Below, piece after piece: positions 1-64,000 of a DNA stretch of 64,000 nucleotides. The position numbers were made by a program, and so were the translations under genes. Origin of the DNA: Myxococcus hansupus (GTDB taxonomy: Bacteria > Myxococcota > Myxococcia > Myxococcales > Myxococcaceae). Below the pieces are notes generated by a model, which was given only the letters and a program-made list of their open reading frames with translations, made no database searches and was not told the DNA's origin. The first letter of the stretch is position 1; each line of letters begins with the position of its first letter. The stretch covers positions 5,972,501 through 6,036,500 of the forward strand of contig NZ_CP012109.1 in assembly GCF_000280925.3 (NCBI RefSeq), read 5' to 3'.

Positions 1-1803
1 GTCGTCGCACTCCTCGCCCTCGGAGTACTGGACCACGCCGTCACCGCAACGAGGCGCCAACATGCATCCTGGCGTGCAGCCGCCGTAAGAGCCGTCATTG
101 TTCATGCCGTTGTCGCACTCCTCATCCTCGTCGATGATGCCGTTTCCGCACAGGGCGACGCACTCCGTCCGGGCCGTGCTGAAGCGGGCCAGCGAGAGGC
201 GATAGGAAGAGCCGCTGGTATGCCGCTCCGCCTGGAAGAGGGCGACCTCGTAGATGCCGCCAATTCGCAGGCCCAGCCGCTCCGCCGTGGGGACCGCGGC
301 GAGCGAGATGCTTCCCGCCTCGGGCGTATGGACGCCGCCCAGGTCCAACGCCAGACGGCCGTTGATGAACACCCACACATCGTCGTCGCCCCGGAACGTC
401 AGGACCTCCGAGCCCTTGAACTCGAACCACGCACGCATCTCGCTGGTGAAGGAGAAGTTGCGGGGCACCGAATCGGCGTCGGGTCGCGCCGGCTCGTGCC
501 CGGCGGCCACCCAGCCCAGGCCATCCAACGGGAAGAAGCGCTGGTCATCGAACAGGTAGGCGCCATTGCCCGTATGTGACAGGTGAAGCGATGAAACGAC
601 CGGGATGTTCACGTTCGGGACATCGCGGAACCACTGGTCGAACGCGGCCTGTCCATGCGTGGTCTGGGAGCTCCCCGGGGTGCGCGCGTACACGGGCTTT
701 CCATCCAGGCCGAGCCACTCCTGGACAATGCCCCGCTCCGCGCCATTCTTGTTCTGGAAGTCGATGTGCCCTCGCGGAAGGCTGGAGGTCGCCGGCAGGT
801 CGTACCCTCGGAAGTCCCGATAGACGATCGGGAGGGACACCTGGCTCGGAGGCTGCTCCGTGACGAGCGTGCAAGCGAAGCCGCTCTCGAGCCTGCACTC
901 CGGCGAGCAGCCATCGTTCGCGCGGAGGTTGCCGTCGTCGCACTCCTCCGTGGACCCCGGATGAATCACCCCGTCACCACAAATGCTCTCGCAGTTGCCA
1001 TCGCGGCAACGCGGCTCGCGGCGGCAGTCGGGTGAACAGCCGTCACCAAAGTCGTGGTTGCCGTCGTCACACTGCTCGGTGCCCTGGACCACGCCGTCAC
1101 CGCACACCGTGCGGGAGCAGACCGAGCCCACCGTAGGACAGTGCCATCCTTCCTCTACCCGACACGTGTCAGAGCAGCCGTCGCCGCTGACGGAGTTCCC
1201 GTCCTCGCACTCCTCGGCGCCCGCGACGATGCCATCTCCGCACAACGCGGCGGAGCAGCGTCCCCCCGCCGCCGGGCAGACCCAACCCACTTCCAGCTCA
1301 CGACAGGTGGCGGAGCAGCCATCGCCGCCCACGGTGTTGCCGTCGTCACACACCTCCGGCGACTCCACCACGCCGTCGCCACAGACAGCGCCACCCGCGT
1401 CGGGCGCGGTGCCCGCGTCGAGGTCCGTCCCAGCATCAGACTCAGTGCCCGCGTCCGGCTCCGTCCCGGCATCAGACTCAGTGCCCGCGTCCGGCTCCGT
1501 CCCGGCATCAGACTCAGTGCCCGAGTCCGGCTCCGTCCCGGCATCGGACTCAGTGCCCGCGTCCGGCTCCGTCCCGGCATCCGCGTCCGGCTCCGTCCCG
1601 GCATCCGATTCGGTGCCCGCATCATCGTCGGGACGGACGCCGCCATCGTCGCCGCCGTCGCCCGCGTCGACGGGGCCGGATGCATCCGGCGCGTCCCCCG
1701 CATCAGGCCGCGGAGAAGGGTCTCCCCCACACGCGGCAAGCACCACGACCAAGACCGCAAGCATCTGCCTTGCGGCCGCAGTTCGACTCACGCTGTTCAC
1801 CAT
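1..1803 (-). CDS. DUF4215 / fibro-slime cysteine-rich lipoprotein (3' end cut by window edge)
   Basis: Reads from ATG at 1803 in one open frame of 601 codons off the left edge, so the C-terminus is missing. The N-terminus has a hydrophobic stretch ending in LAACGG, a lipobox, so I infer an exported lipoprotein. Then comes an Asp-Ala-Gly-Thr-Glu linker (see the repeat entry), followed by several DUF4215 cysteine repeats of the form CGDGV...CDDGN...GDGCS..C. The middle is a fibro-slime/PA14-like domain, recognisable from GDDDVWVFINGRLALDLGG. More cysteine repeats follow up to the edge. In this family these are Ca-binding or carbohydrate-binding surface modules; the partner is unknown. The stretch before the start lacks a clear Shine-Dalgarno, so the exact start is moderately certain. 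Single gene, separated by about 100 bases from the converging end of the antiporter. Confidence 0.9.
   Translation of the reverse strand, partial: MVNSVSRTAAARQMLAVLVVVLAACGGDPSPRPDAGDAPDASGPVDAGDGGDDGGVRPDDDAGTESDAGTEPDADAGTEPDAGTESDAGTEPDSGTESDAGTEPDAGTESDAGTEPDAGTESDAGTDLDAGTAPDAGGAVCGDGVVESPEVCDDGNTVGGDGCSATCRELEVGWVCPAAGGRCSAALCGDGIVAGAEECEDGNSVSGDGCSDTCRVEEGWHCPTVGSVCSRTVCGDGVVQGTEQCDDGNHDFGDGCSPDCRREPRCRDGNCESICGDGVIHPGSTEECDDGNLRANDGCSPECRLESGFACTLVTEQPPSQVSLPIVYRDFRGYDLPATSSLPRGHIDFQNKNGAERGIVQEWLGLDGKPVYARTPGSSQTTHGQAAFDQWFRDVPNVNIPVVSSLHLSHTGNGAYLFDDQRFFPLDGLGWVAAGHEPARPDADSVPRNFSFTSEMRAWFEFKGSEVLTFRGDDDVWVFINGRLALDLGGVHTPEAGSISLAAVPTAERLGLRIGGIYEVALFQAERHTSGSSYRLSLARFSTARTECVALCGNGIIDEDEECDNGMNNDGSYGGCTPGCMLAPRCGDGVVQYSEGEECDD
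1429..1625 (-). repeat. 36-bp tandem repeat encoding the DAGTE(P/S) linker
   Basis: Copies begin at about 1437, 1473, 1509 and 1545, an exact 36-base period, with a shorter imperfect copy after. Each unit encodes 12 residues alternating DAGTEP and DAGTES. It lies between the lipobox and the first cysteine repeat of the surface lipoprotein. It stays in frame, so copy number can change without disrupting the gene. Confidence 0.9.
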
Positions 1804-1906
1804 GAAACGGATGGTGAAAGCAGCTCGCACGGAATGTCAACGACAGCCTGTGAAGCGCCCCCACCATCGCTGAGCCGATGCGGGCAGCGCCCCAGGTCCC
1901 CGCGGC

Positions 1907-3658
1907 TCAGGGCACCACGGCGTCCGCGGGAGCAGGCAGCAGCGGTTGACCCTTCAGCGAGGGCAGCCGCTCCAGCACGTAGTCCACCATGCTCCGCGCC
2001 AACGCGTGCTCGCCCATCACCACCCGGTCCACGCCCAGCTTCTCCAGGTAGTCCCGCTCCTCGTCGCCGTGGGTGCGCACCACCGCGGGGAGGGAGGGAT
2101 TCACTTCCTTCACCTGCTCCACGATGGCGCGCGCCTGCAGCGCGTCCGGCGTGGCGACGATGAGGATGGACGCGGCGTCCAGATGCGCGTGCTCCAGGAT
2201 GCCAGGCACCGCGGCGTCCCCGTAGATGGCGGGCACGCCCTCCTCGCGAAGGCGCTCCACGTACTCGCGGTTCTGCTCCACGACCACGAAGGGAATCTTC
2301 CGCTCCGTCAGGCTCTGGCCAATCACGCCGCCCACGCGCCCATAGCCAATCAACACCGCGTGCCCATGGAGCTGCACGTCCCCCATGCCAATGGGCAGGT
2401 CGGCCAGCTCGTCCTCGTCGGGGTCCATGCGGACGGCGAAGCGCGGGTTGCGGCGCAGCCACGCCAGCAGCGGGTCAATGGCCTTGAAGACGAGCGGATT
2501 GAGGGTGATGGACAGCAGGGCCCCCGACAACACCAGGCTCTGCCCCTCCTTCGGCAAGAGTCCGAGCGCCACGCCCAGCCCCACCAGGATGAACGAGAAC
2601 TCCCCAATCTGCGCCAGGCTCGCGGACACCGTGAGGGCGGTGTTCACCGGGTAGCGGAACGCCAGCACGATGAAGAAGGCGGCCAGCGACTTGCCCAGGA
2701 CGATGATGCCCAGCACGGCGAGCACCTGGAGCGGCTGCTTCACCAGCACCGTCGGGTCGAAGAGCATGCCCACCGACACGAAGAACAGCACCGCGAACGC
2801 GTCCTGCAGCGGGAGCGAATCCTCCGCCACCCGGTGGCTGAGGTCCGACTCACTGACGACCACGCCGGCGAAGAAGGCGCCCAGCGCGAAGGACACGCCG
2901 AAGAGCGCGGCGGCCCCGAAGGCAATCCCCAGCGCCACCGCCAGCACCGACAGCGTGAACAGTTCGCGCGAGCCCGTCTTGGCCACCTGGGTCAGCAGCC
3001 ACGGCACCAGCCGCATGCCGGCGACCACCATCAGCGCCACGAAGAGGCAGACCTTCCCCAGCGTGAGGGTCAGGGTCCAGGCCAGGCTGTCCCCCGCGGC
3101 CGCCGTCGCGGGCGTCTGCGTGTCGGCGCCACCCAGGACGTTGGCCAACGCCGGGAGGAGGACGAGGGCGAGCACCATCGCCAGGTCCTCTACAATCAGC
3201 CAGCCCACCGCGATGCGGCCATTCACCGAATCGAGGACGCCCCGCTCCTCCAGGGCACGCAGCAGCACCACCGTGCTGGCGGTGGACAGCGCGAGGCCAA
3301 ACACCAGGCCCGCCCCCAGACTCCACCCCCACCAGTGCGCGACCCCGAGCCCCATCACGGTGGCGGCCGCGATTTGCACCACGGCGCCCGGCACCGCGAT
3401 GTTGCGCACCGCGAGCAGGTCCTTGATGGAGAAGTGAATCCCCACGCCGAACATCAGCAGGATGACGCCAATCTCCGCCAACTGGCCGGCCAGCCCGCCA
3501 TCCGCGACGAAGCCCGGTGTGAAGGGCCCCACGGCCACGCCCGCCAGCAGATAGCCCACCAAAGGTGGCAGCTTCAGCCATCGGGCAACGAACCCGCCGA
3601 CGAAGGCCAGTCCGAGTCCAACTGCAATGGTGGCGATGAGCGTGGTGTCGTGAGGCAC
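1907..3658 (-). CDS. Monovalent cation:proton antiporter-2 (KefB/YbaL-like) with TrkA-N domain
   Basis: About 583 residues. The first ~390 form the multi-helix Na+/H+ exchanger (CPA2) domain, with GYLLAGVAVGPFTPG and ALSTASTVVLLRALEERG typical of the family. The C-terminal ~150 residues are a TrkA-N/RCK nucleotide-binding domain with the Rossmann motif GYGRVGG near residue 435. Expected to exchange K+ (or Na+) for protons across the inner membrane, gated by NAD(H) or a related ligand. I chose the GTG start at 3658 because AGGGAG sits 9 bases upstream and the protein then begins directly before TM1; ATG codons at 3694 and 3748 would add a non-conserved leader. Monocistronic; divergent from the helicase. 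Confidence 0.93.
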   Translation of the reverse strand: MPHDTTLIATIAVGLGLAFVGGFVARWLKLPPLVGYLLAGVAVGPFTPGFVADGGLAGQLAEIGVILLMFGVGIHFSIKDLLAVRNIAVPGAVVQIAAATVMGLGVAHWWGWSLGAGLVFGLALSTASTVVLLRALEERGVLDSVNGRIAVGWLIVEDLAMVLALVLLPALANVLGGADTQTPATAAAGDSLAWTLTLTLGKVCLFVALMVVAGMRLVPWLLTQVAKTGSRELFTLSVLAVALGIAFGAAALFGVSFALGAFFAGVVVSESDLSHRVAEDSLPLQDAFAVLFFVSVGMLFDPTVLVKQPLQVLAVLGIIVLGKSLAAFFIVLAFRYPVNTALTVSASLAQIGEFSFILVGLGVALGLLPKEGQSLVLSGALLSITLNPLVFKAIDPLLAWLRRNPRFAVRMDPDEDELADLPIGMGDVQLHGHAVLIGYGRVGGVIGQSLTERKIPFVVVEQNREYVERLREEGVPAIYGDAAVPGILEHAHLDAASILIVATPDALQARAIVEQVKEVNPSLPAVVRTHGDEERDYLEKLGVDRVVMGEHALARSMVDYVLERLPSLKGQPLLPAPADAVVP

Positions 3659-4342
3659 GGCGTATAGCTCCCTGGGCGCGGCCCGGAAGGAGGTCATGGA
3701 AAAGCGGCGCGGCGAGGAATCCAGCCCGTGGGCAGGACCCTCGAACACCTTTCAGTCGTGGGTGGTCTGGAGCTGACGCTCGCGGTTCCGCAGCGAGCCT
3801 CAACCGGGCCCCAAACTACTACACCGCGCGTTTGTTCCCAACCTTCATCGGACCCAGGCAAGCGATGTGCTCGCAAAGCGTCACTTCGAGCAGGCAACTC
3901 GCCACGGCGGCGCACAACGCAACGGGACACAGCGGGCAACCGTCTCGTGAACCCGTGGGCGGGTCCGCGCCGCGCCCCCAGGTGCGTCTGGGGTGTCGCC
4001 CTGGGCCGGGGGCCCAACGACAACACGCCGATGCCAGCGGAACATGCGCCCGCGGCCAGGAAAGGCCTTCCAGCGCGCCCGGCAGCTTGCCCCTCGCGTC
4101 GTGCCCGTGGGGCAGCTCCGCATCGCGGCGCTCGGGCAGCGCTCCTCTGGCCCCTGGCCCTGCCGCCCGAAAAGGTGGCGCCCTTCAACGAAGCCCACGC
4201 GCGCCATGGCGAACGCGGACGCGCCCTCACGACGAACGCGCGCTGAGTGCAAGGGGCTCGCCCCTTCGGTCACGGCGCTCCAGACGCGAGGCCGTCCCCG
4301 GGTTGCGCGTGACGCCGCGTGGGGATAGGGAAGCGGCCTCGT
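3659..4342. other. Intergenic region between divergent antiporter and helicase genes
   Basis: About 680 bases with no convincing gene. Open frames exist on both strands (for example 3728-4246 + and 3694-4230 -), but they are rich in Arg/Pro/Ala without domains, signal peptide or a good ribosome site. A short inverted repeat AAGGGG-CTCG-CCCCTT lies at 4251-4266, about 75 bases before the helicase start; its role is unknown. Both promoters must lie here but I cannot point to clear -35/-10 boxes. Confidence 0.6.
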
Positions 4343-7300
4343 ATGTCTGCGACCGCGGAACTGCTCGATGCCGTCCGGGAGGAAGCGCGCCCGGACACCT
4401 GGACCGCCGGCAGCGGCCTCGCTCGCGCGGGCGCCGTCTCCGTCCACTCCGTGGATGACGAAGAGGCCGTGCTGCGCGTCCGCGTCGCGGGGCGCCCCAC
4501 GCCCGTGAAGACGGTGCTCTACCTGGATGAAGCCATCTGGGAGTGCGACTGCCGTGGCCGCGTGGACCCCTGCGAGCACGTGGTGGCGGCGGCGCTGGTC
4601 CTCCACCAGCAGTCCACCGCGCGACGTGCCCCCGCGGCGCGCCCGGCCACGCCCGCGTCACGGCCCGGCGCGAGCACTCCGGCCCGGCCCGCGACACACG
4701 TCGGAAGCGCGCCCAAGCCGGAGCGCATGGTGTACCGGTTCAAGCGCGTGGACGGCGGGCTCCAGTTGGAGCGGCTCGTGGTGCGGCCAGACAACACCGC
4801 GCGACTGCTCGCGCGCAGTCTGGCCTCGCTGGTGGCCAACCCCGTGGAAGCGGCCCGCATCCAGGTGGAGCCCTGCGACGTGGTCGCGGACAAGTTGTTG
4901 GCGAAGCCCACCCGCGGCCCGCTCCCTCCTGAACGGCTCACCGCGCTGTTGCGCGCCCTGGAGCCCGCGCGCACCGTGCTCTTCGACGGAGCCCTCGTGT
5001 CCGTGACGAGCGAGCCGCTCATGCCCCACGTCACCGTGGAGGACCGCGGTGAGAACACGGTGCTCAAGGTGGCGAAGGACTCGCGCCTCACCGAAGTGGT
5101 GAGCGCCGGCATCGCGCTGTGCGGCGGCACCCTGTGTCCCCTGGGCGAGCAGGGCCTCACGGGGGCGTGGATGGAGAAGCTGCCGCAGGAGCGCGCCTTC
5201 GCGCCGCACCAGATGGGCGACCTGACGGGCAAGGTGCTCCCGGACATCGCGAAGCGCATGCCCGTGGACGTGCGCAGTCAGCGTCTGCCGCCCATCGACC
5301 GAACACTGAAGCCGCGCATCTCGCTGGAGCTGAACCAGCTCGACACCGGCCTCTCCGTGTTGCCGACGCTGGTGTACGGGTCGCCGCCCACCGTGCGCAT
5401 CGACAGCGGGCGCATGGTGTACCTGAAGGGCGCCGCGCCCGTGCGCGACGAGGCCGCCGAGCAACTGCTCATCCACGAGCTTCGCGACGAACTGAACCTG
5501 GCCCCGGGCCGGCGCGTGACGGTGCAGGGCAAGGAGGCCGTGCAGCTCGCCGACAAACTGCGGCGCTGGCGCGGGGGACTCACGGGCGACGGCGCGGCCG
5601 TGGTGACGAACCCGAACGTGCAGCTCCGTCCCGTGCTCAAGGTGGACGCGGGCGCCGTGAAGGAGGGCGTGCCCCATGTCGGGTTCGCGTTCGACTTCCA
5701 GGTGGAGGGCGAGGACCGGGAGTCCCCCCGCACGGTGGACGCGGCGGCCGTCCTCCGCGCCTGGGAAGAGGGCCTCGGACTGGTGCCCCTGGAAGGCGGC
5801 GGCTGGGCGCCGTTGCCCGCCGAGTGGCTGAAGTCCCATGGCCAGCGCGTGGCGGACCTGCTCGCCGCGCGTGGCCGCGATGGCCGGCTCGCCAACCACG
5901 CCATTCCGCAGCTCACGGGCCTGTGCGAGGCGCTGGAGCACCCCTCCCCGCCGGGCCTGGAGCGACTGGCGCCCCTGGTGAAGGGGTTCGAAAAGCTACC
6001 CGAGCCGCGGCTTCCCCCGGACCTCACGGCGACGCTGCGCGCGTATCAGCTCCAGGGCGTGAGCTGGCTCACGTTCCTGCGGCAGGCGGGCCTGGGCGGC
6101 GTGCTCGCGGACGACATGGGCCTGGGCAAGACGCTGCAGACCATCTGCACGCTGGGCCCCGGAACGTTGGTGGTGGCGCCCACCAGCGTGTTGCCCAACT
6201 GGGAGGCGGAGGTCCGGCGTTTCCGGCCCTCGCTCAAGGTGTCCGTGTACCACGGCCCTGGCCGCTCGCTGGATGAGACGGCCGACGTGACGCTGACGAC
6301 GTACGCGCTGATGCGGCTGGACGCGGAGGTGCTGGGCGCGAAGCAGTGGAGCACCGTCGTGCTCGACGAGGCCCAGGCCATCAAGAACCCCGACAGCCAG
6401 GTCGCGCGCGCCGCGTATGGCTTGCAGGCGGACTTCAAGCTGGCCCTCAGCGGCACGCCCATCGAGAACCGGCTCGATGAACTCTGGAGCCTGATGCACT
6501 TCACCAACCAGGGCTTGCTCGGCGGCCGGAAGGAGTTCGAGGAGCGCTGGTCACGGCCGGTGTCGGACAACCACAAGGGCGCCGCCGAGCGGCTGCGCGC
6601 GCGCATCCGCCCCTTCATCCTGCGCCGACTCAAGCGGGACGTGGCGCCCGAGCTGCCCCCTCGCACGGACGCCGTGCGCCACGTCACCCTCACCGAACGG
6701 GAACGCGCCGTCTACGACGCCGTCTACTCGGCGACGCGCGAGGAGGTGGTGTCGCAGCTCGAAGCGGGCGGCAGCGTCCTGAAGGCGCTGGAGGCCCTGC
6801 TGCGGCTCCGTCAGGCGGCATGTCACCCCGCCCTGGTTCCGGGACAGCAGGCGAAGACGTCCTCCAAGGTCCAGGCCCTGGTGGAGGCGCTGGGGACGGC
6901 GGTGGAGGACGGACACAAGGCGCTCGTCTTCTCGCAGTGGACGTCCATGCTGGACCTCATCGAACCCGCGCTTCAGGAGGCGGGCATCGGCTTCATCCGG
7001 CTGGACGGCAGCACGGCCAATCGCGGCGGCGTGGCGGCGTCGTTCCAGGACCCGAAGGGGCCTCCGGTGATGCTGATTTCGCTCAAGGCCGGCGCCACCG
7101 GACTCAACCTCACGGCGGCGGACCACGTCTTCCTCGTGGACCCGTGGTGGAACCCGTCCGTGGAAGCCCAGGCCGCGGACCGGGCGCACCGCATTGGTCA
7201 GCAGCGCCCGGTGATGGTGTACCGGCTGGTGTCCCAGGGAACCGTGGAGGAGAAAATCCTCACGCTGCAGGCCAAGAAGCGCGAGCTCTTCGAAGCCGCG

Positions 7301-7363
7301 CTCGGCGGCGCCTCGGGGGCCACGGCGATTACCCGCGCGGACCTGATGCAGCTCCTGGAGTAA
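4343..7363 (+). CDS. SWIM zinc-finger SNF2-family helicase
   Basis: About 1006 residues. An N-terminal SWIM zinc finger is visible as C68-x-C70...C77-x-H79. The C-terminal half is a complete SNF2 ATPase: motif I DDMGLGKT with Lys596, DEAQ box at 675-678, motif [21 protein letters not shown], and helicase C motifs ending [15 protein letters not shown]. This is the RapA/HepA-like class that moves along DNA or remodels protein-DNA complexes using ATP; the specific role of the SWIM fusion (DNA or protein binding) is inferred from the family. ATG at 4343 has AGGGAAG 9 bases upstream; an ATG at 4319 would add eight residues and lacks a site. Monocistronic, ending in a hairpin shared with the converging amidohydrolase. 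Confidence 0.95.
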
Positions 7364-7375
7364 CCGCCACGGCTC

Positions 7376-7408
7376 GCGCCTCCCTCACCCAGGAGGGAAG
7401 GGAGGCGC
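7376..7408. terminator. Hairpin between convergent genes
   Basis: Perfect 10-bp stem: GCGCCTCCCT at 7376-7385 pairs with AGGGAGGCGC at 7399-7408, loop 13. It lies between the helicase stop (7363) and the amidohydrolase stop (7424), so it can serve both directions. No T-run follows. Confidence 0.7.
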
Positions 7409-7423
7409 GGCCCCGGACGTCTC

Positions 7424-9430
7424 TCAGTGCGCGGCCCCGGTGGCCTTGCCGTTGAGGTACGTCTGAAGCACCTGGATGCGGCTGATCTGCGTCGGGTCGC
7501 CGCCCTTCGCCGGGTCGTAGTCGAGCGGGTTGGCGCTCAGCACGACGAAGTCCGCCACCTTGCCCGGCTCGATGCTTCCGAGCAGTCCATCGAGCTCATG
7601 GTGCCGGGCGGGCACCGACGTCACCGCGCGCAGGGCCTCCTCCACCGTGGCCGCGTGCTCCTGGCCCAGCACGTAGCTCTTCTGGAAGTCAGGGTAGGCC
7701 CAGGTGCGGCGCGTGACAGCCTGCTCCACGAACCAGAGCGGGCGCGGCGGCGACACCATGGAGTCGCTGTGGAGCGAGAACGGGACGCCGTACTTCCTGT
7801 CGAACCCAATCGGGTCGATGTTCTTCGCGGCGTCCGCACCCAGCATGGACACGAAGGCATCACCCCAGTACGCGACATGGCCAATGAGGTGCGTCACCTC
7901 GATGTCCAGCGCCGGCACTGCCTTGCCCTGGTGGGTGCCCTTGCCCTGACGAAGGTCACCGATGCGCTGGGTGAGCGCTTCCTCGCCCACCGTGTTGTGG
8001 ATGAGCAGCACGCGGTGCGGCAGCACCTTCTCCTGCTGGAGTTGAGAGAACGCATCCAGCGCCCACTCATTCGCCTCGTTGCCGTTGGCATGCATCTGAA
8101 CCCGCCAGTCTCCCGTCGACCAGAGCGCGCGCAAATCCTCCTCGATGGCCGCCGCCCCGGAGAAGTCGGCACGCCCCTCACCCGCACCGTCACAGTGGCC
8201 GCCGGCGAGGTACTGATAAGGCGCACCGAGCTTCGCGGTGCAGCCCTGCGTCGAGCCATCGACCCAGATCTTGATGCCCCCCGCGCCCAGCCAGTTCGGC
8301 AGCCGGCAATCATTCTCCGCGCTCGGCACGCAGGCGGGACCGGTCGGACGAAGCGCCTTGTTGACGGCGACATCCCGGACGACGAGCCCCGTCACCCGCA
8401 GGGGAAAACCAGGGAGCGAGGCGAGCGTCTTCACGGCGTCAATCTGCGAGACGCTTTGAAGGCCGCCGTCCGCGACCGTCGTGATGCCCGCCTTCCGCAT
8501 CCCTTCAATGGCCTGCAGGATGTCCTTCTCATAGCCCTTGAGGAGCTGCGTCGGATTTGACTGCATCAACTCCATGGGCAGCCCCTTCCCGACCGCGGCC
8601 ATGAACGGCCCGTAGCCAGCCGCCTCCTGAAGCAACCCGGTGTACTTGCCCGTCTTCGGGTCCTTGACCCACGCGCCGCCGCCATCTCCGACCGAGGCCG
8701 GGGGCTGGCAGGAATCCATGGGGCCACCACAGACGGCCTGGAAGGCCTTCTCGTTCGCGTACGCCAGATGTCCGGACTGGTCCAGGATGAGGACCGGGCG
8801 GTCCTTGGTCACACAGGCATCCAGGTAGAACATCGGATTGTCCATGAAGCTGGCGGGCCCACCCTTGGCACAGGCCTCGGTGGTGATGAACGCCTGCCTC
8901 GACGGGTCCAGGTTCATGCCCAGGACGAACGCCTTGTCACTCGCCGCGAACTGAGGGGACAGCTTCATCCCGCCGAGCGCGCTCAGCACGTCCGCGCGGG
9001 ATGAGCAGTCCACGTTCGGATCCACCCGGTAGGGCGGAGGCAGGCACGGCGCCAGGTCGTGCGTGCCCATGATGCTCTGAATCAGCGTTGGCAGCACATG
9101 CAGGTGGGGGTCGATGAACCCCGGCATCAACACCTGCCCAGGGCTCAACTGGACGACCTCCACGGCGGAGCTGAGCCCCTGCCGCACCTGGTCCTCGGTG
9201 CCCACCTTCAAGATCCGACCCAGGGGGTCCACCAGGACGGCATCGGCGATGGTGCCCTGGTCATCCAGGGTGAGGACCTTTCCGAGGAAGAGGGTCGTGC
9301 CCGGCTCGACAGGGCCAACGCCTCCCGTCGTGGCACACGAAGTCGAGAGGGCCAGCGCGGCGCCGAACGTCAAACAGCGAGAAAGCACGTGCAGGCCGCG
9401 CGGCGAACAGCGACGCAGAAGTCGGTTCAT
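7424..9430 (-). CDS. Amidohydrolase family protein (YtcJ-like metal-dependent hydrolase), putative lipoprotein
   Basis: About 668 residues. The N-terminus (MNRLLRRCSPRGL...LALSTSCATT) looks like a signal peptide with a weak lipobox at the Cys, so an exported, possibly lipid-anchored enzyme. The core is an amidohydrolase_3 barrel: GQVLMPGFIDPHLH carries the metal-binding HxH, KIWVDGSTQG and QMHANGNEANEWALDAF follow, then GSIEPGKVADFVVLSANP at the end. Family members hydrolyse amides or related C-N bonds; the substrate cannot be read. Start at 9430 has AGGAAA just upstream; longer frames to 9511 are not supported. The nearest palindrome of the upstream array is 76 bases before the start codon, so this gene is the likely target of that regulator. 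Confidence 0.9.
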   Translation of the reverse strand: MNRLLRRCSPRGLHVLSRCLTFGAALALSTSCATTGGVGPVEPGTTLFLGKVLTLDDQGTIADAVLVDPLGRILKVGTEDQVRQGLSSAVEVVQLSPGQVLMPGFIDPHLHVLPTLIQSIMGTHDLAPCLPPPYRVDPNVDCSSRADVLSALGGMKLSPQFAASDKAFVLGMNLDPSRQAFITTEACAKGGPASFMDNPMFYLDACVTKDRPVLILDQSGHLAYANEKAFQAVCGGPMDSCQPPASVGDGGGAWVKDPKTGKYTGLLQEAAGYGPFMAAVGKGLPMELMQSNPTQLLKGYEKDILQAIEGMRKAGITTVADGGLQSVSQIDAVKTLASLPGFPLRVTGLVVRDVAVNKALRPTGPACVPSAENDCRLPNWLGAGGIKIWVDGSTQGCTAKLGAPYQYLAGGHCDGAGEGRADFSGAAAIEEDLRALWSTGDWRVQMHANGNEANEWALDAFSQLQQEKVLPHRVLLIHNTVGEEALTQRIGDLRQGKGTHQGKAVPALDIEVTHLIGHVAYWGDAFVSMLGADAAKNIDPIGFDRKYGVPFSLHSDSMVSPPRPLWFVEQAVTRRTWAYPDFQKSYVLGQEHAATVEEALRAVTSVPARHHELDGLLGSIEPGKVADFVVLSANPLDYDPAKGGDPTQISRIQVLQTYLNGKATGAAH

Positions 9431-9455
9431 GGGTTTCCTTTCAGGGGGGCGGCGC

Positions 9456-9461
9456 AGCATA
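9456..9461 (-). promoter_or_regulatory. Possible -10 element of the amidohydrolase gene
   Basis: On the minus strand TATGCT occurs 26 bases before the ATG, in a locally T-rich stretch. There is no good -35 hexamer at 17 bases, which would fit an activator-dependent promoter driven from the upstream palindromes. Weak, read by eye. Confidence 0.3.
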
Positions 9462-9505
9462 CACAAACGCCCCTCAAAAGCCACACAAACCAAGACACGC
9501 CAAAC

Positions 9506-9661
9506 AGACACGTCAGCCGAACACTGACACGTCAGCAGTCACGAATGACACGTCAACGAACAGCAGCCCCAGGGTAAAGCCCGGCACGGACGGAGCCCTC
9601 GCGGGGCGACTGACACGACCGTCATGCGAACTGACGCGTCAGCACCCCGCCTGACGCGTCC
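9506..9661. promoter_or_regulatory. Array of phased TGACRCGTCA palindromes (operator array)
   Basis: Six related 10-mers: AGACACGTCA (9506), TGACACGTCA (9525), TGACACGTCA (9546), a degenerate TGACACGACC (9611), TGACGCGTCA (9632) and TGACGCGTCC (9652). Start-to-start distances are 19, 21, 65, 21 and 20 bases, that is close to two helical turns each, with the 65-base gap near three units. The consensus TGAC-RY-GTCA is self-complementary, as expected for a dimeric DNA-binding protein. The same motif, again at a 20-base spacing, precedes the arginine kinase gene. I do not recognise the regulator. Confidence 0.75.
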
Positions 9662-10059
9662 GCGCCGAGGCGTTGGCCCTGGATGGCCGCGCTCCGGCGG
9701 TCGCGTTCAGTGCCGGCCGCTCCGGGGTCCAGCCCCAGGCCCCGCGCCGCGTCCGCGGATGGAGGTGCGCTCAATGGACGACGCAGCGCCTCCGCATCTC
9801 GGAGGACATTCGTGCTCAAACGCGCCCAGAAAAAGAGGCACACGACCAATGGCATCGGAAAAAACAGGCTGGCGCGCGGTCCCATTCGAGCCAAGCCGAA
9901 AACGAAAACACCGAGGACTCCTCAGCCACCCAGCACGGCCTGAATCCCAGTGAGCATCCTGACGCGGGTAATGCCCCGGAGCTGTCTCGGTCCTGCGTAT
10001 TGAATGACAGACTCCACGTCCCGCCAACCCGTCGCCAGCCACTGCCAGAAACCGAGCTT
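9662..10059. other. Region without a supported gene
   Basis: About 400 bases. On the minus strand the frame of the small ORF at 10060-10233 continues after its TGA through 45 codons to a second in-frame TGA (9922-9924), and then stays open to 9622. Codons here are less GC-biased at the third position than in real genes nearby (about 73% against 84%), and the last part runs through the operator array. I see no domain and treat it as non-coding or decayed. Confidence 0.5.
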
Positions 10060-10233
10060 TCAGTAGACGACGTACCCATCCTCCCAACCATTGCAGACGT
10101 AGGGTCGGCTGCCCGCCTTGGCGTCGTTCTTCGACGGGTCAGCCCATTCCACCACCTGCGCGACGCGCTCGCCGACATCCACGGGAATGTCGACGAGTTC
10201 GTCCTTGCTCGGCAGCCAGTTGCTCAACGCCAT
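10060..10233 (-). CDS. Small hypothetical protein (57 aa)
   Basis: ATG at 10233 with GAGGGG four bases upstream, stop TGA at 10060-10062. The product begins MALSNWLPSKDELVDIPVDV and ends YVCNGWEDGYVVY; it is soluble, acidic, and has one Cys. About 84% of codons end in G or C, like neighbouring genes, and the ribosome site is good, which is why I accept it despite its size. It sits 55 bases after the stop of the FHA gene on the same strand, so it may be the last gene of that operon. No recognised family. Confidence 0.6.
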   Translation of the reverse strand: MALSNWLPSKDELVDIPVDVGERVAQVVEWADPSKNDAKAGSRPYVCNGWEDGYVVY

Positions 10234-10288
10234 CGCGCCCCTCTTCGTTACCGCGCGGTGAGTTCAACAGCGTGGCGTGCCCGAGCCA

Positions 10289-11815
10289 TCACTCATCCGC
10301 GGAACGCATCGTGAAGGACACAGCCTCCGTGCCGAGCATGTACTCGTCACCGTCGGAGACCTGCTGCTTCGTGATGCGCTCGTTGTTGAACCAGGTTCCG
10401 TTCGAGGAGTTGAGGTCTTCGATGAAGACCTCGTCCCCCACGCGGGTGACGACGGCGTGCTCCCGGGAGACCCGCTCCGAGCGCACGACGAGGCTGCAAC
10501 GAGGCCCTCGGCCAATCGTGAAGCGCTCGGAGGAGATGGCCACCGGCGTGCCTTGCGCCCAGCGGATGAAGACTTCCAGCGGCGCCGGGGCTCGCACGAC
10601 GTTGGTGGTCTCCGCCGCGTGGTCCGCGGAGATGGTCACGGCCTCGTCGGCGGGCCGAACCTTCTGCACAGGACGGGGAACGAGCGGACGCGCGGCGACG
10701 GGAGTCGCGGCTGGAGCCTCGGCCTGGGCCTGCGCCTGAGCTGCGTCCGTGGGTGGGTCCACGACGCCCAGTGCGGCAAGCTCCGCCTCCAGGTCGACAT
10801 CGGACACATCCTGCTTCGCGGCGGGTTCATCCGCGTCCGAGTCCTCGTCGTCCGAGTCCTCGCCATCCGAGTCCTCATCGGCGTCCGAGTCCTCGTCGTC
10901 GGAGTCCTCATCGGCGTCCGAGTCCTCGTCATCCGAGTCCTCGTCGTCATCCGAGTCCTCGTCGTCATCCGAGTCGTCGTCTGAGTCCTCGTCGTCCGAG
11001 TCCTCATCGGCGTCCGAGTCCTCGTCATCCGAGTCCTCGTCATCCGAGTCCTCGTCGTCATCCGAGTCGTCATCCGAGTCGTCGTCCGAGTCCTCGTCGT
11101 CCGAGTCATCGTCATCCGAGTCCTCATCGTCGTCCGAGTCCTCCGACGAATCCGCGCCGAGCCCCTCCGAAGGCTCCACGGAGGCCTCGACCTCCGCCAG
11201 AATCTCCTGCATTCGGGCGCGCACCTGCTCGGGAGAGATCTCCGGCACCGCCGCGGGCGAAGCCGTGGCGCTCCCAGGGGGCTCCGTCACGGGCTCCTCG
11301 ACGGCGTCCTCGTCCAAAGCCGTGTCCGCCTCGGCAGCATCCGCCGACGAAGCCAGCGATGCGCCCTCCGCATCACTGTCATCAGCCCCCGACTCCGCCT
11401 CAGGCGAAGGCCGAGGAGCGACCTCCACGGGAACCACCTTCGACGCAGGGGCAACGGTCACTGGAGCCGCAACGGGCGCGGGAGCAACGGCCACCGCGGC
11501 AGCGACAGGCACGGAAGCAACGGCCGCCGGAGGCGCCGCGGGTTCCGAGCGCTCCACCACGCGCGTGGCCGCGACCTGGAGACTCGCGGCCACGGTGGCC
11601 ACGGGTGCGCCAGTACCACTGACGGCGCCCGCTTCGGGAAGCGCATCCCCGTGCAACGGAACCACCGTGGGGGCCACATAGCCATTCTGACGCGCGAGCT
11701 GGAACAGGGCCTGCGCCACCAGCGCATCCCGGTCCACGCCCATGTCGCGGCTCATCAACTCCAGCGCCCGCCACAGGGGCTCGGAGACCTCGATTGTCTG
11801 ACGAATCCGCTTCAT
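10289..11815 (-). CDS. FHA-domain protein with ribbon-helix-helix-like N-terminus and Asp/Ser-rich linker
   Basis: About 508 residues in three parts. Residues 1-47 (starting MKRIRQTIEVSEPLWRALEL) resemble a ribbon-helix-helix fold; this is inferred from pattern only. The middle is Pro/Ala/Val-rich, then a long Asp/Ser/Glu tract (see repeat). The last ~95 residues are an FHA domain: FTIGRGPRCSLVVRSERVSREHA followed by DLNSSNGTWFNNERI, containing the conserved GR, S-x-x-H and N-G residues that bind phosphothreonine. The start at 11815 lies two bases after the TAG of the upstream thioredoxin-fusion gene, with GAGGGGG as ribosome site, so the two are almost certainly co-translated. A Ser/Thr kinase gene lies 2.7 kb away. 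Likely cytoplasmic phospho-peptide adaptor. Confidence 0.88.
   Translation of the reverse strand: MKRIRQTIEVSEPLWRALELMSRDMGVDRDALVAQALFQLARQNGYVAPTVVPLHGDALPEAGAVSGTGAPVATVAASLQVAATRVVERSEPAAPPAAVASVPVAAAVAVAPAPVAAPVTVAPASKVVPVEVAPRPSPEAESGADDSDAEGASLASSADAAEADTALDEDAVEEPVTEPPGSATASPAAVPEISPEQVRARMQEILAEVEASVEPSEGLGADSSEDSDDDEDSDDDDSDDEDSDDDSDDDSDDDEDSDDEDSDDEDSDADEDSDDEDSDDDSDDDEDSDDDEDSDDEDSDADEDSDDEDSDADEDSDGEDSDDEDSDADEPAAKQDVSDVDLEAELAALGVVDPPTDAAQAQAQAEAPAATPVAARPLVPRPVQKVRPADEAVTISADHAAETTNVVRAPAPLEVFIRWAQGTPVAISSERFTIGRGPRCSLVVRSERVSREHAVVTRVGDEVFIEDLNSSNGTWFNNERITKQQVSDGDEYMLGTEAVSFTMRSADE
10829..11150 (-). repeat. Low-complexity Asp/Ser/Glu-encoding repeat
   Basis: Irregular repeats of GTCCTCGTC(A/G)TCCGA-type units coding for DSDDEDSDDD and DSDADEDSDDE over about 107 residues in the FHA protein. 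The tract is extremely acidic, would be disordered, and stays in frame throughout. The plus strand of the same stretch is an open Ser-rich frame, which is a by-product of the repeat. Confidence 0.9.
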
Positions 11816-11817
11816 GA

Positions 11818-14145
11818 CTACCCCCTCAGATTGGCCTGCCACGGCGACACGTGGTCCGCTTCGGTCAGCCAGAAGAACATCGCCTGCATCTCCGCGTACT
11901 GCTCCTCGGCGATCCCTGCCAGGTTGGGATGCAACTCCTGGAGGGCGACCCCTTCGAAATCGAACGTTGGCAGATCCGGGTCGAGCCGACCACGGGTCCG
12001 CCGGTTGCGGCACTGCCACAGCCGCTGGGTCGCCTGGCCCGCCGCCTGGCCGAAGTCCGCCGGAGGCGACACCGCGTCCGGCATCCGCACCGCCTGCTCC
12101 CCGCACGCCCACAGCAGCCAGACCAGCGCGCTCCACTCGCCACGGACCGCGCGGGACAGGGCCGGCAGCCCCATTCCCTTCGTGGACAGCGTCTCGTCGA
12201 TGGGCACCGCGTCACCATCCGAGTCCTCGGTCTCCGTTTCCTCCAACTCGACGGGCCCGTCGGGCAGCAGGGACGACACGTCGGGCGGCAGCCAGGGCAC
12301 GTCCGCGCCGGGCTTGAAGCGGGAGAGAATCTCCGCGCGCAGCAACTGGAGCCGCGTGGCGTACTTGCGGACCACGACCTGCACCGCGTCGAGCTCCTTC
12401 GAGGGTGCGTCGGGGACCTCGGTGAACGTGCAGCTCGCGGGCTCGCGCCCCGCCCAGAAGTCGAACCGAGGGAACAGCACCCGCGCGTAGGCGGAGAGGA
12501 ACTTCTCCGAATCCGGCTCGTAAGGCGCGATCGCCTCCGCGTCCTTCCGCATCTGCTCGCCCAGCCCCAGGTTCGCCAGGATGAGGCTCCGGGTGAACAG
12601 ATACGCGGGCCGCTCCGGCGCCAGCAGCATCGCGGCCAGGATGAAATCCAGACCCGCCCGGGGCCAGTCCGCCTGGTCGTGAAGCACCGCCAGCCCGCGA
12701 AGCAGCGTCGCGGGCTCCGCGCCTCGCACCAGCGCGTCCGCCAATGCCGCGCGCTCATCGCTCGCGCCGTTCATCACGCCATCGGCGTGCTCCCGCGCGC
12801 TCGACTCCGAACGCGGCAAGGTGAGCGCCTCCAGCCACGCCTTCAACGGCGCCACGTCCAGGGACACCGCGCTGGCGCGTGCCATGGCCAGCAGCGCCTC
12901 CCGATAGCGGCGGTCGGCCCGCGCCTGCTCGGCGAACTCGCGCCAGGCCTCCGCGCTCCGCGGCAGGTTGGAGAACACCTCGGAGGCATCGAGCGTCTCG
13001 TGGTCCTGGGCCACGCCCAGGTCCCTCGTGGCCACGACCTTCCGGTCCGCATCCAGCAGCTTCCACGTGCCACAGGCGAAGCCATCCGCCATCTCCCCCT
13101 CGTCGAACTCCACGCGAGGGTCGGCGTACTCCCCTTCCGCGGACGAGTGATAGCGCCCGTGGCGGCTGCCCTCCTGGAACTCCCCCTCCCAGACGAGGTC
13201 CCCATCCCGGTCCCAGAACTGGGCCAGCCCGTGGCGCTCCCCCGCCGCGTTGAGCGACACCAGGGACCACTGGTCCAGGTCCTCGCGGTACTCCGCCTTC
13301 TCCGGGAGGCTCGCGGGCCGCGACGGGTACGGCACGCCCGTGGAGGGCACCACGCGCTCGCCTTCGCCGTTGTAGTGCAGCACCTGCGTCACGCGGCCGT
13401 GCGAGTAGACCATCACCGTGCGGCGGACCTTCTCGCAGACGCCGTTCTCATGCATCCGCTCGGTGGTGAACTGGTCGGACGCGTACCAGGTGCGAGGGCC
13501 GTGCAGGTTGCCCTTCTCGAACGCGCCGTCCTGGGACACCTCGCCGCTCTCATGGAAGCGCTTGAAGGGACCCTGCGGCTTGCCGTGGACGAAGATGCAC
13601 TCGTTGCAGAGCGTTCCGTCGGCGCGCCAGTACTTCCAGGGGCCGTGCTTCTCGCCGTCCTCGTCCTTGTCGCCGAAGCACCACTCCTGGTCCCCCTCAT
13701 CCCACTCCGCGTGGGGTGAGACGCCCAACGGCGGCGTCCCCTCCTCCGTCAGCTTGCGGTTCTTCGCCCGCTGCGCCTCGACGGCCAGGTCCACCGTGCC
13801 CAGCTTGCTCACCCAGGTCGTGAACGCCGAGGCCGACATCGCGCCCGAGGCACGCCGAACCTCGACGCCGTCCTTGAAGGCCACCAGCGTGGGGATGGAG
13901 CGAATCTCCATGCGGCCGGAAATCGCCTCCTGCGCCTCCGTGTCGAGCTTCCCGAAGGTGATGGCCGGGAACTCCTTCGCGGTCGCCTCGAAGGTCGGCG
14001 CGAAGTTGCGACAGGGGCCACACCATTCCGCCCAGAAGTCCACCACGCACACCCCAGCCCCCTGGGTGATGCGGTCAAAGTTCTCCTGGGTCAATTCCAC
14101 CGTCTGGCCAGCCACGACGACTCCCTTGCGAGATGAGGAGGCCAT
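11818..14145 (-). CDS. Thioredoxin-domain protein fused to MORN-type (YwqK-like) repeats
   Basis: About 775 residues. Residues ~12-115 are a thioredoxin domain with an intact W41-C-G-P-C45 redox centre and the cis-Pro loop IRSIPTLVAFKDG. Residues ~160-380 hold repeats such as GEKHGPWKYWRADGTL, GKPQGPFKRFHESGEV, GNLHGPRTWY and GERHGLAQFWDRDGDLVWEGEF, which match the MORN-variant repeats of YwqK-like antitoxin proteins. The remaining ~390 residues are helical and unrecognised. No signal peptide, so cytoplasmic. I kept ATG 14145; a GTG at 14115 has a better ribosome site (GGGAG) and would start VAGQTVELTQ. A 16-base palindrome lies directly upstream. First gene of an operon with the FHA gene. 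Confidence 0.88.
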   Translation of the reverse strand: MASSSRKGVVVAGQTVELTQENFDRITQGAGVCVVDFWAEWCGPCRNFAPTFEATAKEFPAITFGKLDTEAQEAISGRMEIRSIPTLVAFKDGVEVRRASGAMSASAFTTWVSKLGTVDLAVEAQRAKNRKLTEEGTPPLGVSPHAEWDEGDQEWCFGDKDEDGEKHGPWKYWRADGTLCNECIFVHGKPQGPFKRFHESGEVSQDGAFEKGNLHGPRTWYASDQFTTERMHENGVCEKVRRTVMVYSHGRVTQVLHYNGEGERVVPSTGVPYPSRPASLPEKAEYREDLDQWSLVSLNAAGERHGLAQFWDRDGDLVWEGEFQEGSRHGRYHSSAEGEYADPRVEFDEGEMADGFACGTWKLLDADRKVVATRDLGVAQDHETLDASEVFSNLPRSAEAWREFAEQARADRRYREALLAMARASAVSLDVAPLKAWLEALTLPRSESSAREHADGVMNGASDERAALADALVRGAEPATLLRGLAVLHDQADWPRAGLDFILAAMLLAPERPAYLFTRSLILANLGLGEQMRKDAEAIAPYEPDSEKFLSAYARVLFPRFDFWAGREPASCTFTEVPDAPSKELDAVQVVVRKYATRLQLLRAEILSRFKPGADVPWLPPDVSSLLPDGPVELEETETEDSDGDAVPIDETLSTKGMGLPALSRAVRGEWSALVWLLWACGEQAVRMPDAVSPPADFGQAAGQATQRLWQCRNRRTRGRLDPDLPTFDFEGVALQELHPNLAGIAEEQYAEMQAMFFWLTEADHVSPWQANLRG

Positions 14146-14149
14146 AGAA

Positions 14150-14165
14150 ATGAGCGAACGCTCAT
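14150..14165. promoter_or_regulatory. Palindrome ATGAGCGAACGCTCAT before the thioredoxin-fusion gene
   Basis: Two 7-base arms around AA form a perfect inverted repeat ending five bases before the ATG at 14145. Arms of the type TGAGCG-NN-CGCTCA are common TetR-family operators. Bound protein here would block transcription or early translation. The cognate regulator is not evident. Confidence 0.6.
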
Positions 14166-14493
14166 GCGTCAACGGTGCAGTGCGAGGCCCGCGCACGTTC
14201 CACCCGGGCCCCTTCAAGTCCAGGAAACCTTTCGCGAAACCCGTCTCAGAAAGCGAAAAAGCCCAGGCCTCGAGAAGAACGCGCGCACGCGGCGCGTCAA
14301 GCCCTGCGGCCCACCTCCCAGTGGAAGGGTCACCCAGACCCCGGGTGAAACACCCCTGTGAAACTCCTGAAACAATTACAATCCCGGCAGGCCCCTGAGC
14401 GAACGGCCTTCCGCGAATTCACCGGTGCGGCATCCTTCACCGGATGGATGCACTCCGGCGTTATTCTTCCAGCTCAGGTATACACATCGCGTC
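14166..14493. other. Divergent intergenic region (thioredoxin fusion / kinase)
   Basis: About 330 bases without a gene. TTCACCGG occurs twice, at about 14418 and 14436, and a lower-GC stretch (GTATACACA) lies just before the kinase start. A short inverted repeat TCACCC...GGGTGA is near 14330. No confident promoter call. Confidence 0.4.
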
Positions 14494-15915
14494 ATGAGCC
14501 GCTCATCCACCATCGAGACAGTGCTGGGCCAGCGCTACCAACTGCGCCGGCGCATTGGCGTGGGAGGGATGGGCACGGTCTACGAAGCGGAGCAGCTCGA
14601 CACGGGGCGCACCGTCGCCGTCAAGGTGCTCCAGCAACACCTCGTCGGCGAGCCCGCGGTGCACGCGCGTTTCCGCCGCGAGGCCCAGGCCACCGCGGGG
14701 GTGCGGCATCCGAACATCGTCGAGGTGACGGACTTCCAGGATGAGCCGGAGGAGCCTCCCTTCCTGGTGATGGAGTTGCTCCAGGGACAGACGCTGAAGT
14801 CGCTGATGAAGAAGGAGGGCCCGCTGCCAGTGGCGCGCGCGGCCCTCATCGCCCACCAGGTGGCGCGCGCGCTGACGGTGGCGCATCAGGCCGGCGTCAT
14901 CCACCGCGACATCAAGCCCGACAACGTCTTCGTCGTCGACACGGGGACCGAGGCCCTCCAGGTGAAGCTGCTGGACTTCGGCGTCGCCAGGCTCATGCAT
15001 GAAGACGACGCCAAGGCGCTGGGCACGGAGTCCGGCGCCTGGGTCGGCACGCCGTCGTACATGGCCCCGGAGCAGGTCCGCTGCCGCCCCGTGGACGGAC
15101 GCGCGGACATCTACTCGTTGGGTGCCTGCCTGTATCACATGGTGACGGGACAGCGGCCCATCGACGTCGCGGACAACGTGGCGCTGCTCTCCGCCGTGCT
15201 GCACAACGTGCCCGCCCCGCTCAGCGGCGTGCGCGCGGATGTGCCGGATGGCTTCTCCCAGGTGGTGGAGCGCACGCTGCAGAAGGACCCGGCCGCGCGC
15301 TTCCCGGACGCCCAGGAGCTGACCCAGGCGCTCGAGCCGTGGACGACGCCCGCCGCCCCAGCCGAAGCGCCCACGCAGCCCGCCGTCGAGACCTCGCCCG
15401 CCGCCCCCGAGGTGGCCACGAACGAAGCCCCCGACGCCACGGCGCACGGCGCCGCCACGCCTCCACGGGCCCGGCTGCAGAGCGTCCTCATGTTGGGCGG
15501 CGCGCTGGGCGTGGGACTCGCCGCGACGGGAGGGCTCGTCGTGACGGCGTCCGGAATGGCGCCCGCGGAGGAGCCTTCCATCGTCCGGGTCCTCGAGGCG
15601 CCGCGCCAGGACAGTCCAGGTGCCGCCGCGCCCGCGCCGCATGCGTACAGCGACGGCTGGGTCGCGGAGTCCGTCGAGCTGCGCGCGCCCGCGCTCGACA
15701 CGTGCTACGCGCGCATCGGAGAAGACGCCGCCTGCCGGCAGGACACCTACGCGTTGGACTACTCCCCCGAAGGCGTCGTGCTGCGAGCGCGGCTGAACCC
15801 GAACCAGCCTTCAGCGCTCGCGCGGTGCATCGACAGGGCGCTCCGAGGCCTCTCCCTCGGCAAGCCCCGTGAAGCCGTCGCGGGCACCGCCACCTTCCTG
15901 CTCCAGCGCGAGTAA
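14494..15915 (+). CDS. Hanks-type serine/threonine protein kinase, membrane-anchored
   Basis: About 473 residues. The N-terminal kinase domain has the Gly loop GVGGMGTVYEA (22-32), Lys44, catalytic loop HRDIKPDN with Asp139, DFG with Asp161, and the APE region (GTPSYMAPEQV), so it should be active. An Ala/Pro/Thr-rich linker follows, then a single membrane segment at ~329-353. The last ~110 residues lie on the far side and end in a domain (LDTCYAR...LARCIDRALRGLSL) of the kind found at the C-terminus of AgmX/PglI-like myxobacterial proteins. Start chosen at MSRSSTIETVLGQRYQ, just before the kinase fold; no strong Shine-Dalgarno. Likely a surface-coupled signalling kinase. Confidence 0.95.
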   Translation: MSRSSTIETVLGQRYQLRRRIGVGGMGTVYEAEQLDTGRTVAVKVLQQHLVGEPAVHARFRREAQATAGVRHPNIVEVTDFQDEPEEPPFLVMELLQGQTLKSLMKKEGPLPVARAALIAHQVARALTVAHQAGVIHRDIKPDNVFVVDTGTEALQVKLLDFGVARLMHEDDAKALGTESGAWVGTPSYMAPEQVRCRPVDGRADIYSLGACLYHMVTGQRPIDVADNVALLSAVLHNVPAPLSGVRADVPDGFSQVVERTLQKDPAARFPDAQELTQALEPWTTPAAPAEAPTQPAVETSPAAPEVATNEAPDATAHGAATPPRARLQSVLMLGGALGVGLAATGGLVVTASGMAPAEEPSIVRVLEAPRQDSPGAAAPAPHAYSDGWVAESVELRAPALDTCYARIGEDAACRQDTYALDYSPEGVVLRARLNPNQPSALARCIDRALRGLSLGKPREAVAGTATFLLQRE

Positions 15916-15931
15916 CCGCCCCCCGGCCCGC

Positions 15932-17518
15932 TCACCGCGTCAGCTCGACGCGCTCTCCGGGCGAGAAGTCCGGCGCCAGGAAGTACACGCGCCCCTGCGA
16001 GTTGAGCGCCCTGTGGAGGAACTCCGCCAACGACTCCGCGACGCGGACCGCGTGCGAGTCCCGAGGCGACTTCACCCAATAGATGGGCAGCGCGTCGCCG
16101 CGTTCGCCCTTGAAATGGAAGACCAGGAAGCCGTTCGCGCCCACGTCACAGAAACGCGTCCACCCCCTCGGATGCTCCGGGCCCCCGGGGCCTGGACGTC
16201 GGGCATTCCACCAGCGCGTTCCAGCACGGCACTCCAGCTCCTCCGCCGGGCGGATGAGGTACGCCGCTTCCGGGCCCTCGCCGAAGAGTGACGCCCCATC
16301 ACACGCGGCATAGAGCTGCTGGATGTTCGCGTGCAATCCACACGTCTCGCCCCACGCCCACCGCCAGGCGTCATAGCGGTCCGCGGGCAGCGGCGGCGCC
16401 ATGGAATGCTCGTCCTGGATGCGCCGGAGCATGGCATCCAGCCCCAGGTCCTCGTGGATGACCCAACCGGGCACCGGCCTCAACGCCAGGGTGTCCGCAT
16501 TCTGCCCCGTCCCCATGAAGCCCGCCGTCAGCGCCATCCGCGCCTTGACCGGGCCCCTGTCGGTGAGCACCTCCAGGGTGATGGGCACCCGGGACAGGCC
16601 CGTGGGAAGACGGTTGCAGGAAAGAGAGACAACGTCATCCGCGGCGTCCCCCTCCTCCGAGTCCTCGGGCTCCAGCATCGGATTGGGCACGTCATACGCC
16701 CCCGTCAAATCGTTGCGTATGAAGGGGAACAGCTTTCCAATCCAACCATTGAAAGTCTGTTCACCATACGCGTCGTGCAGCTTGTAGATGGCACGCCAGA
16801 ACGCCCGGTCCGCGTTTCCCTCGGAGGCCCGGATGAACTGGTCGCACAACGGCAGCAACTGCTTCGCCCAGACCTCCAAGCCGTACCGGGGGAGCTGGCC
16901 CACCTTGTCGCGCAGCTTGCGCCAGTCCTCTGGCGTGCCTTCGAGCGTGACGGTGGGAATGCCGCAGATGCACTCCACCACGTAGTCGAAGTACTCGCGC
17001 ATCGCGTCCATCAGCACGACCTGGCTGACCACCCGCTCCACGGGCCCCGTCGTGGAGAAGTCACACACCATCAAGTCATGCATGGCGGGCGAGTGCCCCT
17101 GAATCATGGCGGAGAACTCGTCCACGACGCCGGGCCAGAAGTCGTCCGAGGTGAGGGCCTCCTGGGCCGGGTCACGCACCACCGACAGGCGCATGCGGCC
17201 CCCGTGGCTCACCAGGTCGAAGCGCAAGGCCTCCGCGTTGCGGATGACATGCAGGGCGAATCCCTGGGCAATGGTGATCCAGAGAATGTCTGGGGACAGG
17301 ACGAGCGGTCGATGCCCACTGAAGGCCAGGTGCACCGCGGCGACGAGCGGATGGGTGTCCACCGGCTGGACGAAGCGGGCCGCGACATGGGAAGCCCCCA
17401 TCACCTTCGCGTCCAGGCGCCCCTTCAGGGCCTCCTCGAGCCCGAACTCCCCCAACGGCAGCACAGCGGGCTTCACGGTATCGACAGCGAAGGTCACGCT
17501 CTGGGACATGTACGGCAT
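15932..17518 (-). CDS. DUF4419 domain protein
   Basis: About 528 residues, no signal peptide or membrane segment. The central region matches DUF4419: HPLVAAVHLAFSGHRPLVLSPD, ITIAQGFALHVIRNAE, DFSTTGPVERVVSQVVLMDAMREYF and GIPTVTLEGTPEDWRKLRDKV are typical signatures. This family occurs in fungi and scattered bacteria and has no established function. Start at 17518 (MPYMSQSV) with GGTG nearby; ATG 17509 is an equal alternative. Its stop is 16 bases from that of the kinase gene on the other strand, so the two converge. Confidence 0.85.
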   Translation of the reverse strand: MPYMSQSVTFAVDTVKPAVLPLGEFGLEEALKGRLDAKVMGASHVAARFVQPVDTHPLVAAVHLAFSGHRPLVLSPDILWITIAQGFALHVIRNAEALRFDLVSHGGRMRLSVVRDPAQEALTSDDFWPGVVDEFSAMIQGHSPAMHDLMVCDFSTTGPVERVVSQVVLMDAMREYFDYVVECICGIPTVTLEGTPEDWRKLRDKVGQLPRYGLEVWAKQLLPLCDQFIRASEGNADRAFWRAIYKLHDAYGEQTFNGWIGKLFPFIRNDLTGAYDVPNPMLEPEDSEEGDAADDVVSLSCNRLPTGLSRVPITLEVLTDRGPVKARMALTAGFMGTGQNADTLALRPVPGWVIHEDLGLDAMLRRIQDEHSMAPPLPADRYDAWRWAWGETCGLHANIQQLYAACDGASLFGEGPEAAYLIRPAEELECRAGTRWWNARRPGPGGPEHPRGWTRFCDVGANGFLVFHFKGERGDALPIYWVKSPRDSHAVRVAESLAEFLHRALNSQGRVYFLAPDFSPGERVELTR

Positions 17519-17698
17519 TACACCGCGTGGGCGCGCACACCGGCAAGGCACTCACGTCCGCCGCCGTCAGACAGCGCCCCGTTGAAAATCTTCAGCCGGA
17601 TGGGCGCTCTCCGCTTCCGCCACGTGTGTCGGCGCGCCGTGCGTTAATGTCTGCCAGCGTTGGCCTTCGCACGTCCGGAGCCATTTCCAGAGGGGTCC

Positions 17699-19678
17699 AT
17701 GTTCCATCCAGGCAGTCCGTCCCGCTCCATGCTCTTCCTTCTCCCGCTGTTGTTGCTGTTGACGCAGACGGCTTGCGGTGACGACACGCCCACGCCCACA
17801 CCGGACGCGGGGCAGCAGACGCCCGATGGAGGCCAGGACGCGGGCCAGGACGACGCCGGCACGCCGCCGGAAGACGCGGGCGCTGACGACGCGGGCACCC
17901 CTCCGGACGACGCGGGCACGGGTGAAGAGGACGGCGGCTCCGGCCCTGTCGACGCGGGTGACCAGGACGCCGGCACGGGCGACGAGGACGGCGGCTCCGG
18001 CCCTGTCGACGCGGGCGAAGAGGACGCTGGCGCTGGCCCCATGGACGCGGGCGACGAGGATGGTGGCTCCGCCCCCGTGGACGCGGGTGCCGAGGACGGT
18101 GGCTCCGCGCCCGCGGACGCGGGCACCGAGGATGGCGGCACGGCGCCTGGCGACGCGGGGACTGGCGAGGAGGATGGCGGCACGGAGCCTGGGGACGCGG
18201 GTGCCGAGGACGGTGGCTCCGCGCCCACGGACGCGGGCAGCGGCGACGGCGGAACGGGTGACGGCGGCACCGAGCCCCCCGAGTGCCCCTTCGGCCCGCC
18301 GGATGCGGGCTCCCCGCCTCCGGGGGACCCGACGGTCGTCTCCGACCCGACGCAGGACATCCTGGTCCGGCTGCGCGCCATCCAAGGCCTCACCGTGGCG
18401 GAGAACCCCTCCGGCGTCGCCGTGCCCGCCGGCCACCGCTTCTTCGTCATGGAGTATGACCAGCCGGCCGACCACGCTCGCCCGGAGTGCCAGCGCTTCA
18501 AGCAGCGGATGGGCCTGCTGCACCGTTCGGACTCGGCGCCCATGGTCCTCCACACCAGTGGCTACTACGTGTCGTTGTCCGCGGGCCGCCGTGAGCTGAC
18601 GACGCTGGTCGCCGGCAACCAGCTCTCGCTCGAGCACCGCTTCTTCGAGCCGAGCCGCCCGGTGCCCACCGACTGGAGCCAGCTCACCATCAAGCAGTCC
18701 GCGGATGACTTCCACCGCATCGTCGAGGCGCTCAAGCCCATCTACACCGCGCGCTGGATTTCCACCGGCGGCAGCAAGGGCGGCGAGACGATGGTCTTCT
18801 ACCGCCGCTTCTACCCGAACGACGTGTACGCGACCGTGGCCTACGTGGCGCCGCTGGCCCGGGCCGATGACGAGCGCTTCCCGGCCTTCCAGGCCACCGT
18901 GGGAGGAGATGAGCTGCAGTGGTGCCGCGAGCGCATCCATGCCTTCCAGCGGGCCGTCCTGGAGCGGCGGGAGGAGATGCTGTCATTGCTGCGCAGCCAC
19001 GCCACGCAATACGGCCTGACGTACAACCAGTTGGGCTTCGAGCGGGCCCTGGAGCACCTGGCCATCGAGTCGTACTTCGCCTTCTGGCAGTACGACAGCC
19101 CCGCGAACTGCCAGTACTTCCCGACGGCCCAGGCCTCGAGCCAGGAGCTGATGGAGATGCTGGACTGGACCGTGGGCCTCGCCACGTTCTCGGACGGGAC
19201 CGCCAATGGCATCACGCCGTACCACCCGTACTACTTCCAGGCGAGCCTGGAGCTGGGGTGGCCCATGCCCTACGAGGCCCACCTGGGCAGCCTCATCCAG
19301 CACCCCAACACGGGCATCGCGCCGGTGTACTCGGTGCCGGGCGTCCCAGTCGTGTTCCGGCCCCAGGCCATGCAGGACATCGCGGACTGGCTCACCACCC
19401 AGGGCCAGCGGGTGATGTTCATCTACGGGGATCTGGACCCGTGGACGGCGGCGGCGTTCCCCATTGGAGATGCCCAGGACTCGCCGGTGTTCATCGTCCC
19501 GGGCGGCAACCACGGCGCCTCCATCGCCCGGCTGCCCGCCGCCGCGCGCGGCCAGGCCCAGGACACCGTGCGGCGCTGGGCGGAGGTCCCCTCGCTGAAG
19601 TACGCCCCCGTGCCGCACCCGGAGGCCGACATCATCGAGTTCGGTCCGCACCTGCCGCCTCGCCTCCAGGCGCGGTAG
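17699..19678 (+). CDS. S37-family (PS-10-like) serine peptidase, lipoprotein
   Basis: About 659 residues. Signal peptide with lipobox LTQTAC at Cys26, then a ~170-residue linker of DAG/EDGG repeats. The catalytic part resembles the Streptomyces tripeptidyl-aminopeptidase family S37: nucleophile in STGGSKGG (Ser359), acid in IYGDLDPW (Asp580 or Asp578), and His605 in PGGNHGAS. All three are present, so an active extracellular exopeptidase is likely. The start at 17699 has GAGGGG four bases upstream. Followed by a strong hairpin at 19691-19721; monocistronic. Confidence 0.88.
   Translation: MFHPGSPSRSMLFLLPLLLLLTQTACGDDTPTPTPDAGQQTPDGGQDAGQDDAGTPPEDAGADDAGTPPDDAGTGEEDGGSGPVDAGDQDAGTGDEDGGSGPVDAGEEDAGAGPMDAGDEDGGSAPVDAGAEDGGSAPADAGTEDGGTAPGDAGTGEEDGGTEPGDAGAEDGGSAPTDAGSGDGGTGDGGTEPPECPFGPPDAGSPPPGDPTVVSDPTQDILVRLRAIQGLTVAENPSGVAVPAGHRFFVMEYDQPADHARPECQRFKQRMGLLHRSDSAPMVLHTSGYYVSLSAGRRELTTLVAGNQLSLEHRFFEPSRPVPTDWSQLTIKQSADDFHRIVEALKPIYTARWISTGGSKGGETMVFYRRFYPNDVYATVAYVAPLARADDERFPAFQATVGGDELQWCRERIHAFQRAVLERREEMLSLLRSHATQYGLTYNQLGFERALEHLAIESYFAFWQYDSPANCQYFPTAQASSQELMEMLDWTVGLATFSDGTANGITPYHPYYFQASLELGWPMPYEAHLGSLIQHPNTGIAPVYSVPGVPVVFRPQAMQDIADWLTTQGQRVMFIYGDLDPWTAAAFPIGDAQDSPVFIVPGGNHGASIARLPAAARGQAQDTVRRWAEVPSLKYAPVPHPEADIIEFGPHLPPRLQAR
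17816..18330 (+). repeat. Asp-Ala-Gly / Glu-Asp-Gly-Gly linker repeats
   Basis: Imperfect repeats coding for units such as PVDAGDEDGGSA and PGDAGTGEEDGGT between the lipobox and the peptidase domain. The composition parallels the linkers of the DUF4215 lipoprotein at the left edge and the lipoprotein at 30321-31670, suggesting a common spacer that holds domains away from the membrane. Confidence 0.85.
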
Positions 19679-19690
19679 TCCTCGAGGCGC

Positions 19691-19721
19691 ACCACTCACC
19701 GGCCCACCACCGGTGAGTGGT
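19691..19721 (+). terminator. Hairpin after the S37 peptidase gene
   Basis: Perfect 12-bp stem: ACCACTCACCGG (19691-19702) with CCGGTGAGTGGT (19710-19721), loop 7, starting 12 bases after the stop codon. No T-run. Confidence 0.75.
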
Positions 19722-19728
19722 CCATGGC

Positions 19729-19771
19729 TGACGTGTCACCCCTGGGGCTGACACGTCAGCAACACGTGTCA
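19729..19771. promoter_or_regulatory. TGACRYGTCA operator pair upstream of arginine kinase
   Basis: TGACGTGTCA at 19729-19738 and TGACACGTCA at 19749-19758, 20 bases apart, plus a partial ACACGTGTCA at 19762-19771. The site at 19749-19758 ends 78 bases before the start codon, almost the same distance (76) as in the amidohydrolase array. Same motif, same phasing, so probably the same regulator. Confidence 0.7.
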
Positions 19772-19835
19772 TGGACGCGGACGCCACGCCAAGTCTGGAG
19801 AATCACTCACATTAAAACATCCGGCCCGGTGGCAC

Positions 19836-20879
19836 ATGTCCTGCTCAACCGGCGCCGCGATGTTGCTCCACAAGCACCTGACACCCGAGCTGAAATCCCG
19901 GCTCGAAAGACTCACGACGCGCAACGGCTGGACACTGCGGCGGGCCATTCAAAGCGGCCTCGACCACGAGGACTCCCAGATGGGCGTCTACGCGGGAGAC
20001 AGTGAGACCTATGCCCTGTTCTCACCGCTGCTCCACCCCATCATCCGGGACCACTCTGGCTACGACCTGGATGGACATCCGAGTGACTTCTCGCTCGAAG
20101 GGCTCCCCCAGGAGGCGTTGGACCCGTCGGGCGAGTTCATCCTCTCCACGCGGATTCGGGTCGGCCGGAACCTCGCCCGGTATGCGTTTCCTCCCGCCAT
20201 TGGTGCCCGCGCCCGCGCCGAGCTGGAGGCCGAGGTCGTCCAGGTCCTCTCGGGCCTGAAGGGAGAACTCGCGGGCGAGTACCACCCCCTGGCCAGCCTC
20301 TCTGAAGTCCAGCGACGGGCCTGGGTGGAGCAGCACTTCCTGTTCAAGCCCGGGGACCGCTTCCTGGACAGCGCGGGCGTCAACCGGGACTGGCCCCGGA
20401 ACCGTGGCATCTTCCACAGCACCGACATGCGGTTCATCGTCTGGGTGGGCGAGGAAGACGCCCTGCGCATCATCAGCATGCAGTCGGGCTCCGGGCTCGC
20501 GGAGGCATTCCACCGCCTCAAGTCGGCGCTGGACGTCCTCGGCGAGCAGCTCGACTTCGCGCGGGATTCACGGCTCGGCTACCACACGGCGTGCCCCACG
20601 AACCTGGGCACCGCCATGCGCGCCTCGGTGCTCATCCGGCTGCCGCGACTGTCGCGCCGCCCGGACTTCCACGCCCGCTGCGCCCGCCTGGGGCTCGCCG
20701 TGCGCGGCCTGCACGGAGAACACTCCGACGCCGAGGATGGAATCCATGACATCTCCAACGCCACCCGGCTCGGCGTGACGGAGCGAGACATCTACCGGCA
20801 ACTGTGGACAGGGATTCGACAGCTCATTTCGCTGGAGACTCGCAGCGGAATCTTGAACGACACCCGACGCGGCAACTGA
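19836..20879 (+). CDS. Arginine kinase (ATP:guanido phosphotransferase)
   Basis: About 347 residues, the full length of a phosphagen kinase and longer than McsB-type relatives without the N-domain. Diagnostic blocks are STRIRVGRNL, RGIFHSTDMRFIVWVGEEDALRIISMQ, CPTNLGTAMRASV with Cys253, and RGLHGEHSDAEDG. It should phosphorylate L-arginine with ATP as an energy buffer in the cytoplasm; a homologue in Myxococcus xanthus is linked to stress tolerance and development. Oddities: the usual NEED motif reads GEED, and where I remember the catalytic loop Glu (HTE) this protein has Asp298 (HSD). Start at 19836 has GGTGG four bases before; ATG 19860 is possible. Preceded by the operator pair; ends in a strong terminator. 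Confidence 0.92.
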   Translation: MSCSTGAAMLLHKHLTPELKSRLERLTTRNGWTLRRAIQSGLDHEDSQMGVYAGDSETYALFSPLLHPIIRDHSGYDLDGHPSDFSLEGLPQEALDPSGEFILSTRIRVGRNLARYAFPPAIGARARAELEAEVVQVLSGLKGELAGEYHPLASLSEVQRRAWVEQHFLFKPGDRFLDSAGVNRDWPRNRGIFHSTDMRFIVWVGEEDALRIISMQSGSGLAEAFHRLKSALDVLGEQLDFARDSRLGYHTACPTNLGTAMRASVLIRLPRLSRRPDFHARCARLGLAVRGLHGEHSDAEDGIHDISNATRLGVTERDIYRQLWTGIRQLISLETRSGILNDTRRGN

Positions 20880-20962
20880 AAACAGCCCAAGGCGACAGCC
20901 CCGGGCGATGTCGTCTGTGACGGCACGGGCTGGGCCTGCAACGGCGACATCGGGTGATGTCT

Positions 20963-20995
20963 CGCACGCCCCGGGGCACGAAGCCCCGGGGTGCG
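20963..20995. terminator. Strong GC hairpin between arginine kinase and proX-like gene
   Basis: CGCACGCCCCGGGGC at 20963-20977 pairs with GCCCCGGGGTGCG (20983-20995) around ACGAA, with one bulged base. It lies between convergent stops at 20879 and 21007 and can act both ways. Confidence 0.75.
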
Positions 20996-21006
20996 CACAG
21001 GGGGGC

Positions 21007-21918
21007 TCAGGCCTTGGGAATCCACCCGTCCACGAGCGCTTGGTTCTGCTTCATCCACTCACGCACGGCCTTCTCCGGCGTGCCGGCGGCGTCCTCGACA
21101 GCGCCCATCAAGCTGCCGAGCTGCTGGTCATCCAGCTTGAAGTTGCGCAGCAGCGCCGCGACGTCGGGCAGGTCCTTCTCCAGGCCCACGCGCGACAGCG
21201 TGTGGATGGACTCCTTGGCGCCATAGACGCCCTTCGGGTCCTCCAGGAACTTCAGGTCCCAGCGCGCGAACTTCCAGTGCGGCTTCCACCCGGTGACGAC
21301 CACGGGGCGCTTCTTGGCGACGGCGTCCTTGAGCTCCGCCGTCATCGCCGGCCCGCTGGAGGGAACCAGCTTCAGCTCCAGCCCGTACGCCTCGATGGCC
21401 TTCTCCGTCGTGGTCATGATGCCCGCGCCGGAGTCGATGCCCACGATGGACTGGTTGAGCGCCTGCTTCTTGCCGTTGAGCTGCTCGATGCTGTTGATGT
21501 CCAGGTCCGCCGGCACCACCAGGCCGATGCGGGCATCGTCATAGCTGACGCCCAGGTCCACCACCTTGCCCTTGAAGCGCTCCATGTAGCTCTGGTGGGT
21601 GACGGGCAGCCAGCTATCCAGGAAGAAGTCCGCGTCGCCATTGGCGAGCGAGGCGAACACCGGCGCCACGTCCGCCATGGTCGTCTTGACCTGGTAGCCC
21701 ATCTTGTCTTCCAGGACGGCCTGCACCAGGTGCGTCATGGCCACGCCTTCGGCCCAGTTCACATAGACGATGCGGACCACGGGCTTCTTCGCGGGCGCGG
21801 CCGTCTCGGCGCCTTCCGCCGCGGGCGCCTTGTTCTCCTGCTTGCAACCGGGAGCGACGAGCAGCCCCGCCACGGCACTGAGCACCAGGGGCAGCCGGTG
21901 GAGAGAGGACAGGTTCAT
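21007..21918 (-). CDS. proX: Glycine betaine/osmoprotectant ABC transporter substrate-binding lipoprotein
   Basis: About 303 residues. Signal peptide with Cys in LLVAPGCKQ, then an Ala/Glu-rich linker and an OpuAC-type binding domain: RIVYVNWAEGVAMTHLVQAVLE, DFFLDSWLPVTHQSYM, VVVTGWKPHWKFARWDLKFLEDP. The Trp-rich positions are typical of the quaternary-amine cage in betaine-binding proteins. Start at 21918 (MNLSS...) uses AAGGAG nine bases upstream; an ATG at 21936 overlaps the permease stop as ATGA but has no site of its own. Last gene of the porin-proV-proW-proX operon. It should deliver betaine or a similar solute to the permease. Confidence 0.92.
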   Translation of the reverse strand: MNLSSLHRLPLVLSAVAGLLVAPGCKQENKAPAAEGAETAAPAKKPVVRIVYVNWAEGVAMTHLVQAVLEDKMGYQVKTTMADVAPVFASLANGDADFFLDSWLPVTHQSYMERFKGKVVDLGVSYDDARIGLVVPADLDINSIEQLNGKKQALNQSIVGIDSGAGIMTTTEKAIEAYGLELKLVPSSGPAMTAELKDAVAKKRPVVVTGWKPHWKFARWDLKFLEDPKGVYGAKESIHTLSRVGLEKDLPDVAALLRNFKLDDQQLGSLMGAVEDAAGTPEKAVREWMKQNQALVDGWIPKA

Positions 21919-21932
21919 GGTGCGGGTCTCCT

Positions 21933-22766
21933 TCATGATGAGCGCGTCCGGGGCTTGCCCAGCGCATGAGTCAAACGGTCCAGCACGATGGCCAGGATGA
22001 CCACCGCGATGCCGCTCTCGAAGCCCAGCCCGATGCGAAGCTGGGTGATGCCTTTCAGGACCTGCTCGCCCAGGCCACCCGCGCCAATCATCGCGGAGAT
22101 GACCACCATGGACAGCGACAGCATGATGGTCTGGTTCACCCCGGCCAGCAGCGTGGGGATGGCGATGGGGAGCTGGACGTTGAGCAGCGTCTGTCGGGGC
22201 GTCGCGCCAAACGCGATGGCCGCCTCGACGACCTCGGCGGGCACCTGGCGGATGCCCAGGTTGGTGAGGCGCACGGCGGGAGGCATGGCGAAGATGACCG
22301 TGGCCACCACGCCCGGCACCTTGCCCAGCCGGAAGAACAGCACCGCGGGGATGAGGTAGACGAAGGCGGGCATCGTCTGCATCAGGTCCAGGGCGGGACG
22401 CAGCACCCGCTCCACGGTCCGGCTGTAGGCGGCCCAGATGCCCAGGGGGATTCCCAGCACCAGCGCCACCAACGCCGAGCTGAGCACCAGCGCCAGCGTC
22501 TCCATGGTGGCCTGCCAAAGCCCCATGTCCTGGATGAGCAGCATGCCCAGCGCGGTGAACACCGCCGTGCCCAGGCCCGACAAGCGCCAGGCCAGCACCA
22601 TCAACACCGCGATGATGGCGTAGCTCGGCGGCAGGAGCAGCGCGGACTCCAGTCCCTGGATGCAGGCGGAGAGAACGGAACGGATGGCGTCGAACACGGG
22701 CGCGCCGCGCTCCCCCAACCAATCGATGAGCTCCTCGAAGCCTTCTCCAATCTTCAGTGTGCTCAT
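21933..22766 (-). CDS. proW: Osmoprotectant ABC transporter permease
   Basis: About 277 residues with six or more membrane segments. The EAA loop is visible as VEAAIAFGATPRQTLLNVQLPIAIPTLLAGV, and the QTMPAFVYLIPAVLFFRLGKVPG block is characteristic of ProW. It starts one base after the TGA of the ATPase gene (GGGAG-type site in its end) and its stop overlaps a possible start of the binding protein, so the three are translationally linked. Inner-membrane channel component of the betaine uptake system. Confidence 0.95.
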   Translation of the reverse strand: MSTLKIGEGFEELIDWLGERGAPVFDAIRSVLSACIQGLESALLLPPSYAIIAVLMVLAWRLSGLGTAVFTALGMLLIQDMGLWQATMETLALVLSSALVALVLGIPLGIWAAYSRTVERVLRPALDLMQTMPAFVYLIPAVLFFRLGKVPGVVATVIFAMPPAVRLTNLGIRQVPAEVVEAAIAFGATPRQTLLNVQLPIAIPTLLAGVNQTIMLSLSMVVISAMIGAGGLGEQVLKGITQLRIGLGFESGIAVVILAIVLDRLTHALGKPRTRSS

Positions 22767-22767
22767 G

Positions 22768-23952
22768 TCAGCTCTTCTCCCCCGCGATGCTGGCCAGCAA
22801 GGTGGCGCGGCTGACGATGCCCAGGAAGGACTGGTCCTCGGCGACGACCGCGATGGGAATCTGGGTGGTGGCCGCCACCGCCACCAGCTTCGACAGCGGC
22901 GTGTCCGGTGACGTGGTGGGCAAATCCGTGACGAGGATGCCGTCCAGGCTGTGCTTGTTCTCCGCCATCAGCCGCAGCGCGTCCTCGATGCGCACCACGC
23001 CCACCAGCTTTCGCGCCTGGTTGGTGACGAAGAGCGTGGAGGTGCCCGACTCGCGCATGCGCTTGACGGCCAGCGCGGGCCCGTCCTTGGGGTGCACCAC
23101 GGATTCGGGCCGCCGCATGATGGTCCGCGCGGTGATGACCTTGGTGCGGTCCACGTGCTCCACGAAGGCACGCACGTAGTCGTCCGCCGGGCTCGTGAGA
23201 ATCTCCTCCGGCGTGCCGAGCTGCGCGATGCGGCCGTCCTTCATGATGACGATGCGCCCGCCCAGCTTGAGCGCCTCGTCCAGGTCGTGGGTGATGAACA
23301 CGATGGTCTTGTTCATCCGCGACTGGAGCTCCAGCAGCTCGTCCTGCATCTGCCGGCGGATGAGCGGGTCCAACGCGCTGAAGGCCTCGTCCATGAGCAG
23401 GATTTCCGCGTCGGTGGCAATGGCCCGGGCCAGCCCCACGCGCTGCTGCATGCCGCCGGAGAGCTCCCGGGGGAGCTTCTCCTCGTAGCCCTTCAAGCCC
23501 ACCAGCTCGAGCGCGTGCTGCGCCTTGGGCCGGGAGTCACGCCGCTCCAGGCCCTGCATCTCCAGGCCGTACTCCACGTTGCGGATGACGCTGCGGTGCG
23601 GGAGCAGGCCGAAGTTCTGGAACACCATGGCCATCTTCCGGCGCCGCACGTCGAGCAGGCCCGCCTTGTCCGCCTTCGTGACGTCCACGCCGTCCACGTG
23701 CACGCTCCCGGCGGAGGGCTCGATGAGGCGGTTGAGGCAGCGCAGCACCGTGGACTTGCCGCTGCCGGACAGGCCCATGATGACGAAGATTTCACCGGCC
23801 TTCACGTCGAACGAAGCCTCCTGGATGGCCACGGTGCAACCCGTCTCCTCCAGGATTTGCTGCTTGCTCCGCCCCTGCTCCAGCAGGGCGATGGCTCGCT
23901 CCGGGTTCCCGCCGTAAATCTTCCGCAGGCCGCGGACTTCTATCTTCTCCAT
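22768..23952 (-). CDS. proV: Osmoprotectant ABC transporter ATP-binding protein with CBS domains
   Basis: About 394 residues. Walker A GLSGSGKST at 60-68, signature ELSGGMQQRVGLARA, Walker B ILLMDEAFSALDP, and H-loop VFITHDLDEALKLG are intact. The C-terminal ~110 residues are a CBS pair (VVHPKDGPALAVKRMRESG..., IPIAVVAEDQSFLGIVSR), which in ProV/OpuA senses ionic strength or nucleotide. The N-terminal YGGNPERAIALLEQG extension is also ProV-like. Start at 23952 has GAGG five bases upstream and lies seven bases after the porin stop. Drives betaine import. Confidence 0.95.
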   Translation of the reverse strand: MEKIEVRGLRKIYGGNPERAIALLEQGRSKQQILEETGCTVAIQEASFDVKAGEIFVIMGLSGSGKSTVLRCLNRLIEPSAGSVHVDGVDVTKADKAGLLDVRRRKMAMVFQNFGLLPHRSVIRNVEYGLEMQGLERRDSRPKAQHALELVGLKGYEEKLPRELSGGMQQRVGLARAIATDAEILLMDEAFSALDPLIRRQMQDELLELQSRMNKTIVFITHDLDEALKLGGRIVIMKDGRIAQLGTPEEILTSPADDYVRAFVEHVDRTKVITARTIMRRPESVVHPKDGPALAVKRMRESGTSTLFVTNQARKLVGVVRIEDALRLMAENKHSLDGILVTDLPTTSPDTPLSKLVAVAATTQIPIAVVAEDQSFLGIVSRATLLASIAGEKS

Positions 23953-23959
23953 GGGGACC

Positions 23960-25162
23960 TCAGAAGTAGTAGCCGACGTTGATGTTGAAGCGCGTTTCCC
24001 AATCCGCGTTCGGGTCGCCCTCGGCCAGCGCGTGGCCATAGGCGGGCCCCAGCCACGGCTGGTTCTTTCCGCTCGCCATGTCGACGTACGTGTAGACGGG
24101 GCCCGCGGTGACGAGCATGCCCAGCACGTTCTGCATCGACGTCTCGAAGGCCGCGTTGGCTTTATCGAAGAGGCTGAAGTTGTCGTAGAAGGTCAGCTTG
24201 GAGATGGGCCCCCACGCCACGGGCACGTCGTACGCGAGCCCCGCCGCGTAGACGGTGCCCCGCGTGGCCATCTTGTAGGGCGCGTCATACGCACCCATCG
24301 TCACGATGGAGGAGTCGTGCTCTTCCGGGTTCTTCAGGTCATAGCCGTACGACAGGACCTGCAACCGGAGGTTGAACGGACCGTAGTAACCATCCAGGTG
24401 CGCCGCGCCGGCCCAGTTCAAGCCGTTGCGCTTGGTGATGCTGTTGTAGATCTGCCCCGTCTGCGCCGAGACGCCCACCTCGGTCCGCCCCAAATCACCA
24501 TGCTGGAACGTGTAGGCCACGCGAGCGTTGAGCTTGTTGCTCTCATGGTTCGCGCTGTCCACGCCCAGGTACGCCTCGGTCGGGTTGGAGCTGTTCACCT
24601 GCACCACGTCGTACGAGTAGCGCGCGCTGTCCGTGCTCCGGCCGGTGAAGTTGCCTTCGTCGCTCTTGTAGAAGGCGAACTGGAGGTCCCAGGGCCCCTG
24701 GGTATGGACGAGCTTCAGGCCCATGTCGTAGTCGTCCTCCATGCCCATGTAATACGGCAGGGAGAAGAACCAGTTGTGTGAGGCATACGGCAGGATGCCG
24801 AATGGCACACGGTGGACGCCCAACTGGAGCTGAGTCGCCTTGGTGAACTCATACCCCACCCAACCGTGGTGAAGCATGGAGTAGCCCGCGTAGAAGCGGT
24901 ACTCGGTGGACAGCAGAATCTTGGACAGTCTGGCGTCGACGTTGAGACGGAACGTATCGAAAGCCATGTCACCGCCACGGTTTCGATTGTCTTCCTCGCC
25001 AAGCCACGTTTTGTAGAAAGCGTTGACACGCAGCGCCCCGCCCACCTTGAGCATGTCCGCGTCTTCCACCGCGGCCTCCTCGGCACGTGCGGAAGGCGCA
25101 AGCAGACAAGTCAATCCAGACAACACAACGGCACCGGTGAAACGGGTAAGACGCGTTGACAA
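23960..25162 (-). CDS. Outer-membrane porin-like beta-barrel protein, first gene of proVWX operon
   Basis: About 400 residues. I chose a TTG start at 25162: AGGAG lies six bases before it and the product then begins with a clean signal peptide, STRLTRFTGAVVLSGLTCLL ending APSARA. ATG or GTG starts further up to 25303 would put ~47 odd residues before it. The mature part alternates polar and aromatic residues (TEYRFYAGYSM, WVGYEFTKATQLQLGVHRVPFG, KLVHTQGPWDLQFAFYKSD) and ends in NVGYYF with a terminal Phe, all typical of outer-membrane barrels. It directly precedes proV, so I infer that it admits osmoprotectants through the outer membrane. No specific family name recognised. Confidence 0.85.
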   Translation of the reverse strand: MSTRLTRFTGAVVLSGLTCLLAPSARAEEAAVEDADMLKVGGALRVNAFYKTWLGEEDNRNRGGDMAFDTFRLNVDARLSKILLSTEYRFYAGYSMLHHGWVGYEFTKATQLQLGVHRVPFGILPYASHNWFFSLPYYMGMEDDYDMGLKLVHTQGPWDLQFAFYKSDEGNFTGRSTDSARYSYDVVQVNSSNPTEAYLGVDSANHESNKLNARVAYTFQHGDLGRTEVGVSAQTGQIYNSITKRNGLNWAGAAHLDGYYGPFNLRLQVLSYGYDLKNPEEHDSSIVTMGAYDAPYKMATRGTVYAAGLAYDVPVAWGPISKLTFYDNFSLFDKANAAFETSMQNVLGMLVTAGPVYTYVDMASGKNQPWLGPAYGHALAEGDPNADWETRFNINVGYYF

Positions 25163-25433
25163 CCGCAACTCCTGGCAATAGGCAGCGGACACACGCCGGC
25201 CTCGAGGGCCACGCGCGTCCAGAGCGCCTGACTTGGCACATGGGGCGGTCCTCTCCCGTTGCACACGCAGCGAGGACGCTGGCGCGCGGGACAGTCCACC
25301 CAAGGAACAATGCGGTAGTTCGTTAACAGGTCAGGCGGATCACGTCTAGACCTTTGAGTTCAAACGACCTGCCTCAAGGCGTGAGACTGCCTGCATGCCA
25401 GTGCCTGTGAACCCACACACAACGCGTGGGTCA
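25163..25433. other. Leader/promoter region of the osmoprotectant operon
   Basis: About 270 bases. On the minus strand a lower-GC stretch around 25300-25380 contains an inverted TTGAG...CTCAA pair (25354-25358 and 25373-25377). A weak hairpin ACCCAC...GTGGGT (25411-25431) just after the end of the upstream gene may terminate it. No confident promoter boxes. Confidence 0.4.
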
Positions 25434-28307
25434 TCAGGGCGCCCGCGTCACCGTCACGGGGTAGGTGTGAGACGCCCTGCGGATGAGCAGGGTGGCGGGG
25501 CTCCCTGGAGCGCCGAGCTCTCGCTCACGCGCCTGGCCCACATCGAGCACGGGCGTGCCGTCGATGGAGCGCACCACGTCTCCCACTCGCAGTGCGCCCT
25601 GATGCAGGTCCTCCATGAGCGCACTGACGGTGACGTCCTTGCCATCCATGCCGAAGTGGATGCCCAGCCGCCCAGACTCCACGCGAGGGCGGCCAAGCTT
25701 CCAGTCCCCCACGTCCAGCACCTTTCCCGGCTCCAGGCGCACCTGCCGCTCGGCGCGCGCCGTCGTCCGGCTCCAGGCGGTGAGGCGGCGTGGGCCCGAC
25801 GCGAGGTCCGTCAGGGAGAAGCGCCCGTCCGGACCTGTCTCGGGCGACATGATGCCGTCCACGTCCACGAACGCCTGCGCCACGGGCGCGCCCGTGGCAT
25901 CCACCAGGCGGCCCGAGACGCCTCCACCGGCCTCCACCACCACTTCCACCTGGGTGGTGCCGCCCGAGGTGGAGACGGCCTCCACGGCGCCGGCCCGGCC
26001 ATCCGCCAGCGTCGCGGTGACACCGATGGGGCCCACGGGAACGTCGTCGACGTTGAAGCGCGCGCCCGCGAACTCGGACTCCAGTCGGGTCACGAAGTCT
26101 TCGTCACTGCGCGTCCCGGACACCACCAGCCGGAAACCGTCCACCGCCCGTCCCCCCGCCGAGCGGACCGTGCCCACCAGACTCCCCGCGGCGGCGAGTT
26201 GGAGCGTCACGGACTCCTGCGACACCGCGACCGAGGGCAGCTCCCCTCTGCGTCCGCCATTCGTGGCCCAGATGCGCAGGGCCCGCCCGCTCACCGAGTC
26301 CGCCACGACGGTGACCTGGCCGGCCGCGTCCGTGACGTCCTCGATCAGCACCTCGCTGCTGCCCACGTCGCTCGCCATGACGGTGGCCGCGATGCTGGGT
26401 GCGCCATTCGGCTCGAGCACGGTGACGCGGATGGGGTGGCGCGCCTCGCGCACCTGGAGCGCCACCTGCTGCGTCTGGCCGACTTCGACCTCCACGGCCT
26501 TCTCCTGATCACCACTCTGGTTGCCTGTTTCGGAGAGCCACGCGATGAGCTTGTAACGGCCCGCGCGGACGCGCATGGACCAGGTGCCATCCCGCGACGC
26601 GGGGACCTGAAGCGACTCCGTTCGCGCGACACCTTCCCGCAAGGCATAGACGGTGACGGGCTGCTGCGGCACCTTGCCCGCCTCCGTTCGGACAGTGCCT
26701 TCGAGCAGGCCCTCTCCCGAAAGCTGGATGCGGAGCTGCTGCGTCTCCCCCGCCTTCACCGACACCTTCTCCCGGACATGCATCTGGCTGCCGTCACGGC
26801 GCGCGGCGACGTACACGTCCGTGGGCGGGACGTCTTCGAGAACGAACCGCCCCGCCTCGTCGCTGACCGCGCTCAGCACCTCTTCGATGGGCCGCCGGCC
26901 CCAACGCCATTCCGCCGCGACATGAACGCCCGCCAGGGGCGTGGAGGCCTCGTCCACCACGAGCCCCTCGATGCGCCCGTTCGCCTCCAGCTCCGCGGCG
27001 ACGTCGAAGCGCTGGCCGTCCAGCAAGCGAATCCCCTCACGGCTCCACTTCCGATGCCCTCGCGCCTGGACATTCACCGTGTACGCCCCCGGCGCGAGCC
27101 CCTCCAGCGAGAAGCGCCCGTCCTCGGTGGTGACGGCGCTGGCGACAGGCACGAGCGCCGCGTTGGGGAGGTGCGCGAGCGCCTCCAGCACGACGGCCAC
27201 GGACGCGCCCTCCACGGGCGCCCCCGTCCCCTTGCCGCGCACCACGCCCGCTATCGACGAGGCCGCGCCCAGCCGGATTCGGACTTCGCGCACCGTCATG
27301 CCCGCGCCCACCACGACGCGCCCCGGCGCCGCGCCCGTGTGCGAGCCCATCCGGGCAGACACCTCGTAGACGCCAGGGGCGACTTCCAACGAGAAGCCGC
27401 CGCCCTCGCTCGTCTCGGCATGCAGCGGTGCGCCCATGCCCGCGGCCGTGACGTCCGCTCCCGAGGCGGGCGCGCCATCCGCTTGCTCGACGAAGCCCTC
27501 GATGAAGGCCGAGCCGTCCAGCTCCACGGTGAGCCCTGACATGGGCACATGAATGCGTTCGACGCGCCGGGGCGCGTGCCCTGGCGCGAGGGCCTCGAGC
27601 TGGTACTCCCCTGGCGCCAGTCCCTCGAAGCGGAAGAGGCCCCGCGCATCACTCACTTGCGCGTGCTGTTCTTCTTCCGGCACGTCCTGGATGCGGCTGG
27701 ACAGGAGCGTGCGCGGCGACAAGGTGAGTCGCGTGAGCGGGACGGGCTCGCGGGAGGCACGCGCCAGCGTCGAGCCCTCCAGCACCGCGCCCGCGCCGAG
27801 CGTCAGCCGCACCTGGGTCCGGGCCTCGCCCACGGGTCGGATGACGCCCTCACGCGCCGTGGCGAACCCGTCTGCCTTCGCGGTGACAAGGTAGGCCCCA
27901 GGGCGAGCGGCGAGCGTCACCCGTCCTTGCGCGTCCGTGCTGCCGCGTCCCGCGACGAACCAGGCCGCCCGCCCCCGCCTGACGTCACGGGGCGACAGGA
28001 CATACAACGTGACGCGCGCGCCCTTCACGGGTCCAGCGGCTCCGGAGACCTCGGCCAGGAGCACCCCTTCGTGTTCACGCATCGGCTCCGCCACCTCGGG
28101 CGTCCCCGACGGGCGCTCAGCGGACGTCGCGGGCGCGCCGCCCTCACGGGCCACGGCCGGCGAAGGCTCGCGGCCGCCCTGGCGTGACGCGGACACCCGC
28201 GCCTCTGGCGTCGCGACGTCTCCCGAGGACGAAAGCCCCCGCCACGCGAGCGCCACGCCCAGGAGCACCACAACGCCTGCCACGATGAACATCCGCTGTC
28301 GATTCAT
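25434..28307 (-). CDS. Carboxypeptidase-regulatory-like repeat protein with C-terminal PDZ domain
   Basis: About 957 residues. Single N-terminal membrane segment (MFIVAGVVVLLGVALAW), so anchored and mostly periplasmic or surface-exposed. The body is a chain of 7-8 carboxypeptidase regulatory-like beta-sandwiches, each recognisable from pieces such as VTDAAGQVTV, TTEDGRFSLEGLAPGAYTV, SDEAGRFVLEDVPP and GPDGRFSLTDLASG. The last ~85 residues are PDZ-like (ALRVGDVVRSIDGTPVLDVGQAR). Start at 28307 has GGAGG four bases before. Proteins of this layout are common in Myxococcus and have no assigned function; adhesion or envelope scaffolding is a guess. Divergent from the next lipoprotein gene. Confidence 0.88.
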   Translation of the reverse strand: MNRQRMFIVAGVVVLLGVALAWRGLSSSGDVATPEARVSASRQGGREPSPAVAREGGAPATSAERPSGTPEVAEPMREHEGVLLAEVSGAAGPVKGARVTLYVLSPRDVRRGRAAWFVAGRGSTDAQGRVTLAARPGAYLVTAKADGFATAREGVIRPVGEARTQVRLTLGAGAVLEGSTLARASREPVPLTRLTLSPRTLLSSRIQDVPEEEQHAQVSDARGLFRFEGLAPGEYQLEALAPGHAPRRVERIHVPMSGLTVELDGSAFIEGFVEQADGAPASGADVTAAGMGAPLHAETSEGGGFSLEVAPGVYEVSARMGSHTGAAPGRVVVGAGMTVREVRIRLGAASSIAGVVRGKGTGAPVEGASVAVVLEALAHLPNAALVPVASAVTTEDGRFSLEGLAPGAYTVNVQARGHRKWSREGIRLLDGQRFDVAAELEANGRIEGLVVDEASTPLAGVHVAAEWRWGRRPIEEVLSAVSDEAGRFVLEDVPPTDVYVAARRDGSQMHVREKVSVKAGETQQLRIQLSGEGLLEGTVRTEAGKVPQQPVTVYALREGVARTESLQVPASRDGTWSMRVRAGRYKLIAWLSETGNQSGDQEKAVEVEVGQTQQVALQVREARHPIRVTVLEPNGAPSIAATVMASDVGSSEVLIEDVTDAAGQVTVVADSVSGRALRIWATNGGRRGELPSVAVSQESVTLQLAAAGSLVGTVRSAGGRAVDGFRLVVSGTRSDEDFVTRLESEFAGARFNVDDVPVGPIGVTATLADGRAGAVEAVSTSGGTTQVEVVVEAGGGVSGRLVDATGAPVAQAFVDVDGIMSPETGPDGRFSLTDLASGPRRLTAWSRTTARAERQVRLEPGKVLDVGDWKLGRPRVESGRLGIHFGMDGKDVTVSALMEDLHQGALRVGDVVRSIDGTPVLDVGQARERELGAPGSPATLLIRRASHTYPVTVTRAP

Positions 28308-28505
28308 GCGGCCTCCGAAGCGATGCATCTTGCCGTCAGACATCAGCGGACATCCAGTACGTGGCGTGAATCCAGACACCGCGCCAGTGCACTCAAACAC
28401 GCCGACGACGCCGTGCGGCATGCGAAGCACCTCGCCTGGCGCGCGTTAGAATATTCCGGGACTCGAGCCGTCATGGCCTGGAGCGCACACCCCTTGGAGC
28501 CAGTC

Positions 28506-29222
28506 ATGTACCGCCGCGTTGCCCGACTCCTCCCCTTCTGCCTCCTGGTCACCGCTTGCGGTTCTTCCTCGCGCCATCAGGAGCTGCTGACGCGCCGGGA
28601 GGCCGTCCGAAACGCGAATGAAGCCGCTGCCCAGGAAGCATTCGCGAACGACCGCAGCACCGACGGCTTCCAGGAGACGCGGTGGGGCATGACGCGTGAG
28701 GAGGTGGCGGCCCTCTATCCCGAAGCCGCGACGGACCCCGTGCACGGCGACATGACAACCATCCGGAGCGTGGCGGAGCGGCCCGCCAGGCTGGACTTCG
28801 TGTTCGTGCATGACAAGCTCGCCGCGGTGACCGTGTTGTTCGACCCGGCCGACTCCATCCGGAAGGATTTCGACGAGGTCGCGGCGGCGCTGCGGATGAA
28901 GTACGGGACACCGGGGCACCACCTGGACACCGCTGCCAACGCCGAGCGCCGGCTGCGGGAGCTTGAATCCGGAGACCCGCGGTTCGCGGACGAGGAGACC
29001 CTGCGGGAAGCACGGCGGGACACCCTCCGGGCCCAATCCCAGTACACCCTGATGCAGCAATGGAACAGTGGCCAGATGCTGGTCACCCTGTCGGGAAGGC
29101 AGACGCCCGCGCGCAGTGAGGTTGCACTGGTCTACCAAAGCGTCGCCCTCAAGCCCTACTTGGACGAAACCCTGTCCGACCATCGCGAACAGAAAGCCTT
29201 CCGGCAGGCGCAGGACCTCTAA
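28506..29222 (+). CDS. Hypothetical lipoprotein (238 aa)
   Basis: Starts MYRRVARLLPFCLLVTACGSSS: signal peptide with lipobox VTAC. GGAG lies six bases before the ATG; the frame is open from 28323 but the upstream part is not plausible. The mature part contains TRWGMTREEVAALYPEA, a pattern common in lipoproteins that bind or monitor envelope components, followed by a beta-rich segment (RLDFVFVHDKLAAVTVLFD) and a long helix (AERRLRELES...TLRAQSQYTLMQQW). No function recognised. Monocistronic. Confidence 0.82.
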   Translation: MYRRVARLLPFCLLVTACGSSSRHQELLTRREAVRNANEAAAQEAFANDRSTDGFQETRWGMTREEVAALYPEAATDPVHGDMTTIRSVAERPARLDFVFVHDKLAAVTVLFDPADSIRKDFDEVAAALRMKYGTPGHHLDTAANAERRLRELESGDPRFADEETLREARRDTLRAQSQYTLMQQWNSGQMLVTLSGRQTPARSEVALVYQSVALKPYLDETLSDHREQKAFRQAQDL

Positions 29223-29357
29223 CGCCATCCCAGCCCGGCGCCAGTTCGTCCCTGGCGCCGCGCGCTTCGTCCCCGAAGGCCAGACAGGCAGGCAGACACC
29301 CCGTAGTTCTGGGGGCATGACGGAGGCGCCAATGCCTCCCGCCATGAGGAGCCTGTC

Positions 29358-30278
29358 ATGCCATCATCGTTCCGACGTAGCCCTTGGATGTTCGCCGCGC
29401 TCGCGCTGTCCGTGGCGGCCCCCGCCGTTGCTTCCGCCCCGAGAACGCCAGAGGTGCTCGCCCCCGGCTTCATCTCCCTTCCGGACCAGGAGGAGTACCG
29501 CATCGCCTTCACGCCCGACGGCCGCACCGCCTTCTGGGGCGTGAGCACCGGCTTCTTCCCCATCGACCGACAGGCCACCATCGTCTACTCCGAGTGGCGC
29601 CACGGCCGCTGGACGGAGCCCCGCGTGGCCTCCTTCTCGGGCCAGTACGCGGACATCGACCCGTTCGTCTCTCCGGATGGGCGCCGCCTGTTCTTCTCCT
29701 CCATCCGCCCCGTCAACGGCGTGCCCCGTGACGACGTGGAAATGTGGGTGGTGGAGCGCAAGCGCGACGGAAGCTGGGGTGAGCCGCGCCACCTGGGCGC
29801 CGCCGTCCACAGCACGGCGGACGAGCTGTACCCGAGCGTGGACGCCGAGGGCACGCTGTACTTCGGCTCGGACCGCGAAGGCGGCTACGGGGGCTGGGAC
29901 ATCTGGCGCTCGCGGCTGCGGCGCGACGGCACCTACGGCCCGGCGGAGAACCTGGGCCCCGCCATCAACACCGAGTACTGGGAGTTCAACCCTCACATCA
30001 CGCCGGATGGACGCACGCTGCTCTTCGCGTCCATCAACCGTCCGGATGGCTACGGCTCCGGAGATTTGTATGCCGCCCGGCGCGGCCGGTGGGGTTGGGA
30101 GCCCGCCCGCAACCTGGGGCCCCGGGTGAACACCGAGCTGGACGAGTACCACCCCTCGCTCTCGCCCGACCACGACACGCTCTACTTCGTGCGCCACCAG
30201 TACGAGCCCTTCGTCCCGGGCGACCTCTACCACGTCCGCGTCGGCCGACTCCTGTCCGACGTGGGCGTGTGCGACTGA
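29358..30278 (+). CDS. PD40 (TolB-like) beta-propeller exported protein
   Basis: About 306 residues. Signal peptide MPSSFRRSPWMFAALALSVA...AVASA with AGGAG before the start. The rest is WD40-like PD40 repeats: IAFTPDGRTAFWGV, DPFVSPDGRRLFFSS, YPSVDAEGTLYFGSDREGG, NPHITPDGRTLLFAS, HPSLSPDHDTLYFVR. This is a five- to six-blade propeller as in TolB and OmpA-linked proteins; probably periplasmic with a protein-binding role. Separated from its neighbours by short gaps; converges on the next gene. Confidence 0.9.
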   Translation: MPSSFRRSPWMFAALALSVAAPAVASAPRTPEVLAPGFISLPDQEEYRIAFTPDGRTAFWGVSTGFFPIDRQATIVYSEWRHGRWTEPRVASFSGQYADIDPFVSPDGRRLFFSSIRPVNGVPRDDVEMWVVERKRDGSWGEPRHLGAAVHSTADELYPSVDAEGTLYFGSDREGGYGGWDIWRSRLRRDGTYGPAENLGPAINTEYWEFNPHITPDGRTLLFASINRPDGYGSGDLYAARRGRWGWEPARNLGPRVNTELDEYHPSLSPDHDTLYFVRHQYEPFVPGDLYHVRVGRLLSDVGVCD

Positions 30279-30287
30279 GCGCGCGAC

Positions 30288-30305
30288 GAGCGGGGCCTTC
30301 CGCTC
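30288..30305. terminator. Small hairpin between convergent genes
   Basis: GAGCGG (30288-30293) pairs with CCGCTC (30300-30305), loop 6, in the 42-base gap between stops at 30278 and 30321. Weak. Confidence 0.45.
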
Positions 30306-30320
30306 CGGGGACAGGGACTC

Positions 30321-31670
30321 TCAGCGGGGAGCAATGACGTAGCGACCCAGCCGGGACACGGTGGCGCTGACCGTATTCGCCACCGTGTCCACCTCCGCGC
30401 CAGGAACGGCCTGCGCGGGAGTGCTCACGGGCAGCCAATAGAGCGTGAGCGTGGACGCATCCGCGCCCTCGGGCATGAGCGACGGCTCGTAGCGCACCGT
30501 CAGCCGCACGTCCCGCTGGAACGCGAAGCCACTCGGCAGGAAGGCGTAGTTGTGGGCCCACATGAAGGCATTCCAGGCCTCGGGAACCACCTTGCCGGTG
30601 CGCCAGCTCCCCGGCTCGACCTGGAGCGGCGCCGTCACCGCGCCCACGGGCAGCGTCCACTCAACCCGTCCGCCATACAGCGACAGCGTGCCCCCTGACG
30701 GCGTGAACCGGCCGGCGTCACCACACTGATTCGGCCGCAGCTCCCCGGCCCCAACGAGCGCCTCGAAGGTATCTGACCCGGCCAGCGAGTCGAGGATGCG
30801 TCGGAGCTGATACACGGACGTCGTCTTCGGCACGTTCGCGAAGAGTTCCTCCACGCCCTGCCCCGAGGTCCAGAGCGCATCGATGCGGCGCATGCTCTCC
30901 GCGAGCTGCGGGTAGTCCAGGCCGTTCTGCTGACACAGGTTCCAGGCGGTGGGCGCATGCAGCGCGTTCATCGAATCACAGAGGCTCTCCGTCTGGCCGC
31001 CGACGCGGTACGAGACGGCACGGACGAACCACTCGTGAGACAGCTCCTGGCGCAGGAAGAACACGACGTGCGCGTACTCATGCGCCAGCAGCACCTGATT
31101 CTCCCGGGCCAGGGCGTTGGCCACCGTGAGCGGGCGCGGGACATGCGGCGCCGTGGGCAAGGAGGCCTCCAGGTCCCACAGGCAGACGTTCGCCCCGGGC
31201 CCTGGCTCCAGCCCCGTCCAATTCATGAACGAGGCTCCCGCCAGCGGACCGGGGTTCCCACACAGACTGTCCGACGCGAGGTGGATGTCCACCGGTACCA
31301 TCCGCTCCGGCACGTCCACGCCGGTGAGCGCCACCAGGTCGTCCTTCACCGCCAGGAAGCCCGCGTAGCGCGCGAAGAGGTAGGTCTCCTCGATGGGGCA
31401 CGGCAGCTCACACACGATGCGGAACGTGTCTCCTGGGCGCTGGTAGGCCACATACGGCCTTCCCCCGAGCGTCACCTCCATGCGAGGCACCGAGGGGACC
31501 TCGGGGGGCGGCGTCCCGGCGTCCGTCCCCGCGTCCGTGACGGGTACTCCCGCGTCCGGAGCAGGACCGGGGGGCGGCGCGCTGTCGTCGCCACACGCAA
31601 CGGCAAACAGAAGAACCGCGACGGTGGGGAGGACGCCGCGCAGCCGACGGAACGGGGGGAATCGAGACAT
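30321..31670 (-). CDS. Putative zinc metalloprotease-like lipoprotein
   Basis: About 449 residues. Signal peptide and lipobox at LLFAVACGDD, then a short PDAG/TDAG linker. A zinc-binding HEYAH motif (His197-Glu198-His201) sits in a helical stretch LLAHEYAHVVFFLRQELSHEWF, as expected for a gluzincin-type protease. The C-terminal ~130 residues look like a ZU5-like beta domain (WTLPVGAVTAPLQV, RDVRLTVRYEPSLMPEGAD). The third zinc ligand cannot be assigned with certainty. Start at 31670 with GAGG five bases before; a GTG two codons upstream is possible. Proteolysis is inferred from the motif only. Confidence 0.75.
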   Translation of the reverse strand: MSRFPPFRRLRGVLPTVAVLLFAVACGDDSAPPPGPAPDAGVPVTDAGTDAGTPPPEVPSVPRMEVTLGGRPYVAYQRPGDTFRIVCELPCPIEETYLFARYAGFLAVKDDLVALTGVDVPERMVPVDIHLASDSLCGNPGPLAGASFMNWTGLEPGPGANVCLWDLEASLPTAPHVPRPLTVANALARENQVLLAHEYAHVVFFLRQELSHEWFVRAVSYRVGGQTESLCDSMNALHAPTAWNLCQQNGLDYPQLAESMRRIDALWTSGQGVEELFANVPKTTSVYQLRRILDSLAGSDTFEALVGAGELRPNQCGDAGRFTPSGGTLSLYGGRVEWTLPVGAVTAPLQVEPGSWRTGKVVPEAWNAFMWAHNYAFLPSGFAFQRDVRLTVRYEPSLMPEGADASTLTLYWLPVSTPAQAVPGAEVDTVANTVSATVSRLGRYVIAPR

Positions 31671-31851
31671 GGGCACCTCACCAGGCTCTCAAAACCTCCC
31701 AGGTCACTCTGACGGGAGGATGTTTCAGATGTGACACCGGACCTTCGGCAAGCTCGGCGAAACATGCGGCTGATGCACGGCGTGTGTCCAGACCTGCCAT
31801 CATGGTAGAGACGGTTTCCGCTGAATCCACCTCCAACCCTGAGTACCCTCC

Positions 31852-32373
31852 GTGACCTTCTTCTCTAGAAAAGTGCTCTCCCTCCTCGTGTTCCTCATGG
31901 CCTCTTCCGCGACCGCCGCGGAGACATGGGTCCAGGGTCGGAAGGTGCTCCACGCCTGTGTCTACGCCCACTCCTACGAGGCGGAGGTGAACCTCTCGTA
32001 CCGGAACCACGACCTCCCTTGGGGCACCTCCGTGTTCCTCATCTACGGCTGGGGCGGGCAGAACAACTTCGTACCTTACGACTGGGAGAACGAGCAGACC
32101 CTCGAGGTCTTCGCCTCGGCACCGTGGACGTGGAGCACCACCGTGCACGGCATCACCTCCACCCGCACCACGCCCAAGTGGGCCGAGCACCTCGACTTCG
32201 TCTGGAAGGTCGTGCTGCCCAACGGCCACGTGTTCTACGAGAAGGGCAACCACTCCACGTGGGGCTACTACGCCGCGAACCTGAACACCGTTGGCGAAAT
32301 CCCCTGCACATCGGACGGCAACTTCGTGGGCCCCACGTATCCGTTGACCGTCACCTCCGTGGAGAAGTGGTAG
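31852..32373 (+). CDS. Hypothetical secreted protein (173 aa)
   Basis: GTG start at 31852 followed by a signal peptide TFFSRKVLSLLVFLMASSATA, cleaved before AETWVQG. The mature protein is aromatic-rich and beta-like, with two Cys (HACVYAHSYE and EIPCTSDG) that may form a disulphide. Phrases such as FLIYGWGGQNNFVPYDWENEQTL suggest a compact beta-sandwich. I do not recognise the family. The ribosome site is weak. Divergent from the metalloprotease-like gene; followed by a gene-poor, decayed stretch. Confidence 0.75.
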   Translation: MTFFSRKVLSLLVFLMASSATAAETWVQGRKVLHACVYAHSYEAEVNLSYRNHDLPWGTSVFLIYGWGGQNNFVPYDWENEQTLEVFASAPWTWSTTVHGITSTRTTPKWAEHLDFVWKVVLPNGHVFYEKGNHSTWGYYAANLNTVGEIPCTSDGNFVGPTYPLTVTSVEKW

Positions 32374-32446
32374 TCCCCGCGCCTCTTTCGTCCCGGGCGC
32401 GCGGCACGTCTCGCGCCCGGGGCCGGACGCAGGAAACGGACAGCGT

Positions 32447-32874
32447 CGACGCGGCGCTCCTGCCTGAAGCGAATGCGGCGCTGCCCGCCGCGGTAGGCGC
32501 ATCTTCGTCTCCGCGGCGGACCTGGCGCGCGCCTGGCAACGGGCCACATCGAACACCGCCCCCCTTCGCGGAGAACGCCCGCATCCTCAAGGGCCGCGCG
32601 GATGGCGCGTTGAACTCGACGCCCAAGCCCTTCCGGATGACGAACATCTCGGCCATCGCCGACCACGGGTGCTCGGATGCCGGGATGGCATCGACATTTC
32701 GCTCGCCGACGTGACGAAGAGGCTCCGCCCAGGAGCGACACCTGGCCGTATGATCTGGCCTATGGCCACTGGCGCGAGGACCGGTTCGCGAACACCGTTC
32801 GCGCAGGTGCCCGCAACACCTGCGTCATCCAGAGCATCGGGGAGCCCACGCTGCTGCTCAGCGAGTTGCCGTAG
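32447..32874 (+). pseudogene. Possible decayed gene with several frameshifts
   Basis: Protein-like segments occur in changing frames: RIFVSAADLARAWQRATSN, then FAENARILKGRADGALNSTP and FRMTNISAIADHG, then DGIDISLADVTKRLRPGA, and finally TWPYDLAYGHWREDRFANTV running to LLLSELP and a stop at 32872-32874. No single frame spans them. I read this as one gene broken by at least three indels; the product is not recognised. Sequencing error is less likely given the number of shifts. Confidence 0.35.
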
Positions 32875-33004
32875 CTCCCAAGCTGGAGCGGGGGCGGGGC
32901 CAGGCGTGGTTCTCCTCCCGCGCCAACCACCGGCGAAGGGACACAGGCCACGCCATGGGAGAACATCGATCACACACCTCCTCCGCAACAGCCGTGCGTT
33001 GTAG

Positions 33005-33388
33005 CGCATCGGCGCGCTGGCGCTCCCGTGGCCAGTGGCCCCGCGCCTGAAATGGACGCGGCGTCCGGACTTCCATCGCGTGGGCACCTGCTTCGCGTTC
33101 CGCGCCGTGGCCCCCACCACGAACGTGACGCTCCAGCACTTCCGGGCGGAGAACGTCGCCACCTGCGTGGACATCGAGCGCTCAGGCACCAGCACCTCGA
33201 CCGACGTGTCCGAATACGCCAGCACCGCCGCGCGACGGATCGCCCATGATTGTGATTCAATGTGCGTCTTCAGCGTCCAGGGCCTCCACGGCACGCGATT
33301 GGACGCCAGCCGGCTCAATGCGACGAGCAACGGACAATGCCAACTCAATCCCTCCAGCGTCAATGGGACTTCATCTGTTGATTCCTGA
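33005..33388 (+). pseudogene. Possible fragment of a secreted protein gene
   Basis: Open from just after TAG (33002) to a stop at 33386-33388. It begins GALALPWPVA, like the end of a signal peptide, and continues with a cysteine-containing sequence (VGTCFAFRAVAPTTNVTLQH, ENVATCVDIERSG, HDCDSMCVFSVQGLHGTRLD). No start codon with a ribosome site or signal-peptide N-terminus precedes it in frame; GTG 33035 would cut off the hydrophobic part. Probably a gene that lost its 5' end. No family recognised. Confidence 0.35.
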
Positions 33389-33572
33389 CGCGCCGATTCC
33401 GTCCGGGACGCCATGCCACGCAGGTGTCCCGGCTGGGCTGTCAACCATTGGCCACATCGTCAGACTTTAATTGCCTTTCTCGAATTTCATTTCTAGATAG
33501 GAAATGCCGGACGAGGTTCCTCTCATCCGGTGACGCCGCCCCCTGGCGTCCTCTCCAATGGAAGGCACCACC

Positions 33573-33908
33573 ATGAAGAAGCTGCTCTTGGGACTGTTCC
33601 TGACGACGATGCCGCTCGTGGGCTGTGGCACCGACGAGGGCTCGACCTTGCCGGATGCGAGCGAATTCGTTGTCACCGCTGACCAGCAGGAGATGAGCAT
33701 CGAGCAGCGGGACGCCGCACCGGGCGAGCAGGCTCCGGAAGTTGGCGCCGCCAACATCAGCGTGTCCGAGAATGAACTCGCGTGCTGGGTGGTGCTCGAG
33801 TACTGCCGCCACCCGAACACGGGGATTCCGCACTGTACGGCCACGGGGTGTACTCGCGCCGAGGCCATCCGGAACTGCGAGGCGCTCATCCGGCGCACCT
33901 GCGGTTAG
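33573..33908 (+). CDS. Small cysteine-containing lipoprotein (111 aa)
   Basis: Starts MKKLLLGLFLTTMPLVGCGTDE with a clear lipobox and GGAAGG seven bases upstream. The mature chain is short; its C-terminal part has four Cys (ELACWVVLEYCRHPNTGIPHC and TATGC) plus two more near the end (RNCEALIRRTCG), suggesting disulphides. A low-GC stretch at about 33465-33505 probably holds the promoter. No known family; it resembles in layout the small lipoprotein at 63447-63749. Ends in a long hairpin. Confidence 0.82.
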   Translation: MKKLLLGLFLTTMPLVGCGTDEGSTLPDASEFVVTADQQEMSIEQRDAAPGEQAPEVGAANISVSENELACWVVLEYCRHPNTGIPHCTATGCTRAEAIRNCEALIRRTCG

Positions 33909-33918
33909 TGATGCCGCA

Positions 33919-33956
33919 CCACGGGCCTTCCTGGCCTTCGCCAGAAGGGCCCGTGG
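33919..33956. terminator. Long hairpin between convergent genes
   Basis: A 17-position stem (CCACGGGCC...CTGGC with GCCAG...GGGCCCGTGG, one wobble and one mismatch) closed by a CTTC loop, 10 bases after the lipoprotein stop and before the TonB-receptor stop at 34044. Confidence 0.8.
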
Positions 33957-34043
33957 CCTTCAGCGCCTGACAGCGAATCCGCCCAAGAGGAAGCCCAAGG
34001 CGGGGGGCGTGGGTGACGGCGGAGTGACTCGCGCCCGACGCCT

Positions 34044-36386
34044 TCAAAAATGGTAGCGAACACCGAGCCGCACCTGTCGTGGAAATGACGGGCGCAGCGA
34101 CGACGGGCTCTCCAGCCACGCGGGGCCCCGAGGCTCCCCCCGCGCCCAGGGCTGCGCGTTGAGGAGGTTGAACGCATCCAGGCCGATCGACAGCCCCGCG
34201 ATGTTCGTCATGCGATGCCCCACGGACAGATGCGCATCCAGCACATGGCTCCAGGCTGGGAAAGCTGTCAGTGCCCGCTCCTGAGGCGTGCCCGACGCCC
34301 CTGAATAGGACATCGCCACGCGGACGAAGCGCCGGGCGTCCAACACGAAGATCCGGTAGCTCGTCACTTGGATGGAGTGCGTGCGGTCGTCGTCAAGCAA
34401 GTGAGGCCGCGCCCGTGGCAGCCCGGACTCATCGCCCAGCGGGTCCGTCTGCGTGCCATGCAATTTCGAGCGCGTGTAGTGGAACTCAGATAGCCACGAC
34501 CCCCATTGCGTGTTCATCGATAGCGTCACGGCATCGTGGTTTCGAACAGCCCGGGGAAGAATCGCCAGGCTCCCGGCTCCGGGATTTCCAATCAGAACGC
34601 CCTCTCCCCCAAGGGTCGGCATGGACGTCAACGCGGCCCCCGAGCTGCGCCGGGCGTACTGTGCCTTCAACTGGAGGGAGAGTCCGCTCTCTCCAAGATT
34701 GAAGAACTCGTGAGTCGCCACGAGGAGAAACTCATGGGACGACGCAGGTGCCAGTCCAGGATCGATGGTGATGAGCCGCCCCTGCGCTGAGTCCAGGAGT
34801 CCGAGCGGAACTTGATCATGGTACTTCGCATAGTGCGCGATGAGCGTCGTCCCGTACCTCGGTATTGGATGGACGACCACACCCGCATGTGGAGAGAGTT
34901 GATATGAAACGAACGCGGTGCGTCCCTGAGAAGGAGCCCGTAGCGACTGCATGTCATAGCGGACACCGCCATTGATGGTGAGCCACGGACGCACGTCCCA
35001 CCGGTCCTGCACGAAGCCCCCCAGGACCGTGCTTCCGGCACGGGAACCCGTCGGCAGGAACCTGACATGCGCAATGTGCTCCGTATCGAAGCCTGCCTGG
35101 AAGATGTGGGTCCCGATGGCATGCAGCAGATAATGGGCCTGGACCTTCATCTGGACGTTCTGCTGGGCCCGGCCGGACTCGACCGCCAGGGTGCGGTGAG
35201 TGGACTGGTGGCGCAGCCACCCAGACTGGAGCGTCAGCAGCAAGGCGTTGTCCAGGAATGCCCCGGAGTACTCGAGCATCGCCATGGCAGTGTCGCTGTC
35301 GCTTGAGGTGGAGTCGTCCAGCCCTCGCGTTTCGGACGGCATTCCGATGAGGGACAGCGAGAGACGATGCGGGGGTGAAACTTCGTAGTTGAGACGGACC
35401 AGCGCCTGAACGCCGTGCTGATCCACCCAGTGTCCTTGCTCCTCGGTGCGACTGAACACGGGGGTCACACCAGCGAAGAAGGTCAAACGATTCGGGACAA
35501 CGGGACCGCCCAGCGTCGCGCCGAACTCTCCCATGTGACGAAACCGCTCCGTGCTCGAGAAGTCAGTGCCAGACACGGGAAGGGTACCGGCGGGCCCCGC
35601 CAGAACCCCCGGCGCCCAGTAGGCGAAACTGGAGCCGTAGAAGCGAGAGCATCCCGACTTCAAGCGCGATTCGATGACACCACCATTCGAACGAGCATGA
35701 CTGGGCATGGCCCCTTCCGACCGCACCGTCACCAGGCTGGCGAACTCGATGCTGAGCGGGAGCAGGTTCCCCCCTGAGATGGCATCGCGGGTCGAGAGCC
35801 CCTGCAACTGAAAGCCATTCTCGGACGCCGACCCACCGCGAATGGAGAAACCGGAGGGGACCTCCAATGCACCTGGAACGCGCTCCGCCAGTCGCTCCGC
35901 GGCGCGAAGGCCGCTGGTCCAGCGCAGGGGCAAACGGCTCGGCAACCGCTCGAACAGGTCTGGAGCGAAATGCCAAGGCGCCGGATGATGCAACGCATCC
36001 GAGTCGATGCCACATCGCACGAAAAAATGGGGCTGCTCGTAGTGCAGCAGCACATCGACTCGGAACGGCGACTCCTCCGCGGGCACGACCTGCGCCTGAA
36101 CGTGAGGCTTGTACACTTCCGCTTCGAACCGGAGCACGTAGGCGCCAGGTGGGACGGGCCCGAGACGGTACTGCCCGACGGCATCCGTGACGGTGGACAA
36201 CTCCCCTTTCAGCGAGTGAGCACTCGCCGTGACGCGGACACCGGGAACAGGGCTGTTCAACCGTGCCTCACGAACCGTGCCTTCGAGCACGATCGGAGCT
36301 GGCGATGATGCGCCCAAAGACACCATCGCGGCGATTACCGCACCCACGAGCCGCGGCAGGTCAATGCAGCATCGACGCCTGGCCAT
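34044..36386 (-). CDS. TonB-dependent receptor-like outer-membrane protein (Oar-like)
   Basis: About 780 residues. Short signal sequence (LPRLVGAVIAAMVSLGAS), then a carboxypeptidase-regulatory-like domain (VLEGTVREARLNSPVPGVRV...GQYRLGPVPPGAYVLRFEAE), a plug-like segment with FSIRGGSASENGFQLQG, and a large beta-barrel ending in RLGVRYHF with terminal Phe. This layout matches Oar-type receptors, which can take up or export substrates; Oar of Myxococcus is needed for a protease-signal secretion. The ligand here is unknown, and no clear TonB box was seen. The start is uncertain: ATG 36386 fits the signal peptide, ATG 36416 adds ten residues. Confidence 0.85.
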   Translation of the reverse strand: MARRRCCIDLPRLVGAVIAAMVSLGASSPAPIVLEGTVREARLNSPVPGVRVTASAHSLKGELSTVTDAVGQYRLGPVPPGAYVLRFEAEVYKPHVQAQVVPAEESPFRVDVLLHYEQPHFFVRCGIDSDALHHPAPWHFAPDLFERLPSRLPLRWTSGLRAAERLAERVPGALEVPSGFSIRGGSASENGFQLQGLSTRDAISGGNLLPLSIEFASLVTVRSEGAMPSHARSNGGVIESRLKSGCSRFYGSSFAYWAPGVLAGPAGTLPVSGTDFSSTERFRHMGEFGATLGGPVVPNRLTFFAGVTPVFSRTEEQGHWVDQHGVQALVRLNYEVSPPHRLSLSLIGMPSETRGLDDSTSSDSDTAMAMLEYSGAFLDNALLLTLQSGWLRHQSTHRTLAVESGRAQQNVQMKVQAHYLLHAIGTHIFQAGFDTEHIAHVRFLPTGSRAGSTVLGGFVQDRWDVRPWLTINGGVRYDMQSLRAPSQGRTAFVSYQLSPHAGVVVHPIPRYGTTLIAHYAKYHDQVPLGLLDSAQGRLITIDPGLAPASSHEFLLVATHEFFNLGESGLSLQLKAQYARRSSGAALTSMPTLGGEGVLIGNPGAGSLAILPRAVRNHDAVTLSMNTQWGSWLSEFHYTRSKLHGTQTDPLGDESGLPRARPHLLDDDRTHSIQVTSYRIFVLDARRFVRVAMSYSGASGTPQERALTAFPAWSHVLDAHLSVGHRMTNIAGLSIGLDAFNLLNAQPWARGEPRGPAWLESPSSLRPSFPRQVRLGVRYHF

Positions 36387-36797
36387 GCAGGGCGAACCCC
36401 GCCGTTCCGCTTCCATCCGATGCAGCGAACCACCCAGCCGCCACGGGCAGCTTCATCGTTTCAGCATGAAATCCTCACGGGGCTGGCGAACCAGCCCCGA
36501 ATCGAAGGGCGCCGTCCAGCAACACCGTGTCGGCTCAGTTTGCCGTCGGACACAACGAGGCACCGCTCGACCGGCGAGATGAGCGCCCCTGTGCATCTCG
36601 ACCCATGCGCCCCTCGCGCGGGTTCACGCTGGCGGTATGCGTCCCCGAAACCCCAGTGGGCCAGGCGAACAATCAGTCGGCTGAAGGCCACTCCATCGGC
36701 CCTGAGCCCGCCACGAACACCTTCACTCGCCTGACACGTTCGTCGCTGCTACCGTCCCCGCCCCCATCATTACCGCGCCCCAACCGAGAGGAGATGC
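36387..36797. other. Divergent intergenic region (TonB receptor / methyltransferase)
   Basis: About 410 bases without a gene. A single TGACACGTT, a partial match to the palindrome family at 9.5 and 19.7 kb, occurs at 36732, 66 bases before the methyltransferase start. Otherwise nothing recognisable. Confidence 0.45.
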
Positions 36798-38006
36798 ATG
36801 GCCACAGGCTTCGAGTCTTACAAGATGGTGGATCCCCTGCTCGTGGCGAGCGTCCGGGAAGCACTGCTCCAGTCCTACTTCTCGGAGTATGACCCCGCCT
36901 TCTTGAGGACCCCCGCTGGGCAGGCCGACATCGTGGACCACGTGGACGGGCGCTACAACCGCTGCGTCGACCATGTGCTCCCGTGGTTGGCGCGGTACAT
37001 CGACCTCCGCGCAGCGAACATCGTCGAGTTGGGTTGTGGCACAGGGTCCAGCACTGCGGCATTTGCCCAGGTGGCCCGTCGCGTCTCAGGCTACGACATC
37101 CACGCGGCGTCTGTGACGGCCGCTCGCAGCAGGGTTCAGGCACTTGGTCTGAGCAACGTCGAGCTGAGCGTCGACCAGCCAGAGACGCTGCTCGAGACGC
37201 TGAAGAAGAAGCACCCGGATGGGGCCGACGTCTTCATGCTGTATGCGGTACTCGAGCATCAGACCCCAGCGGAACGGCTGGAGACGCTCCGTACGGGGTG
37301 GAAGCTCCTCCGGCCCGGGGGCCTCCTCGTCGTCGTGGATACGCCCAATCGGCTGACCTACTTCGACGCGCACACCTCGCTCATGCCCTTCTTCCACTTC
37401 CTGCCCCCCGAGCTGGGCTGGCCCTATGCCTCGCGCTCCCCGCGTGAGGATTTCCGCAATGCCATGGGGAAGGTCTCGGCGGAGAAGGCGCCCATGCTCC
37501 TGACGCGCTGGGGGATTGGCGCCAGTCACCATGAGCTCGAGCTCGCCCTGGGAGAGCTCGACCCGTTGCTGGTGGGAACCGGCTTCGAGCCGGAAATCCT
37601 CGAGATGTTCCCCGTCACGCTCGACGAGGAGCTGCTGCACATCTACGTGGAGCGAAGTGGCGCCCCGGTGCCTCTGGCCTTCACCCGGAACACCCTGAAC
37701 TTCGTCCTTCGCAAAGGGGACAACACGGACTTCATCGCCCGCCGGACCGCGCCACCGCCCCTGCGGCACATCACCCTCGCGACGGAGGCAGAGGCGCGCA
37801 TCCAGGCCCTGGAGCAGCAAGCCGCCGCGGACGCGCAGCGGCTCCAGGCGCAGACCGAGCGCATCCAGGCCCTGGAACACCAGGTCGCCACGCCTCCACT
37901 GCGACACCAGCTCGTCGACCGACTCAATGGTGCGTTCAAGAAGACCGCGCTTCATGGGAAGGCGCGCAAGCTCGTCGAATGGTCATTGAAGCGCGGCGCT
38001 CGCTGA
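36798..38006 (+). CDS. Class I SAM-dependent methyltransferase with C-terminal coiled coil
   Basis: About 402 residues. Motif I ELGCGTGSST (77-86), followed by SGYDIHAASVTAA, a post-I acidic Asp, and LRPGGLLVVVDTPNRLTYFD. The last ~75 residues contain a heptad-like helix with two IQALE repeats (RIQALEQQAAADAQRLQAQT, RIQALEHQVA) and a basic tail. The layout resembles methyltransferases of polysaccharide or glycan gene sets, but no glycosyltransferase is nearby, so the substrate is open. Ribosome site GAGGAG five bases before the ATG. Cytoplasmic. Confidence 0.88.
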   Translation: MATGFESYKMVDPLLVASVREALLQSYFSEYDPAFLRTPAGQADIVDHVDGRYNRCVDHVLPWLARYIDLRAANIVELGCGTGSSTAAFAQVARRVSGYDIHAASVTAARSRVQALGLSNVELSVDQPETLLETLKKKHPDGADVFMLYAVLEHQTPAERLETLRTGWKLLRPGGLLVVVDTPNRLTYFDAHTSLMPFFHFLPPELGWPYASRSPREDFRNAMGKVSAEKAPMLLTRWGIGASHHELELALGELDPLLVGTGFEPEILEMFPVTLDEELLHIYVERSGAPVPLAFTRNTLNFVLRKGDNTDFIARRTAPPPLRHITLATEAEARIQALEQQAAADAQRLQAQTERIQALEHQVATPPLRHQLVDRLNGAFKKTALHGKARKLVEWSLKRGAR

Positions 38007-38049
38007 ACCCAGCGGTGTCTCTGGCCGCATGCAACATTTGCAGCGGCAA

Positions 38050-38102
38050 GGGAAATCCAGACCAAGGCGCCGCTGACCTTCACGGCGCCTCGTGAATTTC
38101 CC
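38050..38102 (+). terminator. Two-step hairpin after the methyltransferase gene
   Basis: Outer stem GGGAAAT (38050-38056) with ATTTCCC (38096-38102); inner stem GGCGCCG (38066-38072) with CGGCGCC (38083-38089). It sits between the methyltransferase stop and the next start at 38148. Terminator or mRNA 5' structure of the next gene. Confidence 0.6.
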
Positions 38103-38147
38103 TGAATCCAATGCCAGACTTGGCGCACCTCCCTTGAAAGGTGCGTC

Positions 38148-39680
38148 ATGCGCTGGAACCCCCGAAGCCTCGCGGAAGCGCTGTGCTTCCTCACCCTGCC
38201 CCTCGCCCTGCCCGCGCAGGCCCAGGCCACCAATGTCGCGCTGAACAAGCCCGCGACAGCGTCCTCGATTCACTCGGTCGGTTATCCCACGCAGTTCGGA
38301 CCCGCCAAGGCCTTCAACGGCATCATCAACACGGCAGACCGCTGGTCGTCGGCCGTCTCGCCGCTGCACTCGAATCCGGAATGGCTGGAGGTGGACCTCC
38401 AGGCCGCGCATGGCGTGACAGGCATCACCCTGTATGTCAGCCGGGACAACACCTACGGGCGGATGGTCGACTTCGATGTGCTGTACCGGGCCAGCGACAC
38501 TGGGAGCTACCAGGTCGTCCCGGGCGGCGCCATCACCGGGAACACGGAGAACATCCGGACCCTCACCTTCACGCAGCCCGTGAATGCTCGCTACGTGCGA
38601 CTCCAGTGCAAACTGGCGACGAATGACAACCTCTGCCGGGTCCGCGAGCTTCAGGTCTTCGGGACCGCGCTCACGAATCAGCCCCCCAGCGTCTTCGCGG
38701 GCAACGACACAACCCTCACCCTGCCCGACAACTCCGCGCCCCTCCAAGGCTCCGCCACCGACAGTGATGGCACCATCGCGCACTACCTCTGGGAGCAGGT
38801 CTCGGGACCATCGACCGCGACACTACTGAGCGCCACGTCTCCCAGCGCGACCGCCACGGGACTGGTGGCGGGCGTGTACGTCTTCCGGCTCACCGCCACG
38901 GACAACCAGGGCGCCACGGGCTCAGACGTCGTGAGCATCACCGTGAACCCAGCGAGCGCGCCAGCGGATCCCCGCGCGGGCAAGCTGCACGTCTGGAACC
39001 GGGGCGGGCGGTATGACGCCGCCGTCTTCCTGCCCAAGGCGTACGGGACGCAGCCAGGAAAGAAGTACCCCGCGGTGCTCTCGCTGCACGGCCGCGTCGG
39101 CACCACGCTCAGCGATGACCACACGGAGGTGGGGACGAACCCGGAGGGCTTCATCCGGCAGCTCACGCCGGGCAAGCCGCTGGTCGACACCTTTCCCGGC
39201 ATCGTCATCGCGCCCAACGGGCCTCGCGTGGGAGCGCCGCTGGACACGTGGTGGCAGGTGGACTCCACCCACCTGGTCATCCAGCAGGCGCTGGCGCTCT
39301 ACGACATCGACCCGGAGCGGGTGACGGTGACGGGCCTGTCCGCGGGCGGCAGCGGTGTCAACGAGCAGATGAAGAAGTACCGCGCGACGTATGCCGGCGG
39401 CGTCCCCATCGCGTACTTACCGCCCACGATGGATGAGCCTTGCGACCTGGCGAACTTCCCCATCTGGGCTTCTGGCAACACGGATGACGGCGTCTTCTCC
39501 GTCCACCGCTGGACCCATGCCACCACGGGTTTCTACACGGTGGTGCGACAGTGCCCGGGCTACACCGGTGAGTTCCTGCTCACCGTGAATCCCAGCGGTG
39601 GTCACAGCGGCTGGGACGCGTTCTGGAGCCGCTCCGACGTGCAGAACTGGCTCGTGAGCCAGCAGCGCAAGGCGCCTTGA
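38148..39680 (+). CDS. Secreted esterase-like protein with discoidin (F5/8-C) and PKD domains
   Basis: About 510 residues. Signal peptide ending LALPAQAQA. Residues ~28-172 form a discoidin/CBM32 fold (NVALNKPATASSIHSVGYPTQ, AFNGIINTADRWSS, NARYVRLQC). Residues ~175-265 form a PKD-type domain (PPSVFAGNDTTLTLPDNSAP...DNQGATGSDVVSITV). The C-terminal part is an alpha/beta hydrolase with nucleophile GLSAGGSG (Ser398) and His486 in SGGHSGWDAF, similar to LpqC/feruloyl-esterase-like enzymes. Likely acts on polysaccharide or its acyl groups outside the cell. AAAGGTG is placed before the ATG. Confidence 0.88.
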   Translation: MRWNPRSLAEALCFLTLPLALPAQAQATNVALNKPATASSIHSVGYPTQFGPAKAFNGIINTADRWSSAVSPLHSNPEWLEVDLQAAHGVTGITLYVSRDNTYGRMVDFDVLYRASDTGSYQVVPGGAITGNTENIRTLTFTQPVNARYVRLQCKLATNDNLCRVRELQVFGTALTNQPPSVFAGNDTTLTLPDNSAPLQGSATDSDGTIAHYLWEQVSGPSTATLLSATSPSATATGLVAGVYVFRLTATDNQGATGSDVVSITVNPASAPADPRAGKLHVWNRGGRYDAAVFLPKAYGTQPGKKYPAVLSLHGRVGTTLSDDHTEVGTNPEGFIRQLTPGKPLVDTFPGIVIAPNGPRVGAPLDTWWQVDSTHLVIQQALALYDIDPERVTVTGLSAGGSGVNEQMKKYRATYAGGVPIAYLPPTMDEPCDLANFPIWASGNTDDGVFSVHRWTHATTGFYTVVRQCPGYTGEFLLTVNPSGGHSGWDAFWSRSDVQNWLVSQQRKAP

Positions 39681-39696
39681 GCCCGGCCTCCGGGGA

Positions 39697-40377
39697 CTAC
39701 AGCCGGACCTGCAGACGCAGGCCCGGCTGGAGCCAGAAGTGAGGTGACTTGGATTCGATGTCCACGGGGACCTCCCAGGGTCCCGCTGTCAACGAGGCGC
39801 GGGAGAACTGCCCCGCCGTGGCGGTGAGGAAGGGGCCCACCCAGACATGCGCATGGACCTTGAAGTCCATCCCGAAGTCGACGTGAGCAAACTCCAGCCC
39901 CTTGTAGTTGCCGGAGCCCTGGTGGGTCCCCTCCACGGAGGCGTCGAGCCGGGTGAACTCATAGCCAATGCCCGCTCCGAGCCAGGGCCGCACCGATGAA
40001 TCCGAAAAGAAGTGGTAGCTGACGTCCACGCCGAACCGCAGCACCCGGCCTCCGCAATCCACCCCCGTGGGACAGACGTCTGGTTGGAGCCGCGCGATTC
40101 CAAACTGGCCGTAGAGCCCCAGATAGACGTTCGCATTGACGAAGTAGCCCATGTCGACTTGTGGCGCGAAGACGCCGCTGATCCGCTCGTCCATGGAGAA
40201 GCCCTCGTAGAAGTCACCGATAGGAACGCCGTAGCTGCCGCGAACCCCCACGGCAATCCCGGAGCCGGTGCCCTTCTTGTCGGACGCAGCCCCCTGGGCT
40301 GCGGCAGCGGGAACAATCAGCAAGAGCATGGCGGGAGTCAGGAGCGACGCGACCGAGCTTCGGAGAGTTGAGTTCAT
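39697..40377 (-). CDS. Outer-membrane beta-barrel protein
   Basis: About 226 residues. Signal peptide MNSTLRSSVASLLTPAMLLL...PAAAAQG. Alternating strands with Gly turns (AVGVRGSYGVPIGDF, VDMGYFVNANVYLGLYGQFG, RVLRFGVDVSYHFF, VRPWLGAGIGYEFTRLD) fit an eight-stranded OmpW/OmpX-like barrel; the last residues are GLRLQVRL. Function unknown, probably structural or small-solute related. The ribosome site is poor. Convergent with the esterase gene, 16 bases apart. Confidence 0.85.
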   Translation of the reverse strand: MNSTLRSSVASLLTPAMLLLIVPAAAAQGAASDKKGTGSGIAVGVRGSYGVPIGDFYEGFSMDERISGVFAPQVDMGYFVNANVYLGLYGQFGIARLQPDVCPTGVDCGGRVLRFGVDVSYHFFSDSSVRPWLGAGIGYEFTRLDASVEGTHQGSGNYKGLEFAHVDFGMDFKVHAHVWVGPFLTATAGQFSRASLTAGPWEVPVDIESKSPHFWLQPGLRLQVRL

Positions 40378-40735
40378 GGCGAGGTGGTGGAGGCGTGAGT
40401 GGAATCACCGCTGGCGGAGTCGAGCCCGCGCCAGTGCAAGCAGGCGGCCATCCACGCCCCGCTGCGATTCCAAGAGGGTTCGCGAAGCACGGACCACGGC
40501 CTGTGCATCCAGGTGCACAGGTGTGCGCCGCCTTACGCCAACGACAGAAGGCGCGGTGGCCACTTCCTTCGCGGCCTCCCTATCGCAACGCAATTTCGCC
40601 AGGACAGTGAAACCCGAGCGTCCACCACTCAATGGAACGCAAGCGCACCGCGTACGGCTTTGCCTCCGTGCGCCACCGGCCGTGCCACCATTCCCAGCCC
40701 CAAACATGCCCATATTGGGCAGAGGAGACACCCTC
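40378..40735. other. Divergent intergenic region (beta-barrel / I36 inhibitor)
   Basis: About 360 bases without a supported gene or clear regulatory repeat; it should hold both promoters. Confidence 0.5.
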
Positions 40736-41128
40736 ATGAACCGGCTCACGCTCCGGCGTTCCACCCTCCTGGCTCTTGGCGCGGCGGCTGCCTTCGGGTG
40801 CGCCATGACGGCGCTGCTCACCCCCGTCCCGGCCGCCGCCGAGGACAACCCTCCCTGCCCCTTCAGCGGCGTCCTCTGTCTGTTCGACGGCCCTGACTTC
40901 ACCGGCGAGATGTGGAACGTGATGGCCTGGCCGCCGGGCGGCGCGGGGACGTGCGTGAACCTCCCCGAGCATGGCTGGGAAGGCAGGGCCGTGTCCGCCA
41001 TCAACACCGGGCCCTATACCGCGTCGCTGTTCTTCAACGAGGACTGTGTTGGCGGGCCCTACCCTATCGGCCCGGGAGAGTGGGTCAGCCCGCTCGGATT
41101 CGCGCCCCAGAGCGTCTGGGTGTACTGA
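40736..41128 (+). CDS. Secreted peptidase-inhibitor I36-like protein
   Basis: About 130 residues. Signal peptide (STLLALGAAAAFGCAMTALL...VPAAAEDN), GAGGAG eight bases before the ATG. The mature part, CLFDGPDFTGEMWNV then GRAVSAINTGPYTASLFFNEDC, matches the short beta/gamma-crystallin-like fold of family I36 inhibitors (SMPI-like). Four Cys could pair in two disulphides. It is followed seven bases later by a small lipoprotein gene. Inhibition of a metalloprotease is inferred from the family only. Confidence 0.82.
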   Translation: MNRLTLRRSTLLALGAAAAFGCAMTALLTPVPAAAEDNPPCPFSGVLCLFDGPDFTGEMWNVMAWPPGGAGTCVNLPEHGWEGRAVSAINTGPYTASLFFNEDCVGGPYPIGPGEWVSPLGFAPQSVWVY

Positions 41129-41135
41129 GCAGGCC

Positions 41136-41450
41136 ATGCACAGACACCTCCTCCTGTCCCTCGGGGTCCTTGCCCTCTCCGGCTGCACGGTCGCCCGGCC
41201 CGCCACCCTGACTGTTCCCAAGGAGCGCGCCGCGGAATGCCGGAGCATCTGCTCGGACCTGGACATGCGATTGGGCGCGGTCGTGGTCATCATGAACAGC
41301 GCGGGCTGTGTCTGCGAGCCTCGCGACGAAGAGACCACCACGCCACCGCCCCACAGCTCCACCGCGGTCATCGGCGGCGCCGCCATCCACACCGTCATCG
41401 AGCTCGACCGCAGGGCGCAGGTGGGGCAACAGTCACAGCGCACGCGGTAG
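41136..41450 (+). CDS. Small lipoprotein (104 aa)
   Basis: Starts MHRHLLLSLGVLALSGCTVA, a textbook lipobox (LSGC). The mature part has three further Cys (AECRSICSDLD, SAGCVCEP has two) and a hydrophobic Gly/Ala stretch near the end. It follows the I36-like gene by seven bases on the same strand, so they are probably co-transcribed and translationally coupled. No family recognised. Confidence 0.8.
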   Translation: MHRHLLLSLGVLALSGCTVARPATLTVPKERAAECRSICSDLDMRLGAVVVIMNSAGCVCEPRDEETTTPPPHSSTAVIGGAAIHTVIELDRRAQVGQQSQRTR

Positions 41451-41498
41451 CGACCGTCGCACAGGCTCGCGGGAGGCGGCGCACCCGACACCGCCCGC

Positions 41499-43946
41499 TC
41501 AGGAACGCGGTCCCGCCCCGTGTCCAGGCGCGTGCCCATCACCGTCGGGCGCTCCACCCGCTTGGGACGTTGGCGCCCTGCCGCCGCTCCGCTCCGGTGA
41601 AGAGGACGGCCCTCTGCGCCGGCGTCTGCGGCGCTTCGCCGGGCTGCCCCCCGCGGGCGCCGGGCCCCCCAACTCACGCAGCACCCGCGCCCGAGCACCG
41701 CCCTCCAGACGCAGCTCCTGCATCAAGGCACGCACCTGCCGCTCTCCGTGGGGATGGTGCAACGCCGTACAGAGCCGCTCGACGATGTCGACGCGCAGCG
41801 CCACGCTCCCGAGCACCTCATAACCGAAGGCGCGCGCCTCCTGCCCCGGCACGTCCGAAACGTTCAGGACCGGCTCCCGGGGAACGCCCTTGGGCGAAGG
41901 CCGCTGCTGAAACAGCGACGTCAGCATGCAGCGCCGCTCCAGGGCTTGCGGGGAGAGTGCGTCAGCGACGAAGAAGAAGCGGTGCCCCTCGCAGAGCCCC
42001 TGTGCCGCCAGGCGCGCGCGGGCCTCGGCATCCAACAGCCGCCACTGCTCGCGCGCCTCGCCCTGGGACACAACACCCAGACCTTCGGACAGCCGGTAGG
42101 CCAGGCCCCGCGTCGGCGCGGAGCTGCCCGCGCCCGCGAGCGCCTCCGCAGGGAAGCCGCCCATCGCCTCCGTGACGAGGTCGCGGACCAGCGCCAGCAA
42201 CCGCCGCTCGAGCCGCTGCCGGGCCCCCGCCGTCCAGACCTCCGACTCCGCGAGCGCGAGCAGCGGTGAGCGCCGGTCCTTGCCACGCACCAGCCTGGCC
42301 AACGGCTCACCTTCGAACGCGATGTTGCCCAACGCGTCCACTTCGAAGGCGTCATGGGCCGCGTCGACCACGCGCTGGACGAACTGCTCCTCCGTCAACA
42401 CGGCGCCGCCCGAGCCCGGCACCTCGCTCAACAAAAGCCCCAGCTTGGCGAAGGGGCTGTCCGAACCGGACGCGGGTTGCGGGGTGGCGCGGACGAACCG
42501 GCGGGAGGTCCTGCGCGCCGCCCGTTGCACGAAACGCTCGACGAGCCGCTCATGGAGCGCATCGCCCAACGCGTCCTCGATGCTCCGGGTGCGCTCCTGC
42601 CAATGTCCGGCGTCCTCCAGCCACCCCGGGCGATGGCTGATGTACGTCCAGATGCGGATGGCCGCCAGCCGGTCCATCAGCGTGTGGATGTCACCGGAGA
42701 TGTCGTCGAGCGGGGAGACCTGCCGCGACAGCCAGACCGGGTCCAGCCGGCCATCCCCCGCGGTGAGCTGGAGGAACGTCTCGCGCAGCAGGGCCACGTG
42801 TTGTCCGAAGAGCCCCTTGCGAAAGTCCGGAACCTGGCAGACCTGCCACAGCAGCTCGACCCGGTCCTGGCCGGTGGCCACGTCCTGGATGGCCGGCACG
42901 CGCGACAAATCCTTGAGCGCATCGAAGTCATCCGCGCGCTCCACGCGGGTGAAGGCCTGGTGGCCCGGGGCGCGCGCCAACGAGTCCAGCAGCGCCTCCG
43001 CGCTGGAGAAGTCGAGCGCGGAGTTGCGCCAGATGAGGTTGCGCACCGCGGGGAAGCGGTGCGTTTCGATGGCCGAGACGACCCGGGGCGACAGCTCCGG
43101 CAGCGTGTTCAACGTGCCAAAGCTCCCGTCGTTCAGGTGGCGCCCGGCGCGGCCGGCGATCTGCGCCAGCTCGTCAGGAAAGAGGTCGCGTTGCTCCGCG
43201 CCGTCGTACTTGGACAACCCGGCGAAGGCCACGTGGTTCAGGTCCAGGTTCAGCCCCATGCCAATGGCATCCGTGGCCACCAGGTACTGGACCTCCCCGG
43301 ATTGATACATGGCCACCTGGGCGTTGCGCGTCCTCGGGGAGAGCGCGCCGAGGACGACGGCGACGCCGCCCCGCAGCCGGCGCAGCGACTCCGCGAGTTC
43401 GTACACGCGGTCCGCGGAGAACGCGACCACGGCCGACCGCGGCGGCAGGCTCTTGAGCGAGCGATGCCCCGAATAGCGCAACTGGGACAGGCGCGTGGCG
43501 CGCTTCACCGACGCGTGGGGAATCAGCGTCTGGAGCATGGGGCGCATCGTGTCCGCGCCCAGGAACCAGGTCTCCTTGCGTCCGCGCGCGTGGAGCAGCC
43601 GGTCCGTGAAGACGTGCCCCCGCTCACGGTGCGCGGCGAGCTGGATTTCATCCACCGCCACGAAGTCCGCGACCCGGTCCGTGGGCATCGCCTCGACGGT
43701 GCATATCCAGTAGTCGGGGCGCGGCGGGAGGCGCTTCTCCTCGCCCGTCATCAGCGCGACGCGGCCCTCACCGACCCGGGCGGTCACCCGGTCGTAGACT
43801 TCACGGGCAAGCAGGCGCAGCGGGAACCCCATGATGCCCGAGCCGTGTTCGAGCATGCGCTCGATGGCCCGGTAGGTCTTCCCGGTGTTCGTGGGCCCCA
43901 GCTCCGCCACGACGATGGGCGGCCGGCTGGATGCGCTGGAGTTCAT
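41499..43946 (-). CDS. SUV3-like DExH-box RNA helicase
   Basis: About 815 residues. Motif I is the variant GPTNTGKT (17-24) and the DExH box reads DEIQ (99-102), both diagnostic of the SUV3 family. The second RecA domain includes VATDAIGMGLNLDLNHVAF and QIAGRAGRH. The C-terminal ~300 residues include the SUV3 C-terminal region and a basic Pro/Arg-rich tail. Mitochondrial SUV3 unwinds RNA for decay; bacterial members occur in alphaproteobacteria and some deltaproteobacteria, with unknown substrates. Start at 43946 (MNSSASSRPP) directly precedes motif I. Monocistronic. Confidence 0.92.
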   Translation of the reverse strand: MNSSASSRPPIVVAELGPTNTGKTYRAIERMLEHGSGIMGFPLRLLAREVYDRVTARVGEGRVALMTGEEKRLPPRPDYWICTVEAMPTDRVADFVAVDEIQLAAHRERGHVFTDRLLHARGRKETWFLGADTMRPMLQTLIPHASVKRATRLSQLRYSGHRSLKSLPPRSAVVAFSADRVYELAESLRRLRGGVAVVLGALSPRTRNAQVAMYQSGEVQYLVATDAIGMGLNLDLNHVAFAGLSKYDGAEQRDLFPDELAQIAGRAGRHLNDGSFGTLNTLPELSPRVVSAIETHRFPAVRNLIWRNSALDFSSAEALLDSLARAPGHQAFTRVERADDFDALKDLSRVPAIQDVATGQDRVELLWQVCQVPDFRKGLFGQHVALLRETFLQLTAGDGRLDPVWLSRQVSPLDDISGDIHTLMDRLAAIRIWTYISHRPGWLEDAGHWQERTRSIEDALGDALHERLVERFVQRAARRTSRRFVRATPQPASGSDSPFAKLGLLLSEVPGSGGAVLTEEQFVQRVVDAAHDAFEVDALGNIAFEGEPLARLVRGKDRRSPLLALAESEVWTAGARQRLERRLLALVRDLVTEAMGGFPAEALAGAGSSAPTRGLAYRLSEGLGVVSQGEAREQWRLLDAEARARLAAQGLCEGHRFFFVADALSPQALERRCMLTSLFQQRPSPKGVPREPVLNVSDVPGQEARAFGYEVLGSVALRVDIVERLCTALHHPHGERQVRALMQELRLEGGARARVLRELGGPAPAGGSPAKRRRRRRRGPSSSPERSGGRAPTSQAGGAPDGDGHAPGHGAGPRS

Positions 43947-44025
43947 TCGCGGAGTCTAACCCCGGACGCCGCCCTCCGCCCGGAAGGATGGCCCACCGGG
44001 GCCAGCCCTCCGGACGCGCTGTCGC

Positions 44026-45006
44026 TCAGTGGATGCGCAGCGCCAGCTTCCCGAGGTGATGCTTGCCCACCGCCTCCAGCGCCTTGCCCGCGTCATCCAG
44101 GCGGTACACCTTGGACACCTCGACATGGAAGGGCCCGGCCTCGATGAGCTTGTTGAGGCGCGCGAGCACGTCCGCGTTCGACTCACCGTTGTAGGCCGTC
44201 AGTTGGACGCCATCCCGCCGCTGCGGCGCCGGCTCGACGCCGTTGGGGAAGGCGATGTGGCCACCCTTCTTCACGGCCTCCAGCGCCTTTTGCGAGCCTT
44301 CGCCGCCCGCGAGGACCAGCGCCGCGTCCAGGCCGTCCGGCGCGAACTCCCGGATGGCCTTCACCACGGCATTGGCATCACCCCGGCCATCCACGACCTT
44401 CTCGGCGCCCAGCCGCGTCACCAACTCCACGCCATCCGCGCCCGAGGCCACCGCGATGACCTTCGCGCCCAGCCGCCGCGCGAGCTGCACCGCCAGATGC
44501 CCCACGCCGCCGCTCGCGCCGTAGACGAGCAACGTCATGCCCTGACGGACCTTGAGCGCGTCCTGGAGCCCTTGAAGCGCCGTGATGCCGTCCGCGGCCA
44601 GCACGCCCGCCTGTTCCGCGCTCAGACCCTTGGGGACAGGCGCGGTGTTCACCTCCTTCACCACGGCGTACTCGGCATAGAAGCCGCCCTTGGTGTTGAG
44701 GAAGCCTGACGCATAGACCTTGTCACCGGCCTTGCACTTCGTGACGCCTTCTCCCACGGCCACCACGGTGCCCGCGCCGTCCGTTCCCAGCACATAGGGG
44801 AAGGACGACTTGCCCGGCTTCATCGCCTCCATCTCGCCTTCGCGCTCGGCGGAGTCCCAACTGCCGACCCCGGCCGTCTCCACCTTGATGAGCACCTCGC
44901 CCGCGCCCACCTCCGGCACCGTCACCGTCTTCATGCCGAGGACCTCGGGACCACCGAAGCGGTCCAGCGCGGCCGCCTTCATCTGCGAGGGAATGGACGT
45001 CTTCAT
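44026..45006 (-). CDS. NADP-dependent quinone-oxidoreductase-like MDR enzyme
   Basis: About 326 residues, family length. N-terminal GroES-like fold (PEVGAGEVLIKVETAGVGSWD, VLGTDGAGTVVAVGEGV), Rossmann motif YGASGGVGHLAVQLARRLGAKV, and no structural-zinc Cys cluster, so the zinc-free quinone oxidoreductase branch of the medium-chain family. It reduces quinones or enones using NADPH; the physiological substrate is not evident. GAGGAG six bases before the ATG. Divergent from the sulfurtransferase gene. Confidence 0.93.
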   Translation of the reverse strand: MKTSIPSQMKAAALDRFGGPEVLGMKTVTVPEVGAGEVLIKVETAGVGSWDSAEREGEMEAMKPGKSSFPYVLGTDGAGTVVAVGEGVTKCKAGDKVYASGFLNTKGGFYAEYAVVKEVNTAPVPKGLSAEQAGVLAADGITALQGLQDALKVRQGMTLLVYGASGGVGHLAVQLARRLGAKVIAVASGADGVELVTRLGAEKVVDGRGDANAVVKAIREFAPDGLDAALVLAGGEGSQKALEAVKKGGHIAFPNGVEPAPQRRDGVQLTAYNGESNADVLARLNKLIEAGPFHVEVSKVYRLDDAGKALEAVGKHHLGKLALRIH

Positions 45007-45242
45007 GGCGTGCTCCTCGGAGGGTGGAGAGCCCCCCGGACAAGGGTTTCACGGAGGCTGGACACGCCCCTTCTCGAATGCAGAGGAGGGCTCGGGTCCC
45101 GAGCCAGGGCCCGCTCCCATGCCTGGCCAAACGCGATTCACAGAATTCCCAGCAACCGCGACGCAGTGCATCATTCCGAATTGCGTGCCCGAAAATCGCT
45201 CGTTACTGCGAGGTCCCCCTCTTCTTCGACAGTGAGCACGCG

Positions 45243-46142
45243 ATGACGACGCAGCCCCTTCCCCTCGTGGTGGATGGTGATTGGCTCCAGCAGCGCCTGG
45301 GCGACCCTCACCTCCGCATCCTCGACGCCACGGTCCACCTGAAGCTCCCCGCGGGAGACGGCCAGTACACACTGGAGTCCGGCAAGGAGAGCTTCGCGCG
45401 CGAGCACCTCCCCGGTGCCGTGTTCGCGGACCTGCTCCACACGTTCGCGGACGCGGACGCGAAGTACCCGATGACGGTCCCCAGCTCGCAGCAGTTCGCG
45501 GAGCGGATGGGCGCGCTGGGCGTGGGAGACGAGCACCTCGTCGTCGTCTACGATCAGCTCGACGTTTCGCGCGGGCCGGAGTTCTACCAGTTCTGGGCGC
45601 CGCGCCTCTGGTGGCACCTGCGGCTCGAAGGGTTCACCCGCGTCGTCGTGCTCGACGGCGGCCTGGGCAAGTGGAAGCGCGAGGGCCGGCCCACGACTTC
45701 GGACCTCACCACCCATCCGCCCGCCATCTTCACCGCGCGGCGGCGCCCGGAGCTGCTCGCCTTGGCCGACCAGGTGCAGCAGGCCATCGATGACCCGCGG
45801 CAGTTGCTCATCAACGTGCTCGACGACGACACGTTCCATGGCCGCCGGAAGACCTACGCGCGGCCCGGGCGCATCCCCTCCAGCGAGCACGTCTTCTTCG
45901 GCTTCCTCATCGACCCGGAGACGGGGGGCTACCGGAGCCCCGAGGACGTGAAGCCGCTCTTCGAGAAGGTCGGCGCGCTCAAGGAGGGGACGAAGCCCAT
46001 CACCTACTGCGGCGGTGGCATCGCCGCGACGGTGGCGGCGCTCCAGCTCGCACGGCTCGGACGCGACGACGTCGCGGTCTACGACGGCTCCATGACGGAA
46101 TGGTCGCAGGACCCGAAGCGGCCGCTCGAAGTCACGCCTTGA
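45243..46142 (+). CDS. Two-domain rhodanese-type sulfurtransferase
   Basis: About 299 residues in two rhodanese domains. The first (residues ~8-150) lacks a catalytic Cys; the second has the active loop TYCGGGIAAT with Cys256, and CGGG rather than CRxG or CGSG leaves thiosulfate or 3-mercaptopyruvate specificity open. Family signatures: ILDATVHL, FAREHLPGAVFADLLHTFAD, VVVYDQLD. Start at MTTQPLP; a long in-frame leader up to 45024 is not protein-like. Its ribosome site is weak. Ends in a hairpin. Confidence 0.9.
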   Translation: MTTQPLPLVVDGDWLQQRLGDPHLRILDATVHLKLPAGDGQYTLESGKESFAREHLPGAVFADLLHTFADADAKYPMTVPSSQQFAERMGALGVGDEHLVVVYDQLDVSRGPEFYQFWAPRLWWHLRLEGFTRVVVLDGGLGKWKREGRPTTSDLTTHPPAIFTARRRPELLALADQVQQAIDDPRQLLINVLDDDTFHGRRKTYARPGRIPSSEHVFFGFLIDPETGGYRSPEDVKPLFEKVGALKEGTKPITYCGGGIAATVAALQLARLGRDDVAVYDGSMTEWSQDPKRPLEVTP

Positions 46143-46153
46143 GCGTCGCGGGC

Positions 46154-46189
46154 AGGACAGCGCGCCCCTCGAGAGCGGGGCGCCGTCCT
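46154..46189 (+). terminator. Hairpin after the sulfurtransferase gene
   Basis: AGGAC-A-GCGC-G-CCCC pairs with GGGGCGCCGTCCT around a short loop, with small bulges, 12 bases after the stop. Confidence 0.65.
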
Positions 46190-46225
46190 GGCATGGCTGA
46201 CACGTTACGGGGTTCAGCCGGTACA

Positions 46226-46255
46226 CCCCGCCGCGGAAGCTGGTCCGCGGCGGGG
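46226..46255 (-). terminator. Perfect hairpin after the 5'-nucleotidase gene
   Basis: CCCCGCCGCGGA (46226-46237) pairs with TCCGCGGCGGGG (46244-46255), 12 bp, loop AGCTGG, 16 bases downstream of the minus-strand stop at 46272. A TGACACGTTA, like the palindrome family half, lies nearby at 46198. Confidence 0.8.
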
Positions 46256-46271
46256 CCGGTGGTGCAACGGG

Positions 46272-48221
46272 TTACTCGACGAACGACTTCGTGCTGTACA
46301 GCGAGGCGTTCACCTTGCGGAGGACGGGCAGGCCCGTCTCGGGGTCACGCTCGGTCAAGCGGTCGACGTACGTCTGGAAGACGTCCGCGTCGAGCACGCC
46401 AATGTCGGAGCGGCGCTCCGCCGACACGTTGGCCAACGTGTCGTAGCCGTCGCCGCCCGTGGCGTTGAAGCTGAGCACGAACAGGCGGTAGGTGGCCGTG
46501 GGGTTGACCTCGCTCCACTCGCCCGTCGCCTGGTCCAGGATCTCCAGATTGCTGGCGCGCTGCCCACGCGCCAGGGTCGCGTTGACATCGAAGCGCAGGC
46601 CGCCCGTGTAGGGATACGGGCCCGTGGAGCCCCCCTCGCGGAAGGTCGCGTGCAGGCCGTCCTCGATCATGGACTTCACCTCGGCGCCGGTGATGTCCAG
46701 CCGGAAGAGCAGGTTGCCGAAGGGAATCACCTCGATGACGTCGGCCGCGGTCACCGGCCCCTGCAGAGGACGGCGCACACCGCCCGCGCTTTGCAGCGTG
46801 ATGTCGGCGCCGCCGTAGTCGACGTTCGCCACCTCCAGGTAGGCCTGGGCGACCAACTGCTGGATGTCACCTCCGCGGGCATCGGCCTCCCCCAGTTCGT
46901 TGCAGCTCACGCTGGAGCGGCTGCGGTCCCTCGCGCCCGGCACCCGGCGGTTGCAGAGCTCGTCGGCGGCCACGGAGACGACCTGCTGGCTGTACTGCTC
47001 GACGCGCTCCTGGAACGGCGCCAGCACCGCGGCGGCGGCGGCGTTGGGCTGCGTCACGCGGAGGAAGCCGCTGGAGGCGGCGCTCGCGAGCATCGCGGCG
47101 TTGTCCTCGGCGGAGACCGGCGTGCCGCCGATGGAGAACTGGTCGCCGATGAGCACGTGGGGCGTGCCGTTGCACTCGGTCACCACGCCGTCGGCGTCGA
47201 AGCGGATGTTCATCTCGCCGACCACCTGCGAGTACTGCCAGGCCTGTCCGATGCAGACAATCTGGCCGTCACCGTTGCGCAGCGGCTCGGCGTAGGCGCC
47301 CGCGGGCGTCCCCACGTTGAAGTCCTCCATGCTGGCGGGCCCCAGCAGCGTGTGCGAATCGCCGCCGATGACCGCGTCCACGCCGCGCAACTGCGGAATG
47401 ATGGTGCGGTCGAGGTCGTAGCCGATGTGGCTCATCACGATGATTTTGTTCACGCCCTGGGCGTGCAGCGCGTCGATGGCGCGCTGAGCGGCGGGCACCT
47501 CACCCTCGAACGTGGTGTCGGCGTCGGGGCTGGAGGACTCCTTCGTCTTGCCGGCGATCGTCAGACCGACGAGACCAATCTTCTGGCCGCTGCGCTCCAC
47601 CACGGTGAAGGGCTCGACGTACCCCATGGCCCTCGAGGGGTGCAGCGCGGAGCCGGCGCCAAAGGAGACGTTGGCGCTGATGACGGGCGTCTTGCACGTC
47701 CCGGCGTGGAGGCGGTCGATGAAGTTCTTCAGCTCGGTGTCGCCCTTGTCGAACTCGTGGTTGCCGAGCGTGAAGGCGTCGAAGCACACGGTGTTCATCA
47801 TCGCCGCGTCGGCTTCGCCAATCTCGCCCGCGCGGTTGAAGTACAGCGTGCCCGTGAGGGCGTCACCCGCGTGCAGCTTCAGGACGTTCTGCTTGCCGGC
47901 GGCGAGCTCCGTCATCGCCGTGGTGACACGCGCGAAGCCCGCGGAGGCGACGTTGGCGGCCACGGTGGCGCCCGCGGCGTTGGCCACGTTCAACGACACG
48001 CTGCCGGCCGCCAGGTGCGAGTGGTGGTCATTGATGTGCAGGATGGTCAAATCCAGCGGCGCCCCCTGCTCGGGCGGGGGAGGCGGCGGGGGGGGCGTGT
48101 CATCATCGTTGTCGCCACACGCGGACAGCGCGCCAGCCACCAGCCACGCCACGGGGAGCCACCGCCGACGCCGGGACATACGGGCCGCGCGGCGCACTTC
48201 ATTCTCCGACTTCCACTGCAT
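46272..48221 (-). CDS. 5'-nucleotidase / bifunctional metallophosphatase lipoprotein
   Basis: About 649 residues. Lipobox LSACGD followed by an Asp/Pro linker. The N-terminal metallophosphatase domain has ILHINDHHSHL (metal Asp and His), LHAGDALTGT, TLGNHEFDKG, IVMSHIGYDLD and IGGDSHT: all metal ligands present. The C-terminal 5'-nucleotidase domain follows (GGADITLQSAGGVRRPLQGPVT, IPFGNLLFRLDITG, TATYRLFVLSFNATGGDGYD). Should release phosphate from extracellular nucleotides at the cell surface, as UshA does. GGAGG five bases before ATG 48221. Monocistronic with a strong terminator. Confidence 0.93.
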   Translation of the reverse strand: MQWKSENEVRRAARMSRRRRWLPVAWLVAGALSACGDNDDDTPPPPPPPPEQGAPLDLTILHINDHHSHLAAGSVSLNVANAAGATVAANVASAGFARVTTAMTELAAGKQNVLKLHAGDALTGTLYFNRAGEIGEADAAMMNTVCFDAFTLGNHEFDKGDTELKNFIDRLHAGTCKTPVISANVSFGAGSALHPSRAMGYVEPFTVVERSGQKIGLVGLTIAGKTKESSSPDADTTFEGEVPAAQRAIDALHAQGVNKIIVMSHIGYDLDRTIIPQLRGVDAVIGGDSHTLLGPASMEDFNVGTPAGAYAEPLRNGDGQIVCIGQAWQYSQVVGEMNIRFDADGVVTECNGTPHVLIGDQFSIGGTPVSAEDNAAMLASAASSGFLRVTQPNAAAAAVLAPFQERVEQYSQQVVSVAADELCNRRVPGARDRSRSSVSCNELGEADARGGDIQQLVAQAYLEVANVDYGGADITLQSAGGVRRPLQGPVTAADVIEVIPFGNLLFRLDITGAEVKSMIEDGLHATFREGGSTGPYPYTGGLRFDVNATLARGQRASNLEILDQATGEWSEVNPTATYRLFVLSFNATGGDGYDTLANVSAERRSDIGVLDADVFQTYVDRLTERDPETGLPVLRKVNASLYSTKSFVE

Positions 48222-48339
48222 GCAACCCTCCAAGGTGTGTTTCGGAAGGCGACATGGTGTGGGCCGTGAATGACAACCCGGTTACGCCTCCCTGCGCGGA
48301 AGGTAACACTTTCATGACGATTGCCAGACGCCAGATGAC

Positions 48340-49113
48340 TCAACCCGCGAGCAATTCGCGGCCCACCATGTGCGCGCCGAGCAGCACCAGACTGGCCATG
48401 AAGCACTTCCGGAACACCGTCGGCGAAAGTTTCTGGCGAAGCCACTGCCCGGCCTGCATCCCGGCCAGCGCGGGCAGCAGCATCACGAAGGACATGCCCA
48501 GCGCGGCGCCCGAGTACCGGGCATTGAGATAGAGCCCCGCCGCCAGCGCCACCGTGGACACGGTGAACGAGATGCCCATGGCCTGGAGCAGCTCGTCCCG
48601 GTCGAAACCCAGCGCTTGCAGGTAGGGCACCGCGGGGATGACGAAGACGCCCGTGGCCGCGGTGACGACGCCCGTGGCCACGCCGACGCACGGGCCCAAG
48701 GACTTCTCGGCGCGGTCCCCGACCTTGAACCGGGCTCCGCTGAGGCCCCAGGCCGCGTAGAGAATCAGCGCCGCCCCCAGCGACACCGTGGCCCAGGCGC
48801 CCACCGGCGCGCCCAACACCCACGCTCCCGCCAGCGTGCCCACGCAGGTCCCCGCCTGCATCGGCGCCAGTCGCCGCAGCATGGGCCCCAGCGTGCCCCA
48901 GGGCCGGAGCTGCCAGACGTTCGTCACCAACGACGGGACAATCAACAGGGCGGCCGCCTGCGCCGGCGACATCAGCAGCGCCAGGAGCGCCATGGCGATG
49001 GTGGGCAGCCCCAGCCCCACCACGCCTTTGACGGTCCCCGCCAAAGCGAAGACGGCGGCGGTCAGGAGCGCGGTCCACCAGGGGGACGCGATGAGGCTGT
49101 CGAGAGGAGGCAT
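48340..49113 (-). CDS. TauE/SafE-family membrane permease
   Basis: About 257 residues with seven or eight membrane segments. GTVKGVVGLGLPTIAMALLALLMSP and ATGVVTAATGVFVIPAVPYLQALGFDRDELLQAMG are typical TauE/SafE blocks. Members export sulfite, sulfoacetate or other organic anions; the cargo cannot be read here. The start at 49113 has AGGA about ten bases upstream. Divergent from the AlkD-like gene. Confidence 0.92.
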   Translation of the reverse strand: MPPLDSLIASPWWTALLTAAVFALAGTVKGVVGLGLPTIAMALLALLMSPAQAAALLIVPSLVTNVWQLRPWGTLGPMLRRLAPMQAGTCVGTLAGAWVLGAPVGAWATVSLGAALILYAAWGLSGARFKVGDRAEKSLGPCVGVATGVVTAATGVFVIPAVPYLQALGFDRDELLQAMGISFTVSTVALAAGLYLNARYSGAALGMSFVMLLPALAGMQAGQWLRQKLSPTVFRKCFMASLVLLGAHMVGRELLAG

Positions 49114-49235
49114 GCCGCGTGAATCCTGGTGCCCGCCCTGCCGGACGAGAATTCGGAACTGCCGGGCGCCGCCTCAGGCTCCGCCAGAGGCACGGGGCGA
49201 CGGGGTATCTTCGCCGCAGCACGATGGAGACACGC

Positions 49236-50042
49236 ATGCCGTCCCAGAAGACGCCCGGCCCCAGGACGCCCACGGCGAGCGCCAAGGCACGGGCCCAGGA
49301 GGCCCTCGCGGAGCTCGAACGCCTCGCTACTCCCGCCATGAAGGCGAGCCTCTCCCGCTACGGGATTCCAGCGGACTCCGCGCTGGGCGTGGCGATGCGT
49401 GACATCCAGGCACTGGGTCGCCAGCTCGGCAGGGACCACGCGCTCACCGCCGCGCTGTGGGAAACCGGTGTTTATGAGGCACGGATGCTGTGCGCCTACG
49501 TCGGTGAGCCCGAGAAGGTCACCGTCGCCGAGATGAACCGCTGGTGCCGTGACTTCGACAACTGGGCCCTCTGCGACACGCTGTGCTTTTCGCTCTGGGA
49601 CAAGAGTCCCCATGCGTGGGAGCGGGTCGGCGCCTGGGCCGGGCATCGCGATGAGTTCGTCAAGCGCGCGGCCTTCGCGCTGCTCGCATCGCTCGCCTCG
49701 CATGACAAGGCCGCGAAGGACGAGCAGTTCCTCGAAGGACTCACCCTCATCGAAAGGGAGTCCACCGATTCGCGCAACTTCGTGAAGAAGGCGGCGAACT
49801 GGGCCTTGCGCGTCATGGGCCTCAAACGCAGCCCCGGGGTGCGCACCGCCGCGAGGACGCTGGCGGAGAGGCTCAGCGCCAGTGAAGACGCCACCGCCCG
49901 GTGGAACGGCAAGGATGCGCTGCGCGCGTTCACCAAGGCGGACGCCAAGTCCGCGGCCAAGAAGGCTCCGCCCGCGGCCAAGGCCGCGCGCACGACGAAG
50001 GCCCGGACACCTTCGCGCGCCAAGCCCCAAGCGCGTCGCTGA
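49236..50042 (+). CDS. AlkD-like DNA alkylation repair protein
   Basis: About 268 residues. The core is a set of helical HEAT-like repeats: MKASLSRYGI, VTVAEMNRWCRDFDNWALCD, SPHAWERVGAWAGHRDEFVKRAAFALLASL, SRNFVKKAANWALRVMG. DNWALCDT and KKAANWALR are the hallmark segments of the AlkC/AlkD fold that removes N3- and N7-alkylated bases. The C-terminal ~35 residues are Lys/Ala/Arg-rich and may bind DNA nonspecifically. ATG 49236 follows GGAGA by five bases; ATG 49224 is weaker. A hairpin follows. Confidence 0.9.
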   Translation: MPSQKTPGPRTPTASAKARAQEALAELERLATPAMKASLSRYGIPADSALGVAMRDIQALGRQLGRDHALTAALWETGVYEARMLCAYVGEPEKVTVAEMNRWCRDFDNWALCDTLCFSLWDKSPHAWERVGAWAGHRDEFVKRAAFALLASLASHDKAAKDEQFLEGLTLIERESTDSRNFVKKAANWALRVMGLKRSPGVRTAARTLAERLSASEDATARWNGKDALRAFTKADAKSAAKKAPPAAKAARTTKARTPSRAKPQARR

Positions 50043-50097
50043 CGGCATCCCCAAGCGGTGCGCCCGGGCACGACAGCCTGGGGACGGCTTGGACGAA

Positions 50098-50114
50098 CCC
50101 CCGGAAGCCGGGGG
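50098..50114 (+). terminator. Hairpin after the AlkD-like gene
   Basis: CCCCCGG (50098-50104) pairs with CCGGGGG (50108-50114), loop AAG. Short but all G-C. Confidence 0.6.
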
Positions 50115-50174
50115 CCACCCCATGGAGGGCCTCGCCCTGTCGGGAATGCCTGGGGCCTTGCCTGGGTTGGAGGC

Positions 50175-50196
50175 GATATGTACGTTCGTACATATC
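50175..50196. promoter_or_regulatory. TetR operator (22-base palindrome)
   Basis: Arms GATATGTACG and CGTACATATC form a perfect inverted repeat around TT, 30 bases before the start of the tetR-like gene. The ATGTACG-NN-CGTACAT pattern is a classic TetR-family operator, so the TetR protein probably represses itself and the pump downstream. Confidence 0.85.
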
Positions 50197-50225
50197 GACC
50201 CCGCGCAGGGGCCCAGGAGACATGC

Positions 50226-50768
50226 GTGGCTCCCCGCCGTCACGACCCCGACCGCCGCGACCGCATCATCGACGCCACGCTTCAGGTCATCGCCGAGGGC
50301 GGCGTCGCGGGCACCTCGCACCGGCGAGTCGCCGAGCGCGCCGAGGTGCCGCTGGGCTCGATGACCTACCACTTCGCCAGCATGGATGAGCTCCTGCGCG
50401 AGGCATTCACCCGCTTCGCGCTGCGCATCAGCGAGCGCTTCGCCGCGCGAATCGAGGCTGCGTCCGACATTGAAGGGCTGGTGGAAGCCGTCGTCCACAT
50501 CGTGCACGACGACCTCGCGGCCGGGCAGGACGAGCTCGTGCTCACCCTGGAGCTCTACACGCTGGCCGCGCGTCAGCCCGTCTTCCGGCAAATCACCCAC
50601 GACTGGATGCGCCGGAGCCGCGAGGCGCTCGGACGGCTCGTCGACGCGCGCAAGACGCACGAAGTCGACGCGCTGATTGAAGGGCTGTTCATCCACGCCC
50701 ACCTCGACCCGGTGCCGCGCAGCCGCGCAGCCACTCGCGCCGCCGTACGCCGGCTCCTTTCCCTCTGA
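50226..50768 (+). CDS. TetR-family transcriptional regulator
   Basis: About 180 residues. GTG start with AGGAG six bases before; longer frames would run through the operator. The HTH is clear: RDRIIDATLQVIAEGGVAGTSHRRVAERAEVPLGSMTYHFASMDELLREAF. The C-terminal helical domain binds an unknown ligand. It directly precedes an MFS pump gene (16 bases), the usual repressor-pump arrangement, and has a perfect palindrome upstream for autoregulation. Confidence 0.93.
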   Translation: MAPRRHDPDRRDRIIDATLQVIAEGGVAGTSHRRVAERAEVPLGSMTYHFASMDELLREAFTRFALRISERFAARIEAASDIEGLVEAVVHIVHDDLAAGQDELVLTLELYTLAARQPVFRQITHDWMRRSREALGRLVDARKTHEVDALIEGLFIHAHLDPVPRSRAATRAAVRRLLSL

Positions 50769-50784
50769 AGCCGAAGCCCTCCCC

Positions 50785-52005
50785 ATGACACTCTCGACCC
50801 CGCTGCGGGTGATTCCCGAGCCCCGGGCGGCACGTGCCGCCGTCGCGGCGCTGTTCTTCACGAACGGCGCCATCCTGGCCAACCTGCTGCCTCGCTATCC
50901 CCAGCTCAAGGCGGACCTGGGCCTGAGCAACGCGGAGTATGGACTCGCCGTCGCGGCGTTCCCGTCCGGGGCGCTCGTCGCGGGGCTCGCCGCGGGTGCG
51001 ATCATCCGCCGCTTCCGTTCGGCGCGCGTGGCGGTCGCCGGCACGATGCTCACCAGCCTGGGCATCCTGGCCGCGGCGCTCGCGCCGTCGTGGGCCGGGC
51101 TCACCGCCGGACTCTTCGTCGCGGGCTGCATGGACGCCATCACCGACGTGGCGCAGAACGCCCACGGGCTGCGCGTCCAGCGCCTCTACGGGCGGTCCAT
51201 CCTCAACACGCTCCATGCGACGTGGAGCGTCGGAGCAGTGGTGGGTGGACTCATGGGCGGATTCGCCGCGGGAATCGAGCTGCCACGAGGCATCCACCTG
51301 AGCCTCTCCGCGCTGCTCTTCACCGCCGTCTCCCTCACCGCGCTGCGCTTCACCCTGCCAGGGCCGGAGCCCGAGGACCTCGCCGAGCCCGCGCCCGGAC
51401 CCGTCGACGCCCCAGCCCCACGACGCGTGCCGACCCGGCCCATCTGGCTGACCATCACGGCGCTCGTCCTGGTCGCCGGCGGTGGCATCCTCGTCGAGGA
51501 CTCCGGCATGACGTGGGCCGCCGTCTACCTGAACGGCACGCTGGGCGCCGAGGCCGCTGTCGCCTCCTTCGGCTTCGTCGCGTTGGTGGGTGCGCAGTTC
51601 GTCGGGCGGCTGCTCGGCGATGGACTCGTGGACAGGTTCGGCCAGCGCGCGGTCGCCAGGGCCGGAGGCGCCACCACCGCCCTGGGCATGGGCATGGCCC
51701 TGCTGTTTCCCTCCATCGCGGGCACCATCGTTGGCTTCGCCTTCGCGGGGTTCGGCGTGGCGACCTTGGTCCCCGCCGCCATGCACGGCGCCGATGAACT
51801 GCCCGGCCTTCGCCCGGGAACCGGCCTCACGGTGGTCAGTTGGTTGATGCGGCTCGGGTTCCTCCTGTCGCCACCCATCGTCGGGCATGTCGCCGACGCC
51901 TTCGGATTGCGCGTGGGATTGCTCGTGGTGCCCTTCGCGGGAACACTCGTGCTGCTGGCAGCGGGCGTGCTGTCGGCTGTTCGCGCACCTGAACACCGAA
52001 AGTAG
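50785..52005 (+). CDS. MFS transporter (efflux-type)
   Basis: About 406 residues with 12 predicted membrane segments. VAALFFTNGAILANLLPRYPQLKADLGLS and the GALVAGLAAGAIIRRFRSARVAVAGTML loop (MFS motif A-like) place it in the major facilitator superfamily, close to YbjJ-like sugar/drug exporters. No strong ribosome site, which fits coupling to the tetR gene just upstream. Likely exports the ligand that the TetR protein senses. Confidence 0.92.
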   Translation: MTLSTPLRVIPEPRAARAAVAALFFTNGAILANLLPRYPQLKADLGLSNAEYGLAVAAFPSGALVAGLAAGAIIRRFRSARVAVAGTMLTSLGILAAALAPSWAGLTAGLFVAGCMDAITDVAQNAHGLRVQRLYGRSILNTLHATWSVGAVVGGLMGGFAAGIELPRGIHLSLSALLFTAVSLTALRFTLPGPEPEDLAEPAPGPVDAPAPRRVPTRPIWLTITALVLVAGGGILVEDSGMTWAAVYLNGTLGAEAAVASFGFVALVGAQFVGRLLGDGLVDRFGQRAVARAGGATTALGMGMALLFPSIAGTIVGFAFAGFGVATLVPAAMHGADELPGLRPGTGLTVVSWLMRLGFLLSPPIVGHVADAFGLRVGLLVVPFAGTLVLLAAGVLSAVRAPEHRK

Positions 52006-52152
52006 CGGCTGCCCCGCTCGCGCCCATCACCATGCTGAATGCCCGCCCAGCCCCCGCGAACGGCGGTGTCTTCACCGGTCAAATCGGTGGCCGCCGAAGT
52101 CAAGTCGCCGGAAGTCGAAGCCTCTACCTATGACGGCAGGAGGAAGCTCGAC

Positions 52153-53334
52153 ATGAAGACACTCAAGTGGATGAGCCGCTTTGCCGTGACGACGTTGTTG
52201 ACCCTGGGCTGCGACAGCGAGGAGCCGGATGTCGTGGAGGACGACGCGCCCTCGTTGACCCGGTGCCATCCTTTCGCTGCCCGTGACACCTCACCCGCGC
52301 GCTCGCAACGCGCGGCGGGCGCCCCCACGGAAGTCAACGCCTGGACGACGCCGGCACCGCCCGCCTACGAAGGGCCGCTCGCGGTGAACAGCGGACTGGA
52401 GAACGCGGAGCGCTTCGGGGAGACGCTGCTCCGCGGCGCCGAAGACATCGTGTTCGACGCGCAAGGCACGCTGTACACCGGCACCCAGGATGGAACGGTC
52501 TGGCGGGCCCCCATCGACGCGGAGGGCCGCCCCGCGACCTTCACGGCGTTGGCGACCCTGCCCGACGCGCGTCCCCTGGGGCTGGCCTTTGACTCCTGCG
52601 GCAACCTGCTGGTCGCCGCGGGACGGCGAGGGCTCATCGGAATCAGCGCCGACGGCGTCGTGCGCACGCTCGCGGACCGCGTCGATGGAACGCTCATCGA
52701 GTACGCGGACGAGCTGGCCGTCGCGGCGGATGGAACCGTGTACCTCACGGATGCCAGCACCCGGTACAGCAGTGCCTGGCCGTACGACTTCCTCGAAGGG
52801 AAGCCCAACGGCCGCGTCGTCGCGTACGAGCCCACCACGGGCGAAGTCCGTGTCCTCGTGGACGACATCTACTTCGCCAACGGCGTGGCGGTGACGGCGG
52901 ATGAGAGCGCGGTGCTCATCGCGGAGACCTTCCGCGGGCGGGTGCTCCGGCACTGGCTCTCCGGCGCACGGGCGGGCACGACCGAGCCCTTCGTGGAGAA
53001 CCTCCCCGTCACCCCGGACAACATCACCCTCGATGCCCAGGGCCACCTCTGGACAACGGGCTACCTGCGCACCGATGAACTGGACGCGCTCTCCGGAAGC
53101 GCCGAGCAGCGGCTGGGGCTCCTCCAGAACTTCACCTACGAGCAGCTCGTCGCCGGCTTCCCCATCGCGCCGCATGTGCTGGTGACGGTGCATGATGCGC
53201 AAGGCAACCTCGTGCGCAGTTTCCACGACGCCACCGGGGGCTTGTTCCCGCTCAGCACCGCGGTGCCGCAGGGCGCGTGGCTCTACGTGGGCACCCTCTC
53301 CGGACAAGGGATTGCACGCGTGCCCGTGCCTTGA
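52153..53334 (+). CDS. SMP-30/gluconolactonase-like lipoprotein
   Basis: About 393 residues. Lipobox TLLTLGCDSE; GGAGG nine bases before the ATG. Six-bladed propeller repeats: EDIVFDAQGTLYTGTQDGTV, RPLGLAFDSCGNLLVAAGRRG, DELAVAADGTVYLTDASTRY, ANGVAVTADESAVLIAETFRGRVLRHW, DNITLDAQGHLWTTGYLR. This matches strictosidine-synthase/SMP-30 folds; the Ca-binding Asp/Asn (FANGVAV, PDNITLD) are kept, so lactonase-like hydrolysis is plausible. Surface or periplasmic. Confidence 0.85.
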   Translation: MKTLKWMSRFAVTTLLTLGCDSEEPDVVEDDAPSLTRCHPFAARDTSPARSQRAAGAPTEVNAWTTPAPPAYEGPLAVNSGLENAERFGETLLRGAEDIVFDAQGTLYTGTQDGTVWRAPIDAEGRPATFTALATLPDARPLGLAFDSCGNLLVAAGRRGLIGISADGVVRTLADRVDGTLIEYADELAVAADGTVYLTDASTRYSSAWPYDFLEGKPNGRVVAYEPTTGEVRVLVDDIYFANGVAVTADESAVLIAETFRGRVLRHWLSGARAGTTEPFVENLPVTPDNITLDAQGHLWTTGYLRTDELDALSGSAEQRLGLLQNFTYEQLVAGFPIAPHVLVTVHDAQGNLVRSFHDATGGLFPLSTAVPQGAWLYVGTLSGQGIARVPVP

Positions 53335-53373
53335 CGCTCCCAGAGGCGTTTGGGAGTCTTCCTCGCTCACGCG

Positions 53374-54390
53374 ATGGACGACTCCCTTCTGCGCGGCACC
53401 TATGGCACGGCGCTGGGCAATCAGATGCTGGGCTACGCGCTCTCCCGCGGATTCCGGGAGAGCGACGTCCTGCGCATCATGCAGACCGACCGCCGCACGC
53501 TGACGGACCCGGATGCGCGGCTGTCCTTCGGTCCCGCGTTGCGGTTCTGGGAGCACGTGGTGCGCACGCTCGGGGACCCCGCCGTCCCCATCCAGTTCGC
53601 GGAGATGATTTCGCCGGGCGACCTGGGCGTCGTCGGCTTCGCGGCCATCACCTCCACCAGCGTCCGTGAAGGAATCCACCGCGCGGTGCGCTACTACGCG
53701 CTGCTGGCGGACACCGCGCGCATCCTCCTGTCGGAGGAGCGCGAGGGTTTGCGGCTCCAATTCGTCCGCGTCAGCGCCCCGGGGTTGGGCATGCGCGTGA
53801 TGAACGAGAACTCCATCGCGAGCATCCTCCACGTGCTGCGGCTGGCCAGCGGGCTGGACTTCGACCCCGTCGAAGTGGCCTTCCGGCATCCCGCGCCGAA
53901 TCCCGTGGCCACGCACCGCCGCTTCTTCCGCACGGTCCGCTTCGAGGCGGATTGGGAAGGGCTCATCGTCCCTACGTCGGTGCTGGACCGGCCGCCCGCC
54001 GGGACGAAGGAGCCCATGGGCGCCTTCTTCGAGCGATACGCGACGTCCCAGCTCCGAGGCCTGCGCGCGAGCCAGTCGTTCACGGACCGCGTGCGCTCCT
54101 CCATCCTGGAGCTGCTGAGCGAAGGCGAACCCCGCATGGCGTCCGTGGCCCAGCGGCTGGGCACCACGGAGCGGACCTTGCGGCGGCGACTCGAGGAGGA
54201 GCAGGTGTCCTTCAGCGAGCTCATCGACGAGGTCCGGCGCACCGCCGCGCGGACCCACCTCATGGATCCGCGCGTCAGCGTGTCCGACCTCGCCTTCCTG
54301 CTGGGGTTCTCCGAGGTCAGCGCCTTCAGCCGCGCCTTCAAACGTTGGTACGGAACGTCACCTCGGGCGTTTCGCCAACACCCCAGCTAG
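53374..54390 (+). CDS. AraC-family transcriptional regulator (OruR/ArgR-like)
   Basis: About 338 residues. The N-terminal ~200 residues match the arabinose-binding-domain type found in OruR and related regulators (GDLGVVGFAAITSTSVREGIHRAVRYYALL). C-terminal HTH_18: MASVAQRLGTTERTLRRRLEEEQVSFSELIDEVRRTAA followed by VSVSDLAFLLGFSEVSAFSRAFKRWYGTSPRAFRQ, both helix-turn-helices intact. Start ATG 53374; TTG at 53350 is possible. Converges on the pirin gene, 15 bases apart. Target unknown. Confidence 0.92.
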   Translation: MDDSLLRGTYGTALGNQMLGYALSRGFRESDVLRIMQTDRRTLTDPDARLSFGPALRFWEHVVRTLGDPAVPIQFAEMISPGDLGVVGFAAITSTSVREGIHRAVRYYALLADTARILLSEEREGLRLQFVRVSAPGLGMRVMNENSIASILHVLRLASGLDFDPVEVAFRHPAPNPVATHRRFFRTVRFEADWEGLIVPTSVLDRPPAGTKEPMGAFFERYATSQLRGLRASQSFTDRVRSSILELLSEGEPRMASVAQRLGTTERTLRRRLEEEQVSFSELIDEVRRTAARTHLMDPRVSVSDLAFLLGFSEVSAFSRAFKRWYGTSPRAFRQHPS

Positions 54391-54405
54391 CGCCCGGAGA
54401 CTGTC

Positions 54406-55434
<1,029 letters not shown>

Positions 55435-55593
55435 GCCCCCGACACTAACAGCCAGCCTGTCGCGCCGCCCGGCTTGATGGGGCGCATGCCCGGACGCAAG
55501 GCCACCGCCAGCGCGAGTGAGCAGCCGGGCAGCCTGACAGTCCCGAGCAGGACGCCGCATCCTCCGACGAAGGCCCCTTCCGCGACTGGAGCG

Positions 55594-56274
55594 TCAGGCC
55601 CACAACTCCCGGGCGAGCGAGTCCACCAACTCCACCGCGACCTCGGGCGCGGGCAGCCCTGCCTCCGATACGAGCACGGGGTGCAGCGGCACGGCGGCCT
55701 CGGCGCGCAACGCCTCCGACGCGCGTTGCTTCACCAACCGGAGCACGTCCCGCTCGGCATCGGAGAGCCGGTCCTGCACCCACCGGTCCACCTTCCAGGA
55801 CAGCTCCGCGCGCCGCGTCTCGTCCTCGGCGATGCGCGCCATGAACGCGCGCACCTCGCCGTCCCGCGCGTGCAAGGCCTGATGCTGCGCCACCAACGCC
55901 CCAAACGTCTCGCGCACGCAGCCGTCCGCCGCGTTGTCCAGCGCCACCGCGAACAGCGAGCGCGGGGCCAGCGACTCCACTTGCGGCGCCGAGGGCTCTT
56001 CGCCCCCCACCCCGCGAAGCACGTCCTCCAACGCGCTCACGAGCGCCGCGCCTTGGTGGGTGACCTCCGCGCCGTGAAACGTCAGCTCCTCGCGCAGCCG
56101 CGACAGGTCGTGCCCCGAAAGCTGACTGGCATTGCGCAAATCCTTCGCGGGCGTCAGCGCCTCGAACGCGGCCCCCCCGAGCACGCACTCCAGCGGCACC
56201 GCCTGTAACGAATCCGCAACGGGCAGGGCGCGGAGCGTCCGGGTGAAGAGCAGACGCAAGTGATTCGAATCCAT
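55594..56274 (-). CDS. Ferritin-like domain protein
   Basis: About 226 residues, helical. Start at MDSNHLRLLFTRTLRALPVAD with GGGAG nine bases before. FMARIAEDETRRAELSWKVDRW resembles the E-x-x-H helix of myxobacterial ferritin-like proteins, but the usual His is Arg here (DETRRAEL instead of DETRHAEL), which would weaken or remove one metal site. DNAADGCVRETFGALVAQHQA likely forms the partner helix. Function not known; iron-related activity is doubtful. Confidence 0.68.
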   Translation of the reverse strand: MDSNHLRLLFTRTLRALPVADSLQAVPLECVLGGAAFEALTPAKDLRNASQLSGHDLSRLREELTFHGAEVTHQGAALVSALEDVLRGVGGEEPSAPQVESLAPRSLFAVALDNAADGCVRETFGALVAQHQALHARDGEVRAFMARIAEDETRRAELSWKVDRWVQDRLSDAERDVLRLVKQRASEALRAEAAVPLHPVLVSEAGLPAPEVAVELVDSLARELWA

Positions 56275-56570
56275 GGTGAAGGGCTCCCTCGGATGACGCC
56301 CCGCGCCGAAGCAATGCCGATGCCAGGTCGCGGCTTTCGAGAAACACCGTGGTTGCACCTCGAAAGACCGTCTTTTCCACCCTACCGATTTCAAATTCCT
56401 GAGGGGTGCAACAGTTCGCTCACGCGAACCCACGCGCGAGTCAGCGCCGACTCCCTCTCCCGGGTTTTGTTTTCACACAAATGTTTGTGACACACTGGCT
56501 GCGCACGCGCGACGCAGCGCGAGCGGCGCGTCACCCGGCCCGGTGACGCTGCTTCGGGGATGAGGTGCGA
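56275..56570. other. Divergent intergenic region (ferritin-like / Cache protein)
   Basis: About 300 bases with lower GC around 56460-56500. A perfect 14-base palindrome CACAAATGTTTGTG sits at 56476-56489. Promoters for both genes should lie here. Confidence 0.5.
56476..56489. promoter_or_regulatory. Palindrome CACAAATGTTTGTG upstream of the Cache gene
   Basis: Perfect inverted repeat in a locally AT-rich stretch, 81 bases before the start at 56571. It is a plausible dimer binding site; no specific regulator is recognised. Confidence 0.45.
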
Positions 56571-57107
56571 ATGTCGTGGTTCAGCTTGGCGCTCGCGGTG
56601 CTGGCCCAGATGCCAGCGGACGGCGCGGCGCAGGTGAAGAAGGTGGACCGGCTGATTCCCGCGCTTCAGCGCATGGCCACGGACCCCGAGGTCATCCAGG
56701 CAATCCGGGCCCAGAACGCACGCCGTGAATCCCTGGAGACCATCCGCGAGCAAGACACCGCCTGGATGGCCACCCCGGCGCTGACGCCCTTCAAGGAACA
56801 GGTGCTGGCCAGTCACTGCTCACGCATCCTGAACCGGCACCGGGCGAAGCTGGGGCATGTCATCGCCGAGGCCTTCGCCATGGACCGGCTGGGCGCGCTG
56901 GTGGGTTCCACGCGGCGCACGTCTGACTACTGGCAGGGCGACGAAGAGAAGTTCCAGGTGCCCTACACGACGGGCAAGGAGCTGCGGGAGAAGCCCTTCT
57001 TCGACGAGTCCTCGCAGTCCTTCGTCCTCCAGGTCTCCTTCCCGGTTCGAGACGGCGGCCGGACCATTGGCGCGCTCTCCGTCGGCATCTCGTTGATGGA
57101 CCTCTGA
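56571..57107 (+). CDS. Exported Cache-domain (PDC-like) sensor protein
   Basis: About 178 residues. Start [13 protein letters not shown] with GAGG five bases before; a short signal peptide is likely (cut near ADGAA). The C-terminal part, [55 protein letters not shown], is a single Cache/PDC ligand-binding fold. It has no signalling domain of its own. It lies 23 bases before a chemoreceptor gene, so it may be a periplasmic binding partner of that receptor. Confidence 0.78.
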
Positions 57108-57130
57108 TTCATCTGCTGGCTCGCTCTCCC

Positions 57131-59023
57131 ATGCGCTTCCTTGACGGACTGAAGCTGCGCGCCCGGCTCACGCTGGCCGTGTTCCTGCTGGTCATCGGTG
57201 CCATCGCACCTCTCAACCTCTTCGGAAACCACTTCGCCGAAGAGGCCCTGAAGGAACAGATTCACGCCACCCTGCAAGCCGAAGCCGAAGGCCTGCGGGA
57301 GCTGGTGGAGGCAGCCGTCACGGAGCGCGAAGGCAACGCGCGAAGCTGGGCCGAGGACTCCATCGTGCGCGGCGCGCTGCTGTTCGACACGTTCGAGAAG
57401 AGCGACGCGGTGCTCGCCTCGCTCCAGAAGCGCCATGCGTCCTTCGCGGGGTTGGTGCTCTTCTCAGAGGACGGCCGCGCCCTCTCCGCCAGCGCACCCG
57501 GGCTGCTGGAGTCCTTCGCGAACCGCGAGCGCGAGGTGCGGGAGACGACGTGGTTCCGCGGCGCGTTGGAGGACCGGCTGGACGGCCACGCGCTCACCCA
57601 GGTGGACCCCTTCTTCCAGAAGCGCGTGCTCCCCTTCGCGGTGCCAGTGCTCAGCCCCATCAGTGGCGCGCGCATCGGCATCCTGCTGGCGGCCTATGAC
57701 TGGGGCCGCGTCGGCGCGGAGGTCGAGGACGTGCTGGCGCGCGCGCACTCGCGAGGCCAACGGAGCTTCGCGCTGGAGGTCCTCACGGCGGAGGGGACGC
57801 CGCTGTTCGACTCCCGCCAGGAAGGCGACGTCCGCGTCGCCGACGCGCTCCGGTTCGAGGCCCTGGATGACCGGACGGTGGTGGACATCGGAGACGGCTG
57901 GCGCTTCGTGGCCACCGTGTCGCCCGACGAGGCCTACACCCCGCTCAAGCGCGGCGCCTTCATCGCGCGCATCCTGGCCCTGGTCGCGCTGTTCGCGAGC
58001 ATGCTGGGCTCCTGGTGGCTGGCGCGAAGCGTGACGAGGCCCATCACCTCGCTCAGCGACGTGGTGGGCCGCATCGTGCGCGAAGGGGACCTCACCCTGC
58101 GGGTGGAGCTGTCCCACCGGAAGGACGAGGTCGGTGAGCTCGCCGCGGCCTTCTCCCGGATGATGACCCACCTGCGCGAGTCCACCGCCAGCCTCCAGCA
58201 GGCGACGCGCGTGCTGGGCCAGACGGTGGCCGAGCTGACCAGCGCCTCGGCGCAGCAGGAGCGCAACCTGTCCCGCCAGGCCGCCGCGCTCCAGGAAACG
58301 CAGGTGACGGCGCAGGAAATCAAGCAGACGTCCCTCATGGCCGCGGACCGCTCACAGGAAGTGCTCGGCGTCACCACCAGGGCCCGCGAGGTCGGCGCCG
58401 CGGGCGAGGCCAACGTCAACGCCAGCCTCCAGGGCTTCGAACACCTGCGGGAGCAGGTGGGCCTGGTGGCCAGCAGCATCTCCTCCCTGGAGGAGCGCAC
58501 GCGCCAGATTGGCGGCATCACCCAGACGGTGAAGGACCTGGCGGACCAGTCCAACATGCTGGCGCTCAACGCCGCCATCGAAGCGGTTCGCTCCGGCGAA
58601 CACGGCAAGGGCTTTGGCGTGGTGGCGCGGGAAATCCGAAGCCTGGCGGACCAGTCCATCAGCTCCACCGGCCGCGTCCGCGAAATCCTGGAGGACATCC
58701 AACGCGCCATCGGCGCCACCGCCGCGTTGTCCGAAGAAGGCCAGCGGCGCGCCGAGTCCGGACTGGCCCAGGTGAGGACCAGCGGAGAAAGCCTCCGCGC
58801 GCTGGCCGGCATCATCCAGGACAACGCCAATGCCGCGCAGCAGATCGCCACCGCGGTGAACCAGCAGAACGCGGGCGTCGCGCAAATCTTCACCGCCGTG
58901 ACGGACCTGTCCCGGATGATGGACGAAACGCTCCAGGGCATGAAGCAGACCCAGCAGACCACACAGACGCTGCGCGACGTGGCGCAGCGCATGGAAGTGG
59001 CCGCGGGCACCTACCGCGTCTGA
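57131..59023 (+). CDS. Methyl-accepting chemotaxis protein with dCache sensor
   Basis: About 630 residues. TM1 at ~13-30, periplasmic dCache-like region to ~275 ([48 protein letters not shown]), TM2 at ~277-297, HAMP ([23 protein letters not shown]), then the MA signalling helices. The hairpin tip [41 protein letters not shown] is fully conserved, so it can activate CheA. No CheA or CheW gene is present in the window. Probably co-transcribed with the Cache gene upstream. Confidence 0.95.
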
Positions 59024-59217
59024 CCTTCCGGGGGGCGTCCCTCCGTAGACGCGGCATTTCCTCGCAGGACGCCAGGCAGGCCCAGGAATCTGGCGTCAAA
59101 CAGGGCCGCTACCACTGGGGGGTGAGGGACAGACTTTCAGCGCGAGCCTATTCATGGGCCTGACAACCAGACGGACCCGAGGGGACGCCTGAGCAGGCAG
59201 GAAGGAAGCTCGCGTTG

Positions 59218-60300
59218 ATGAATTTCACCTCGCACGAATTAATCCTTCGAGACAAGGTCATCGAGGCCCTCAACAGCACGCTGTCCCTTCCCAAGGCGCT
59301 CGAGGCCGCCCGGGAACATCTGCTGGCGCTCGCGCCCGCGGACTACCTGGGCCTGTGCCTCATCACCACGGCCCCCGTCGTGGACTTCCGCTGGCTGACG
59401 CCGGGGCCCCGCCTCCCGCTGCTCGATGAGTATCCCCGGTGGGCGGACTCCGACTTCGTCCGGGCCCCCATCTTCGCGCAGCCCACCGTGGTGCTCCGGG
59501 ATGAGCAGATGCTCGCCCGGAGGGACCTGGAGAGCAGCGCGCTCTACCAGCGCAGCAAGGAGCTGGACCTGAGCCTGGAGCACGTCATGGCCGTTCTGAT
59601 TCCGGTGCTGCCGAACCTCCTGGGCGCCTTCACCCTCTACCGGGACCGCCTGCGCTCCTTCTCCGACCAGGAGGCCGCGCTGATGTCCAGCCTCACGCGG
59701 CACTTCTTCAATGCCATGCGCAACTCGCAGGAAATGCAGACCGTCGCGACCGGGGCGCGCCTGTTGGAGGAGTTGTACAGCCGGACGGACTCCGCGTACC
59801 TCGTCGTCACGCCCGGCGTGCGCGAGGTGGTCCGCACCCCGCGCGCCACCGTGCTGCTGGAGCGGTGGTTCACCGCCGCTGACTTCCATTCCAGTGGCCT
59901 CCCGAACGTCCTCAAGGAGCGGCTGGAGGCGCTGGTGGGCATGGACGCGGACGCGCGGCTCGCTAGCAACCCGTGGATTTCCCTCCATGGGGATTCGTAC
60001 CGGGTGGTGCGGTTCGTCGAATTGCCTGAAGCCGAAGGCCCGCGGCAGTGGGCCCTCACGCTCCATGAGGTCCCCGTGTCCATTCCCCTCCCCGAAACCA
60101 TGCGGTTGGAGCTCACCCCGCGGCAAATCGAAATCGCCAAGGGCATGCTCCGCAACTGGAGCAACGCGCAGATCGCCGCCGAGTTCAACGTCTCCGAGGA
60201 CACGGTGAAGACGCACGTGCGTGACATCTTCAAGCGGTTGGGCACGGACAACCGAACCGACTTCCTCTACCAGGCGGCCCACCTCAACAAGCCCCTCTGA
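59218..60300 (+). CDS. LuxR-type transcriptional regulator
   Basis: About 360 residues. ATG at 59218 follows AAGGAAG by nine bases. The C-terminal HTH is a standard LuxR domain: LTPRQIEIAKGMLRNWSNAQIAAEFNVSEDTVKTHVRDIFKRLGTDNRTDFLYQA. The N-terminal ~290 residues form no recognised autoinducer domain; they look GAF-like (LLGAFTLYRDRLRSFSDQEAALMSSLTRHFFNAM). It converges, through a hairpin, on the minus-strand genes for DUF3892, an HDO enzyme and a LuxI/FeeM-like acyltransferase. Confidence 0.9.
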   Translation: MNFTSHELILRDKVIEALNSTLSLPKALEAAREHLLALAPADYLGLCLITTAPVVDFRWLTPGPRLPLLDEYPRWADSDFVRAPIFAQPTVVLRDEQMLARRDLESSALYQRSKELDLSLEHVMAVLIPVLPNLLGAFTLYRDRLRSFSDQEAALMSSLTRHFFNAMRNSQEMQTVATGARLLEELYSRTDSAYLVVTPGVREVVRTPRATVLLERWFTAADFHSSGLPNVLKERLEALVGMDADARLASNPWISLHGDSYRVVRFVELPEAEGPRQWALTLHEVPVSIPLPETMRLELTPRQIEIAKGMLRNWSNAQIAAEFNVSEDTVKTHVRDIFKRLGTDNRTDFLYQAAHLNKPL

Positions 60301-60309
60301 AAGACCCGA

Positions 60310-60343
60310 GCGGGCTCGACCTGTCCCACGCCGTCGAGCCCGC
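60310..60343. terminator. Hairpin between LuxR-type and DUF3892 genes
   Basis: GCGGGCTCGAC (60310-60320) pairs with GTCGAGCCCGC (60333-60343), a perfect 11-bp stem with loop 12, between convergent stops at 60300 and 60371. Confidence 0.75.
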
Positions 60344-60370
60344 CCACGGTGATGCAGTCCGCCGTGCCGC

Positions 60371-60631
60371 TCAGAAACGTGGCAGCTCCAGCAGGTTGTC
60401 CGTCAGCACGCCGTTCGCCTTCGTCCGGAGGTACGGCGGCCGCGCGTCGATGACCTCGATTCGCACGTCCGTCGGCCGGGTCTCCACCCGGGCATCCCCT
60501 CCGCTCTTGACCCAATGGACCAGTTCCTCGCAACTGGCCTCACCCACCACGTTCCCCTCCTTCCAACGAAGGCGGGCGATGTGCTCGTGGAGCGCTCCGC
60601 CTTCGAGGTGGATTTGGGTGATGTAACGCAT
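60371..60631 (-). CDS. DUF3892 protein
   Basis: About 86 residues. The start at MRYITQIHL has GGGAGG seven bases upstream. The sequence YITQIHLEGGALHEHIARLRW...ASCEELVHWVKSGGDARV...VRIEVIDARPPYLRTKANGVLTDNLLELP is a full DUF3892 domain (SAV-type small protein of unknown function; often near regulatory or stress genes). Downstream of the HDO gene by about 92 bases on the same strand, possibly the last gene of that operon. Confidence 0.85.
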   Translation of the reverse strand: MRYITQIHLEGGALHEHIARLRWKEGNVVGEASCEELVHWVKSGGDARVETRPTDVRIEVIDARPPYLRTKANGVLTDNLLELPRF

Positions 60632-60723
60632 GAAGACGCCTCCCACTTCGCTGACCATGCTGCGAAGGGAGGATCACCCGCGCGCGAGGGAGTGTCTCTA
60701 CCACCGCCGGGGTATGCGCCCGT

Positions 60724-61407
60724 TCAGGGCTCGCGGAAGATGCCCGGGTAGATGCAACGCGTGACGCGAGCGGAGAAGATTACCGCCGCCTGGTCCTCCG
60801 GGTCCGTCAGCGTCCGCAGCACCGACTCCAACTCCGCCACGTGGTCTCCGTCCAGCGCGCCGTGGCTGCGCAAGAAGGTGACGGACTTGCGAATGTTCGG
60901 GATGGTGTCCGCGGCGATGAGCCGCTCCACCACGCCCGTCGCGCACGTCTGGGACAGGTACTCCAGCACATACGCGGTGCCCAGGAAGGCGGTGGGCACG
61001 CCGGAGCGGGACGTGAAGAAGTTCCAGCCGGTGTACGCGTCCACCGCCGGCCTGCGCGTCGCGGCCTCGACGTGCGCTTCGGGGCAGCCCAGGTTCTTCA
61101 GGTCCGACAGCAACCACCGCTCGTGGCCCCGCTCCTCGCCGGCCTTCTGCACCAGCAGCTTCGCCAGGTGCGGATGCCGGCCCTGACGCTTCAGCCGGTG
61201 CCCCGACTGCGCCAGCATCGGCGTGCTCCAGCGCGCGTAGTGGTACGTCTGAATCAGGTAGTGGATGTAGCCTTCCCTGTCGAGGGTGCCCGCGAAGAGG
61301 CGCTTCGCGTCGGGCTGCACCTCCAGCGCCGACACCAGCGCCCTGCCCTCCTGCGCCAGCGCCGACACCCAGTCCAGTCCCACCGCCTGCTCGGTTTGCG
61401 TGCTCAC
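60724..61407 (-). CDS. Heme-oxygenase-like di-metal oxidase (HDO) family enzyme
   Basis: About 227 residues. GTG start with AGGAG six bases before. All helices of the TenA/heme-oxygenase-like iron-containing redox family are visible, with metal ligand candidates E91/E92, H95, D102 (AGEERGHERWLLSD), E149 (VLEYLS) and H182, D186, H189 (SHGALDGDH). The H-x3-D-x2-H end motif is the family hallmark. Such enzymes oxidise amino acids, fatty acids or peptides (for example alkene formation, N-oxygenation); the substrate here is unknown. It lies 79 bases after the stop of a LuxI/FeeM-like acyltransferase gene on the same strand. Confidence 0.85.
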   Translation of the reverse strand: MSTQTEQAVGLDWVSALAQEGRALVSALEVQPDAKRLFAGTLDREGYIHYLIQTYHYARWSTPMLAQSGHRLKRQGRHPHLAKLLVQKAGEERGHERWLLSDLKNLGCPEAHVEAATRRPAVDAYTGWNFFTSRSGVPTAFLGTAYVLEYLSQTCATGVVERLIAADTIPNIRKSVTFLRSHGALDGDHVAELESVLRTLTDPEDQAAVIFSARVTRCIYPGIFREP

Positions 61408-61486
61408 GTACGTCTCCTGTTCCGGGCCCTGTGGGTTCCCGGCGTCTGTGAATTGAAATGGAAGGGGATGAAGGGAGCGTCGCGGC

Positions 61487-62293
61487 CTAGGCGGCGGAGC
61501 GCTGGGGCGTGCTCAACGCGCTGAAACGCGCCAGGGTGCCGCGGGGAATCTCACCCAGCGCCGCGACGAGCGGCAGGGTGAAGCGGCGGAAGCTCGCGTC
61601 GTAGAGCGGCTCGGCGATGAAGCGCGCGCCCATCTTCCGGGCGAAGAGCGCTGGCGCCCGGGGCACGCGCAGCCCGTCCAGCAGCCCCCGCCGCGCCCGC
61701 ATGCGCTCCATGGGCGTGTAGTAGGGGTTGGTGGGGATGACGGGCGCCTCCACCGGGTCGGGGACATCCACGCGCCAGCGCGGACTCATCCACCCCCGGT
61801 AGGCCGCCAACTGGCATGACAGGAGCGCGTCCTCGCGCGAGTCCGTGTCCAGGTTCGCGGACGCAATCCAGTGCGTCACGCCGCGACGGAGGCTCTCCTC
61901 GTAGAGGCCCGCGTGCAGCCGGGTCACCACCTCGGAGCGGCGCCAGCGGTCCAGCACACAGAAGCGCGACGTCTCCGCGAACACCATGCCCGGCCTCACC
62001 ACGCTCGACAGGTCCAGCTTCTGCTCCAGCTCGAACCCCAGTCGCCCGCCGATGGCGTCCGCCACCTCCGGGTTCGGCAGCAGCAGGCGCAAGGTCGCCA
62101 CCGGCTCCCGGTCCGCGTAGACGACGAGGTGCACGGTGGTCTCCAGCGTGTCGAAGCAACTCACCTCGCGCCGCGACGGGGGCAGCCATCCCGTTATCAA
62201 CCCCAGCTCCCCTCCGAAAACGGACCAACGGACACGGACCGCGTCGTCGAGTTCCCGCTGAGTGGTGGCAACACGACACTGGATGGACGTCAT
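61487..62293 (-). CDS. LuxI/FeeM-like GNAT N-acyltransferase
   Basis: About 268 residues. Start at 62293 (MTSIQCRVATTQRELDDAVR) has AGGAG six bases upstream; the frame up to 63091 crosses folD and is not real. AVRVRWSVFGGELGLI, then TVHLVVYADREPVATLRLLLP and MVFAETSRFCVLDRWRRSEV, follow the autoinducer-synthase/FeeM layout (early Arg-Trp, acidic Glu near the SRF motif). The C-terminal ~80 residues are unlike AHL synthases. Likely transfers an acyl chain to an amine; neither acyl donor nor acceptor can be read. Probably first gene of a unit with the HDO and DUF3892 genes. Confidence 0.75.
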   Translation of the reverse strand: MTSIQCRVATTQRELDDAVRVRWSVFGGELGLITGWLPPSRREVSCFDTLETTVHLVVYADREPVATLRLLLPNPEVADAIGGRLGFELEQKLDLSSVVRPGMVFAETSRFCVLDRWRRSEVVTRLHAGLYEESLRRGVTHWIASANLDTDSREDALLSCQLAAYRGWMSPRWRVDVPDPVEAPVIPTNPYYTPMERMRARRGLLDGLRVPRAPALFARKMGARFIAEPLYDASFRRFTLPLVAALGEIPRGTLARFSALSTPQRSAA

Positions 62294-62512
62294 GGGTTTC
62301 TCCTGGCGGCGAAGCAGGCCCGGCGTCGCGCCGTCCCTTGTCCCTTCTTTCGCCGCCGAAACCCCGAGTGCGCGCACGGGCGTGCCTTTTCGCTCCCGGC
62401 GAATCCAGGGCCTCCGGGGTACGACAGGGAGCGTGCGTCCAACCCCCGTCCCGGGTGGGCGCCCTGAAGAAGCGGAGCCCCAACCTGGGAAATCTGGCGT
62501 AAGAAGCCGCGC

Positions 62513-63397
62513 ATGACGCGGACCCTCGATGGAACGGAAATCAGCCGGGTGATGCGGGCGGAGATGGCCCAGGAAGTCGCGGCCCTCCAGGCGGCGGGCG
62601 TGACACCGGGCCTCTCCGTGGTGCTGGTGGGCAACAACCCCGCGAGCCAGGCCTACGTCGCCAGCAAGACACGCGCGTGCGAGGCGCTGGGGATGCGCGG
62701 CCAGACGCTGACACTGCCCGAGGACGTCTCGAAGGACGAGCTGTTCGCCGTCATCGACCGCCTGAACAACGACGCCTCCGTCCACGGCATCCTCGTGCAG
62801 CTCCCGCTCCCCGCGCACCTGCCGTACAAGGCCGTGCTGGAGCACATCCATCCCGCCAAGGACGTGGATGGCTTCCATCCGGTGAACGCGGGCCTCGCCT
62901 TCGTGGGAGACCCGCGGGCCTTCGTGCCCTGCACCCCCGCGGGCATCATGGAGATGCTCCGCCGGGAGGACATCCCCACCCGTGGCAAGCACGTGGTCAT
63001 CGTGGGACGCAGCCTCATCGTCAGCAAGCCGCTGGCCTCGCTGCTGATGGCCCCCGGCCCCGATGCCACCGTCACCCTCACCCACCGCCACACGCCGGAC
63101 CTGGCGTCCTTCACGCGACAGGCGGACATCCTCATCGTCGCGGTGGGGAAGCAGAACCTCATCACCGCGGACATGGTGAAGCCCGGGGTCGTCGTCATCG
63201 ACGTGGGGCAGAACCGCGTTCCCGACGCGGGCGCTCCGCGCGGCTACCGGATGGTGGGAGACGTCGACTACGACGCGCTCCTGCCCATCGCCAGCGCCAT
63301 CACCCCCGTCCCGGGAGGCGTGGGCCCGATGACCATCACCATGCTGCTGGCCAACACGATTCAGGCCGCGCGACAGGCTCGGGCCCAGCAGGACTGA
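62513..63397 (+). CDS. folD: Bifunctional methylene-THF dehydrogenase / methenyl-THF cyclohydrolase
   Basis: About 294 residues, family length. Active-site YVASK (Tyr48, Lys52), HGILVQLPLP, DVDGFHPVN, and the NADP motif near GRSLIVSKPLASLL; the last differs from the common GRSxIVGxP by Ser for Gly. The end PVPGGVGPMTITMLLANT is invariant in FolD. It converts 5,10-methylene-THF to 10-formyl-THF for purine and formyl-Met synthesis in the cytoplasm. The ribosome site is weak (AAGAAG). Divergent from the acyltransferase; ends in a perfect hairpin. Confidence 0.96.
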   Translation: MTRTLDGTEISRVMRAEMAQEVAALQAAGVTPGLSVVLVGNNPASQAYVASKTRACEALGMRGQTLTLPEDVSKDELFAVIDRLNNDASVHGILVQLPLPAHLPYKAVLEHIHPAKDVDGFHPVNAGLAFVGDPRAFVPCTPAGIMEMLRREDIPTRGKHVVIVGRSLIVSKPLASLLMAPGPDATVTLTHRHTPDLASFTRQADILIVAVGKQNLITADMVKPGVVVIDVGQNRVPDAGAPRGYRMVGDVDYDALLPIASAITPVPGGVGPMTITMLLANTIQAARQARAQQD

Positions 63398-63408
63398 GCC
63401 CCGCCTCG

Positions 63409-63431
63409 GGACGGCTCACCGTGAGCCGTCC
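63409..63431. terminator. Hairpin between folD and small lipoprotein gene
   Basis: GGACGGCTCA (63409-63418) pairs with TGAGCCGTCC (63422-63431), tight 3-4 base loop, between stops at 63397 (+) and 63447 (-). Confidence 0.8.
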
Positions 63432-63446
63432 TGGTGAGTCGTTCGC

Positions 63447-63749
63447 TCAGATGGGTTCGGGGACCAGGCAGCCACACCGCGTGCGGCACGTGGTTCCACC
63501 CGACACGACCATCCCTGTCGAGCTGTCGTAGCAGTAGAGCGTCTCCTCCTCGAAGCCCGACCTGCACGCGCTCGTCGTCCGGCCGGTGCAGACCCAGTGG
63601 TAGCCCATGGACGTGGTTCCGGCGGGGCACCCCGTGGGACACAAAGCCTGCTCATCGGTTTCGAAGGAGGCTTCCGCTTCCTCGATGACCGGACCACCAC
63701 AGGCCGTCACTCCCAGGGCAAGACACATCATCGCAAGCAGCTTCTTCAT
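63447..63749 (-). CDS. Small cysteine-rich lipoprotein (100 aa)
   Basis: Starts MKKLLAMMCLALGVTACGGP: signal peptide with lipobox VTAC and GGAGG nine bases before. The mature chain has eight Cys (CPTGCPAGTTSM, WVCTGRTTSACRSGF, YCYDSS, TTCRTRCGCL), suggesting several disulphides. It ends LVPEPI. No known family; similar in size and style to the lipoprotein at 33573-33908. Confidence 0.82.
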   Translation of the reverse strand: MKKLLAMMCLALGVTACGGPVIEEAEASFETDEQALCPTGCPAGTTSMGYHWVCTGRTTSACRSGFEEETLYCYDSSTGMVVSGGTTCRTRCGCLVPEPI

Positions 63750-64000
63750 CTGGAGACACCTCCGCGTGAGCAGTGGAGGCGCAAGCATTACGGAAGACCG
63801 CCCCCTGCACGAAATAAGGAGAACCCCTTACTCACGACGCGACAACGCCTGACACCGCGTGGCGACAACCTTCTTTCATTCGAAGAACGCGAGACATGTG
63901 TTCCCATCTCGCGAGGATTCCCCTGTCTCCGTATCGGAATTTTCACTTCCACCTGCAACCGCCCTCGCCCGCAATCCCTGCCACACCCTCTTCATTGACA
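63750..64000. other. Upstream region at the right edge
   Basis: No gene seen. An inverted repeat CGCGAGA...TCTCGCG (63888-63894 and 63907-63913) and TAAGG...CCTTA near 63815 lie in a lower-GC stretch that probably contains the promoter of the small lipoprotein. Confidence 0.4.

Follow-up and report, generated by a model that had tools for sequence, protein, structure and literature searches.

Promoters of the sigma-54 class require an enhancer-binding protein, and myxobacteria encode dozens of these activators, few of which, to our knowledge, have a known binding box. FHA-domain enhancer-binding proteins of M. xanthus were reportedly described by Jelsbak et al. 2005. The DNA-binding domains of Fis, NtrC1, NtrC4 and TyrR have, as far as we know, one helix-turn-helix per subunit. 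NmpR of M. xanthus is a response regulator with target promoters near its own gene, including that of the operon holding nmpR, and its box is GCGCA-N5-TGCGC, mostly with 14-15 bp between sites (PMC11841059). The half-site of Nla28, CT(C/G)CG(C/G)AG, occurs in tandem repeats with loose spacing (PMC9765219, PMC7910581). The box pairs considered here, and their candidate reader, protein B, share features with each of these systems. Like NtrC-type enhancers and the NmpR sites, they comprise a pair of in-register dyad sites ahead of a -24/-12 promoter, with an AAA+ activator as the putative reader, and B likewise has target promoters close to its own gene; unlike the NmpR system, the B boxes are 10 bp long with a step of 20-22 bp, and B carries an FHA-like domain and two helix-turn-helices (PMC11841059). 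As with Nla28 of M. xanthus, an enhancer-binding protein is paired with repeated sites before sigma-54 promoters and a large regulon, whereas the B boxes are palindromes and not loosely spaced CT(C/G)CG(C/G)AG tandem repeats (PMC9765219, PMC7910581).

The window, a stretch of 64,000 nucleotides from the genome of Myxococcus hansupus (G000), contains two promoters with such boxes, the first of which precedes an amidohydrolase gene. Its features are as follows.

7424..9430, minus strand: amidohydrolase gene (Amidohydro_3), lying behind the array; its N terminus looks lipoprotein-like by eye
9456..9461, minus strand: -10-like TATGCT with TGTG before it, a putative promoter element
9468..9483, minus strand: weak sigma-54-like TGGCTTTTGAGGGGCG, score 16, probably no sigma-54 promoter
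9506..9515, no strand assigned: box 1, AGACACGTCA, read directly, one mismatch to TGACNNGTCA, the box closest to the amidohydrolase gene
9525..9534, no strand assigned: box 2, TGACACGTCA, exact
9546..9555, no strand assigned: box 3, TGACACGTCA, exact
9611..9620, no strand assigned: box 4, TGACACGACC, two mismatches, the weakest of the six
9632..9641, no strand assigned: box 5, TGACGCGTCA, exact
9652..9661, no strand assigned: box 6, TGACGCGTCC, one mismatch

The first-pass annotation had placed six sites here, three in each of two groups, with 19-21 base steps and a gap near three steps, and direct reading bears this out: three sites match exactly, two differ at one position and the site at 9611 differs at two, and the steps from box to box are 19, 21, 65, 21 and 20 bp, the 65 bp gap being about three steps. 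The 730 bp from 9201 to 9930 contain five sites that depart from TGACNNGTCA at no more than one position, as compared to a mean of 0.29 and a maximum of 4 in 5000 random sequences matched in first-order (dinucleotide) statistics. Single sites of this quality are not enriched across the window as a whole (22 versus 24.8 expected), indicating that the signal resides in clustering and phasing and not in the single motif. The amidohydrolase has matches at E<=1e-60 in 11 of the 25 genomes searched. Boxes at 19-21 bp steps, marked with up to two mismatches, are found upstream of nine of ten orthologs examined (G042, G023, G056, G035, G049, G058, G038, G046 and G017), G053 being the exception; a lack of conservation before orthologous genes was what the annotation itself had said would speak against the array, which thus survives. 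The two-group layout is kept in G042 (with one member decayed), G056 and G035, and also in G023 and G017, which have five boxes each. The counterparts of box 4, read on the gene strand, are TGTCGTGTCA in G042, CGTCGTGTCA in G056 and TGACGTGTCA in G035. Phased palindromes of this kind had been taken to suit an oligomeric regulator, a notion supported by both the phasing and the conservation in orthologs, and binding by such oligomers would be cooperative. The annotation knew of no described myxobacterial regulator with this box, and no myxobacterial paper with it emerged from the literature searched: by title, none was found for the string TGACGCGTCA, and the sole match for any two of TGACACGTCA, TGACGTGTCA and Myxococcus was on muscle. 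The gene upstream of the array (10289-12136, minus strand) encodes a long Asp/Ser/Glu repeat (DSDDEDSDD...) and, by eye, an end that resembles an FHA domain.

The array had also been thought to be devoted to one gene, which does not hold in view of ten further array promoters in the genome and of boxes before many genes in relatives. A genome-wide search for pairs, as the annotation had proposed, found exact pairs of the form TGACNNGTCA-N8-12-TGACNNGTCA at six places in the 9.49-Mb genome, 20-21 bp apart and including the amidohydrolase array, and none for the reversed pattern. Allowing up to three mismatches added promoters at 513939 and 1954827, along with matches that look like chance (reversed control 1 and 0), and three more groups, with boxes 32 or 43 bp apart, are located at 2160992, 2161531 and 2171977, which brings the array promoters of this genome to 11, the amidohydrolase array included. 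Single matches to TGACNNGTCA number 57 genome-wide, and 34 of the 50 matches listed have, by eye, a purine-pyrimidine centre. Many of the solo boxes that were retrieved sit inside genes as called by a crude gene finder, and only pairs and tight groups were therefore counted as regulatory. The second promoter in the window, one of the six exact pairs and absent from the first-pass annotation, lies before an arginine-kinase-like gene.

19729..19738, no strand assigned: box TGACGTGTCA, before the arginine-kinase-like gene
19749..19758, no strand assigned: box TGACACGTCA, 20 bp from the box at 19729
19830..19845, plus strand: sigma-54 -24/-12 element TGGCACATGTCCTGCT, score 21.0
19860..20879, plus strand: ATP:guanido phosphotransferase (arginine-kinase-like) gene, the second target in the window

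By title, none of the literature matches listed concerns the control of an arginine-kinase gene in Myxococcus. Elsewhere in the genome, the phosphoesterase gene behind the boxes at 1752708 (L035:4096-5648, 1751-1753 kb, minus strand) is split over two reading frames and hence looks broken in G000. Behind the gene for protein B lie two tandem genes for small proteins (L037:4024-5058, 2161 kb; MAIVTVVI..., about 115 aa), each with boxes and a sigma-54 element; the one that was scanned has no Pfam or NCBIfam match.

The paired boxes are associated with sigma-54 elements, which were scored by our own weighting of the consensus as printed in PMC9765219. A score of at least 19.5 is found downstream of 8 of the 11 array promoters of G000, as at the arginine-kinase gene, and the three below this value precede the amidohydrolase gene, the phosphoesterase gene (1752708) and a LodB-like gene (7414592). 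Across 66 pair loci, representing 72 of 114 pairs from this genome and 18 relatives, 41 have an element scoring at least 20 within 30-330 bp, versus 2.7 expected when positions are drawn at random from these loci, and 48 have one scoring at least 19, versus 7.7; 18 of the 66 stay below 19. For 37 of the 41 strong elements, the distance to the start of the pair is 75-150 bp. As a class, box pairs thus mostly have a -24/-12 element downstream. The 72 pairs are spaced by 21 bp (45), 20 bp (15) or 22 bp (12) within a search window of 19-22 bp, and further boxes outside that window, tallied for each box and in either direction, occur at 40-43, 60-61 and 11 bp. Exact pairs are present in 26 of 59 genomes of the family and 56 of 145 of the class, with reversed controls at zero, and in none of the 50 class genomes outside the family. 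Given that sigma-54 promoters cannot work unaided by an enhancer-binding protein, the simplest explanation of the boxes is that this protein binds them, and the pairs look like an enhancer of sigma-54 promoters. Judged by sequence, the array is part of a set of putative enhancer boxes of a wide regulon for which there is a strong candidate activator. The first-pass annotation had proposed neither the connection to sigma-54 nor a likely reader.

This candidate, protein B (G000:C1:2159374-2160981, 536 aa), is encoded directly before the boxes at 2160992, and by its domains is a predicted sigma-54 enhancer-binding protein that would activate in an ATP-driven manner. Its N terminus has an FHA fold and is followed by an AAA+ domain for sigma-54 activation, which carries a GAYTGA loop, and by a tandem pair of Fis-like helix-turn-helices. 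The AAA+ sigma-54 interaction domain matches PF00158 (E 1.4e-57), and in most of 26 rows the loop is either GAYTGA or GAFTGA, with departures in L206 (GAYSGA), L209 (DAFTGA), L196 (GAYTGS) and L214 (GSYTGA). Against a cut-off of 22, HTH_8 scores 25.8 bits when the C-terminal piece is scanned and 21.0 bits, slightly too low, on the whole protein. A structural model of the M. xanthus ortholog (L186; mean pLDDT 63) is confident for residues 24-147 and poor, with low confidence, for the AAA+ part. Residues 24-147 form an FHA beta-sandwich that matches the FHA domains of ArnA (5a8i, Z 12.2, rmsd 3.7 over 110) and DgcB (6hc0, Z 11.8, rmsd 2.0 over 98). The N-terminal 162 residues of B match no Pfam family up to E 10, and the domain is for this reason called only FHA-like, a diverged fold. 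In combining FHA with an enhancer-binding protein, B resembles the FHA-domain enhancer-binding proteins of M. xanthus, which belong to the same organism group, and it may be one of those genes. The C terminus of the model contains two three-helix units (mean pLDDT 82.6 when modelled alone). Unit 2 matches Fis (6p0u, Z 6.3, rmsd 1.7 over 42 residues) and unit 1 matches NtrC1 (4l5e, Z 5.8, rmsd 2.3 over 42 residues); the comparison with the helix-turn-helix pair also returns unrelated folds, and Z values up to 6.3 indicate a fold class at best. Both units thus match the fold of the Fis, NtrC1, NtrC4 and TyrR domains at low Z, and B differs from these proteins in having two such motifs in a row. 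The phrase 'tandem helix-turn-helix' was not found among the literature matches listed.

The distribution of B parallels that of the boxes. Genes of the B family (E<=1e-70) occur in 32 of the 59 family genomes, including all 26 with pairs, and in 68 of the 145 class genomes, including all 56 with pairs, and none of the 77 class genomes devoid of B-family genes has a pair. Twelve class genomes have B-family genes and no exact pair, a count that mixes B and its paralogs; some of them have boxes behind B that do not form an exact pair (e.g., G028 and G031). As 67 of the 68 genomes belong to one family, to which the pairs are also confined, this co-occurrence is confounded with descent. The position of boxes behind the gene is more specific: a box with at most one mismatch is found within 150 bp behind the B stop codon at 18 of 31 loci (33 loci in named genomes minus two non-myxobacterial ones), versus 5 of 1068 control windows, and a box directly behind the gene is missing at 13 of the 31. 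One record, titled Comamonas sp. KCTC 72670 (L185, BNCN01000006.1), encodes a protein 97% identical to B; it is probably myxobacterial, and its name may be wrong. The short palindrome counts against B as the reader, because the half-sites of a 10-bp palindrome are just 6 bp apart, which is unusual for a Fis-like dimer. Nevertheless, the evidence argues with good confidence that the array is an upstream enhancer of a sigma-54-class activator, most likely protein B. Oligomers of B would bind cooperatively to palindromes that are separated by two helical turns and present the same face of the DNA. Looping would bring them to a promoter some 100 bp downstream, where they would spend ATP on opening the sigma-54 polymerase, with the FHA domain possibly taking the signal of a Ser/Thr kinase.

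The amidohydrolase promoter does belong with the other box promoters, and either form of polymerase may serve it. Its boxes may act with ordinary sigma-70-type polymerase, such that B or a relative, about 61 bp upstream, either contacts the polymerase in a class I-like manner or shuts the promoter off, an arrangement compatible with B as the box reader and to which we give a little less than an even chance. It draws on the -10-like motif, which is conserved in five of six sequences of the genus (G000, G042, G023, G056 and G035; G049 differs, with GTGTATAGG) and by hand count starts 44 bp past the last box in G000, G023, G056 and G035; a hand count also puts the centre of box 1 about 61 bp upstream of the transcription start predicted from this motif. 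Most amidohydrolase promoters, moreover, are devoid of a sigma-54 element: in G000, which has the conserved motif instead, the best score in the upstream stretch is 16.5, and in eight of the nine box-bearing orthologs no good element is present, with best scores of 16.5-18.5. On the other hand, no match to a -35 element was seen, the spacing from box to motif is lost outside of the genus (G058 and G038), and in G011 the boxes of a more distant amidohydrolase are accompanied by a top-scoring sigma-54 element (TGGCACCGTCATTGCT, 22.5). Among the box-bearing orthologs, G046 alone has a good element (TGGTGCGGCCCTTGCT, 19.5).

The paralogs of B suggest how its boxes may have diversified. Among 70 copies, 23 of the 33 whose second recognition helix carries Gln are followed by a TGACRYGTCA-type box, versus 2 of the 37 others, which include four copies with an unparsed second motif. 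On a tree of 75 of the 78 B copies (L222, L256 and L257 were left out as their second helix-turn-helix motif could not be parsed), Gln-type copies are followed by a TGACRYGTCA-type box in 25 cases, by CGACRYGTCG in none and by neither in 11, whereas the counts for non-Gln copies are 0, 13 and 26. The fragment L147 (G052) was left out of the box counts, and L222, outside of the tree, has the Gln and lacks a box. A sister clade of B often shows CGACRYGTCG in place of the TGAC-type box, with exact pairs behind L179, L181, L233, L241, L232, L234 and L254. The switch from T to C is one change on the B tree; the association of Gln and box is therefore a single event, and owing to this and to the relatedness of the genomes, Fisher tests on copies or genomes carry no evidence strength. 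Comparison loci totalling 863,001 bases contain only one CGACRYGTCG pair, which is a B copy's own. The 59 family genomes contain 19 such pairs, nine within 6 kb of a B-family gene and ten not; G005 and G050 have one each and no B. A third type of box, a pair of CCACGCGTGG 21 bp apart, is found 43 and 64 bp behind the stop codon of a B paralog in L248 (G029). The second B-family copy of G000 (G000:C1:4794852-4796423, L252) has an in-frame TAG stop and thus looks like a pseudogene; copies in G116 and G123 have a TAG as well.

Taken jointly, these features might mean that B founds a family whose subunits each recognize an entire 10-bp palindrome through two tandem Fis-like helix-turn-helices, a dimer thereby covering two palindromes at a distance of 21 bp; that paralogs have changed the palindrome, from TGAC to CGAC and once to CCAC, along with the second recognition helix, resulting in separate enhancer codes within one genome; and that the same activator serves a promoter of non-sigma-54 type at the amidohydrolase gene. 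As a whole we regard this combination as rather unlikely, and the reading of an entire palindrome by one B subunit is speculation. The occurrence of T-type and C-type boxes in sister clades does offer a direct route to how activators change their DNA targets.

That B reads the boxes can be set against other candidates. A regulator of a different family, TetR- or MarR-like for example, might bind the palindrome while the sigma-54 elements serve other activators, given that a 10-bp palindrome fits many helix-turn-helix families and that the string TGACGCGTCA occurs in a paper on BetI regulators, BetI being a member of the TetR family. Such a regulator would not account for the steady distance from pairs to strong sigma-54 elements, for the boxes behind the B gene or for a box variant that tracks the B clade, and we hold it to be improbable. 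AcoR-like GAF activators are encoded within 2 kb of boxes at two loci, one in G000 and one in G058, but matches to the G058 protein (E<=1e-100) are found in 7 of the 59 family genomes and in neither G000 nor the pair-rich G007, G044 and G051. Readers of this kind were set aside as too narrowly distributed, the G058 protein being the query, and have very little probability. That the array is chance or a repeat element devoid of a regulatory role, for which the unremarkable number of one-mismatch single sites in the window could be cited, is contradicted by the random-sequence control, the zero counts for reversed patterns and the conservation in orthologs, and is next to impossible.

With B as the likely reader, an unexplained array becomes a testable regulon for which box, class of promoter, candidate protein and targets can be named. 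The box targets share no evident pathway, and a role of the regulon in stress or secondary metabolism is a guess. A lipase stands beside the arginine kinase, phosphoesterase and amidohydrolase among them. In relatives, the boxes are followed by a terpene cyclase of the two-domain, encapsulin-cargo type that passes NF041168 (L083 was scanned; L088, L133 and L136 were grouped with it by similarity) and that presumably makes geosmin. MscS-like channels are likewise found downstream of boxes (L108 was scanned; L117, L132 and L134 were grouped by similarity), and other downstream genes in relatives encode FAD-linked oxidases, ferritin-like and AurF-like proteins, phosphoesterases and proteins with signal-like starts.
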